Assembly: GCA_003023365.1 (NCBI GenBank)
Contig: PXTG01000026.1
Coordinates: 1 to 42,007, forward strand
Reading direction: 5' to 3'
Source of the DNA: Bacteroidetes bacterium QH_7_62_13
Lineage (GTDB): Bacteria; Bacteroidota; Rhodothermia; Rhodothermales; Salinibacteraceae
Length of the DNA: 42,007 bases
Positions 1 through 42,007 of the stretch are shown here, piece by piece. How positions within the stretch are numbered: position 1 is the first letter of the stretch; every line of letters starts with the position of its first letter. Made by a program: the position numbers and the translations under genes. The notes beneath the pieces were generated by a model, which did not search any database, was not told the DNA's origin, and saw nothing but the letters and a program-made list of their open reading frames with translations.

Positions 1-1
1 T

Positions 2-316
2 TCACCGTCCGCGGACACCGCAGCCCGTCTGCTGAAGGGGGCCGCCCTCCTCTTTGCCGTGCTAGGCCTGTCGTTCGTGGCCTGGATTGGCGACAAGTGG
101 ATTGATTTTCCAGAGGCACGGGCGACTCAGTTCGGCTTTGAGGCCCCGCTCTGGCCCGCCCTCGGAGGCTTCGTTCTTCTGGCAACCGCCGCCGTCGTTC
201 TCCTCTTCTGGACCGCCGCCGGTCGCGTCGAGAACGGGGAAGATCTCTTCCGGCAACGACACCGGAAACACCCCGACTGGCAGGAGGAGTCAAACGAACA
301 GCAGCCCAACCAATGA
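2..316 (+). CDS. C-terminal part of a membrane protein of unknown function
   Basis: The reading frame is open from the left edge, so the gene is cut by the window; the GTG at 59 in the ORF track is probably internal. The visible 104 residues contain two hydrophobic segments, one around LFAVLGLSFVAWIG and one around ALGGFVLLATAAVVLLFW, separated by about 25 residues. It ends in a hydrophilic, charged tail rich in Gln, Asn and Glu. This looks like an inner-membrane protein with a cytoplasmic tail. No family was recognised. It converges on the molybdenum-carrier-like gene with an 18-base gap. Confidence 0.6.
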   Translation, partial: SPSADTAARLLKGAALLFAVLGLSFVAWIGDKWIDFPEARATQFGFEAPLWPALGGFVLLATAAVVLLFWTAAGRVENGEDLFRQRHRKHPDWQEESNEQQPNQ

Positions 317-334
317 TCACGGACAACTTCAATT

Positions 335-811
335 CTACCCCTCGTTTCTCCGCACCAGCGATTCCAGAAGGGATTCAAGTAAGGCACGCGCCTCGTCGTA
401 GATGCCAGTCACCTCACTCGCCCGGGGGCCGGCGACGTTGAGGATGCGGATGTCATTTTCTTCGCCCCAGGCCCGGATCATCGGCACCGGGACCGAATCA
501 GTGGTGTGCACGTGGAGAACGGGTCGTTCCTGCCGCCGCGCCTCCGTCATCGTCAGGGCCGTCCCCCCCTCCAGGGACCCGTCGGTGATGATGAGCGTCC
601 CGTCACTGTCGCGAACGTTCCAGGCCGTCCGCTGCTCGTATGCCTCCGAGGGCGTTTCCTCCAACGGGTAGCGGTCGGGAATTTGACCGTCTTCGGCGCG
701 TCGTCCCTTGGGGCACCACCCCCCCACCGGTACGTTGAAGGCTAGGGCCGCGTCGAGGGCTGCCCGATCAACCCCTGTCTGCCCCCCGGATATAATCTTT
801 CGCAGACGCAT
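335..811 (-). CDS. Putative molybdenum-cofactor carrier (SLOG/YpsA-like fold)
   Basis: This 158-residue protein begins with a glycine-rich nucleotide-binding motif, IISGGQTGVDRAALDAA, followed by GGWCPKGRRAEDG and then TLIITDGSLEGGTALT. That order is characteristic of the putative molybdenum carrier family, a Rossmann-like SLOG-superfamily group related to plant and bacterial MoCo carrier proteins. By family knowledge it would bind a nucleotide or molybdopterin-like ligand in the cytoplasm; no biochemical role can be read from sequence alone. The ORF track starts at a TTG at 838, but the ATG at 811 lies just before the conserved motif and is preferred. No molybdenum-cofactor biosynthesis genes are nearby, so the context does not support a specific pathway. 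Confidence 0.8.
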   Translation of the reverse strand: MRLRKIISGGQTGVDRAALDAALAFNVPVGGWCPKGRRAEDGQIPDRYPLEETPSEAYEQRTAWNVRDSDGTLIITDGSLEGGTALTMTEARRQERPVLHVHTTDSVPVPMIRAWGEENDIRILNVAGPRASEVTGIYDEARALLESLLESLVRRNEG

Positions 812-940
812 GAGCGGAACGGTTCGATGAAGTGACAAAAAGCAGCATCGGCTTGGAAATCACCTAACACCAGAACCTCTATCCCCGGCCCCGGTTTCCG
901 GTCCTCTAATCATTTCACACACGAAGCAGGTCAGCGTTAC

Positions 941-1480
941 ATGCGTCTCTTCACGGCCATCGACCCGCCCGACGATGTCCGAGATCACCTCTCCACCCTT
1001 CAAATGCCCGCCACACTGGACGCCCGCTGGACCGATCCGACCCAATTCCACGTGACGATTCGGTTCATCGGCGACGCCTCCCCCGATCAGGCTGTCCGTT
1101 ACGAGGAGGCGCTCTTCGACGCCGATATGCCGATCGTCAACTGCCGTCCCTACGGCCTCGACGTGCTTCCCTCCCGCCGGAATCCCCGAGTGCTTGCAGT
1201 CGGTTTGGAGCGGTCCGATACCCTGATGACCCTGTACAGGGCAGTGAGCACCGCACTGGAAAGCAAAGGCGTATCGCCGGAAGACCGATCGTACCGCCCG
1301 CACGTTACTCTTGCTCGGCTAACGGACATCCCCGCCGAGACCGTCCATGCCTTTCTCGATCGCCACGACATCGATTCGCTCGATTCCTTCCGCGTCGATA
1401 CATTGTCGCTCTATGAAAGCACCCTCACGCAAGAAGGAGCCGTCCACGAGCAGCGCGCCGCACTTCCGCTCGGTACGTAA
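941..1480 (+). CDS. thpR: RNA 2',3'-cyclic phosphodiesterase (2'-5' RNA ligase family)
   Basis: The 179-residue protein has the two HxTx motifs that define the 2H phosphoesterase family: HVTI at residues 37-40 and HVTL at 121-124, about 84 residues apart. It starts with MRLFTAIDPP, typical of ThpR/LigT. Family members hydrolyse 2',3'-cyclic phosphate ends of RNA and can join 2'-5' linkages in vitro. Length matches the family (about 180). It is followed by lolA on the same strand after about 200 bases, so the two are probably not tightly coupled. A palindrome CTCCCGGGAG lies just after the stop, too short to call a terminator. Confidence 0.92.
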   Translation: MRLFTAIDPPDDVRDHLSTLQMPATLDARWTDPTQFHVTIRFIGDASPDQAVRYEEALFDADMPIVNCRPYGLDVLPSRRNPRVLAVGLERSDTLMTLYRAVSTALESKGVSPEDRSYRPHVTLARLTDIPAETVHAFLDRHDIDSLDSFRVDTLSLYESTLTQEGAVHEQRAALPLGT

Positions 1481-1677
1481 ATTCTGTTTGCCTCCCGGGA
1501 GAGACCCTCTGTTTCTACGCTCAGTGGGAAGAAGTTACCCAGAAACCTGAAGACCCCCAATTATTTTTCCTGAACCTTCGCGCGGCGAGACAATCTTCTT
1601 TTCGCTCACTCGTTAGGAAAGGTGCAAATCAAGTTGATTTTAGAGACCGTCTCATTCTCTAGTCGCCGTCTTCCATT

Positions 1678-2251
1678 ATGATGCGACGCGCAACGGTACT
1701 CGTTATTCTGGGTGTTTTTCTCCCGTTCTCGGTCCTTGCACAGTCCGACGGGATTTCGCTGACGGAGGTGCAGACCGCCTACGATACCCTCGACGGCCTC
1801 CGCGCCTCGTTCACCCAGCGCATTAGTTCTGATTTCGCGGGCGACGCGACGCAAATCGAGGGCAACCACCTGGGTGTATACGCCCGCCGACAGTCAGGTC
1901 GTCGTGAATCACGCCGAGAAGGACGCCTCTACCGTTACCCCAAAAACCTTTCTGACAGCCTCGGCCCGGCGGTACAGAACCGAGCAATCAACAACGACAA
2001 CCCGACAGAACGCCCCGCACACCAAACTCACCGTCACGGCTACCGACTCTACCGCCCGTTTCAAAGACGCAACGCTTTGGGTCCGCCACTCCGATCGGGT
2101 TGTCACCCGCATGCGAGCCACCGACCGGAATGGCGCCACCCTCGACCTCCGCCTGCGAGACCTGGTGATCAACCCTTCGCTTACGGACAATCCGTTTACG
2201 TTCACCCCACCCGAGGGCACCGAGGTCATTGACCTTCGGTCGACCGAATAG
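1678..2251 (+). pseudogene. lolA: Outer-membrane lipoprotein carrier LolA, disrupted by an internal deletion/frameshift
   Basis: The first frame gives a signal peptide (MRRATVLVILGVFLPFSVLAQ) and the LolA start, LRASFTQRISSDF. At about 1861-1868 the frame is lost. The next frame resumes with TTWVYTPADSQVV, the conserved LolA strand, and runs to FTFTPPEGTEVIDLR at 2251, a normal LolA C-terminus. In intact LolA (for example E. coli) about 45 residues separate the FTQ motif from the xLWFYNP-type strand; here only about 15 remain. A stretch of roughly 3n+2 bases therefore seems missing, removing about 30 residues. LolA ferries lipoproteins through the periplasm to the outer membrane. The original reads may show an intact gene. 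The downstream flippase-like gene starts 41 bases on. Confidence 0.8.
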
Positions 2252-2292
2252 CCCTTCTTCCCCTCGCTCTCGAAGATTGTTGCTCAGACGTC

Positions 2293-3402
2293 GTGACGTC
2301 TCGCCTTCGCCGCTACCTGTTACACGTCGGCAGCTTCGTGTTGGCCGCCGGCCTCCTGGCGCTCGCCCTGTACGGCGTCGACCTTGGGACGATGGCCGAT
2401 GCCTTCTGGGAGGCCGACTGGCGATGGCTGCCGGTTTTGGTGGTGCTCGTCTTGGGCAGCAACCTGTGTCGCGCCTGGCGCTGGCAAGTCCTCATTGACG
2501 CCCTTCCGACTACGCCCGATCTCGAGACGTCGGACGGAGAAGATCCGAACGAGACGAACACGCTGGAGACCTCATTTTCCTCGGTCATGATCGGGTACAT
2601 GGTGAACTACGTGGCCCCTCGCCTAGGGGAGATTGCCCGCGTCGCCAACATGAGTGCCCGATCCTCTTTTCGGTTTAGCAGTCTGTTCGGGACGGTCGTC
2701 TCCGAGCGCATTTTCGATATGGTCGTGCTGGGCATGGCCCTTCTGAGTGCCATTGGGTTGCTGTTCGATCGGATTGGGGTCCTCCAGGCCCAGTTTCTGG
2801 GCCCGGCGTGGCGGAACGTGACCTCTCTGCCGTTCGGCTGGTTGCTCGGCGGCGGGCTCGCCCTTCTGATTCTCGGCGCCGGGGTGGCATTGCTCGTTCG
2901 ACACGGCTTGTCTGACAGCGATTCGTGGATCTACCAACTCTGGGCCGAGACCCTCAAACCCACGCTCGTCTCTTTCAAGGAGGGCATGTTGACCCTTCTC
3001 CGCTCCCCTCGCCGCGGCGCCATTCTCCTTTCGACCGTGTGCATGTGGGGCGGATATACCCTGATGGCCTACATTCCCCTGCACATGCTCGACCTCGCCG
3101 TCCCGTACGGCCTCGGGATCGTGGATGCCTGGATCTTGATGGCCATGGGGGCCCTCGGGATGCTGGTGCCCACTCCGGGGGGCATCGGGTCGTACCACTA
3201 CATTACCCGTGAGACGCTCGTTCACTTTTACGGGGTGCCCGCCGAACAGGCCCTGACGTACGCCGTGTTGGCCTGGGCCGCCCAATTCGTGTTTTATCTT
3301 CTCACCGGCGGGATCGCTGTGCTCTACCAGGGGCTGGGCCTCGAAGCGCTCTACCCCCCAGACCGGGCGGACCCGTCGGCGGTGGAGCCGTCGCAGGCGT
3401 AA
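2293..3402 (+). CDS. Flippase-like integral membrane protein (LPG synthase TM / UPF0104 family)
   Basis: This 369-residue polytopic protein has a hydrophobic segment from residue 10, a conserved SNLCRAWRWQVL stretch after the second segment, and MIGYMVNYVAPRLGEIARV, a signature of the lysylphosphatidylglycerol-synthase transmembrane family (TIGR00374-like). Near the C-terminus LVPTPGGIGSYHYI is another family hallmark. Members are flippase domains or stand-alone membrane proteins; substrate is unknown here. There is no soluble aminoacyl-transferase domain, so it is not full MprF. The start is a GTG with no better upstream alternative. It follows the broken lolA on the same strand, suggesting an envelope-related pair, and converges on rlmB. 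Confidence 0.85.
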   Translation: MTSRLRRYLLHVGSFVLAAGLLALALYGVDLGTMADAFWEADWRWLPVLVVLVLGSNLCRAWRWQVLIDALPTTPDLETSDGEDPNETNTLETSFSSVMIGYMVNYVAPRLGEIARVANMSARSSFRFSSLFGTVVSERIFDMVVLGMALLSAIGLLFDRIGVLQAQFLGPAWRNVTSLPFGWLLGGGLALLILGAGVALLVRHGLSDSDSWIYQLWAETLKPTLVSFKEGMLTLLRSPRRGAILLSTVCMWGGYTLMAYIPLHMLDLAVPYGLGIVDAWILMAMGALGMLVPTPGGIGSYHYITRETLVHFYGVPAEQALTYAVLAWAAQFVFYLLTGGIAVLYQGLGLEALYPPDRADPSAVEPSQA

Positions 3403-3425
3403 CGGGTTCGCTACTGCGGGTGCGC

Positions 3426-4241
3426 TCACGTGGACGGTTCTTCTCCCTCCTTCCGAGAACGCATCCCCGACCGCACCCGTGGCTGGGCCGCGGCGTAGAG
3501 AAGGAGCCCCGCCGCAACCGACACGTTCAACGATTCGGCCGGGCCCGCCATGGGGATGGACACGAGCTCGTCGCAGGCGTCGGCCACATCCGGGGCGAGC
3601 CCGTCTCCCTCACTCCCGAGAACCACCGCCAGCGGCCGGTCCCAGTCCGCGTCCCAGTGTGGGGTCTCGGCGGTTCCCTCCGCCCCAATGACCCAGTAGC
3701 CGCGCTCCTTGATCGACGTGAGAAAACGCGGCAAATCATTGCTCCGGGCGATGGGAATGCGAGGCGCCGTGCCCGCACTGGCCTTGATGGCGGCAGCGTT
3801 GAGCGGGGCCATTTCCCGCGTCGGAATCACGACCCCGTCGGTCCCGGCCGCGACGGCACTTCGGAGGATTGCGCCGAAATTTCGGGGATCCGTGACCCGA
3901 TCGACCACGAGAAGCAGGGGCTTCTTGGCCTTCACGTCGCCCCACGTCGGGGCAATGTCGGACAACATCTCGTCCACCTCGCGGTAGCGGATCGGGGTCG
4001 AGATCGCCACCACTCCCTGGTGGGCCGCACCCTCCGCCTCGTGTCGCAGACGCTCTACCGGGACGTACTGAACGGGCGCTCCACGCTCGCCGGCGAGGGT
4101 GCGAATGACACCAATGTCCTCCCCGCTCGCCCCTTGCTTCAGCATAACCTTCTGTATGCCGAGGTCGCCCCGTTCCAGGGCTTCACGGACGGGCTGACGA
4201 CCGATGATGGTGGAGGTGTCGCGTTCCAGTTCTGCGTTCAT
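3426..4241 (-). CDS. rlmB: 23S rRNA (guanosine-2'-O-)-methyltransferase RlmB-like (SpoU/TrmH family)
   Basis: The ATG at 4241 gives 271 residues beginning MNAELERDTSTIIGRQPVREAL, the usual RlmB N-terminal substrate-binding start; the 52 residues that the ORF track adds upstream are not conserved-looking. All three SPOUT motifs are present: NFGAILRSA at 121-129, VLGSEGDGL at 207-215, and IPMAGPAESLNVSVA at 229-243. These form the trefoil-knot SAM site. Family members 2'-O-methylate a guanosine in 23S rRNA or in tRNA; RlmB is the best fit because of the N-terminal domain. pncA lies 192 bases upstream on the same strand. Confidence 0.9.
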   Translation of the reverse strand: MNAELERDTSTIIGRQPVREALERGDLGIQKVMLKQGASGEDIGVIRTLAGERGAPVQYVPVERLRHEAEGAAHQGVVAISTPIRYREVDEMLSDIAPTWGDVKAKKPLLLVVDRVTDPRNFGAILRSAVAAGTDGVVIPTREMAPLNAAAIKASAGTAPRIPIARSNDLPRFLTSIKERGYWVIGAEGTAETPHWDADWDRPLAVVLGSEGDGLAPDVADACDELVSIPMAGPAESLNVSVAAGLLLYAAAQPRVRSGMRSRKEGEEPST

Positions 4242-4433
4242 GGTCGAGGCCTCAAATTCGACGTCCGATACGTGTATGCAGTTAATGAGGCACGGTCGTC
4301 CCGTCGTGTGCGGAGTCATACAGAACGGCGGGCCGAAGGAACGACCCTCGCGACCCCAAAGACCCTGACCGATCAACCGACCGAGCGGGTCGAGCACCGA
4401 AATTCTCCGTTCAGATCTCCCTTTTCTTCCCCC

Positions 4434-5060
4434 CTACGCGACAGTCAATTCCATCGCGGCGTCACTGGAGACCACCTGTACGCCGGCGTCGTTCATGTCC
4501 TCCCACGCTTGGGCCAGCGACCCGTCCTGGTCGATCCCACGGGTGGCGTCTTCAATCACGTAAACGTCCATCCCCTCTTCGCGACCATCCACCGCCGACC
4601 ACTTCACGCAAAAGTCCGTGGCCAGGCCACAGACGTAGAGGGTATCGATCCCACGGTCGCGCAGGTATCCGGCCAGGCCCGTAGCCGTTTCACCATCGTT
4701 CTCATAAAAGGCCGAGTAGGAGTCAATCTCCGGACGGAATCCCTTTCGGATGATGAGCTCCGAGTGGGTGGTGTCGAGCTCCGGGTGGAACTCGGCCCCC
4801 TCCGTGCCCTGCACACAGTGATCCGGCCACAACACTTGATCGCCGTAGTCTACGTCAATTACATCGTAGGGATCGTGCTCCGGGTGAGTAGACGCAAAAG
4901 ACTGGTGCCCATCCGGGTGCCAGTCTTGGGTCTGGATAACGTGATCGAAGTTTTCGGCCAGGTCGTTCACGACGGGCACGATTGTATCCCCCTCCGGCAC
5001 TTCGAGGGCGCCGCCCGGACAGAAGTCGTTCTGCAAATCAACAATCAGGAGCGCGTCCAT
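4434..5060 (-). CDS. pncA: Nicotinamidase (isochorismatase superfamily)
   Basis: With the ATG at 5060 the protein is 208 residues. The catalytic triad is visible: Asp8 (LLIVDLQNDFCPGG), Lys106 (IIRKGFRPEID) and Cys151 (GLATDFCV). Metal ligands fit Asp46 and His48 (TQDWHPDGH) and His81 (WPDHCVQGT). This is the complete nicotinamidase/pyrazinamidase set, so the enzyme should convert nicotinamide to nicotinate for NAD salvage. A GTG two codons upstream (5066) is an alternative start. It is divergent from the ALDH3-type gene across about 170 bases. Confidence 0.93.
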   Translation of the reverse strand: MDALLIVDLQNDFCPGGALEVPEGDTIVPVVNDLAENFDHVIQTQDWHPDGHQSFASTHPEHDPYDVIDVDYGDQVLWPDHCVQGTEGAEFHPELDTTHSELIIRKGFRPEIDSYSAFYENDGETATGLAGYLRDRGIDTLYVCGLATDFCVKWSAVDGREEGMDVYVIEDATRGIDQDGSLAQAWEDMNDAGVQVVSSDAAMELTVA

Positions 5061-5233
5061 GGTCACTAGGAGCCTTGGTGGTTGATAATCGCCAGCGAAG
5101 CGGGATCACTTCGGATTTGTGAGAGGCTTAACGACTGCGGCTGAAGGGTTGTTTACCAACCAACGACAGGATCATTGGAGGATTCTCGAGGGTTCACTCC
5201 GTCCATCCCTTCACCACTCGGTTCTCAATTAGA

Positions 5234-6685
5234 ATGAGCGACGCCTCCTCGACCGCCGTGCCCGACGCCCCCGCTTCATCGGACAACATTGAGTCCGTGG
5301 TGACCCGCCTCCGCCGTCGTGCGCCGTCCGTCCGACAGACCCCGGCCGCCCGGCGGAAAGCCAAGCTCCAGCGCCTGGTGGACGCCCTTCTTGCCCACCG
5401 CGATACGTTCGTCGAAGCCCTTCAGGCAGACTTCAGCAAGGCGCCGGTGGAGGTGGATCTTACCGAGATCAAGGCCGTGACGAAAGAGGCCGAGCACGCC
5501 ATTGCCAACCTTGACGAGTGGATGTCGCCGGACCGGGTCTCCTCCCCCCTCCTCTTCACCGGCACCCGGTCGGAAATCCACTACGAGCCGAAAGGGGTTG
5601 TGCTGATCATGTCGCCCTGGAATTACCCCGTGAATTTGACGCTCGGCCCCCTCGTCGGTGCCATCGCGGCGGGCAACTGCGCCGTGCTCAAACCGTCCGA
5701 GCACACACCGCATACGGCGGCCGCCCTGCAAAACGTCCTCGGAGACTTGTTTGACGAGCGGGAGGTGACCGTCGTCAGAGGGGGACCAGACGTGGCACAG
5801 GCCCTCACGGCCCAGCCGTTTGATCATATCTACTTCACCGGCAGTCCCGCCATCGGACGCCTCGTCATGAAGGCCGCCGCGGAGCACCTGACCTCCGTGA
5901 CGCTGGAACTTGGGGGCAAGTCGCCAGCCGTCGTCGACGGCACCGCCGACCTCTCCCGCGCGGCGGGCCGCATCGCCTGGAGCAAGTTTACGAACGCCGG
6001 GCAGACCTGCATTGCCCCCGACTACGTTCTCGTCGAAACCCGGATCCACGACGCACTCGTCGATCAATTGCGCGACACCATCCACCGATTCTACGGCAGC
6101 ACCCCGGACGCCCAGCAGACCAGCCAAGATTACGCCCGGCTCGTGCATCGGGACCACTACGACAAGATTCGGACCCTCCTCGCCGACGCACAGGACCGCG
6201 GGGCCACGGTCGCCATCGGGGGCCAACACAACGCTGAGACAAACTACGTGTCCCCGACGGTCCTCACGGAGGTGCCGCTCAGCGCCCAAATTATGCAGGA
6301 AGAGATCTTCGGTCCCCTCCTTCCCATCATCGCGTACGACACGGTGGACGAGGCCATTCAGATTATCAACGATCGCCCTCCTCCACTCTCGCTATACGCC
6401 TTCACCGACCGCGATGCAACCGTCGACACCCTGTTAAACCGCACGACAGCGGGGAGTACGTGCGTCAATGAGGGCTTCCTTCACTTTATCAACCCAAACC
6501 TGCCCTTTGGTGGAAAGGGAGAAAGCGGGATCGGTCGCGGACACGGCGTCCGGAGCTTCCGCGAGTTCTCCAACGAACGCTCCGTCCTCCGCCGCACCTA
6601 CGGCTCGGACCTTCTACGGACTCTGTATCCCCCCTACGGACGATTGACGAGTCGCGTGGCCGACTGGGTGCTGCGGTACGTTTAA
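5234..6685 (+). CDS. Aldehyde dehydrogenase, class 3-like (ALDH3 family)
   Basis: This 483-residue NAD(P)-dependent aldehyde dehydrogenase has the nucleotide-binding PWNYPVNLTLGPL segment with the catalytic-site Asn130, FTGSPAIGRLV at about 201-211, the general base Glu225 in LELGGKSP, and the nucleophile Cys259 in AGQTCIAPDY. TCIAPDY and the short C-terminal region are typical of the ALDH3/fatty or coniferyl aldehyde dehydrogenase group rather than the ALDH1/2 group. It probably oxidises medium or long-chain or aromatic aldehydes. The N-terminal 20 residues are Ser/Ala/Asp rich and dispensable-looking. Its stop lies in the first copy of a 17-bp tandem repeat shared with the convergent gene. 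Confidence 0.92.
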   Translation: MSDASSTAVPDAPASSDNIESVVTRLRRRAPSVRQTPAARRKAKLQRLVDALLAHRDTFVEALQADFSKAPVEVDLTEIKAVTKEAEHAIANLDEWMSPDRVSSPLLFTGTRSEIHYEPKGVVLIMSPWNYPVNLTLGPLVGAIAAGNCAVLKPSEHTPHTAAALQNVLGDLFDEREVTVVRGGPDVAQALTAQPFDHIYFTGSPAIGRLVMKAAAEHLTSVTLELGGKSPAVVDGTADLSRAAGRIAWSKFTNAGQTCIAPDYVLVETRIHDALVDQLRDTIHRFYGSTPDAQQTSQDYARLVHRDHYDKIRTLLADAQDRGATVAIGGQHNAETNYVSPTVLTEVPLSAQIMQEEIFGPLLPIIAYDTVDEAIQIINDRPPPLSLYAFTDRDATVDTLLNRTTAGSTCVNEGFLHFINPNLPFGGKGESGIGRGHGVRSFREFSNERSVLRRTYGSDLLRTLYPPYGRLTSRVADWVLRYV

Positions 6686-6716
6686 TCTGCGTCTGTGCCT
6701 AATCTACGTCTGTGCC
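6683..6716. repeat. 17-bp imperfect tandem duplication at the ends of two convergent genes
   Basis: TAATCTGCGTCTGTGCC at 6683-6699 is followed directly by TAATCTACGTCTGTGCC, a second copy with one difference. The ALDH gene stops with TAA at the first base of copy 1, and the minus-strand gene stops with TAG at 6699-6701, spanning the junction. Each copy could supply either stop, so the duplication slightly altered or extended the C-terminus of at least one protein. Confidence 0.85.
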
Positions 6717-7286
6717 GCCGGACGGACCAAGGATCTCCAACAGTCGCTGGTAATCAGCCTCAGTCAGTTTCTGGCGCTCTCGGAGCTGATCGAGGGCCCG
6801 GCGCACAGCCGCAACGTCCGTCTCCGGAACAGCGTCGGACCCAGTCGTCCCAACCTCCACATCGTTGAGCATCGCGGCGTGCAGAACATCCGCCACGTAG
6901 TCGGCGGCGTCGGGCGCCCCGGAGAAATCCATGGTGAGATCGAACGTCGCACGTCCCCGGTTCACCTTCAAGTCGACCTTCTTTCCCCCCAATCCAAACC
7001 AGCGACTGCCTGCCTCGACCCCGACGAGGTCTTGATACCGGACCGTCTGGACGGACTGGAAGTCGTTGTTCTGGAAGACGAAGCGATCGGGGGCAAAGAC
7101 GGCCCCGTCTCCTCCGGTCCCGCTCAGGGTCGCGTCGTAAAGCGCGAGGACCTCCCCGGTATCGACGTCACCGGCGTAGTCGGCGCGGGCGTTCGCAAGT
7201 TGGGTCTCCGGAAGGTGTGGGACCACATAAAGCCCCATCTGCGGGGCGTGCGGCAGTCGCTCCCGAATGAGTTCCTCAACCGTCAT
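6699..7286 (-). CDS. Hypothetical protein, PH-like domain plus SHOCT-like C-terminal helix pair
   Basis: The 195-residue protein has no signal peptide. Residues about 40-140 (EVLALYDATLSG, DRFVFQNNDFQSVQTVRYQDLVGVE, KVDLKVNRGRATFDL) read like a bacterial pleckstrin-homology/YokE-like beta domain. The C-terminus, ALDQLRERQKLTEADYQRLLEIL, resembles the SHOCT oligomerisation motif. Together these suggest a small cytoplasmic, possibly self-associating protein; the domain calls are by eye. It begins 51 bases after nuoN on the same strand, so it is probably the last gene of the complex I block. Function is unknown. Confidence 0.7.
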   Translation of the reverse strand: MTVEELIRERLPHAPQMGLYVVPHLPETQLANARADYAGDVDTGEVLALYDATLSGTGGDGAVFAPDRFVFQNNDFQSVQTVRYQDLVGVEAGSRWFGLGGKKVDLKVNRGRATFDLTMDFSGAPDAADYVADVLHAAMLNDVEVGTTGSDAVPETDVAAVRRALDQLRERQKLTEADYQRLLEILGPSGGTDVD

Positions 7287-7337
7287 CGGCTCGATCGGAT
7301 TTGAATGGGACGATCCCCCCTTCCGGTCGCCCCGCAG

Positions 7338-8834
7338 CTACGGGGCCGAGGCCATCGACGCGGCGTCGAAGAAGGCGCTCGTTGTCTCAAGGACGCCCCC
7401 GAAGAAGACGCCCAGCACGAGGAGGGCCACGGCGCACACCACGAGAGTGCCGAGGGCCGCCGGCGTGGCCTGCGGCAACGCCGCCTCCGTGAAGCCCTTG
7501 ACATCCACGTCCTCGGCGGACTGCATCCAGAAGACGTATACGACTCGAAGGTAGTAGTACGAACTCACCGCGCTCATCAACACACCGAGAATCACGAGCC
7601 CCGTCAGGCCCGCATCCACCGCCGGCGCGAAGACGGCATATTTGCCCATGAACCCCCCAAGCGGCGGAAAGCCGATGAGGCTGAACATGAAAACACTCAT
7701 CGCAGCCCCGAGGACGGGTCGTTGCTCCCCGATGCCCGCCAGTGACGACAGGGTCTGCTCGCGCCCCTGCTTTTGATCCCACTCCAGCATGCTCATCACA
7801 CCGAACGCACCGATGTTCATCACCGCATAGACGAGGAGGTAAAAAAGAGCGCCGGAGTAGCCGGCGCTGGTTCCAGCGGCGAGCCCGACTAGCACGTAGC
7901 CCCCATGCGCCACCGACGAGTAGGCGAGGAGGCGTTTGACGTTGGTCTGGCCCAGAGCCATGACATTGCCCACAACCATTGTGATCGCCGCTACGACCGC
8001 AATCACCGTAGAGGCCTCCCCACCTGGGACGGCGTGGTAAAGCACGAGGATTAGGGCCGCGAAGGCGGCTGCCTTCGACGACGTTGACATGAAGCCGGTA
8101 AGGGGCGTGGGTGCCCCCTGATAGACGTCGGGCGTCCACATGTGAAAGGGTACGGCACTGACTTTGAAGAAAAACCCAACCAGGAAAAGCGCCACGCCCC
8201 CCCAGAAGAGGAGTTGACTGCTGGTGGTTGCGAGTTCAGCCTGCGCCATGGCCGGCAGGGTCAACGTCCCCGTGGCCCCGTACATCAGCGCGATGCCGTA
8301 CAGAAAAAACCCGGTCGAAAACGCCCCAAGCAGAAAGTACTTCAGCGCACTTTCCACGGCGCCCTCATCTTCACGCACCAGACCGGTGAGAACGTAGAGG
8401 CTGACGGACATCGTTTCGAGTCCTAGAAACACGCTCACCATGTCGTTTGCCGCCCCAAGCATCAACATGCCCACCGTCGAGTACATGACGAGGGCGTAGA
8501 CTTCCCCGTAATCACGATCCATGCGGTTCAGATACGGTCTCAACAGCAAGATCGTCGCCAGTCCCGACAACAGAATAATCAGGTTGACGAACGACGCGGA
8601 CCCGCCGGTGCGAATGGTGTCGAGGAACGCCGTTGCGTCAGGCGCACCAAGTTGCGTAAGCTCCCACGCACCGGACACGGCAAGCGCTCCCACCCCAAGC
8701 CAGGGAATAATGGGATGGTTGTTGCGGAAGGCGTCTATCGCCACCATCACGATACCGGCAAGCCCGACGACACCCATCGAAAAGACAGCGGGGAGGTCGG
8801 CAACGAGGGCCGCGTACGCGTTCGCAAGATCCAT
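7338..8834 (-). CDS. nuoN: NADH-quinone oxidoreductase subunit N
   Basis: This 498-residue, highly hydrophobic protein shows the antiporter-like proton-channel motifs of NuoN: YFLLGAFSTGFFLYGIALMYG with the TM5-type charged region, FFFKVSAVPFHMWTPDVYQG with the conserved Lys in the TM7-8 region, PTPLTGFMSTSSKAAAF, and LIGFPPLGGFMGKY near the C-terminal third. NuoN sits in the membrane arm of complex I and contributes a proton path. Length matches the family. It follows phhB with a 175-base gap. Confidence 0.95.
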   Translation of the reverse strand: MDLANAYAALVADLPAVFSMGVVGLAGIVMVAIDAFRNNHPIIPWLGVGALAVSGAWELTQLGAPDATAFLDTIRTGGSASFVNLIILLSGLATILLLRPYLNRMDRDYGEVYALVMYSTVGMLMLGAANDMVSVFLGLETMSVSLYVLTGLVREDEGAVESALKYFLLGAFSTGFFLYGIALMYGATGTLTLPAMAQAELATTSSQLLFWGGVALFLVGFFFKVSAVPFHMWTPDVYQGAPTPLTGFMSTSSKAAAFAALILVLYHAVPGGEASTVIAVVAAITMVVGNVMALGQTNVKRLLAYSSVAHGGYVLVGLAAGTSAGYSGALFYLLVYAVMNIGAFGVMSMLEWDQKQGREQTLSSLAGIGEQRPVLGAAMSVFMFSLIGFPPLGGFMGKYAVFAPAVDAGLTGLVILGVLMSAVSSYYYLRVVYVFWMQSAEDVDVKGFTEAALPQATPAALGTLVVCAVALLVLGVFFGGVLETTSAFFDAASMASAP

Positions 8835-9009
8835 AGTGTAATAGTTCCTTTTTTGTCTCCTGAGGTCACACGGAGAAGCCAGTTTTTAAATCGTTATGGG
8901 CTGATACTTATCTCCCCCCTGATTTAAGACCTCTTTCGAAGCGCTTTCTGAAGCAAGGGGGACCCGGGCCGATGAATGCACCACATACTCGCTTTTCTCT
9001 ACGCAGACG

Positions 9010-9306
9010 CTACACCCACACGAAGTCCTCAATTTCCGAGGCCAACGCAACGTCCAGGTCCGTCACCGTTCCCCCTGCATCGTGCGTCGTGAGTGCCACA
9101 GATACCGTGTTGTAGACATTTTCCAGCTCGGGGTGATGCATCATTTCCTCCGCGTAAAAGGAAAGGCGAACGATGAAGCTGATGGCAGCACGAAAGTCCG
9201 AGAACTCGAACGTCTTCTTGAGCTTGTCGTCCTCGTGACTCCATCCCTCCAAGTCTTCGAGGGCGTCTTCAATTTCGGCGTCGGATAGCGGATCGCGATC
9301 AGGCAT
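9010..9306 (-). CDS. phhB: Pterin-4a-carbinolamine dehydratase
   Basis: The 98-residue protein carries the family signature: EMMHHPELENVYNTVSVAL followed by TTHDAGGTVTDLD, including the double-His pair and the THDAGG turn. The enzyme dehydrates 4a-hydroxytetrahydrobiopterin to regenerate pterin cofactor, and in animals doubles as the DCoH dimerisation factor. Length and fold match the family in full. It lies between nuoM (94 bases upstream) and nuoN (175 bases downstream) on the same strand, a curious position because no phenylalanine hydroxylase gene is visible in the window. A molybdopterin or folate salvage role has been proposed for some bacterial homologues and cannot be judged here. Confidence 0.93.
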   Translation of the reverse strand: MPDRDPLSDAEIEDALEDLEGWSHEDDKLKKTFEFSDFRAAISFIVRLSFYAEEMMHHPELENVYNTVSVALTTHDAGGTVTDLDVALASEIEDFVWV

Positions 9307-9400
9307 GGTCTAAGAGGGGTTGGTCAGTGAGTCTTCAGAGGAACGAATGCGTGGGGAGAGAATGGATTTTGCCTTCCCTCGCTACAGCATTGCAACGTAC

Positions 9401-11032
9401 TCATTGCGGTGTGAGGGTAAGATCCTCCGGATCAATGGAGACCGTTTCGGTCTCGGGCGGCGCCAAGGGAACCGTGGCGGTCGACGGCTTGGATTCGGCC
9501 TGCTCCAGTGCCGCCGCCCGCTTCTCCTCAATGGTATTTAGCAGAAACTCCGTCGTCGGCTTCGTCTGTCGGAGAAACGGATTCGGGAAGAAGCCCATGA
9601 CGATCATGAGCACGACCAGCGGCACCATGAGAAGAAATTCGCGACCATTCACGTCGACCATTTCGGCGTTTGCCGTCTGGTCCAACTCCCCGAAAAAGGT
9701 GCGGTAGACCATGTGTAGCAGGTATACCGCAGCGAGGATCACGCCAGTCGCGGCCAATACCACGAGCCAGGGTGCGCTGAGCACCGTGCTCTTGAACGAG
9801 CCGAGGAGAATCATGAACTCCCCAACGAAGCCGTTGAGGCCGGGCAACCCGGCGGAGGCGAGCACACTAAAGATCATGAGCGTCGTGAGAACCGGCACAG
9901 AGTTCGCGAGCCCCCCGTAATCGTCCATGAGCCGGGTGTGTCGCCGCTCGTACAGCATTCCCAGAAGCAGAAACAACGCGCCCGTCGAGAGACCATGATT
10001 CACCATCTGGATGACAGCGCCCTGCATCGCCTCAGTGGTAAACGCAAACAATCCAAGCACCACGAAGCCGAGGTGACTTACCGACGAATAGGCCACGAGG
10101 CTCTTAGCGTCCTCCTGCACGCGGGCCACTAGTGCCGCATAGATGATCCCGATCACCGCCAAAATGCCGAACAGGAGCGCCGAACTCTGCGCTGCATTCG
10201 GGAAGAGCGGCAGGCAGAAGCGGAGAAGTCCATACGTTCCCATCTTCAGCAACACGCCGGCCAGGATGACCGAGCCTCCCGTGGGCGCCTGCACGTGAGC
10301 GTCCGGTAGCCACGTATGTAGCGGAAAAAGCGGGACCTTGATGGCAAAGGAAAGCGCAAAGAGCCCGAAGAGCCATCCCTGTTGTGCCAGCGGGACGTTG
10401 TACTCCAGCAGTTTGTACCAGTCAGTCGTGAACACCCCGTTGTTGACCGCAGTCCCCGCCTCGTACCCGAGAAACAAGATCGCCACCAACATGAGAAGGG
10501 ACCCCACGAGGGTGTAGATCACGAACTTGACGGCGGCGTAGATGCGGTCCGCCCCGCCCCAGATTCCGATGATGAAGTACATCGGAATTAGTGTGACTTC
10601 AAAGAAGATGTAGAAGAGAAAGAGGTCGAAGGACGTGAAGACCCCCGTAATCCCCGTCTGCAGAATCAGAAAGAGCGTGTAGTATCCTTTCTGCTTCTCG
10701 TCAATATAGGTCCAGGAAGACAAGACGACGATGGGACCCAGGAGCGTCGTGAGCATGACGAGAAGGAGACTCAACCCGTCAATCCCCACATGATACTTTA
10801 CGTCAAGCGAGTCGGGGAACCAGGCGCTCGACATGTCGGCAAGCTGGGGCGTAATGGCCGTGCTGACCGCCGGATCGTACCCCACGAACAGCCCGACCGA
10901 CAACACGAACGTGAGCGTGGTGGTGACGAGGGCCGTCCACCGGATCCCCGTCACACTCCGCATCAGGAGCGTCAGGAGGGCGCCGGCGGTGGGCAGAAAG
11001 ATGACCAAGGAAGTGAGAAAAGGTATGTCCAT
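9401..11032 (-). CDS. nuoM: NADH-quinone oxidoreductase subunit M
   Basis: From the ATG at 11032 the protein has 543 residues (the TTG at 11044 is less likely). Hallmarks are the TM5-type segment with FFEVTLIPMYFIIGIWG, containing the conserved Glu, and FAIKVPLFPLHTWLPDAHVQ followed by APTGGSVILAGVLLKMGTYG, containing the conserved Lys and His of the proton channel. NuoM is one of the three antiporter-like subunits in the membrane arm of complex I. The C-terminal 45 residues form a hydrophilic, Glu/Pro/Thr-rich tail beyond the last helix, longer than in E. coli. Gap to nuoL is about 200 bases. Confidence 0.95.
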   Translation of the reverse strand: MDIPFLTSLVIFLPTAGALLTLLMRSVTGIRWTALVTTTLTFVLSVGLFVGYDPAVSTAITPQLADMSSAWFPDSLDVKYHVGIDGLSLLLVMLTTLLGPIVVLSSWTYIDEKQKGYYTLFLILQTGITGVFTSFDLFLFYIFFEVTLIPMYFIIGIWGGADRIYAAVKFVIYTLVGSLLMLVAILFLGYEAGTAVNNGVFTTDWYKLLEYNVPLAQQGWLFGLFALSFAIKVPLFPLHTWLPDAHVQAPTGGSVILAGVLLKMGTYGLLRFCLPLFPNAAQSSALLFGILAVIGIIYAALVARVQEDAKSLVAYSSVSHLGFVVLGLFAFTTEAMQGAVIQMVNHGLSTGALFLLLGMLYERRHTRLMDDYGGLANSVPVLTTLMIFSVLASAGLPGLNGFVGEFMILLGSFKSTVLSAPWLVVLAATGVILAAVYLLHMVYRTFFGELDQTANAEMVDVNGREFLLMVPLVVLMIVMGFFPNPFLRQTKPTTEFLLNTIEEKRAAALEQAESKPSTATVPLAPPETETVSIDPEDLTLTPQ

Positions 11033-11233
11033 ATGTACCTGCAACTACGCGATGGCAGAAAAGCACTGACTGCGGAAGGGGGACAACCGTGACTTTCCCT
11101 CCGTTCCTAACCAAGTACGATGTTTAAGATCATTGCCGAGAAGGCGACGCTCACCATCTAATCATCTGAGAACAACGAGACGCAATCAGCCGCACAAGGA
11201 CACAAATGAGGCTAGAATTCGCCCCCGTAGAGG

Positions 11234-13231
11234 CTAGATGCCAAAGAGCATGATCCCGATTATCAACGCCACACCAAGGACGAGCCCAAGAGCATAGTTC
11301 TGCACGATTCCGGTTTGTGTGAGCCGAAGGAGGGCACTCGCACGCTGGGCAAGTCGCGCTATTCCATTAACCGTCCCATCGACGATATGGGTGTCAAACG
11401 CAGCGAAAGACTTCCGCCCAACGCCGTGGATCACCGTGTGGACGACAACATCGTTGTAGAAATCGTCCCAGTAGTACTTGTCTTTCCACGTCTGGTAGAC
11501 GCCCGCGAAATTGCGCGCCAGCCGATCGTCAAACGCGAGGCCCTGGGTGCTGTAGACAGACCAGGTGTAATACACAGTACCAATTGCAATAACGGAGCTA
11601 AGCCCAATGAGCCCCCACTCCAGGGCCAACGGGACGTGCGTGTGGATCGAGGCTTCTGCGACCGGCCCCCCGTATTCGGCCCCTAGGTAGTGGTGAATCC
11701 AGTTCCACTTCCCCCCTTTGATCACTGCGGGAAGTCCGATGAATCCGCCAATCAGCGATAACACCCCCAACGTCCACAGGGGAATCGTCATCGAGGAGGG
11801 GGACTCATGGGGTTCGTACCGGTCGGGGGCCCTCCATCGAGGCTCCCCCTCAAACGTGAGCATGTACGAGCGCATCATGTAAAAGGCAGTCAACAACGCC
11901 GTAATCACACCGACTCCCCATACCGCCCATGCATAGCCGTGGCCGGCATACCCAAACTCGAAGGCCTTGAATAGAATCTCGTCTTTGGAGAAGAAGCCGG
12001 CGGTCAGTGGAATGCCGGAGATGGCAATCGTCGCAAGCAGATAGGTCCATCGCGTCGACGGCATGTACCTTTTCAACCCCCCCATGGTACGCATGTCCTG
12101 AGGATCGAAGTCGCTCACGTCATGCCCCTCTTCCTTCAGCTCATGCTCCACCTCTTCCATCCCGTGAATCACACTCCCGGACCCGAGGAAGAGACAGGCT
12201 TTGAAGAAGGCATGGGTGACGACGTGAAAAATGGCCACGAAAAACGCGCCTACGCCCGCCGCCATGAACATGTACCCCAGCTGCGAGACCGTTGAATAGG
12301 CCAGGACCCGCTTGATGTCCGTTTGAGCAATCGCGATGGTCGCGGCCATCAACGCCGTGACGGCCCCCGTAATTCCAATGATGGCCATAACCGTAGGGGC
12401 ACTCAGCACCACGGCTGAAAGACGCGCCAGCAGGTAAAGACCGCTCGTCACCATCGTTGCCGCGTGGATCAATGCAGATACGGGAGTAGGCCCCGCCATT
12501 GCATCGGGCAACCACACGAACAGTGGAATCTGCGCGCTCTTTCCCGTGGCCCCGATGAATAGGAGAAGCACAATCCAGTTGAGCGTTGCCGTGGACAACT
12601 GCGGCCCCTGGGAAAGGATTACGTCAAAGCTCAGAGCGCCCAATTCCCGAAAGAGCAGAAACATCGCCACCAGGAAGGCGAAGTCACCAATTCTGTTCAC
12701 GATGAACGCCTTGTTGGCGGCCGTACTGTTGCTTGGGTCCGTGTACCAGAAGCCAATGAGCAAGTACGAGCAGAGCCCCACGCCCTCCCAGCCCAGGAAC
12801 AGCACCGGCAAGTTGTTCGCCAGCACGAGATTCAGCATGGCGAAAATGAAGAGATTGAGGTAGGCAAAAAACCGCCAATATCCTTCGTCCCCGTGCATGT
12901 AGCCGATGGAATAGAGATGGATTATCCCCCCGACCCCGGTCACCACCAGCGTCATCAGGAGTGATAACGCGTCGATCCGGTAGGCGAAACGAAGGTCCAG
13001 GTCCCCCGCCGCCATCCACGTATAGAAGTCAGCGACGATCGGATCCCCCCCGTAGCTGAGAAAAAGGAAGAGGGTTAGCAAAAACGGAACGGCCACGACC
13101 GCCGTCCCGATGGTGCCAAGAAGCGTCTCCCGGGTGCGAAACTGCGAGAGGAAAAGGGGGGCAATCCCATTAATCACAGCTCCCGACAGGGGAAGCAGCA
13201 GAATGAGACGAATCAAAAGATCCGGATCCAT
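11234..13231 (-). CDS. nuoL: NADH-quinone oxidoreductase subunit L
   Basis: The 665-residue protein has FLGWEGVGLCSYLLIGFW with the conserved channel Glu, GATGKSAQIPLFVWLPDAM with the Lys region, and PTPVSALIHAATMVTSG, all defining NuoL. The distal C-terminal section includes the long lateral amphipathic helix region and a final transmembrane anchor, ALGLVLGVALIIGIMLFGI. NuoL is the most distal proton-pumping subunit of complex I. The length (about 610-670 in the family) is normal. The gene is separated from nuoK by 210 bases that hold a terminator-like hairpin. Confidence 0.95.
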   Translation of the reverse strand: MDPDLLIRLILLLPLSGAVINGIAPLFLSQFRTRETLLGTIGTAVVAVPFLLTLFLFLSYGGDPIVADFYTWMAAGDLDLRFAYRIDALSLLMTLVVTGVGGIIHLYSIGYMHGDEGYWRFFAYLNLFIFAMLNLVLANNLPVLFLGWEGVGLCSYLLIGFWYTDPSNSTAANKAFIVNRIGDFAFLVAMFLLFRELGALSFDVILSQGPQLSTATLNWIVLLLFIGATGKSAQIPLFVWLPDAMAGPTPVSALIHAATMVTSGLYLLARLSAVVLSAPTVMAIIGITGAVTALMAATIAIAQTDIKRVLAYSTVSQLGYMFMAAGVGAFFVAIFHVVTHAFFKACLFLGSGSVIHGMEEVEHELKEEGHDVSDFDPQDMRTMGGLKRYMPSTRWTYLLATIAISGIPLTAGFFSKDEILFKAFEFGYAGHGYAWAVWGVGVITALLTAFYMMRSYMLTFEGEPRWRAPDRYEPHESPSSMTIPLWTLGVLSLIGGFIGLPAVIKGGKWNWIHHYLGAEYGGPVAEASIHTHVPLALEWGLIGLSSVIAIGTVYYTWSVYSTQGLAFDDRLARNFAGVYQTWKDKYYWDDFYNDVVVHTVIHGVGRKSFAAFDTHIVDGTVNGIARLAQRASALLRLTQTGIVQNYALGLVLGVALIIGIMLFGI

Positions 13232-13322
13232 CAGCCAAACGAAGGTCGAATGATGAGAATCAGTGTCACAGGGCAGCCCCCTGCCGAACGATTGTACCAG
13301 TACCGCGGGAGCGCGGCGAAAA

Positions 13323-13346
13323 ACCGAGCATCGAATCGATGTCGGT
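13323..13346 (-). terminator. Terminator-like hairpin between nuoK and nuoL
   Basis: On the minus strand ACCGACATCGA is followed after one base by TCGATGCTCGGT, which pairs with it with one bulged base, and then by five T residues. The innermost bases must open to form the loop. A stem followed by a T run about 95 bases after the nuoK stop fits an intrinsic terminator or attenuator that would reduce transcription into nuoL, nuoM and nuoN. The call is from base pairing by eye; no energy was computed. Confidence 0.45.
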
Positions 13347-13441
13347 CCGCAAGCGCCGAGCCTGAGATTCTACCGCTTCGGGGAGGGGAACAGGGATCGA
13401 TTCACCCGTACCGATCCAGCTCCCCCAACCAACACACTCAA

Positions 13442-13747
13442 TCAGTGCTTGAATAGGGTGATTTCCGAAACGTCGACCGTCACTTCGCTACGGAAGATGG
13501 CAATAACGATAGCGAGGCCCACCGCTGCCTCCGCCGCCGCGACGGCAATCGAGAAAAAGACCAGCATCTGTCCCGCCGGATCCCCCATCGACTGGCTGAA
13601 CGTCACCAGTGTCAGGTTGACGGCGTTCAACATGAGCTCTACCGACATCAGTATCACAATGGCGTTACGCCGAAGTAACACCCCGAGCGTACCGATCGTG
13701 AAGAGGACGGCACTGAGCGCAAGATACCAGTTAACCGCAACTTCCAT
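13442..13747 (-). CDS. nuoK: NADH-quinone oxidoreductase subunit K
   Basis: This 101-residue, three-helix protein has Glu37 in [12 protein letters not shown] and Glu73 in [13 protein letters not shown], matching the two conserved membrane glutamates of NuoK that lie on the proton path. Length is exactly that of the family. It starts 94 bases after nuoJ on the same strand. Confidence 0.96.
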
Positions 13748-13841
13748 CGTTTTGATCGAGTTGTGATCGAAAATCGTCGCTCACTGATTACCTTGCGGAT
13801 TGGCAATCACTGGGCGAAAAAAACGTCTACCGCAACACTGC

Positions 13842-14351
13842 TCACTCGAACCGACGCTGGGCAAGCATGACGGCTCCCACCGTCGCGGCTAGAAGGAGGA
13901 TGCCGGCCACCTCGACGTGAAGGGCATATTTCGTAAAGAGCATCTCTCCCAGGGTCGCAGCCGCCCCCACCTGCGCTGCGGCCTCTGCGCTTACGGGCTC
14001 CACCCCGAGATCAAACTCCAGCGCTACGACGTAGAGCAGCTGACTCAGCACTACCATTCCTAAAATGAATCCCCCCACCGCCCCCCAGTTCACATCCTCG
14101 AGTTGAGGCAGGGCCGATAGGTTCAACAACATGATTACGAATAGGAACAACACCATGATCGCCCCGGCGTAAACGAGTATCTGAATGGCCCCGATAAAGG
14201 ACGCATTCAAGGTTAGATACAGTCCGGCGATGCAAAACAAATTCAGCACCAGCCAAAGCGCGCTCGAAACCGGACTGCGGGCGATGAGCATCCCGAGGCC
14301 GGCGGCCACAGCGACCGTCGCCAACAGAAAGAACATGAAGGGAGACGCCAT
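13842..14351 (-). CDS. nuoJ: NADH-quinone oxidoreductase subunit J
   Basis: The 169-residue protein has five hydrophobic segments and the NuoJ signature in its third helix, FIGAIQILVYAGAIMVLFLFVIML, including the conserved Tyr/Ala/Gly pi-bulge region. It ends with LLAATVGAVMLAQRRFE. It is the first gene of this complex I membrane block; nuoA-I are not in the window because an unrelated ppx gene lies upstream, so the nuo genes are split in this genome. Confidence 0.95.
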   Translation of the reverse strand: MASPFMFFLLATVAVAAGLGMLIARSPVSSALWLVLNLFCIAGLYLTLNASFIGAIQILVYAGAIMVLFLFVIMLLNLSALPQLEDVNWGAVGGFILGMVVLSQLLYVVALEFDLGVEPVSAEAAAQVGAAATLGEMLFTKYALHVEVAGILLLAATVGAVMLAQRRFE

Positions 14352-14648
14352 GGGCCCGTGCGAATCGATGAATACGGGTCGATCGTAAGGAACTCACCGT
14401 TCAACGCTCCGAAACGTCTGGGGGACGGCAAATGAGTCCACGGGCAAAGTAATGCGCCACCGTCGTAGGGGCAAGAATCGTCCCGGTTAAACCCTAGTGA
14501 AGTCCTTCGACAAGCGCAAAAACCCGCCTACGAACGCGGCCCGACCGAAGCAGACGTGTCAGAGGGTAAGACCTGCAAAACCGCCCCCGCGTTCTTACGT
14601 GCAGCCCGTGCCACAGCGCTCAGTGGCACCCAGAAAAACCCAATCAGA
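14352..14648. other. Intergenic region before nuoJ
   Basis: About 300 bases between ppx and nuoJ, both read leftwards. Apart from the hairpin at 14608-14629, no gene or RNA was recognised. It presumably holds the promoter of the nuoJKLM-phhB-N block, but I could not identify convincing promoter boxes. Open frames here are short and lack family features. Confidence 0.5.
14608..14629 (-). terminator. Stem-loop after ppx
   Basis: GTGCCAC and GTGGCAC form a perfect 7-bp inverted repeat around an 8-base loop, about 20 bases after the ppx stop codon. No T run follows on the minus strand, so it is at most a weak or Rho-assisted terminator, or an mRNA 3' stabilising hairpin. Confidence 0.4.
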
Positions 14649-16322
14649 TCAGGAGACCGAGGTAGAGGTGACGTACGAGACGGGAGGGTCGGGATACTCC
14701 GTATCAGCCTGAATCGTGGTCGGTTCAACTGAGAGCGAACGCCCGTACTCTTCCTCAAACATCGCACCTCGATCTTCCGCGGCCCACACCTCCAACTGTG
14801 GATCCTCTTTCGTTGCCACGTGAAGGTTGAGCTTCTTATTTGAGAGCTGAGCGCGAAGGGCTACTACGTTCTGAAAGTGGCTCCGGTCGAGCCCTTCGGC
14901 AATCCGCAAGAGCGAGGCGAGCTGTCGCACCCGACGTTGCTGTTCCGATGAAAGCCGACCGTACTGCTCGTCGGTCGAGTCGGGCCGCCGACCACGATGG
15001 TACAGCGCTGCAAGGGACATGACCAATCGTTCTTCCGACCGAAACCCCTGTAAGTCGGCATTCTGGATGAGATACCGCGAATGTCTCTCATGGGTGCCAT
15101 GGCTCAGCAAGTAGCCGACATCGTGCAGAAGCGCCGCGTATTCTAGTAATTCTGCGTCGCGGGCGGGGCCCTCGTACAAGGAGCGACACACATCAAACAG
15201 AAAAGTCGCCGTCGCCGCTACATGCTGTGCGTGGCGCTCCTCCCACTGGAACCGATAGGCCATTTCGTGGACGCTCCGGCGCCGGGGATCGCGGAACGGC
15301 GCCATCTGCTGAATACGATGATAGTTCGTATCCATGAAGTGAACCACCATCCCTTCCCGGAGGGCATTCGGTGACACCTTCAGGTGACGCACGTCGGGAA
15401 GACGATTCAGGACCGTATCGAGCAGGACGGCTCCGGCCCCAATTTGATCGACCCTCTTTGGATCGATGGCAGGGTGAGCGAGTCGTTCGTCCGCTGTCGA
15501 ATCGAGAACCCATCCGAGAGCATCACGGATCGCATCCACGGCGAAGGTGCGGTGAAAAACGGTATCGCCCCCCCCAGTCCGCGACTCCAACGCCACCCGC
15601 GCGAGGGCCTTCATCGTCCCCGAAGACCCGACGATGGCTCTCACACCGTGCGCCCGACAGGCATCGAAAACCGTCCCCAGGGTTTCCTCGAAGTGTGAGC
15701 ATAGCGCGGCCTGGTCCGCCTCAGATAAGGGATCAGTGGAGACAAACCGTTCCGTCATGCGCGCGGCGCCCAGTTTGAGGCTCCGGGAAAAGACACGTTC
15801 TCCTCTCGCCACGACGATAAACTCGACAGATCCGCCCCCCACGTCAATCAACAGCGTCGGTGCTGGCATCCCCACCGCCCGCCGCACCCCCTGATAGATG
15901 AGGTTTGCTTCCTGCTCCCCACTGATCGGGCGCACGTGGAGGCCGAGTTCTTGTCGCACACGCCGGATAAAAACACCTCCGTTGGACGCTTCCCGTATCG
16001 CACTGGTGGCGAAGGCCAAAAACTCGTGGGCGTCCCATCCCTTCGCCAGGAGGTGAATCCGCTTGAGTGCGCGAAGACCTCGCTTCATTGCCTCCTCCGG
16101 CAGCGTGTTGGCCTCCAGGCCGTGCTGACCGAGCCGCACCATCTCCTTCAAGCGATCGACCACTTGAAAACTGCCGTTGGGGTGGGCATCCACGATGACG
16201 GCGTGAAATGAATTGGTCCCCAGGTCAATCACGCAGACGCGAACGGGGGATGCCGTCTCGTTCGTCCCGTAAGTGGTCTCAGGCACGAGTAGACAGGCGG
16301 CGCGCTCGTCGGTGACGGACAT
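14649..16322 (-). CDS. ppx: Exopolyphosphatase / guanosine pentaphosphate phosphatase with HD domain
   Basis: The 557-residue protein starts with the ASKHA-fold Ppx/GppA domain: VIDLGTNSFHAVIV at about 31-44, ATSAIREASNG at 105-115, the catalytic-type Glu in SGEQEANLIYQGV at 134-146, and IDVGGGSVEFIV at 159-170. A C-terminal HD-type domain follows, with LLHDVGYLLSHGTHERHSRYLI around His400-Asp401. This two-domain layout is that of long Ppx/GppA enzymes, which remove terminal phosphate from polyphosphate and/or convert pppGpp to ppGpp. The residues that separate the two activities cannot be judged by eye. A Ser/Thr-rich N-terminal 25 residues precedes the domain. folB lies upstream. Confidence 0.9.
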   Translation of the reverse strand: MSVTDERAACLLVPETTYGTNETASPVRVCVIDLGTNSFHAVIVDAHPNGSFQVVDRLKEMVRLGQHGLEANTLPEEAMKRGLRALKRIHLLAKGWDAHEFLAFATSAIREASNGGVFIRRVRQELGLHVRPISGEQEANLIYQGVRRAVGMPAPTLLIDVGGGSVEFIVVARGERVFSRSLKLGAARMTERFVSTDPLSEADQAALCSHFEETLGTVFDACRAHGVRAIVGSSGTMKALARVALESRTGGGDTVFHRTFAVDAIRDALGWVLDSTADERLAHPAIDPKRVDQIGAGAVLLDTVLNRLPDVRHLKVSPNALREGMVVHFMDTNYHRIQQMAPFRDPRRRSVHEMAYRFQWEERHAQHVAATATFLFDVCRSLYEGPARDAELLEYAALLHDVGYLLSHGTHERHSRYLIQNADLQGFRSEERLVMSLAALYHRGRRPDSTDEQYGRLSSEQQRRVRQLASLLRIAEGLDRSHFQNVVALRAQLSNKKLNLHVATKEDPQLEVWAAEDRGAMFEEEYGRSLSVEPTTIQADTEYPDPPVSYVTSTSVS

Positions 16323-16441
16323 GGGAAACGTCGTTCAAAGAGATTCAGTGCGGCCACTCAATCCATTCAGAGAGACGAAGGAGGACCCAACAAGCGAACC
16401 CTCCTGGTGCGCGCCCCAGGTATTGGACTCCGGGAACTGGC

Positions 16442-16888
16442 CTACGGATCCACGTTGGCGTCGCGACCAGAGTTATCAATGGTGTACGTGGCCTCCGCTC
16501 GGTCACAGGGTCCTCCCACGGGTGGGTTCGGTTTGCGAACCGTGACCTCCACCCCTTCAACAGTAGGATACGTGTCAAGCACTTGCTGCGCAATTCGGTA
16601 GGCCAGTTTCTCGATGAGGTAGAAATTATTCTCCGTGACGAGCGTCCGGACGAAGTCATACACCTTTTCGTAGTTGACCGTCCGGGTGAGGTCGTCGTGA
16701 CGGGCGGCTTCTTCAAAGTCCAACTCCACCCCTACATCGACCTCGTACCGCCCCCCCACTTCGTGTTCCTCCTGCATCACGCCGTGATGCCCGTAGAAGA
16801 CCGCGTTCACGAGTTGCACTTTTCCGCTCGTCGTGCGGCCGTCCGAGACGGACGCTTCAGGGCGGTCGTTGGAAACAGCTTCGCCCAT
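16442..16888 (-). CDS. folB: Dihydroneopterin aldolase
   Basis: The 148-residue protein carries FYGHHGVMQEEHEVGGRYEVDV, with the active-site Tyr and Glu regions, the central ENNFYLIEKLAYRIA helix, and the catalytic Lys119 in VRKPNPPVGG. These define FolB, which cleaves dihydroneopterin to 6-hydroxymethyl-dihydropterin in folate synthesis. About 22 polar residues precede the conserved start at KVQLVNAVFYG; a later start is possible but no in-frame ATG is close. It lies 119 bases upstream of ppx on the same strand. No folK or folP is adjacent. Confidence 0.93.
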   Translation of the reverse strand: MGEAVSNDRPEASVSDGRTTSGKVQLVNAVFYGHHGVMQEEHEVGGRYEVDVGVELDFEEAARHDDLTRTVNYEKVYDFVRTLVTENNFYLIEKLAYRIAQQVLDTYPTVEGVEVTVRKPNPPVGGPCDRAEATYTIDNSGRDANVDP

Positions 16889-17015
16889 ATCAGCAAAAAT
16901 GATTAAGGGGTTTATTCAGGCAGTCGATTAGGATGCGTTTCCCGTTCACTTAAAGCGTCCCTGCATCCGGAAGCCGTGGTCTGAGCGCTGGTCGATGAGA
17001 AACCGGGGCGGACGA

Positions 17016-17954
17016 CTACGCCAACTGTTTCCCAAGCGGTACCAGGCTGGGAATGGCCGCCAGATCACGGAAGGACTGAGCCCGTTCTCCAATCTCTCCC
17101 GGCCCCAGGTCCAGGAGACGCGCCGGCCCGAATCGCTCGACCACGAAAGACGCCATCACACTTCCGTACACAACCGCTCGACGAAGGGATTCCTGATTGA
17201 GGGAGCCGGCACGGATCAGGTGCCCCGCAAGCCCTCCTGCGAAGGCGTCGCCGGCTCCGGTGGGGTCCTGAATGTCTTCCAGCGGATAGGCGGGTGCACT
17301 GAACACCGAGTCCTCCGTGAACAACAGGGCCCCATGCTCCCCCTTCTTAATGATGAGGGTGTCCGGCCCCATGTCGAGAATGTGATCGGAGGCGGTCACG
17401 AGGTTCGGCTCATCGGCCAGTTCCCGCGCCTCCGAGTCGTTGATCACAAAGCAATCTACCTCCTGAAGGGTCGTTCGAAGGCTGTCCGGCGTGTTCTCAA
17501 TCCAAAAGTTCATGGTGTCGGCAATCACGTAGTCCGGATCAACGACCTGCTCGAGAACACTCCGTTGCACGCCGGGCTCCAAATTCCCAAGGCAAACGAT
17601 GTTGCTGTCGGCGTAGCTTTCAGGGATAGTGGGGTCGAACGTCTCCAGAACGTTGAGCTGCGTTTCGAGCGTATCGCGCTCGTTCATGTCATAGTGGTAC
17701 CGACCATGCCAGAAGAAGGTCTTGCCCTCCGGATCCACCTCTAGCCCTTCCAGATCCACCCCTCCGTCCAGAAGCGTCTGGCGATACTCGTCGGGGAAGT
17801 CCTGTCCAACGACCCCGACCAGGCGGACGTCATCGCAAAAGTGGCGAGCAGCAAGGGAAATGTACGACGCACTTCCCCCCAGCACGTGCTCGGCCGAGGC
17901 GAACGGCGTCTCGATGGAATCGAACGCAACAGTTCCTACGGTAAGTATGCTCAC
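17016..17954 (-). CDS. PfkB-family carbohydrate/nucleoside kinase
   Basis: This 312-residue ribokinase-fold protein has the substrate-side VLGGSASYISLAA near residues 24-36, and the family signature DPTGAGDAFAGGLAGHL with catalytic base Asp236. The NDSEARELAD segment and IIKKGEHGALLF are the usual ATP-binding neighbours. It phosphorylates a sugar, nucleoside or similar alcohol; the substrate is not evident. Sequence style is like the adenosine/ribokinase-like group often annotated simply as sugar kinase in Bacteroidota. It is flanked on the same strand by the amphipathic-helix gene upstream (189-base gap) and folB downstream. Confidence 0.88.
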   Translation of the reverse strand: MSILTVGTVAFDSIETPFASAEHVLGGSASYISLAARHFCDDVRLVGVVGQDFPDEYRQTLLDGGVDLEGLEVDPEGKTFFWHGRYHYDMNERDTLETQLNVLETFDPTIPESYADSNIVCLGNLEPGVQRSVLEQVVDPDYVIADTMNFWIENTPDSLRTTLQEVDCFVINDSEARELADEPNLVTASDHILDMGPDTLIIKKGEHGALLFTEDSVFSAPAYPLEDIQDPTGAGDAFAGGLAGHLIRAGSLNQESLRRAVVYGSVMASFVVERFGPARLLDLGPGEIGERAQSFRDLAAIPSLVPLGKQLA

Positions 17955-18143
17955 AGACAGAGTTGGGCTCCTATTGAATCCGAACGAACGACCAGAAGGT
18001 AAGCAACATCGCCCCCCTTGACATCCCGCCAGTACGAAGTCTATGTCAAAGAAAACGGGCGAGGCTTCCTACGAGACTACCCCCGGCGCTCTGGGATCGG
18101 GATCATAAGAGGAGTGAGAAGAAAAAGCCGTCGGGTGACGCCG

Positions 18144-18923
18144 CTACAACCACCGGCGAACCTTGGACGCCAGGTACCCCCCCGCCGCAAGACCGGCAAG
18201 GGCCATAAGAGACCGCGCGAAGGGGCGCCCCCGGTCCGACTTCGATTCTCCACCGGTTCGATTCTGGATCGTCTCACTGGCCGTCTCGCCGATTTTCTCT
18301 CCCAGTTCGCGCGCTCCCTCGACGGCTTCCGACCGGCGCTCACTGAGGCGCCGCTTGGCTTCACCAGTAGCCTCGCGGAAACGCTCTGAGGCATCCTGAC
18401 TGAACGATCGCGCTTGCTTCGACGCCTGGTCCGCCACCTCCTTCGCCTCCTGGCGCGCTTGCTCACCGGCCTTCTGGGCCTCCTCGGAGAGGCGACGGCG
18501 CGTTTCCTCGGCTCGATTGCGCAAGTTTGTCCCGGACTGAGCGGCTCGCTCCTTCAACCGATCTCGGAGGCGCGCAGCCAGTTCCTGAGCGTCCCCCCCG
18601 ATGCCGCGAAGTCGCTTGCGGACCCGTTCCGAGAGGGGCTGGGGCCGGCGCGGACGGAACGCCTGTGAGGCCCCGTACCCGGCCGCCGCTCCCACTCCGA
18701 CTGTGATGACGACCGTGAAGAGAGGGTGGCGCTGAATCCAGTTCTGAGCACGGGCACGGGCCTCTTCGGCCTTTAGTCGCGTAACTTCTGCCCGCAACTC
18801 TCCCAAAAGTTCGTGCATCTCCTTTCGGGCCTCACCGGAGGCATCCGTTTCGTTTTCGTCCGTATCGGAGGCGGCGTCAGCGTTGGCGTTGGTGTGGTTG
18901 GAGGGCGCAGGACCGTTACTCAT
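18144..18923 (-). CDS. Membrane-anchored amphipathic-helix protein (DUF883/LEA/apolipoprotein-like)
   Basis: The ATG at 18923 gives 259 residues; the 19 upstream residues in the track are an unlikely extension. The layout is an acidic Asn/Asp/Glu N-terminus, a short coiled coil (EARKEMHELLGELRAEVTRL), a hydrophobic segment (LFTVVITVGVGAAAGYGASQ), then about 120 residues of Arg/Glu/Ala-rich repeats of roughly 11 residues without Pro, like LEA or apolipoprotein amphipathic helices, and a second hydrophobic stretch near the C-terminus. Such proteins are often stress-related or membrane-associated; the role is not established. The neighbour immediately upstream is a small membrane protein with a similar acidic N-terminus. 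Confidence 0.75.
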   Translation of the reverse strand: MSNGPAPSNHTNANADAASDTDENETDASGEARKEMHELLGELRAEVTRLKAEEARARAQNWIQRHPLFTVVITVGVGAAAGYGASQAFRPRRPQPLSERVRKRLRGIGGDAQELAARLRDRLKERAAQSGTNLRNRAEETRRRLSEEAQKAGEQARQEAKEVADQASKQARSFSQDASERFREATGEAKRRLSERRSEAVEGARELGEKIGETASETIQNRTGGESKSDRGRPFARSLMALAGLAAGGYLASKVRRWL

Positions 18924-18976
18924 AATTGTGAGGAATGATGTGTGAACAGGAGCTGGAAGGACAACAAATACGGGAT

Positions 18977-19216
18977 TCACTCCCGGAAAAGGGCACCAAC
19001 GAACACGCCTACAGCGAACGCCCCGAGCATGGTCGTGGTCTGGTGCTCTTCCACCCAGAGACGGGCCAAGTCGAGGGCAAAGCCGGAGTCCTCTCCGGGC
19101 ATGGACGTGGAATCACCGTCAATCGAGGGAGAACCCGCTTCCATTTGTTCACGGGACGAATCGGGGGCGGAGGAAAAGGGATCGGGTCCCGTCGTGTCGG
19201 AGCGGTCCGCAGTCAT
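18977..19216 (-). CDS. Small acidic single-pass membrane protein
   Basis: The 79-residue protein has a polar, Asp/Ser/Glu-rich N-terminal 50 residues and one C-terminal hydrophobic segment, TTTMLGAFAVGVFVGALF, ending in RE. It looks like a tail-anchored inner-membrane protein. It precedes the amphipathic-helix gene by 53 bases on the same strand, so the two are probably co-transcribed. The glycine-spaced helix (GAFAVGVFVGALF) resembles the C-terminal anchors of ElaB/YqjD-type proteins, an inference only. No function is known. Confidence 0.65.
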   Translation of the reverse strand: MTADRSDTTGPDPFSSAPDSSREQMEAGSPSIDGDSTSMPGEDSGFALDLARLWVEEHQTTTMLGAFAVGVFVGALFRE

Positions 19217-19414
19217 AACTACTGGATTGGGTGCTTATGGAGGGGCAGAGGAAACGAGAGCGTCCGTTCCGATTAGGAGAGATTCGGACACTGTGGCGAA
19301 AAGAGTAGCGCTACCGCCAGCGACACCGGGGCCTTTCGCCCCAGCCACCTTCAAACATCCGTACCGTCAGGCAATGTACTTGCCGGGCTCTCGTCGTCGG
19401 CTCTTTCAGCGAGT

Positions 19415-22400
19415 ATGATTCCCACGACCGTGAAAAAAGTTCCCCGTTGGCCCGCTATTCAACTCCTGATCGCGGGTTTCGTCTGTGCAATCCCCACCGA
19501 AAGTGTAGCCCAACGTCCTGCTCCGTCGGCGGAGCGAGCCTACGCCTCGGCGGTCCAGCTCTACGAACAGCAACTGTACGCGGATGCACGGACCGCCTTC
19601 GAATCCTTCGTACGCTCCTATCCCGAACACAGTCAGACCGGACAGGCCGTGTACCTTGGGGCCCGTTCGGCCCTCGCCCAGAACCGGGACCAGGACGCCA
19701 GCCGTCTCTTCGGAACCCTGGAAGACACCTATCCCGGCCACCCACGCGCCCCCGAGGCTCAACTGAGTCTCGCCCAGTACTTTCTAGAGGAAGGCCAGTC
19801 GGCCGAGGCCCGCACCCAGCTTACTGCTATCGTGGAGGATCCCTCTTCTCCGGCCCAGGCCGCCCGAGCCCTGTATCTCCTAGGAAAAAGTGAGCGGGAG
19901 CGCGGCAACCTCAACGAGGCACTCACGAACTTTCAACGGATTACGACCGAGTACGCGCAAGCTGACGTGGCACCGGCCGCCTCCTACGCCGTCGCTGCTA
20001 CTCAGATCCGCCTGGAGCAGTACGATGAGGCGGCGGTCTCCTTCGAGGAGCTGGGCCGGCGATATCCCGATTCTCCCTTCGCCGAGAATCTCGGCACCGC
20101 TCTCGGGGAGGTCTACTACCGGCTGAATGAATACGAGCAGGCCGCCTCCGAGTTACAAGATCGCCTCTCTCAGTTGGAGGGAGACCAGCGGGCCCGGGCC
20201 CAGTTTCTACTGGCGGAATCGTACAATCAACTTCGACGAGGCGAAGAGGCAGTCGGGCGCTACCGGCGTGTGATCGATGAACACCCACGGAGTCCCTACG
20301 TCGGCCCCGCCCAGTACGGACTTGCCCATCACTATCTTCGCTCGAATCAGTACGCGAAAGCCGCTGACCGATTCGCCCTCGTGCGTCGCGAACAATCAGG
20401 CTCCTATGCCGAGCGGTCTGCCTACTATGAGGCCATCAGTCACGCACGAGAGGGGCAGATTGATCGAGCGATTGAACTATATCAGATGGTGGTCGATCAA
20501 CGTCCGGACAGTCGTCTCGCGTCGGAGGCGCTGTACGAAGCCGGCCTTCTGCGCTATCGGCAGGAGAAATACGGTTCCGCCGCCGCCTCTTTTCGAACCC
20601 TGGTCCGCGACTACTCGAATGCTCCTCGCGTCGGAGACGCCTACTACTGGCTCGCCAACGCGTACTTAGCAGATAAATCCCTTGACCGAGCGCTCGACGC
20701 CTACAACCAAGCCATCAAGCGCGACGCGGCGCCCGACTCTCTCCTCGTCGAGGCCCGCTTCCAGAAAGCATGGGCGCAGTACGAAGATGAGCGCTACGAG
20801 CAGGCCGCGGACGGCTTTCTGTCGATCGCTAACAACTTTCCCGACACCCCCCGCGGCCGCGAGGCATTGTTCTGGGGGGGCGACAGTCACTACCAGCGCG
20901 GCAACTTTGACCGGGCCCGAACGCTCTTCCGGCGCTACATCGACGGGAACCCAGACGGATCCCACCTCGCTGGCGCCCGCTACGCCCTCGCCTGGACCCA
21001 CTTTAAGCAGAACCGATACGAAGAGGCCGCCCGGCGTTTCCGCCAATTCTTGGCGGACGACTCGGATATCAATTCGGACGTTCCGTACAAACAGGACGCC
21101 CGTCTACGGCTGGCAGACTCCTACCTTGCCCTGAAGCGATACGAAGATGCGGTGAACGTATACCGACAGGCAAGTGGGGACGGAGCGGACTACGCCCTCT
21201 TTCGGGCGGGAGAAGCTCTGAATTACGCCGACCGCCAGGAGGACGCTCTTCGCAGTTTGAACCGTCTGCTCGAACAATATCCGAATAGCCGATGGCGGCC
21301 GGAGGCGGTGTACCAGATTGCCTCCATCAAATTTCAACAGCAGAACTACGAGGAGGCACGGGCCAGCTACCGCCGGTTTCTTTCAGACAACCCAGATCAT
21401 CCTCTCGCCCCCGAGGCGCGGTACGGGATCGGGGATAGCTACTACAATGCGGGCAATATGACGGAGGCCGTAGGGGCCTATCGGGAGGTCCTGGAAACGT
21501 ATCCCGAGAGTGCCTCCGCAGAGGAAGCAGCCCTGAGCCTCTTCTTCGCCCTGGACGCAGCGGGAGACGCGGACCGGGCTGAGGATTTGATCGGCGAAAT
21601 CAACGGCGCAACGCCCAACACTAATCTTGAAGACCGGCTGCGCTTTGCCCGTGCCAAGGCGGCCTACCAGAGCGGCCAGTCGACGAGGGCACTGAAGCTA
21701 TTTCAGAACTTCGTGCGCACCTCGTCCGCGACCGATCTCCTTCCGGAATCATACTACTATCTCGGGCTCCTCTACGCGGACCAGGACGACGTCCAACCAG
21801 CCAAGAATTACCTCCAACAACTGGTTGAGCAGTATCCGGATAGCGACGTGCAACCTGAAGGCGCCCTTCGACTCGGCGACCTGTACATGGACGACGACGC
21901 CTACCAGAAGGCCGCCGATGCCTACGCGACAGCGGCCGAGAGCGACGCCATCAACGAGGAACTTCGCGCCCAGGCCCGGTACGGCCAAAGCACGGCCCTC
22001 CTGAACCTCGGCCGCAACGAAGACGCTTCAACCTTACTGAATGGGATCCTTGACGAGGAACAAAGCGGTCCCCTCCAGGCGTCCGCTCGGCTTGGGCTCG
22101 CACGTATCCACGAGGACGAAGGGCGGACGGGGGAGGCACTGAGCCTCTACCGCTCCGTCGCCGAGACCTCCGACAGTGAAGCCGGTGCCGAGGCGCTATA
22201 CCGTCTCGGTCGTCTCCTGCGCACTCAGAATCGATCCCAGGAGGCCATTCGGGAACTGGATCGGATGTCCTCCCTGTTCGCTGGCTATCCGGAATGGGTC
22301 GCGCGCTCGCTCCTGGAGCAAGCCCGGGCGTACCGGCAAATGGGAGAGACGGGGCAGGCCGCCCAACTGTACGACGAGGTCGCCGAAACCGCCGAGGAGG

Positions 22401-22417
22401 AGCGGGACGCCCTCTAA
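19415..22417 (+). CDS. Large periplasmic tetratricopeptide-repeat protein
   Basis: This 1000-residue protein starts with a signal peptide (basic KKVPRWP then IQLLIAGFVCAIPTESVA) and is otherwise built of TPR units of about 35-38 residues from residue 40 to the end, with recurring patterns such as AxxLYxQxxYxDAxxxFxxFxxxYPxxxxxxxAxYxLG. More than twenty units are apparent. Such solenoids act as protein-binding scaffolds; in the envelope they resemble long YbgF/CpoB or BamD-like TPR proteins. It is the first gene of the + strand envelope block, with the barrel gene starting 53 bases later, so it may assist that barrel or the TolQ/TolR-like motor. No enzymatic domain is seen. Confidence 0.88.
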   Translation: MIPTTVKKVPRWPAIQLLIAGFVCAIPTESVAQRPAPSAERAYASAVQLYEQQLYADARTAFESFVRSYPEHSQTGQAVYLGARSALAQNRDQDASRLFGTLEDTYPGHPRAPEAQLSLAQYFLEEGQSAEARTQLTAIVEDPSSPAQAARALYLLGKSERERGNLNEALTNFQRITTEYAQADVAPAASYAVAATQIRLEQYDEAAVSFEELGRRYPDSPFAENLGTALGEVYYRLNEYEQAASELQDRLSQLEGDQRARAQFLLAESYNQLRRGEEAVGRYRRVIDEHPRSPYVGPAQYGLAHHYLRSNQYAKAADRFALVRREQSGSYAERSAYYEAISHAREGQIDRAIELYQMVVDQRPDSRLASEALYEAGLLRYRQEKYGSAAASFRTLVRDYSNAPRVGDAYYWLANAYLADKSLDRALDAYNQAIKRDAAPDSLLVEARFQKAWAQYEDERYEQAADGFLSIANNFPDTPRGREALFWGGDSHYQRGNFDRARTLFRRYIDGNPDGSHLAGARYALAWTHFKQNRYEEAARRFRQFLADDSDINSDVPYKQDARLRLADSYLALKRYEDAVNVYRQASGDGADYALFRAGEALNYADRQEDALRSLNRLLEQYPNSRWRPEAVYQIASIKFQQQNYEEARASYRRFLSDNPDHPLAPEARYGIGDSYYNAGNMTEAVGAYREVLETYPESASAEEAALSLFFALDAAGDADRAEDLIGEINGATPNTNLEDRLRFARAKAAYQSGQSTRALKLFQNFVRTSSATDLLPESYYYLGLLYADQDDVQPAKNYLQQLVEQYPDSDVQPEGALRLGDLYMDDDAYQKAADAYATAAESDAINEELRAQARYGQSTALLNLGRNEDASTLLNGILDEEQSGPLQASARLGLARIHEDEGRTGEALSLYRSVAETSDSEAGAEALYRLGRLLRTQNRSQEAIRELDRMSSLFAGYPEWVARSLLEQARAYRQMGETGQAAQLYDEVAETAEEERDAL

Positions 22418-22470
22418 CCCGAACGGCCGCCCACCACACCCGTCACTCACCAAACCACCCGTTCGACTGC

Positions 22471-24148
22471 ATGTCTCTTCCGCGCCTACGCTTCCTTTGC
22501 GTTGTTTGCCTCCTCGCGTGGACACTGCCCGGTCCCGTTCTGGCCCAGGAGGAAGGGGAGACCGACGAGCAGCAGCTTCCAGAGATTGCCCCGCGCGAAA
22601 TCGAGATCCGTGGCGAGCTTCAGCTGTCGTTTCCGTCCCTTCAACGCCAGCCGCTGAGGGGCTTCGCGACTCCCCCCACCATCCCCTCGGTCCCCCCCAC
22701 TCGTACCCCATACGTAAAATCGTACAAACAAGAACTGGACGTCCTTCCCGAAAGCCTGCCTGCTCCCGAATCCGTTTCACAGCCCGTCACCGCTCAAAAA
22801 CCCCCGAAACGAGGGGTCCTGGAGTTTGGGGGCGGCCGCTACCAGTCCCGATTCCTGACTGGTCGACTCTCCCTCCCACTCACCGAGAATCAGCGACTTT
22901 CCTTCCGTGCCGATTACCGGGGAACGGATGGCCACTCGCCCTTCGACGGGGCGGACCTCTCTACCCCCAGCGACGACATCGAGGGACGTGTGCAGTTTGA
23001 ACACCGGCACGAAACGGTCTCGTTCATGGCCGACCTGCACGGAACCGCGGATCGATACACGCTCTACGGCCAGCCCTCTGTGGTCCAGAACCCCAGCGCC
23101 TCGGCCCCCAACCGCACCGGGCGTACCGGGGGGACCACTCTTCAGCTACGGACCCATGGTTCCCTTGAAAGCGACCTCCAGATAAGCTATGACCGGACGC
23201 GATACGAAACGGAGCTCGACCCCACAAGTGACGCAGCGACCGCTTTCTCCGACGGCCGCCTGACCGGACGCGCCGACGTGCGGTTCGACATCTCTAACAC
23301 AGAGGTCCGGCTCAACGTATCCGGTGCCCGCTCGGCGTTGGGGGGCGACGAACCCTCAAGTACGGCCTCCAGCATTGATGGGGGGGTAACGGTCCCGTTC
23401 CTTGATACGGATCGGCTGTCCGTCCGGGGCGGGGGTCGGCTCCTCGTGTTCGACGCGCCCGTGGACCCGTCAATTGCTGGGGCTCCCTCCGCCAGCGCCG
23501 AGTTCATTGTTCCGGAAGGGCGGGCCGAACTTGCGCTGGGAGAGGGCATCACCGGCCACGTTCAAAATACGCCGGGGATAAACCCCCGAGGGCTTGCGGA
23601 CCTCTACACAACCAATCCATTTGCGGAGCATGCCCCCTCCCTCCGTCCCGACCTCTTCACGACCGACGCCGAGGCGGGCCTCACGGCGACCCTCGGGCTC
23701 GTCCGCCTGCAAGCGACGACCGGGTATCGGTACGCCCCCTCCTACCAATTTTTCGAGACTCCCTCCGGCCCTCGCCTTACAGGGGGTGAGGGGCGTCGAG
23801 GCCTCCCTTGGCATCTCGGTCCGAGATGGCGAAATCGTTGGAGATGACGCCGATCTTCCTTACTTTTCTCCTGTGATTGCCGACGCTATGGTGTCGGTTT
23901 CCTTCTCAAACCAGCGCGGCCTCCTCCAAACCACGGGCACGATCAAAAGTCCGCGCCCCACGGATCGGACCGGTTCGAACGAGGTCGATACATACGTGAG
24001 CTTTGACCTGGAGGGCTCCTACGAAGTAACGTCCCTGCTTGACGCGGTCGTCCGTATCCGGAATATTGGACCTACCGCCCCAGAGCACTGGGCCCGGTAC
24101 CCTCGTTCTCCAGGGTCCGTCATGGGCGGATTCCGCATTCACTGGTGA
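22471..24148 (+). CDS. Outer-membrane beta-barrel (TonB-receptor-like) protein, frameshifted near 23782
   Basis: The ATG at 22471 opens a signal peptide (LRFLCVVCLLAWTLPGPVLAQ), then a Pro-rich linker and alternating amphipathic strands (GGGRYQSRFLTGRLSLPL, RLSFRADYRGTDGHSPF). The frame ends at 23847 in unrelated residues, but the next frame continues the barrel with GVEASLGISVRDGE, DAMVSVSFSNQRGLLQTTG and a terminal strand GGFRIHW at 24148. Removing one G from the G5 run at 23782-23786 joins the halves as PRLTGVRGVEASLG, so the simplest reading is one extra base. The C-terminal aromatic (Trp) is typical of BAM-inserted barrels. No plug domain or TonB box was recognised; transported substrate unknown. 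It sits between the TPR gene and the HU-like genes. Confidence 0.75.
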
Positions 24149-24267
24149 GGGAGTCTCTCCGGCACTCCCGCCCCTTTGATGCATTAGTGAACATACCCGG
24201 GTCGATCAGCGAACATACCCACGAGGATTCCCTCCCTGCCTTTCGTTCATAGAACCACAGATCATCC

Positions 24268-24471
24268 ATGAGCACCCCGTCGGCCAAAGATGTTATCAAT
24301 GCGTTTTCCCGCGTGATGCGCGAGAAGCTGGAGAATGGAGAAACCGTCGAGGTCCCGGGCCTCGGCACCTTTTCCGTCGAGCACCGCCCGAGTCGGATGA
24401 CAGAGGATGCCGACGGGGAGAGTTACATGGCCCCGCCCCGCGACGTCGTTACGTTCGACCCAGCTGAATAA
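24268..24471 (+). CDS. Short HU/IHF-like DNA-binding protein
   Basis: The 67-residue protein matches the HU fold in miniature: a helix (DVINAFSRVMREKLENGE), the turn VEVPGLGTFSV, then an arm-like strand region ending VVTFDPAE. HU proteins are usually about 90 residues, so this one lacks the first helix and the C-terminal helix; an in-frame stop a few codons upstream shows the start is real. It could be a reduced HU-like (CCDC81-type) domain rather than a true histone-like protein. It lies 33 bases before the HU-SPOR gene, whose N-terminal domain has the same xxLPxFGTF turn, so they probably function together. Confidence 0.75.
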   Translation: MSTPSAKDVINAFSRVMREKLENGETVEVPGLGTFSVEHRPSRMTEDADGESYMAPPRDVVTFDPAE

Positions 24472-24504
24472 CCCACTCTCTCTCGGCAGGTCTTCCACTC
24501 CGCC

Positions 24505-25893
24505 ATGTCCACCTCGATCCTTTCTGCTCTCGCCGACGAACTGGACGTTTCTCCCGAACAGGCCCAAAAGCTTCTCATCGCGATGTTGCGGGAGGTGCGG
24601 AAACGAGCTCGTCGCGAGGGGGTCCGGCTGCCCGAGTTCGGTACGTTTCGGGAATCCGACGGGCGACTCACGTTTGAGCCGAGCCCCTCCCTGACCCGCG
24701 CCGTCAACCATCGATTCGAGGGGCTCCAATCTGAGGAGCTGGACACGGCTCCCGATACCGACGACGATCAGGATAGCGATGATGGGGGACCTAACACCAT
24801 CACGCTGGGCTATCAAGACTCCGACTGGAGTCCCCTCGACGAAGAATCCTCGTCCGCGACGGCCGACGATGAGGAGGACGAGGAGCCCGATACCGAAGAC
24901 TTTGAAGTGCCCTCCCCGGAGGAGACCGCCGACACCGATGAGTTCCGCCCCTCAGGCCCCGCTGCCCGCGAGTCTGAGCAAGAGGCTGGCCAGCCCGACC
25001 GACTACGCCCAGACACCGACTCGTACGTCGGCGGAGCCGACAGCGACGGACGGGGGCCGGACGAGGCGGAAACTGCTGAACCGCAAGGAGCGGAAAACCG
25101 TCAAACGGCCGCCGACGAAGAGCACGACTCGCTCTCAGACATCTGGGCCTCCGACGAAGAGGAAGAGGAAACGGACGACTTCTCTTTTCCCGACGAAGAT
25201 CCCGCCCCCGCGTCCCCCAGTGCAGCGTCTCCGACCGAATCCACCCCCGAACCGGAGCCAGCTCCCGCCGCCGACCCAGCCGCTCCGTCCGACGCGTCCC
25301 CCCCGGGCGAGACGGTTGATCGAGAGACTCGGGAACCAGCACCTTCCTCAACGGACGCGTCCGCCGACCCCGAAGGCTCGACGGGGGCACGCGTGTTCGC
25401 CGGACTCCTGGTCGTCCTTCTACTCGGCGGTGCCGGGTGGTACGTCCTCGGACAACAGGGAACCCTTCAACCCCCTCGGGAGACCTTCGCACAAGTGAAG
25501 AAGCAAGTTCGCCCACTCCTTGAGTCGGGCTCTCCCGCATCCACCCAGGCGGATGACGGATCCACCGCATCGAATGAGGGCCCGTCCGCAACCGACGAAT
25601 CCGCTGGAGAGTCGGCTGCCGATCAGACATCAAGTACGACACAGGCCAGCGCCGCTCAGGCCATCGATCCGGCGAACGGCGGATGGACAATCGTCGTTGG
25701 CTCACGTACCGAGCGCGCCACTGCCCAGTCCCTTGCCGACAAGTACCGCGCGGTGTTTGAGCCCCGTCACAGGCCGACGCGCAGCGATTTCTCGAAAATG
25801 CCACCCAGGAGCTACCGGAGGGGGCCTGGACCCTCGACCTTTAGTTTGTGCTTCCATAGATCCTGTTCTTTTCCCGATCCACCGTCTACATGA
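24505..25893 (+). CDS. HU-like domain / acidic linker / TM / SPOR fusion, C-terminus frameshifted
   Basis: Residues 1-80 form an HU-like (HU-CCDC81-type) domain with EQAQKLLIAMLREVRKRARREG and VRLPEFGTFRE. A very acidic, low-complexity linker follows to about 290, then one transmembrane helix (VFAGLLVVLLLGGAGWYVLG, about 295-313), another Ser/Ala/Thr linker, and a SPOR domain start at about 391 (GGWTIVVGSRTERATAQSLADKYRAVF). Near 25761-25770 the frame is lost; frame 3 holds the expected SPOR end, SQADAQRFLENATQELPEG, finishing with TAG at 25842-25844. About 25-30 residues of the domain seem missing. By family knowledge SPOR binds denuded septal peptidoglycan, so the intact protein would span the inner membrane with the HU-like part in the cytoplasm. 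TolQ starts at 25890. Confidence 0.82.
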   Translation: MSTSILSALADELDVSPEQAQKLLIAMLREVRKRARREGVRLPEFGTFRESDGRLTFEPSPSLTRAVNHRFEGLQSEELDTAPDTDDDQDSDDGGPNTITLGYQDSDWSPLDEESSSATADDEEDEEPDTEDFEVPSPEETADTDEFRPSGPAARESEQEAGQPDRLRPDTDSYVGGADSDGRGPDEAETAEPQGAENRQTAADEEHDSLSDIWASDEEEEETDDFSFPDEDPAPASPSAASPTESTPEPEPAPAADPAAPSDASPPGETVDRETREPAPSSTDASADPEGSTGARVFAGLLVVLLLGGAGWYVLGQQGTLQPPRETFAQVKKQVRPLLESGSPASTQADDGSTASNEGPSATDESAGESAADQTSSTTQASAAQAIDPANGGWTIVVGSRTERATAQSLADKYRAVFEPRHRPTRSDFSKMPPRSYRRGPGPSTFSLCFHRSCSFPDPPST

Positions 25894-26600
25894 TCCTCCT
25901 TCAACAAGTTGACAGTGTCGCTTCGGACTCCGTGCAGGCCGCAGCCGCTCAGGGAAATTCAGTACTCGACGTTCTGGTGTTGGGGGGATGGGTGATGGTT
26001 CCCCTGGTCCTGCTCTCAATTCTCACGATTTACCTACTCGTCGAACGGCTCATCACGATCCGGAATGCCTCGTCCAATCCTGAGGCCATCACGGATCGGG
26101 TCCGGGACTATGTGCGCAACGGCGACGTGGAGGGGGCGATCACGTACTGCCGAAAGAAAGATGTCCCGATTACCCGAATTCTGAAACAAGGACTTGAGCG
26201 GCTCGGGCGTCCGATCTCTGAAATTCAGGACGCGGTTCAGGCCGCCGGGAAGCACGAAACCTATGAACTGGAGAAGCGCACCAACCTGCTCGCAAGCATT
26301 GCCGGGATCGCTCCCATGCTCGGGTTTTTCGGCACCGTCCTCGGCATGATCAAGGCCTTCCAGGAAATTCAGAACCTGCAGGGAAACGTAAACCCGAGTG
26401 TCCTCGCCGGAGGAATCTGGGAAGCCCTCGTCACCACCGCCGCCGGCTTGCTTGTGGGCATTCTCGCCCTCTTCGCCTATAATTTCCTGATTGGCCGCAT
26501 CCGACGCCTTACCAACGACATGGAACGGTCGGCCACGGACTTCATCGATCTGCTGCAGGAACCCGTTTCGTCCGGCCAGCGCAGTGAGACCCTCGGGTAA
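25890..26600 (+). CDS. tolQ: MotA/TolQ/ExbB proton-channel protein
   Basis: The 236-residue protein has three transmembrane helices: about 25-50 (VLVLGGWVMVPLVLLSILTIYLL), 132-155 and 178-202. TM2 contains LASIAGIAPMLGFFGTVLGMI and TM3 WEALVTTAAGLLVGILALFAYN, both hallmark motifs of TolQ/ExbB. Together with the TolR/ExbD partner 53 bases downstream it forms a proton-driven motor for Tol-Pal or TonB-type energy transfer. Which of TolQ and ExbB it is cannot be settled by sequence alone; the symbol is chosen because of the SPOR/TPR neighbours. No tolA, tolB, pal or tonB is in the window. Confidence 0.9.
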   Translation: MILLQQVDSVASDSVQAAAAQGNSVLDVLVLGGWVMVPLVLLSILTIYLLVERLITIRNASSNPEAITDRVRDYVRNGDVEGAITYCRKKDVPITRILKQGLERLGRPISEIQDAVQAAGKHETYELEKRTNLLASIAGIAPMLGFFGTVLGMIKAFQEIQNLQGNVNPSVLAGGIWEALVTTAAGLLVGILALFAYNFLIGRIRRLTNDMERSATDFIDLLQEPVSSGQRSETLG

Positions 26601-26652
26601 ATCCGCTCCTGGCCCCCCACTTCTTGCCTCCTTCATTCATCCGGCCGTCCCT

Positions 26653-27060
26653 ATGTCCCTCGACTTCTCCCCGTCGCAGGAGCCGATGACCGACATCAGC
26701 CTCGCGGGCATGACGGATGTCGTGCTCCTCCTCCTCATCTTTTTCCTCTTAACGTCCAGTTTTGTCCCGCAGATGGGGATACAGGTTACCCTCCCACAGG
26801 TTGATAGCTCTGCGCCGGTCGAGGAGCAATCCGTTACCGTCGCCCTTACCGAAGATGGGTCCTACTACGTCAACGGCTCACCGGTCTCTGGGTCCCGCCT
26901 TCTCGACGAAATTCGAGCTGCGCGGACTGGGCAGCAGACCTTGGTCCTCCGGGCCGACGAGGGGGCAACAATCGGTCAATTTGCCTCGGTGGCCTCCGCT
27001 GCCCGGGCCCTGGACATGCGTGTCTTAATGGCCACCGAGCGTTCCGATCGGTCCCGCTGA
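26653..27060 (+). CDS. tolR: ExbD/TolR-type biopolymer transport protein
   Basis: From the ATG at 26653 the protein is 135 residues; the track's upstream extension comes from another frame context. A single transmembrane helix, MTDVVLLLLIFFLLTSSFV, contains the essential Asp22, and is followed by MGIQVTLPQVDSS and a periplasmic domain ending in the VASAARALDMRVLMATE segment typical of ExbD/TolR. Asp22 is the residue that takes up the proton in the TolQ/ExbB channel. Its gene directly follows the TolQ/ExbB gene. Confidence 0.9.
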   Translation: MSLDFSPSQEPMTDISLAGMTDVVLLLLIFFLLTSSFVPQMGIQVTLPQVDSSAPVEEQSVTVALTEDGSYYVNGSPVSGSRLLDEIRAARTGQQTLVLRADEGATIGQFASVASAARALDMRVLMATERSDRSR

Positions 27061-27157
27061 CGGCCCGGGAGAAAACTCACGCGTTGCCGCCCACGACGAC
27101 GTTCCGCTCCTCCCTGCTCGCTTCTTCTCTCCAGTCACAAATCTGTCTTCCTCAACC

Positions 27158-27718
27158 ATGCTTGGACACTTCCAACGACAGAAAGCACATCATTACTTCG
27201 ACCTCATCGACCAGGACGAAGACGGTTACATCGACGGAGATGACTTTGAGCTACAGGCCAGCCGCCTCGCCGACCGACGAGATTTGTCGGATGAGGGACG
27301 TGAGGCGTTAACGGAGCAAATGATGGCGTGGTGGGAGCAGCTCTGCGCCACCGTCGATGTAAACCAGGACGACCGAGTGAGCCGGGAAGAGTGGGCTCAC
27401 TTCTGGAAAGCGGTCAATGCCTCCGTCGAGGAGGGAACGGAGGAAGAAAGAGACCAGATGCTCGCTAGCCTAGAGCAGGCCGGGACCGCAACATTTCAGA
27501 CAATAGACACCACGGGCAGTGGTGAGATCACGAAGGACGAATTCGAGAACTGGCTTGCAGCCTGGGGCGCCGAGGGGAGTGGGGAGGCCTTCGACCGCCT
27601 CGATCGGTCGGGAAACGGGCACCTCACTCGTGAGGACCTCGTTGAGGCGACGAAGGAGTTTTACCTATCCGACGACCCCGATGCGCCGGGCACTGTTCTC
27701 TACGGCATGCTTCAGTGA
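27158..27718 (+). CDS. Four-EF-hand calcium-binding protein (calerythrin-like)
   Basis: The 186-residue protein has four EF-hand loops with acidic residues at loop positions 1 and 12: DQDEDGYIDGDD (18-29), DVNQDDRVSREE (67-78), DTTGSGEITKDE (117-128) and DRSGNGHLTRED (149-160). There is no signal peptide, so it is likely cytoplasmic. The overall size and pairing resemble bacterial calerythrin and sarcoplasmic calcium-binding proteins, which buffer or sense Ca2+. The C-terminal SDDPDAPGTVLYGML segment follows the same pattern in calerythrins. It is the last gene of the + strand envelope block. Confidence 0.88.
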   Translation: MLGHFQRQKAHHYFDLIDQDEDGYIDGDDFELQASRLADRRDLSDEGREALTEQMMAWWEQLCATVDVNQDDRVSREEWAHFWKAVNASVEEGTEEERDQMLASLEQAGTATFQTIDTTGSGEITKDEFENWLAAWGAEGSGEAFDRLDRSGNGHLTREDLVEATKEFYLSDDPDAPGTVLYGMLQ

Positions 27719-27851
27719 GTCCGGGCCTGGAACCCTCGCCCCCTCCGCCGGCTGCTGCGCCACAGGCAGGTTCCCCCTTGAGCCAGGGGCCCCCATGACG
27801 GCTCGGGCGGACTGGTAGGGAGGGCCACGGTCCCTCACGGAGTTGCAAGAG

Positions 27852-28397
27852 CTATTGTATCACGGTGACTGTACTCCGAGCTACGAAGGCCCCCTCATAC
27901 TGCTCCTGGACGAATGATCGGGCCTCCTCCGCATCCTCTCGTTGCGCAAACGCTCCCAGTCGCACACGGTAGTACGGCTGGGAGTACTCGACGACAATCG
28001 GTGTATCGTCCCGGAAAAGATCAGCGGGTGCGTCGGACTGCACCTCTTGCCACCACTGCCGGACGCGCTCGCGAAAGTCCTCGGCGGCCTTCTGATCCTG
28101 TGCCGAGAAGACTTGGATCCTGTACCCCTCAACCGTCTGCCGCACGCCCTCCTGTGCACGCCCCTTCATGAGACGCTGAGGGACCTGATGGGACACTTCA
28201 ACGGCCTGCTCGGGCGCCTCCACCGGATAGGCAGAGACGTCGAAGGTCTCGGCCCGGGCAATCGTCGCCCGTGCTTGCCCCTCCGAATTCGACGCGTCGG
28301 TGTCGGTCTCCGCCCCATCGGTACTTGCCTGCGGCCCGCTGCAGGCGCCGATCAGGGGAATAACAATCGCTAGCAGAAGGAGTCGACGAAGGGTCAT
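27852..28397 (-). CDS. SPOR-domain lipoprotein
   Basis: The ATG at 28397 gives 181 residues starting MTLRRLLLLAIVIPLIGAC, a lipoprotein signal with the lipid-attached Cys19. An acidic Asp/Ser/Thr linker follows, then a SPOR domain from about residue 90 (GYRIQVFSAQDQKAAEDFRE ... PYYRVRLGAFAQREDAEEARSF) to the end. SPOR domains bind glycan strands lacking stem peptides at the division site. The protein is therefore probably a membrane-anchored septal or cell-wall binding factor. It converges on the EF-hand gene and is only 2 kb from the HU-SPOR fusion. Confidence 0.87.
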   Translation of the reverse strand: MTLRRLLLLAIVIPLIGACSGPQASTDGAETDTDASNSEGQARATIARAETFDVSAYPVEAPEQAVEVSHQVPQRLMKGRAQEGVRQTVEGYRIQVFSAQDQKAAEDFRERVRQWWQEVQSDAPADLFRDDTPIVVEYSQPYYRVRLGAFAQREDAEEARSFVQEQYEGAFVARSTVTVIQ

Positions 28398-28458
28398 TGG
28401 CTGGTGCTTCGGGGAAGCTTGGGGAATACATCTAAGGGAGATCAACGTCTTAGGGAGA

Positions 28459-29355
28459 TCAACGGCCCACGGGATGCCAGGTGGTCTTAAACTCGACGAA
28501 CGGGGTCATCCAGTACGGAGACTGACTGTCCTCCAGACGCCACTCGGCGGCCGTTCGGTCCGGGCGAAACTCGAGGCGAGTCACACTGTCGGCCCCTTCT
28601 GTTTCAAGAACCGTGCGCTCCTCAGCGGAGGCCCCTACGCTCAAAATTGCGTCCACGTCCCGGTGCCCGCCGACGTGCTCGCGGAGCTCGGTGCGGTGGC
28701 CGGTGAGGACGTTGACGACACCGCCCGGCACGTCGCTCGTTTCGAGCACCTCCGCAACGTCGAGGGAAAGAGTAGGAGCGTCATTGTCGACGATTAAGAC
28801 TACGGCGTTGCCCGTGACAACGATCGGGGCCATACAGGAAACGAGGCCCAGGAGCGGCGCATGCTCCGGCACGAAGGCCGCGACGACACCGGTCGGCTCC
28901 GGCACCGAAAAGTCAAAGTGGGAGGTGGCCACAGGATTCACCGTCCCGAACACCTGTGCAAATTTGTCCGACCATCCCGCGTACCAGAGCAGCCGGTCGA
29001 TCGCTACGTCCAGTTCCGCCTCGGCCTCCTCGCGTCCGTAGCCGACAACCTCGATAAGCTCCTCGGCAAACGCCTGCCGGCGGGATTCCAGCATCTCCCC
29101 CATCCGATACAGGATCTGCCCACGGTTGAACGCGCTGCGCGAGGCCCACCCCTCCTGCGCCTCGCGGGCGGCGACCACCGCGTCTCGAAAGTCTTTGCGT
29201 GACGCGCGACAAATATTAGCCACGAACTCGCCTCGATAGTCTTGGGCGGTTATGTATCGTCCGCTTTCGGTTCGGGGGAAGGCCCCGTCGATGTAGAGTT
29301 TCCGGGTTTTGTAGACGGGGAGCCGTTCGTGGACGGTGTCGTTTTGGGTTGCCAT
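28459..29355 (-). CDS. Truncated, non-catalytic ALDH-like protein (ALDH16 C-terminal-domain-like)
   Basis: The 298-residue protein resembles an aldehyde dehydrogenase from the N-terminal cofactor region (LYIDGAFPRTESGRYI, AREAQEGWASRSAFNRGQILYRMGEML, AFVPEHAPLLGLVSCMAPIVVTGNAVVL) but stops before the segments that would hold the catalytic Glu and Cys. It keeps a short LAD-like end, PFVEFKTTWHPVGR. This matches the second, pseudoenzyme half of ALDH16-type two-domain enzymes. Here it is encoded separately, overlapping the end of the catalytic ALDH gene by 106 bases in another frame. It may act as a structural or regulatory partner of that enzyme; inference only. Confidence 0.75.
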   Translation of the reverse strand: MATQNDTVHERLPVYKTRKLYIDGAFPRTESGRYITAQDYRGEFVANICRASRKDFRDAVVAAREAQEGWASRSAFNRGQILYRMGEMLESRRQAFAEELIEVVGYGREEAEAELDVAIDRLLWYAGWSDKFAQVFGTVNPVATSHFDFSVPEPTGVVAAFVPEHAPLLGLVSCMAPIVVTGNAVVLIVDNDAPTLSLDVAEVLETSDVPGGVVNVLTGHRTELREHVGGHRDVDAILSVGASAEERTVLETEGADSVTRLEFRPDRTAAEWRLEDSQSPYWMTPFVEFKTTWHPVGR

Positions 29356-30854
29356 GATTGTGACTGGACGTTGAGGTACGGAAGCAGACCGTGAACGCCG
29401 CCTTCGCGGCCGAAGCCGCTCTCTTTGTATCCCCCAAAGGGACTGGCGGGATCAAACTTGTTGAAGGTATTGCCCCAAATCACTCCGTTTTTCAGGGCCT
29501 TCGAGATGGAGAAGAGCTTTGATCCTTTATCGCTCCAGATGCCGGAGGCGAGGCCGTACTCCGTGTTGTTGGCCCGCTCCACGGCCTCGTCCGGCGTCCG
29601 GAAGGTGGTCACCGAGAGAACCGGCCCGAAGATTTCCTCCTGGGCGATCCGGTGGCTCTGCGTGACGTCGGTGAAGAAGGTAGGCGGGAACCAGAAACCG
29701 CGGTCCGGAAGATCGCACTCCGGCTGATACTTCTCGGCGCCCTCCTTCTCGCCGACGTCTACCAAGCGCCGGATCTTCTCAAGCTGCTGCTTCGAATTGA
29801 TGGCGCCGATATCGGTGTTCTTGTCCAGGGGATGTCCCACCCGCAGCGTCGAAATGCGGTGACGCAACTTCTGGATGACCTCGTCGGCCACACTCTCCTG
29901 CACCAACAGCCGCGAGCCCGCACAGCACACGTGGCCCTGGTTGAAATAGATGCCGTCCACAATGCCCTCCACGGCCTGGTCGATCGGGGCGTCCTCGAAG
30001 ATGATGTTCGCGCCCTTGCCGCCCAACTCCAGCGTGAGCCGCTTTTTCGACCCGGCAAGTTGCTTCTGGATCTGCTTTCCTACGGAGGTGGAGCCGGTAA
30101 ACGCCACCTTGTCCACGTCGTCGTGCTCGACGATGGCGGCGCCCACATCCCCGGCCCCGTGCACAATGTTAACGACCCCGGGGGGTAACCCGGCCTCCTG
30201 CATAATTTCGGCGAGCTTGATGGCCGTGAGGGGCGTCGTCTCGGCGGGCTTCAGGACGACGGTGTTACCCGTGGCCAGGGCCGGGGCAATCTTCCAGGCC
30301 GCCATGAGCAGCGGAAAGTTCCAGGGGATGATCTGACCGCAGACACCGAGGGGGCGGGGACGGCCCGGCCCGGGGAGCGCGTATTCAAGCTTGTCGGCCC
30401 AGCCGGCGTAGTGGAAGAAATGGGCCGCCACAAGCGGAATGTCCATGTCGCGGGATTCGCGAATCGGCTTGCCCCCATCCATCGATTCAAGGACGGCAAA
30501 CTCGCGGGACTTCTCTTTGATCATCCGCCCAATACGGAAGATATACTTCGCCCGCTCGCTGCCGGGCAAGTCCCGCCAGTGGGAGTCGTAGGCCCGCCGG
30601 GCCGCGTTCACGGCGCGGTCGACGGTGGCCTCGGTCGCACGTCCAACCTCGGCGAGCGTCTCTTCGGTGGCGGGACTGATTGACGGGAAATAGTCGTCCG
30701 CCTCGTGGAATTCCCCACCAATGAAGGCTCCGTACCGGTCCGCTAGACGAACATGGTCGGCGGATTGCGGGGCTGGGGCGTATTCCCACCGGTCGCCAAA
30801 CAGGAGCTCGCGCGCGGTATCAGCGGTATCAGGGGCCGCCTCGATTTCGGACAT
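29250..30854 (-). CDS. NAD-dependent aldehyde dehydrogenase
   Basis: From the ATG at 30854 the protein is 534 residues (the TTG at 30869 is less likely). It has IIPWNFPLLMAAWKIAPALATGN, FTGSTSVGKQIQ, the general-base LELGGKGANIIF, the nucleophile in FNQGHVCCAGSRLLV and QEEIFGPVLSV: a complete ALDH1/2-type active site. The normal domain ends near GREGGVHGLLPYLNV; the last 38 residues are Ser/Thr/Pro-rich and lie in the overlap with the downstream gene, so they may be an artefact of a frameshift. It lies between deoC (57-base gap) and the truncated ALDH partner, so it probably oxidises the acetaldehyde formed by DeoC. Confidence 0.9.
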   Translation of the reverse strand: MSEIEAAPDTADTARELLFGDRWEYAPAPQSADHVRLADRYGAFIGGEFHEADDYFPSISPATEETLAEVGRATEATVDRAVNAARRAYDSHWRDLPGSERAKYIFRIGRMIKEKSREFAVLESMDGGKPIRESRDMDIPLVAAHFFHYAGWADKLEYALPGPGRPRPLGVCGQIIPWNFPLLMAAWKIAPALATGNTVVLKPAETTPLTAIKLAEIMQEAGLPPGVVNIVHGAGDVGAAIVEHDDVDKVAFTGSTSVGKQIQKQLAGSKKRLTLELGGKGANIIFEDAPIDQAVEGIVDGIYFNQGHVCCAGSRLLVQESVADEVIQKLRHRISTLRVGHPLDKNTDIGAINSKQQLEKIRRLVDVGEKEGAEKYQPECDLPDRGFWFPPTFFTDVTQSHRIAQEEIFGPVLSVTTFRTPDEAVERANNTEYGLASGIWSDKGSKLFSISKALKNGVIWGNTFNKFDPASPFGGYKESGFGREGGVHGLLPYLNVQSQSWQPKTTPSTNGSPSTKPGNSTSTGPSPEPKADDT

Positions 30855-30911
30855 GATAGGATGGAGCAAATTCGAAAATGCGCAAGGGAGATCGTTCTCA
30901 AAACGATCCGC

Positions 30912-31829
30912 TTACCCAAGAGACAGGTACCGCTTCGAATGGTAGCGGCCCTGCCGCTCCTTCTCCAATTGCAGCAGCAAATCGTTGAGGAGTGAAGAAG
31001 CACCAATACGGAAGCGGTCGGCCGTCAACCAATCGTCCCCAAGGACTTCTTTGACCATCACCAAATAACGAAGGGCCGTTTTGGCGTCTCGGATTCCCCC
31101 TGCGGGCTTCATCCCCACCTTCTGCCCGGTGTCAAGGTAGTGATCCCGGATCGTCTCAAGCATGACCAAGGTCACCGGCATCGTGGCCGCTGGTTTTATT
31201 TTCCCCGTGGAGGTTTTGATGAAATCGGCGCCCGCGTCGATCGCAATCTGACTCGCCAAGCGAACGGCGTCGTAGGTCTCAAGCTCTCCCGTCTCCAAAA
31301 TGACCTTGAGATGGGCGTCGCCCGAAGCAACCGCCAGTTCTCTGATCTCCTCGTGAACGCGCTCGTACCGGCCCGAGAGGAACGCATTCCGGTTCATCAC
31401 AACGTCGATTTCGTCGGCCCCGGCGTCCCGAACGCGCTTCACCTCCTCCACGCGCTCTTCGAGTGCCGCCTGTCCACTCGGAAAGTAGCTAGCCACCGAG
31501 GCCACATTGACGTCCGTTCCCGCCACCTGCTCCCGCGCAATCTCCACCATCGGCGGATAGACACAGACGGCCCCAACAGAGGGGTAATCCTGATCACTAT
31601 GGGGGGCTGGCGTCAACGCTTTCTGACAGAGAGACCGAACCTTTCCTGGCGTGTCTGCCCCCTCCAATGTGGTCAGGTCCAGCATCGTAATGAGCATCCG
31701 CAGTCCCTGGACTTTCGCCTCCGTCTTAATGCTGCGCGTAGCAAGGCGATCCGCCCGTTCGTTGGCGGCCACCTCGTCTACGGTTGGGACCTGCGGCGGA
31801 CGGTAATCCGGCTCATCAGTGCTACTCAT
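30912..31829 (-). CDS. deoC: Deoxyribose-phosphate aldolase
   Basis: The 305-residue protein has the DERA TIM-barrel motifs: LDLTTLEGADT near the N-terminus, VGAVCVYPPMV, EIDVVMNRNAFLSG, LKVILETGEL, the Schiff-base Lys in DFIKTSTGKIKPAATM, and GMKPAGGIRD. It cleaves 2-deoxyribose-5-phosphate to glyceraldehyde-3-phosphate and acetaldehyde. The protein is longer than E. coli DeoC (259) because of about 45 extra N-terminal residues, as in eukaryotic and some bacterial forms. With the adjacent aldehyde dehydrogenase pair it forms a deoxynucleoside-sugar catabolic block. Confidence 0.94.
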   Translation of the reverse strand: MSSTDEPDYRPPQVPTVDEVAANERADRLATRSIKTEAKVQGLRMLITMLDLTTLEGADTPGKVRSLCQKALTPAPHSDQDYPSVGAVCVYPPMVEIAREQVAGTDVNVASVASYFPSGQAALEERVEEVKRVRDAGADEIDVVMNRNAFLSGRYERVHEEIRELAVASGDAHLKVILETGELETYDAVRLASQIAIDAGADFIKTSTGKIKPAATMPVTLVMLETIRDHYLDTGQKVGMKPAGGIRDAKTALRYLVMVKEVLGDDWLTADRFRIGASSLLNDLLLQLEKERQGRYHSKRYLSLG

Positions 31830-31886
31830 TCCGTGTGGGGTCTTGGGAAACGTGCTACACGAGCGAGGGCTCCCCTCCTCGATCCG

Positions 31887-31918
31887 CTGCGCCCCTGTGA
31901 ATCGCTTCGCGGGCGCAG
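31887..31918 (-). terminator. Inverted repeat after the NtrC-type regulator gene
   Basis: CTGCGCCC and GGGCGCAG form a perfect 8-bp inverted repeat with a 16-base loop, about 30 bases past the regulator's stop on the minus strand. No T run follows, so a Rho-independent terminator is uncertain; a hairpin that ends or protects the transcript before deoC is plausible. Confidence 0.4.
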
Positions 31919-31948
31919 TGGTTCTCGGAATCTGTTTGGGCCGTCGGG

Positions 31949-33337
31949 TTACCGCTCGACGACCTCATCCAGGTTATACCGTTTGCGCTTGTCCCAAAGG
32001 GTCTTTTTCGAAATTCCAAGATCCTCGGCAATGTCGGCGTAACTGTCATCGGCCCGGGCCTCGAGGGTCTGCCGGATGTAGGCCTTCTCCACCTCCTTCA
32101 ACGTGCGGCCAGGGGGAAACTGAAACGCATCGTCCGAGATGCGGACACCATCCAGTCGCCCCGGCGGGGCAAGCGTCATATCCTCGTCCCCAATGAGTTC
32201 ACCGTCGGTGAAAATCATGGCCCGCTCCAACACATTGCGCAGCTCCCGGACATTCCCGGGCCAGGTGTGATCGTAAAGCTTTTCCTGAGCGGCGTCCGTG
32301 AATCCCTGCACGTTTTTGCCAAATTCTTGGTTAAACTCCGCCACCATCTCGCGTGCAATAAGCATCACGTCGTCCCCCATCCGACGAAGGGGGGGCAGCT
32401 TCACGTTCACCACATTAATTCGGTAAAACAGGTCCTTGCGGAACGTATCCTGCTTCACACTCTCCTCCAGATCAGAATTCGTCGCACACAGGATTCGCAC
32501 GTCGGCCGAAAGGTCTTCCACACCGCCCAACCGCCGGAACTGTCGGCTTTCGAGGAAGGAAAGCAACTTCGCCTGCAGGGCCATGCTCATTGAATCAATC
32601 TCGTCGAGGAAGAGCGTGCCCTGATCGGCCACCTCGATGAGTCCCTCCTTCGAATCGCGCGCATCCGTGAAGGCGCCTTCCTCGTACCCAAAGAGTTCGG
32701 CTTCCAGGAGATTGTCCGGAAGAGCAGCGCAATTGATGTCCGTAAACGACTCTTTCGCCCTGGGGGAGTTGTAGTGAAGCGTCTTCGCCGCGAGATTTTT
32801 TCCCGTTCCGGTCTCTCCGGTGAAGAGCACCGTCGTGTCGGAGGCGTTACAGAGGGTCTCGATTGTGTCCCGAACCCGCACAATCGGATCGCTTTCTCCC
32901 AAGATGCCCTCGATGGGAAAGGCCTGTTGCTGCTCCGTTTTAATCTGCTCCAGTTCCTGCTGCGCCCCGTAGAGCTCGATCGACTTTTCGAGCAGGGCGC
33001 GCATTTCTTCCAGGTTGACGGGCTTTTCGATGTAGTGGAACGCCCCCTGACGCATGGCCTCCACGGCCGTCTGCACGGAAGAGTGTGCCGTCATAATGAT
33101 CACCGGAACGTCGAGCTCTCGCTCCTGCAACGTCTCCAGAAGCTCGACACCGTTCATCTCCGGCATCATCATGTCGGCCACCACAACGTCGGGGTCGTCG
33201 GCGCCGTCGTCGAGGGCGTCCAACATAGAGACCGGATTCAAAAACGCTTCGACCTCGTAGCCATCCCGCTCTAGAACATTTGAGAACAAGTTGCCGATTT
33301 TAGGTTCGTCGTCAACGACAAAAATTCGCTTGTTCAT
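31949..33337 (-). CDS. NtrC-family sigma-54-dependent response regulator
   Basis: The 462-residue protein has an N-terminal receiver (DDEP at 9-12, phospho-acceptor Asp55 in VVVADMMMPEM, Thr82 region IMTAHS, Lys105), an AAA+ sigma-54 activation domain (Walker A GETGTGKN at 174-181, Walker B TLFLDEID at 241-248, WPGNVRELRN), and a Fis-type helix-turn-helix at the C-terminus (YADIAEDLGISKKTLWDKRKRY). The sigma-54 contact loop reads GAFTDA (221-226) instead of GAFTGA. It should bind upstream sites and activate sigma-54 promoters after phosphorylation. No sensor kinase gene is adjacent, so it is an orphan regulator here. Its targets are unknown. Confidence 0.93.
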   Translation of the reverse strand: MNKRIFVVDDEPKIGNLFSNVLERDGYEVEAFLNPVSMLDALDDGADDPDVVVADMMMPEMNGVELLETLQERELDVPVIIMTAHSSVQTAVEAMRQGAFHYIEKPVNLEEMRALLEKSIELYGAQQELEQIKTEQQQAFPIEGILGESDPIVRVRDTIETLCNASDTTVLFTGETGTGKNLAAKTLHYNSPRAKESFTDINCAALPDNLLEAELFGYEEGAFTDARDSKEGLIEVADQGTLFLDEIDSMSMALQAKLLSFLESRQFRRLGGVEDLSADVRILCATNSDLEESVKQDTFRKDLFYRINVVNVKLPPLRRMGDDVMLIAREMVAEFNQEFGKNVQGFTDAAQEKLYDHTWPGNVRELRNVLERAMIFTDGELIGDEDMTLAPPGRLDGVRISDDAFQFPPGRTLKEVEKAYIRQTLEARADDSYADIAEDLGISKKTLWDKRKRYNLDEVVER

Positions 33338-33651
33338 AGAGAGGCAGGATGTCTGATTTGGAAAATATGGCCAGAGGCAACGTTACAAAAAGTACTCTCG
33401 GAGGGATATTTCCAAACCCGGGATGGTAATCTTACAAATTGAGAGTCATTTTGTACGCCCTTGCTTGAGAATTGACGGGGAAGAGGACCGATAGGATTCC
33501 TGTCAAATCAATTTGCTCCAGAAAATCAATCTTTCAAGATGGTCGGAGGAGGCGGTTTCGTCGGGGGGGCGCAGATCAACAACTCTACAACCCTGCCGTA
33601 TGACGACGGCGGATTCCCGTTCATTCTGTTATCCGCCATCTGCATTTGCCC
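33338..33651. other. Divergent intergenic region, regulator / btuF
   Basis: About 310 bases between the divergent regulator and btuF genes, lower in GC than its surroundings. I looked for a cobalamin riboswitch because of the btuF gene and saw no clear B12-box-like element, and no -24/-12 sigma-54 site with the GG-N10-GC spacing. A TTGACG with a TAGGAT about 15 bases later (near 33473-33499) is a weak promoter-like pair. Nothing else is recognised. Confidence 0.4.
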
Positions 33652-34632
33652 ATGGTTCTCCACCGGTCTGCGCTTGCCCTGGCGGTCCTGTTGGTTGTAG
33701 GGGCTTGCGGAACGTCGAACTCTGATCGGTCCGACACTGTCGGAACCGACGACCTTGGCCGAACCGTCGAAATTGCCCCCCCAATCGAGCGCACGATCTC
33801 ACTCGCTCCCAATCTCACCGAACTGATCTACGCAGCAGGGGCTGGATCCACCCTCGTCGCCGTGACGTCATCCGACGACTACCCCCCTGCCGTGGACTCG
33901 CTCGACCGCGTGAGTGCACTGCCCATCGACTTCGAAGCCGTTGCAACCAAAAGTCCGGATCTCGTCCTCGCCACCGACCAAATCAACCCCCCCGGTGATA
34001 CGGAGACGTTCGAGGCGCTTGACGTTCCCATTTATTTTTTCTCCTTCGACTCCCTCGATGATGTCTTCGACGCGCTCCGGACGACGGGATCTCTTATAGG
34101 AACGGAAGCCCGGGCGCGAGACAGTGCTCAGGCACTCGAACGACAGTTGTCGGCACTCCGCGCTCGCACCGACTCTCTCTCTTCCGAGGAGCGCCCCCGC
34201 GTCCTCGTGCTGATCGGAGACGATACCCTCTACAGCTTCGGTGCGGGAAGTTACATCCATGAACTCGTGGAGGTTGCAGGCGGGCGCAGCATCACGGCGT
34301 CTATCGAGACGAAAGCTCCTACGTTGAGCGAAGAATTTGTTCTCACCGAAAAGCCAGACGTGATCGTCGGCGCTTGGGGGTCGAACTACGATTCCGACCG
34401 CCTTCTGGAACTGCACCCGACGTGGGACGTCGTCCCGGCTGTTCGAAACGGCCGGGGGTACGGCCTTCCGTCCAATCTGCTCCTACGACCCGGTCCCCGC
34501 CTCTTGCAGGGTGCGCGGCGAATGGCCGCTCACCTCCACCCGGACCGGTTCGGGGATCTCGATCGCCCGTCCGTGCGAGCCGATTCACCGATCTCTTCGC
34601 CGTCCGCAAAAACCACTGCTGTTGAACGATGA
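33652..34632 (+). CDS. btuF: Cobalamin/iron-chelate ABC transporter substrate-binding lipoprotein
   Basis: The ATG at 33652 gives 326 residues with a lipoprotein signal, LAVLLVVGAC, and lipid Cys19. Family features include RTISLAPNLTELIYAAGAG (BtuF/FhuD-type helical start), VSALPIDFEAVATKSPDLVLATDQ, and a C-terminal KPDVIVGAWGSN ... WDVVPAVRNGRGYGL. It is a periplasmic class III binding protein; corrinoid is the most likely ligand because such motifs are BtuF-like, but iron siderophores cannot be excluded. Its stop overlaps the start of the permease gene by four bases (ATGA), showing translational coupling. Confidence 0.85.
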   Translation: MVLHRSALALAVLLVVGACGTSNSDRSDTVGTDDLGRTVEIAPPIERTISLAPNLTELIYAAGAGSTLVAVTSSDDYPPAVDSLDRVSALPIDFEAVATKSPDLVLATDQINPPGDTETFEALDVPIYFFSFDSLDDVFDALRTTGSLIGTEARARDSAQALERQLSALRARTDSLSSEERPRVLVLIGDDTLYSFGAGSYIHELVEVAGGRSITASIETKAPTLSEEFVLTEKPDVIVGAWGSNYDSDRLLELHPTWDVVPAVRNGRGYGLPSNLLLRPGPRLLQGARRMAAHLHPDRFGDLDRPSVRADSPISSPSAKTTAVER

Positions 34633-35654
34633 AACGTCCCTGGCTCGTCGGCCTCGGGCTGGGGGCGGCTCTGTTCGGCACCGTAGGGGTGGCCGTTTCA
34701 GTGGGCAGCACCGCGATTGGCTGGACGAACGTATACGAGGTATTGGGCCGTCACCTCTTAGGTCTGGAGACCGACGTGAGCCCCACCGTCGATCGGATCG
34801 TCTGGCAACTACGGCTGCCCCGGGCCGTTCTTGCCGGGATTGTTGGGGGCGGTCTCTCTATCGTCGGGGTGGCCATGCAAACGCTGGTACGGAATCCGTT
34901 GGCAGAACCTTACATCCTAGGGATTTCGAGTGGGGCGTCTGCTGGCGCCTCGCTTTTCTATCTGGGCTTCCTCCCCCCCCTCCTCTCCGAAACACTCACG
35001 ATGCCGGTCGCGGCGTTTCTCGGGGGGCTGGCGTCAATCAGCCTCGTTTACCTCGTCGCACAGGACGGCCCGCGCGTCTCTGTGGCGCGACTACTCCTGG
35101 CCGGCGTGGCCATGTCCGCCCTAATGGGGTCCCTTACCTCCTTCATCACCTTTTCCTCTCCGGAGCCCGATAAATTACGGGCCGTTCTCTTCTGGCTGCT
35201 CGGCTCACTGAACGGCGCGCGCTGGATCGAACTCCCCATTCCCGCTCTGGCGACGGGACTCGGTCTCATCTGCCTTCTGGGCCTCGCGCGCCCCCTCGAC
35301 GCGATGCTCGTGGGGGAAGAGCCCGCCCAGAGCCTCGGCATGCCCGTGGAGGCACTCAAGAAAGGCATCATCGTCCTCGCTGCGCTGGTAACCGGCACCC
35401 TTGTGGCCGTCTCCGGTGCGATCGGTTTCGTCGGACTCATCGTCCCCCATGCGGTACGTCTTCTGGCCGGCGTCCCTCATCGTCGATTGGTCCCCCTCAG
35501 CTTCCTTTCGGGCGCCATCTTCCTCTGCTGGGCCGATATCGCCGCCCGCACGATTCTCCCCGCTCAAGAGTTGCCCGTCGGCATCCTCACGGCCCTTTGC
35601 GGGGTCCCCTTCTTCCTGGCCCTGCTGCGCCGCCGGAACTACAGATTCGGATAG
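34629..35654 (+). CDS. btuC: FecCD/BtuC-family ABC transporter permease
   Basis: The 341-residue protein has about ten hydrophobic segments and FecCD-family signatures: RLPRAVLAGIVGGGLSIVGVAMQ, NPLAEPYILGISSGASAGAS, and GAIGFVGLIVPHAVRLL with the cytoplasmic EAA-like ATPase contact loop. It forms the transmembrane pathway for BtuF-delivered substrate. No ATPase (btuD) follows; a MATE gene on the opposite strand does. The gene would therefore need an ATPase encoded elsewhere. Length and architecture are normal for the family. Confidence 0.9.
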   Translation: MKRPWLVGLGLGAALFGTVGVAVSVGSTAIGWTNVYEVLGRHLLGLETDVSPTVDRIVWQLRLPRAVLAGIVGGGLSIVGVAMQTLVRNPLAEPYILGISSGASAGASLFYLGFLPPLLSETLTMPVAAFLGGLASISLVYLVAQDGPRVSVARLLLAGVAMSALMGSLTSFITFSSPEPDKLRAVLFWLLGSLNGARWIELPIPALATGLGLICLLGLARPLDAMLVGEEPAQSLGMPVEALKKGIIVLAALVTGTLVAVSGAIGFVGLIVPHAVRLLAGVPHRRLVPLSFLSGAIFLCWADIAARTILPAQELPVGILTALCGVPFFLALLRRRNYRFG

Positions 35655-35685
35655 GCGGCCCCGTCCCGAGAAACGCCCCACGCCT

Positions 35686-37128
35686 TCACCGTGCATCCGT
35701 ATCGGCCTGAACAGTCGAGACCGGGCCCTCATCGGGAATTTGCACCGTGGACGCTTCCGAAGTTGTCGCGACGGTGCGAACGGCAGGTTCTACCCGGCGG
35801 TGAAACCGCCCAACCAATAACACCGCCGCCGCGGCCAGCCCGACGACCAGGCCCCACCACAATCCCTCAGGGCTCCCGGCGGTCACGCCCCAGTAGTACC
35901 CCGTCGTGAGGCCGATGCCCCAGTACGTAACCAGAGCGACCCCCATCGGCACCCGCGTGTCTTTCAGTCCCTGGAGCGCCCCGTGGGCCGCCACCTGAAG
36001 GCCGTCAAACATCTGGAAAATCGCCGCGACCCCCAGTAGGCGCACCGCCAGCGCGATCACGTCGGCGTTCTTCGGGGCAGACAGATCCAGGTACAACCCC
36101 ACGATGGGGCGGGGAAAAGTCACAAACACCGTGGCCGTAATCGCCATGAACACCGTTGCCAGCCCCATCGCGACGCCGCCTGCCCGCCGGGCCGAGGCCG
36201 CATCGTTTCGTCCGGCGGCCTGACCAACCCGTACGGTCCCGGCCATCCCAATGCCCAGCGGCACCATAAAGGTGAACGCTGCGCATTGGAGGGCAACCTG
36301 ATGGGCGGCGAGGGCGGTCGTCCCGAGCGTTCCCATCATCACGGTCGTCACCAAAAAGAGGCTGGACTCAATCCCGCGGGACACTCCCATCGGTCCCCCG
36401 ATGCGTAAAAGCTCTCCCAAATAGGCGCGGTCCGGACGACGGAAACGCCGAAAGATGTCGTACTCGGAAAACGGGCGTACGCGATGGACGAACCCCGATA
36501 GGGCCCCGAAGAGTGCGTTGAATACAATCGTTGTTGCCCATCCGGTGCCGGACAGTCCAAGGGCCGGGAGTCCCCAATGCCCAAACATTAGCAACTCGTT
36601 TGCCGCTACGTTGAGCCCAACACCGATCAGGGTAATCACGGTCACGGGAAGGGGGCGCGAAAGCCCCTCAACAAAGCTCCGAAGTCCCGCAAAGCCCAGG
36701 AATGGAAGGACGCCCCATCGGGCGGCGCGCAGGTACGACATGGCTCCGTCCACCGCCACCTCATTCTGGCCGGACCAGACCAGAATTGGCCTCAGAATAC
36801 TCAAAAACCCAAAGATGAGTATACCCAGGCAAAGGCAAAGCCACAGTCCCTGACGCACGCTTCGCGACGCAACAACCGGGTCTCGTGCCCCTACTGCCTG
36901 CGAAACCATCGGCCCCACGGCGCGAATCGTACCCATCCCGACGGTTCCGAAAAAGAAAAAGACGGTGTGCCCCAGGGCTACTCCCGCCAGGGCATCGGGC
37001 CCGAGGCGCCCGACCATCACTGTGTCTACGAAGCCCATGGAGATGAACGCCAGCTGGGCTGCCACAATCGGGCCGGCCAACTGCAGGGTCGATCGGAGCT
37101 CGCGGCGCAACGAGGAAATTGCAAACAC
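35686..37128 (-). CDS. MATE-family efflux transporter
   Basis: The 480-residue protein has about 12 hydrophobic segments arranged as two similar halves. N-terminal motifs AQLAFISMGFVDTVMVGRLGPDALAGVALG, and the second-half GIGMAGTVRVGQAAGRNDAASARR, match NorM/MATE drug exporters. Substrate is probably cationic drugs or metabolites, coupled to Na+ or H+, but this is not resolvable here. The start is a GTG. The C-terminus is acidic and Thr/Val rich beyond the last helix. It converges on btuC with a 31-base gap. Confidence 0.92.
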   Translation of the reverse strand: MFAISSLRRELRSTLQLAGPIVAAQLAFISMGFVDTVMVGRLGPDALAGVALGHTVFFFFGTVGMGTIRAVGPMVSQAVGARDPVVASRSVRQGLWLCLCLGILIFGFLSILRPILVWSGQNEVAVDGAMSYLRAARWGVLPFLGFAGLRSFVEGLSRPLPVTVITLIGVGLNVAANELLMFGHWGLPALGLSGTGWATTIVFNALFGALSGFVHRVRPFSEYDIFRRFRRPDRAYLGELLRIGGPMGVSRGIESSLFLVTTVMMGTLGTTALAAHQVALQCAAFTFMVPLGIGMAGTVRVGQAAGRNDAASARRAGGVAMGLATVFMAITATVFVTFPRPIVGLYLDLSAPKNADVIALAVRLLGVAAIFQMFDGLQVAAHGALQGLKDTRVPMGVALVTYWGIGLTTGYYWGVTAGSPEGLWWGLVVGLAAAAVLLVGRFHRRVEPAVRTVATTSEASTVQIPDEGPVSTVQADTDAR

Positions 37129-37476
37129 CGAACTACGGGTACGAGGAGAGACACGGGAATGGGTGTGTACCCGCGGAGTAGCTCGTCGTTTTCAGAAAAC
37201 AGAGGGAGCCGTTCGAACTCACCACGTCTTCGTCCATCTCTCGTCTCCTAAGCCACCAGCTTAGAAGTAGAGAGAAACGGGGCGCGGACTCGTACCTGCC
37301 CGAGTCCGAATGAGCGTTCGTGAACAGTTTTTGAACGACGGGTCGTGAAAGTTCGCCCGACAATGCGTGAGGGTCCGACCTGCCATTTTCTGCCGCCTAA
37401 CAAATGCCAGACGCACCTCTCCGTTCAAGAGGAACGTCGATCTTACAACAGACGAAGACGCTCCTCCGACTGCCCC
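37129..37476. other. Intergenic region, MATE / small membrane gene
   Basis: About 350 bases with no gene that I can support. It contains a perfect short inverted repeat CTAAGC-CACCA-GCTTAG at 37248-37264 that could form a small hairpin. ORFs in the track here lack family or composition support. Presumably it contains the MATE promoter. Confidence 0.4.
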
Positions 37477-37764
37477 CTATCGCCCCTCCTCAGTGTCTTC
37501 AACGAACTGATCCATCCGTTCTTCCGAAGGTTTTTCGTCGGAGGGCGCTACTCCGGCTGTGCCCTGCTCCGACGACTGTCCCGCCGTTGCTTCTCCCTCC
37601 CCGGACGAACCGGTAAGATGCGAGTACAAAACAGCCGCAAGCAGTAGGTTGATAAGTACGAAGAACAGAATGGCAAAGAGGACTACGCCCGGTTCGAGCT
37701 CAAAATCAACGCGTTCTGCGGATTGCAATGGAAGAAGCAGAAGGCTGGGACCGATTTCAGTCAT
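37477..37764 (-). CDS. Small single-pass membrane protein with acidic tail
   Basis: The 95-residue protein has an N-terminal region with Leu-rich but polar-flanked residues, one transmembrane helix (VVLFAILFFVLINLLLAAVLYSHL), and an acidic Ser/Glu/Gly C-terminal tail (EERMDQFVEDTEEGR). The transmembrane helix and the acidic soluble tail match the composition of genuine proteins in this window. No family was recognised. It stands alone before the 1-kb gene-poor region. Confidence 0.55.
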   Translation of the reverse strand: MTEIGPSLLLLPLQSAERVDFELEPGVVLFAILFFVLINLLLAAVLYSHLTGSSGEGEATAGQSSEQGTAGVAPSDEKPSEERMDQFVEDTEEGR

Positions 37765-38815
37765 GACAGACCACGGGGCAAAACGGAGTGTGTGTTATTA
37801 AAAGGAATCCGTTACTCTAAAAATGAGTCACAATGAAGATGTCGGAGAAAATGGGCACCATCAAAATAAGTTGATCGATAGCTCACACAAATGGCCATAC
37901 AGGACCCTCAGGGTCGTGGTCCATTCGTCATTCCCCACCCCGAACCGTCGACTTAACAGTTGATACTGGTTGCCCGGTCCAACCGCTTCCCCCAGACAGC
38001 AATGGACCTAGAAACAGATCTGTCCGAAACATCTCGGGCAGGAAAAAGCTGGGGACCTAGGAATCTCATCGTTTTTTCTTCGGGGCAACCTTGTGGGGGA
38101 GGACATCGGCTCGATCCGCCGGCTCCAATTTGCACCGGGATCTTCCCGTGTCTCGAGCTGGCCCCAAACCTGCTCGACAGGGGCCGGCACTTCGACGTGG
38201 GTCGACGACGGTGGTGGAGTACACGTGCTGTGTGCCGATCATCCACGGCCCCTCCGCGCACTCCGCTTTGGATATCGGGTCATGGGTGTGCAGATCAACG
38301 TGTCCCTGTCTGTCGTCAAGTCGGTGGGACCGTGAGAGACAGGCCGCGTTCGCCAACGCCCTTGCCTCTCAATCAAGGGCTTTACCAAGAACGGCGTCTA
38401 CTAGTACCGGTCTTTGTTCCCGCCCGGCGCCCGCAAGCCGGGTTCGGTCAGATGACCAACAGTGTGCAACACAGCCGCCGGACCACAAAACCGGGCTTCA
38501 ACGACACCGAACTGGAACCTCGCCCGGACGACCACTCCGTCCACCTTCCCACGTTCGGCAACGTCAACTGCAGAGGGGCCCCGTTGAACTCGGGGATTCG
38601 GAGGAAGGGCTTCGTGACATTCGCGGCCCACACACTAGTCCTATACTCACTGGTCCCATACTGATGTGTGGATGCCGGCATCCGAGACGTGCCCCCGCTC
38701 TACGGTCGCGCTTCTCGTCGCTGAACATCTCGGCCGCGAAATCAACCACATTCGCACCCCCGCCGAACGGGTACAACCCAGACTCTTCAATGAGAACGAC
38801 GAGTGAGGGCCCCGA
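37765..38815. other. Gene-poor region with coding-like fragments (probable decayed genes)
   Basis: About 1050 bases with no intact gene I can support. On the minus strand three stretches read like protein but in broken frames: VVLIEESGLYPFGGGANVV near 38700-38800; NGAPLQLTLPNVGRWTEW near 38530-38590, which loosely resembles CBM6/35-type carbohydrate-binding domains; and VEVPAPVEQVWGQLE near 38140-38195, which loosely resembles the start of an SRPBCC/polyketide-cyclase domain. Their frames are interrupted by stops, so they look like relics of degraded genes. The long + strand ORFs here are not credible. All family resemblances are by eye and weak. Confidence 0.35.
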
Positions 38816-40042
38816 CTACACGGGGTCGATGACGGCGTCCGTGAGCGAGGAGGAGACCTCAATCTCACTGTGGAGGGTACGATGGACCGGGCACTTGTTA
38901 GCAATCTCCAGTAGCCGTTCGCGTTGCTCGTCGCTCAAATCCCCAGTCAATTCGATATCGCGCTCGATCCGTTCCACCGTGCCGCTGTCTGTCTCGCAGT
39001 GCTCACAATCTTCGGCGTGGACCTTTTCGTGAGTGAGCCGGACGGACGCCTCCTCCAGCGGCCAGTCTTTCTCATCGGCGTACATCCGTAGGGTCATCCC
39101 CGTGCAGGTCCCCAGCGCGGATAACAGAAGATCGTACGGAGAGGGGCCGGCGTCGGTCCCCCCTACTGCTTCGGGCTCGTCCCCAACCAAGCGATGTCTT
39201 CCCGCCGTAATCTCCGTGCGAAACCCGTCTCCCGTCTTCGTGACGACCTCTCCTTCCGCAGAGGTCGTCTCGTCCTCCGAAAACTCAACGTACTTGCGAG
39301 CCCAGGCCCCGAGCACGACGCCGATGTACTCGGCGTCCGACGGATCGGTCAGCAGGTGATGCGCATCATCCAGGGACACGAAACTCTTCGGGTGTTTGGC
39401 GGCCTTGAAAATCCGTGCGGCGTTCTCGATGCCCACGGTTTGATCCACCGGTGAGTGAGAGATCAGGAGCGCGCGGTCCAACGTCCGGATGGTCTCCTGC
39501 ATTTTCGTCGCCGCGAGATCTTCTAGGAATTGCTTCCGGATCGTGAAGGCCCGCCCGGCGAGCGAAATACGCGCCTCCCCGCTGCTTTTGATTTCTTCCA
39601 AGGAATCGTCTAGATGCTGGGTCACATGCTCCGGGTCGTAGGGCGCCCCAATGGTGGCCACCGCTTCTGAGCCCTCAATTCGATGGGCCGCCTGTAGGAC
39701 GGCCGCGCCGCCCAGCGAGTGCCCAATGAGAATCCGCGGGGCCTCGTGATGATCGGCCAGATAGTCGGCCGCCTCCACGAGGTCATCGACATTCGAGGAG
39801 AAATTGGTGTCGGCAAAGTCGCCTTCGCTCTCCCCGAGCCCCGTAAAGTCAAACCGCAACACGGCAATGTTCTGCCGATTCAGGGCTCGACTAATGGCCC
39901 CCACCGCCCGCAAATCCTTCGAGCAGGTGAAGCAGTGGGCGAAGAGAGCATGGGCGTCGGGCGTGCCCTCGGTCGGCGTGTCCAATCGCGCCGCCAGCCG
40001 ATTCCCTTGTTGATTCGAAAAATGAATTTTTTCAAACGACAC
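38816..40042 (-). CDS. Bifunctional alpha/beta-hydrolase / OsmC peroxiredoxin-like protein
   Basis: The 408-residue protein is two domains. Residues 1-255 are an alpha/beta hydrolase with nucleophile Ser109 in ILIGHSLGGAAVL, an acid likely at Asp200 (ISHSPVD), and His228/229 (DDAHHLL) as base. Residues about 262-408 are an OsmC domain with redox cysteines Cys313 (GTCTGMTLRMYA) and Cys384 (NKCPVHRTL). The fusion is a known family. OsmC domains reduce organic hydroperoxides, so the protein may process peroxidised or ester substrates. It lies downstream of NRDE and mnmM-like genes on the same strand. Confidence 0.9.
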   Translation of the reverse strand: MSFEKIHFSNQQGNRLAARLDTPTEGTPDAHALFAHCFTCSKDLRAVGAISRALNRQNIAVLRFDFTGLGESEGDFADTNFSSNVDDLVEAADYLADHHEAPRILIGHSLGGAAVLQAAHRIEGSEAVATIGAPYDPEHVTQHLDDSLEEIKSSGEARISLAGRAFTIRKQFLEDLAATKMQETIRTLDRALLISHSPVDQTVGIENAARIFKAAKHPKSFVSLDDAHHLLTDPSDAEYIGVVLGAWARKYVEFSEDETTSAEGEVVTKTGDGFRTEITAGRHRLVGDEPEAVGGTDAGPSPYDLLLSALGTCTGMTLRMYADEKDWPLEEASVRLTHEKVHAEDCEHCETDSGTVERIERDIELTGDLSDEQRERLLEIANKCPVHRTLHSEIEVSSSLTDAVIDPV

Positions 40043-40112
40043 AATTCTGAGACCTGCTGATCAGACGAAAGGTAACGGTGGCTGCTCGCAATCCGCTCCC
40101 AAACTACTTAGA

Positions 40113-40232
40113 TCATTCCACTGCGAGAAGCGACTCGGGCCGCTGTTCAACATGCACGGTGGGTTCGTCGCCCAAGTACGGGGGCAAACCGATGGCCGGT
40201 TGTGTCGGCAACAGGCGCGTTACACGCTGCAT
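40113..40232 (-). CDS. Candidate 39-residue ORF, below the ORF-track size cut-off
   Basis: Between NRDE and the hydrolase-OsmC gene, the minus strand has an ATG at 40232 and a TGA at 40113-40115. The 39 residues include LLPTQPAIGLPPYLGDE and VHVEQRPESLLAVE, a composition that reads like real protein and is acidic at the end as are its neighbours. No family was recognised. It is either a small gene or the tail of a decayed gene. The next upstream in-frame stop is close, so it cannot be much longer. Confidence 0.35.
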   Translation of the reverse strand: MQRVTRLLPTQPAIGLPPYLGDEPTVHVEQRPESLLAVE

Positions 40233-40254
40233 CGGAAGCGAGTATCGCCCCCTC

Positions 40255-41037
40255 TTATCTCGGTGTCCCCGGTCGGGCCGTCACGTCGAATGAGAACCGG
40301 CGGGTATTTTCGGGGGCGCCGTTGGTGAAAGACCGTTCGACGAAGGTGACGGTGCCCGACCGATGAATAAGAAGAACCGTGGAAGCGCGGGTCCCGTACT
40401 TCTCCCCGTCGATAAAAATGGGCGAAAGCATCCGTTCACGCTTCCTCCCAATCCCGGTGTCGGGCAGCTCCTCGTTCGGCGCCGGGCGACGGTCCTCAAG
40501 CAGGGTGAGCAGTGATTCGGGCGAAACGTCGTCCGCCTGGACCCGGTCCCGCAGAGTGCTCTTCGCCCGCTCAACTTTGGGCCAGGGGGTGTCGAGGTGA
40601 TCGTTACTCAGACCGTACAACCCGGCGTCCAGGGCATGGACCGTTCCCTCTCGGTTCGACAAGTAATACAGGGAGGTCGGGGTGCCCAGAAGCAAGTTAA
40701 ACCCATTGTAGCGGTCGGCCTCCGCCGCAATCCGGTCGAGATAAGGGCGGGGCGCGGGTTCGTCTCGAAGATAGTCGGCCACGAGCATTCCTCGGGACCG
40801 TACCTCTTCCCGCCGGGGATGCTGGTCTCGGATATTGGTGACAACCCCCCAGTGCCCACGCCGGGTAACCCCCATCCAGGTCCCCCCGGCCGTACGATCG
40901 CGCCCGGCCAGCACGTGGGGCGCATCGTCCCAGAAGGTGGCGGGGTCGGCCGGCCGATCGTAAAACTCGTCCCGGTTTCCCGCAAAGACGAGAGAGTAAT
41001 CCGGATGCTGATCGTACTGGAAAACGAGTAAGCACAT
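40255..41037 (-). CDS. NRDE/TANGO2-family protein
   Basis: With the ATG at 41037 the protein is 260 residues and starts MCLLVFQYDQHPDYSLVFAGNRDEFYDRP, with Cys2 and the NRDE motif at 21-24, the hallmarks of the TANGO2 family. HVLAGRDRTAGGTWMGVTRRGHWG is the next conserved stretch. Members are Ntn-hydrolase-like proteins; human TANGO2 and bacterial relatives have been linked to heme handling, but the enzyme reaction is unsettled. The upstream residues in the ORF track are unlikely because Cys2 would be internal. It follows the mnmM-like gene on the same strand. Confidence 0.9.
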   Translation of the reverse strand: MCLLVFQYDQHPDYSLVFAGNRDEFYDRPADPATFWDDAPHVLAGRDRTAGGTWMGVTRRGHWGVVTNIRDQHPRREEVRSRGMLVADYLRDEPAPRPYLDRIAAEADRYNGFNLLLGTPTSLYYLSNREGTVHALDAGLYGLSNDHLDTPWPKVERAKSTLRDRVQADDVSPESLLTLLEDRRPAPNEELPDTGIGRKRERMLSPIFIDGEKYGTRASTVLLIHRSGTVTFVERSFTNGAPENTRRFSFDVTARPGTPR

Positions 41038-41130
41038 GGGCGAGAGGGTGCGGTGCCGGGTACGCAACGGCCTGATCCCGGTGTACGAGTCGGTATCAAC
41101 CGTGGTTCGATGATTTTACTTCCGACGGAT

Positions 41131-41715
41131 CTACGGACCTGCCTTCCGTTTTTCAACGGCGATCAGCCGGGGGGGATCGTTCTTCTGGTTCACGAAGCGA
41201 TATGAAAGCGCGTGAAACCGCTCCTGGGGGAGGCCTTCAGCCCACGCGTCGACCGCTTCAGCCTCTCTCGTTCCCTCCTCGTGTCCCGTGTAGAGTACAA
41301 TCGTTACGACGCCCCCCGGCCTTAAGACCCGAAGGCTCGCGTTGAGGGCCGGGATGGTGGTCTCCGACGTGGTCGTCAGGTCGGACGCACTCCCCGGAAG
41401 ATACCCCAAGTTAAACGTAACCGCCCCCACTCTCCCAACCAGCTCCTCCGGAAGACAACGTTCCATCTCCTCGTGACCGTCCTGCACGAGACTCACCGCT
41501 GCGTCCACCTCCGCCGATGCCAGCCGGGCCCGCGTCTGTTCGATGGCCTCCGCCTGCACATCGAATCCAAACACCCGGCCCCCAGAACCAACGCTTCGTG
41601 CCAGGGCGAGTGTGTCGTGGCCGTTGCCGACCGTTGCGTCCACCGCAACCTCTCCTTCGTCGAGGACCTGACGGACCAGAACGTGTACGTAATCGAGGAC
41701 AGAGTGAATGGACAT
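41131..41715 (-). CDS. Class I SAM-dependent methyltransferase, MnmM/YtqB-like
   Basis: The ATG at 41715 gives 194 residues, the usual family size; the extra 51 upstream residues of the track are not conserved-looking. The SAM site is VDATVGNGHDTLALA (24-38) and the catalytic-side motif is FNLGYLPGS (101-109), both signature motifs of the YtqB/rRNA methylase-like family. B. subtilis YtqB (MnmM) methylates the 5-aminomethyl-2-thiouridine wobble base of tRNA, so this gene may do the same; the assignment to that activity is by family only. It is divergent from aroB over about 210 bases. Confidence 0.85.
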   Translation of the reverse strand: MSIHSVLDYVHVLVRQVLDEGEVAVDATVGNGHDTLALARSVGSGGRVFGFDVQAEAIEQTRARLASAEVDAAVSLVQDGHEEMERCLPEELVGRVGAVTFNLGYLPGSASDLTTTSETTIPALNASLRVLRPGGVVTIVLYTGHEEGTREAEAVDAWAEGLPQERFHALSYRFVNQKNDPPRLIAVEKRKAGP

Positions 41716-41924
41716 TGAGCAATCCGGGAGCGGGTCAGAGAGCGCAACGGGAAAGGGTACGGAATTCGGGACACTCCCCCAAACTCCTCGAATTTTTCTT
41801 CGAGGATCGAATCTGAACCGGCCTTCACTCGTGCCCTGAACGGTACTATCCTTAGCACCCCGAACCAATTTCCGGTCGTCTACGGGACGAATTCAATATT
41901 TCCTCTGCAAGCCCCGGCCGCCGC

Positions 41925-42007
41925 ATGTCCGTCCACGTTGATCTCGGTGAGCGAAGTTACGACGTCCACTTCCGGTCCCTCCGCAGGCTCCCGTCCCTCC
42001 TCGACAG
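41925..42007 (+). CDS. aroB: 3-dehydroquinate synthase, N-terminal fragment (cut by window edge)
   Basis: An ATG at 41925 opens MSVHVDLGERSYDVHFRSLR and runs without a stop to the edge. The VxLGERSYxVxF start is typical of AroB, which converts DAHP to 3-dehydroquinate in the shikimate pathway. Only about 27 residues are visible, so the call rests on this short start. The gene is too short in the window to appear in the ORF track and is divergent from the mnmM-like gene. Confidence 0.65.
   Translation, partial: MSVHVDLGERSYDVHFRSLRRLPSLLD

Follow-up and report, generated by a model that had tools for sequence, protein, structure and literature searches.

A Bacteroidota locus for a possible Tol/Ton-type trans-envelope machine with a predicted plug-less barrel and an HU-SPOR protein

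The window analysed here, a whole 42,007-nucleotide stretch of DNA from Bacteroidetes bacterium QH_7_62_13, contains a block of envelope genes that we read, with a probability of about 0.45, as the version found in Rhodothermales of an old Tol/Ton-type trans-envelope machine spread across the Bacteroidota, which would serve outer-membrane invagination and tethering at the division site. The anatomy of the system is well supported, from gene content, gene order and phylum-wide conservation to barrel type, plug absence in the barrel model, motif conservation, transducer identity and the acidity of the HU domains, and it is from this anatomy that we infer a mechanism. Full-text literature searches found no paper describing the locus.

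Gene content and conservation of the locus

The window belongs to a MAG that is 62% complete, and the features of interest are as follows.

19415-22417, + strand: giant periplasmic TPR protein, 1000 aa, with a signal peptide and CpoB/YbgF-type TPR repeats
22471-24148, + strand: outer-membrane barrel gene, predicted plug-less 22-strand type related to TonB-dependent transporters (TBDTs); reading frame disrupted near 23770 in the present assembly
22576-22617, + strand: conserved TonB-box-like N-terminal motif LPEIAPREIEIRGE of the barrel, directly after the signal peptide
24268-24471, + strand: miniHU, 67 aa, first of the two HU halves of a tandem module split between genes (PF00216, E=5.9e-13)
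24505-25844, + strand: HU-SPOR, with a cytoplasmic N-terminal HU, an acidic linker, a TM helix (25393-25458) and a periplasmic linker
25678-25761 and 25773-25844, + strand: C-terminal part of HU-SPOR, a SPOR remnant followed by an out-of-frame C-terminus
25890-26600, + strand: TolQ/ExbB-like proton-channel subunit (PF01618, MotA_ExbB, E=1.1e-33)
26653-27060, + strand: TolR/ExbD-like subunit (PF02472, ExbD, E=3.5e-23)
26710-26751, + strand: TolR-like TM aspartate segment MTDVVLLLLIFFLL
27158-27718, + strand: EF-hand protein, downstream neighbour (EF-hand Pfam matches)

The co-directional TPR, barrel, miniHU, HU-acidic linker-TM, TolQ-like and TolR-like genes named in a first-pass annotation of this DNA are all present in the window. 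The order TPR-barrel-miniHU-HU/SPOR-TolQ-TolR is kept in about 25 of 28 block loci from many families of the window's order, where the single genes are found in 28/28 (HU-SPOR), 26/28 (TolQ, TolR and barrel, each), 25/28 (TPR) and 24/28 (miniHU) loci; across this taxonomic order, the gene order is far above chance expectation. Related versions of the block occur across the Bacteroidota phylum, including Balneolales-like families. Ignavibacteria show the arrangement TPR-barrel-HUSPOR-TolQ-TolR-TonB in 39 of 51 informative loci, and the order is also kept in families f20, f36 and f39 and, without SPOR, in f41. The first-pass annotation would have given up its reading had the order not been conserved in relatives; conservation in fact reaches far beyond Rhodothermales. 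The EF-hand gene, which it had counted as a member of the block, is present in the window only, with a homologue in 0/28 related loci, and is probably a neighbour and not part of the system.

The genes could also be unrelated envelope genes that lie near one another without acting together, and this would agree with the way the block comes apart in some families. HU-SPOR is kept in f25 genomes without the giant TPR or block-type TonB and the TPR-barrel pair alone is still adjacent in f28, so that parts of the system are separable; the locus of f30 and f40 contains no TolQR, and the transducer there must borrow another motor. The TPR gene is unlinked in f17 and f18, as is TonB in Rhodothermales. 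Against this stand the same order in several classes, the fusion of miniHU with HU-SPOR in other genomes and the tie between TPR and TonB genes described below, and we consider a chance neighbourhood improbable.

The motor and its transducer

Among PDB sequences, the TolQ-like protein is best matched by TolQ chains (9avi_A, E=4.8e-12), and its channel threonines (GTVxG and TTAxG) align with the PDB chains; the TolR-like protein aligns with ExbD/TolR chains, with the Asp conserved. As scores fall below the NCBI equivalog cut-offs for tolQ and tolR, the assignment is to be read at the level of the family only.

The other ExbB-type genes in complete Rhodothermales genomes form two groups. An isocitrate dehydrogenase-like gene adjoins one, an ExbB-ExbD set, and an OmpA-domain gene adjoins the other, a MotAB-like pair. 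The ExbB-ExbD genes of L053 were rejected as a Tol system because no Tol/Pal genes adjoin them, and the MotAB-like third pair was rejected as TolQR because it adjoins the OmpA-domain gene. OmpA-domain proteins occur elsewhere in these genomes, the only motor-adjacent one being that beside the MotAB-like pair, and no OmpA-domain (Pal-type) gene lies in the block. Of 40 genomes searched, 39 have no TolB_N, and G028 gave one marginal match. A different tolQR directly linked to tolA, tolB or pal elsewhere in the genome had been named as a finding that would refute the first-pass reading, and no tolB/pal-linked tolQR was found in the genomes examined.

The block had also been described as lacking visible TolA, TolB and Pal, which holds for TolB and Pal and not for the transducer. 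Balneolales-like families, Ignavibacteria and other families carry a TonB/TolA-like gene directly 3′ of tolR, while in Rhodothermales the transducer is an unlinked gene, usually single copy, found in the genomes of 34 of 41 relatives; in the window's own incomplete genome it was not found. The protein carries a TonB C-terminal domain, and its TM helix holds S/T-x3-H in 14 of 15 cases. A conserved EVEFG strand follows the TM helix, at the position of the 'motor box' described in PMC12204202. In nine other families the transducer and TPR genes are no more than 12 kb apart in 32/32 genomes, and in no Rhodothermales are they this close; the giant TPR is also present in 67 of 68 genomes with this TonB family. 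Both findings speak against a neighbourhood of unrelated genes.

A predicted plug-less barrel with a TonB-box-like tail

The barrel ORF of the window is interrupted near 23770, the first frame ending at 23847 and a second holding the C-terminus to 24148; the reading frame is intact in relatives. In an AF2 model of the relative in L033 (pLDDT 82), residues 1-77 are disordered and about 22 strands follow. The best 50 PDB matches in a structure search are all TonB-dependent transporters (top E=6.7e-17), and PF00593 matches 4 of 29 barrel members. No plug appears in the AF2 model or as a plug Pfam match. We predict a plug-less 22-strand barrel of the TonB-dependent-receptor type. The N-terminal tail, disordered in the model, starts with the most conserved segment of the protein (mean majority-residue frequency 0.84, versus 0.36-0.42 in the barrel), a linear motif of the form LP[ED]IxP..IEIRG, with LPDFVITG or LPEFVITG in other families. 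By sequence, this segment resembles a TonB box and is a candidate for one.

A TBDT-type barrel together with a TonB-family transducer could form a second Ton system that takes up nutrients; the barrel would then be a TonB-dependent transporter that has degenerated, and TBDTs in general would be powered by the motor. The several TonB_C proteins of Rhodothermales genomes, set beside only two Ton/Tol-type motors and a MotAB-like pair, would fit such sharing. In TonB-dependent uptake, however, the plug domain is the mobile element, and this barrel has none. One near-single-copy barrel with one dedicated TonB across the phylum also differs from the usual many receptors, the genes are linked to SPOR and a CpoB-like TPR, and a separate ExbB-ExbD set is present (L053). 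Nutrient uptake is in our view distinctly unlikely.

The giant TPR protein

YbgF/CpoB is the top-scoring model for the TPR protein (TIGR02795, tol_pal_ybgF; 370.8 bits, cut-off 90.1), a score that we do not take as orthology because TPR models cross-match. Full-length relatives occur in 107 of 148 genomes of the phylum (E<=1e-60), nearly all in single copy. TPR-barrel is the most widely kept pair of the locus and survives in families that have lost motor and SPOR (f28, f26 and f33).

Pairs of a TPR protein and a barrel are typical of polysaccharide or lipoprotein export (BcsC, PgaA, AlgK/AlgE, Slam), and the two proteins here might form a secretion channel that the TonB motor energises, with SPOR used for positioning only. 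The persistence of the pair, the lack of a plug and a weak similarity to the Slam TPR (E=1.6e-16, no stretch passing) are in line with export. On the other hand, the 28 related loci hold no conserved synthase, glycosyltransferase or obvious substrate gene, and the barrel matches TBDTs rather than export barrels of 16-18 strands. TPR-barrel exporters are not known to include a dedicated TonB, a SPOR protein or a tail resembling a TonB box. We judge export somewhat unlikely.

The HU pair and the SPOR protein

The window's SPOR domain is short by about 30 residues and carries a frameshift near 25761-25773, which explains why this copy has no Pfam SPOR match. SPOR is intact in 17/17 relatives and present in 19/19 of a second set, and its fold matches the RlpA SPOR bound to denuded glycan; HU-CCDC81_bac_2 matches 11 of 17 HU-SPOR relatives. 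Of the HU-SPOR transmembrane protein first proposed, the HU domain, acidic linker and TM helix are thus found in the window, and the complete SPOR domain only in relatives. In L050 and many Bacteroidota, miniHU and HU-SPOR are one fused protein. Of this tandem HU module, miniHU is the first half, here encoded separately from HU-SPOR. HU-SPOR was rejected as a TolA substitute, being unneeded given the transducer family and having no obvious Ser-His motif in its TM helix.

The HU fold, the Pfam Bac_DNA_binding matches and the HU-in, SPOR-out topology make it conceivable that the HU pair binds DNA and, by way of the membrane protein, ties the position of the chromosome to septal peptidoglycan. 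Neither HU domain, however, has the basic body and proline-tipped β-arm (GRNP) of HU DNA-binding proteins: both are acidic (median pI 4.6 for miniHU and 5.2 for the HU domain of HU-SPOR), the GRNP arm tip is found in 0/24 and 0/27 members, and HU2 has no visible arm. The HU part is moreover lost in f30, f36, f39 and f40, where TM-SPOR stays in the same locus. Acidic halves, no DNA-intercalating tip and absence from several lineages make a nucleoid link, one of the suggestions in the first-pass annotation, very improbable, and DNA binding by the pair was rejected. Its accompanying remark that the HU-like domain may bind protein rather than DNA agrees with these features. In structure, the tandem HU model is matched best by 8snb_1K, a chain from the doublet microtubule of sea-urchin sperm.

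Comparison with known systems

Like Tol-Pal (TolQRA, TolB, Pal, CpoB), the system combines in a single conserved locus a TolQ-TolR type motor, a TonB/TolA-like transducer, a CpoB/YbgF-type TPR and a cell-wall-binding partner. Unlike Tol-Pal, it has no TolB or Pal in the locus, its outer-membrane partner is a predicted plug-less 22-strand barrel, it includes a SPOR membrane protein as an extra part, and the transducer is unlinked in Rhodothermales. With the Ton system (ExbB-ExbD-TonB and a TBDT) it shares the motor family, the TonB C-terminal domain, the TBDT-type barrel and a TonB-box-like N-terminus; it differs in the missing plug, in having one dedicated barrel and transducer, and in the linked TPR and SPOR genes.

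The Agl-Glt gliding machinery of Myxococcus contains a TolQR-type motor with TonB-domain proteins, TPR proteins and outer-membrane barrels. These part types are alike and GltJ and GltC models match weakly here, but there is no sequence-level membership, and SPOR and a TBDT-type barrel are not Glt parts. TPR-barrel exporters likewise have a large periplasmic TPR and an outer-membrane barrel, whereas the present locus has a separate TBDT-type barrel, a motor, a transducer, SPOR and no synthase genes. The HU-CCDC81-SPOR proteins of Bacteroidota (PF18174/PF18175 with PF05036) have the same tandem HU, single TM helix and C-terminal SPOR; here, HU1 has a gene of its own (67 aa) in both Rhodothermales and Balneolales-like families, the acidic linker is long and the window copy is broken.

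A published survey (PMC12204202) detected no tol-pal loci in Bacteroidetes, and PorE, a CpoB-TolB-Pal fusion lipoprotein, is proposed there as the Bacteroidota equivalent of Tol-Pal. PorE is also proposed to fill this gap. It is a different protein; the passages of PMC12204202 examined give no motor locus for it, and the paper does not mention SPOR.

Proposed mechanism and implications

The conserved order and the lack of a tolB/pal-linked tolQR support the earlier suggestion of a Tol-Pal/Ton-like trans-envelope machine. In such a machine, TolQ-TolR would form a proton-driven motor in the inner membrane, presumably of 5:2 stoichiometry, and drive the dedicated TonB/TolA-like transducer, encoded after tolR in relatives and elsewhere on the chromosome in Rhodothermales. 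The transducer would span the periplasm and may grip the TonB-box-like N-terminal tail of the barrel. Because the barrel has no plug, force would pass to the barrel and outer membrane and not to pore opening. The single-pass SPOR protein would anchor the machine at denuded, probably septal, peptidoglycan, and the giant CpoB-like TPR protein could bridge the barrel, the motor and cell-wall enzymes. The HU pair would be a lineage-specific cytoplasmic protein-protein module and not a DNA clamp. At the division site the outer membrane would then probably be drawn inward and tethered, as it is by Tol-Pal elsewhere. Weighing against this reading are the separability of the parts in some families, the failure to find the transducer in the window's own genome, the use of TPR-barrel pairs in export, the OmpA-domain proteins elsewhere in these genomes and the proposal of PorE for the same role.

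Bacteroidota are a major diderm phylum without a recognised tol-pal locus (PMC12204202). It is possible, if short of even odds, that this locus is their missing Tol-Pal equivalent, in which a proton motor and a dedicated TonB pull a plug-less barrel of the TonB-receptor type instead of TolB-Pal, so drawing in the outer membrane at SPOR-marked septa. If the motor reading is true, LPEIAPREIEIRG and the Ser-His pair of the transducer TM helix would be needed for function. A widespread, near-single-copy locus makes outer-membrane constriction and tethering in Bacteroidota testable gene by gene. A plug-less barrel with a TonB box would, if the reading is true, mean that cells can apply TonB-type force to the membrane itself instead of using it for import.

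Gene order and composition of the block

The co-directional envelope block described in the first-pass annotation is real, with corrections; its genes lie on the + strand, and the components keep one order among 28 related loci, with HU-SPOR (HU domain, linker, TM helix and SPOR domain) present in 28, TolQ, TolR and the barrel in 26 each, the giant TPR protein in 25 and miniHU in 24. The EF-hand gene, also assigned to the block, has no counterpart in these loci and is confined to the window. That the genes form a loose neighbourhood is quite improbable. Common upstream neighbours are divergent YtxH/apolipoprotein-like genes, with a PfkB kinase and FolB also frequent, and a convergent gene, which we take to be ComM-like, follows in 14 of the 28 loci, mostly adjoining tolR.

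Features of the block and its upstream neighbours in the window
18144-18980, - strand, YtxH/apolipoprotein-like membrane protein, divergent from the block (22/28 loci)
18977-19216, - strand, YtxH/apolipoprotein-like membrane protein, divergent from the block (13/28 loci)
19415-22417, + strand, TPR protein, 1000 aa, signal peptide
from 22471, + strand, barrel gene, C-terminus out of frame to 24148
24268-24471, + strand, miniHU, HU-like, 67 aa
from 24505, + strand, HU-SPOR
25890-26600, + strand, TolQ-like
26653-27060, + strand, TolR-like
27158-27718, + strand, EF-hand protein

A second SPOR-domain protein, a putative lipoprotein convergent to the block (27852-28445, - strand), has no relative at the same place in other loci.

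The window is contig 26 of a MAG that is fragmented (118 contigs) and 62% complete; the nearest relatives of this MAG among the genomes compared are of the same genus. The barrel reading frame is interrupted near 23770, its C-terminal part continuing in a different frame, and in HU-SPOR the SPOR match ends at 25761, with the final part out of frame (25773-25844) and about 30 residues short. A Pfam search found no SPOR in the window copy because the domain is shortened and frameshifted; SPOR is present in 17/17 aligned relatives, and the barrel and HU-SPOR genes are intact in relatives. A LolA-like ORF (1678-2232) appears similarly broken, by an internal deletion with frameshift. All three envelope genes thus carry a deletion and a frameshift, most simply explained as assembly errors in a draft MAG, with decay as the alternative.

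A dedicated transducer

The proposal of a Tol-Pal-like machine is supported in kind. In relatives, TolQ-TolR is accompanied by a dedicated TonB/TolA-like gene. This transducer gene lies directly 3′ of tolR in Ignavibacteria (L109, L118-L123) and in Balneolales-like loci (L091-L097; we read this order name onto the same-class families f16-f18), and 39 of the 51 Ignavibacteria-type loci whose downstream sequence spans 7 kb or more have the order TPR-barrel-HUSPOR-TolQ-TolR-TonB. In Rhodothermales it is encoded elsewhere in the genome: a family alignment search found it in 34/41 relatives, usually at E<1e-50 and as one copy per genome save one weak extra match, and did not find it in the window genome (62% complete). 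In loci L194 and L196 (of L194-L196), a secreted protein carrying R[VI]AKYGADFLAGG, possibly PorV-like, is encoded upstream of the unlinked TonB.

The transducer TM helix contains S/T-x3-H in 14/15 members and is immediately followed by a conserved EVEFG strand, and the protein also has a spacer rich in Pro and Glu and, at its C-terminus, a TonB domain; a Ser-His motif and strand (‘motor box’) are reported motor-contact features of TolA/TonB (PMC12204202). The block differs from classical Tol-Pal in the absence of TolB_N (not found in 39/40 genomes searched) and of any Pal-type gene within the locus, as first annotated. Besides TolQ-TolR, the motor genes of complete Rhodothermales comprise an ExbB-ExbD set as well as MotAB-like genes that adjoin OmpA-domain genes. 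The second ExbB-type motor of its genome, L053 (G000:C17, 3352-5121), consists of ExbB, a possible short ORF and ExbD, followed by an isocitrate dehydrogenase-like gene, with no adjoining TonB. According to a recent survey, Bacteroidetes have no tol-pal loci; the survey proposes PorE as a substitute and makes no mention of SPOR (PMC12204202).

Across the phylum, the giant TPR is found in 107 of 148 sampled genomes (E<=1e-60) and the TonB family in 68, 67 of which also carry the TPR. The two lie within 12 kb in 32/32 genomes of nine families and in no Rhodothermales. Loci of families f20, f36 and f39 read TPR-barrel-SPOR-TolQ-TolR-TonB; f41 lacks the SPOR gene, f30 (e.g. L321) and f40 lack TolQR at the locus (TPR-barrel-SPOR-TonB), f28 retains TPR-barrel, and f25 genomes keep HU-SPOR without the other components. 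As f30 genomes (such as G064 and G095) each have a single MotA/ExbB gene, the transducer must share that motor, one serving all TonBs.

The HU module and the barrel tail

The miniHU and HU-SPOR genes represent a split tandem-HU module, as they are fused in L050 and many Bacteroidota. In the predicted structure of the fused protein, two HU-like domains modelled with confidence are accompanied by a TM helix and by a SPOR domain that matches, by structure comparison, the RlpA SPOR with denuded glycan. Median pI is 4.6 for miniHU and 5.2 for the HU domain of HU-SPOR, the GRNP tip is absent from every such domain checked, and loci of f30, f36, f39 and f40 encode TM-SPOR without HU. The HU module is thus accessory and, judging from these sequences, more likely to bind protein than DNA, which favours the earlier suggestion of a protein partner and makes the link to the nucleoid, raised alongside it, most improbable.

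The barrel was modelled with AlphaFold2 from a relative (L033, 29-row alignment), giving pLDDT 82, about 22 strands, disordered residues 1-77 and no plug. The best 50 Foldseek matches in the PDB are all TonB-dependent transporters, with a best E of 6.7e-17 and TM-scores of 0.58-0.67 relative to the query; PF00593 is matched by 4/29 members. Nutrient uptake is considered unlikely; export via a TPR-barrel channel is possible, if somewhat doubtful. Tail residues 4-16, which read LPEIAPQEIEIRG in L033 and LPEIAPREIEIRG in the window, reach a mean majority-residue frequency of 0.84, double the 0.36-0.42 of the barrel. LPDFVITG or LPEFVITG occupies the same position in Ignavibacteria and f39, motifs that we take to be close to classical TonB boxes. 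Sequence and model together suggest that the tail is a putative site of TonB contact, on a barrel that has no plug to be displaced.

Proton flow through TolQ-TolR would drive the dedicated TonB, which would pull the N-terminal tail of the barrel, with SPOR anchoring the assembly on septal glycan and the CpoB-like TPR bridging components. Because force on a plug-less barrel would act on the membrane, we favour outer-membrane invagination and tethering as the function of the locus over all rivals, tentatively, at a probability of roughly 45%.
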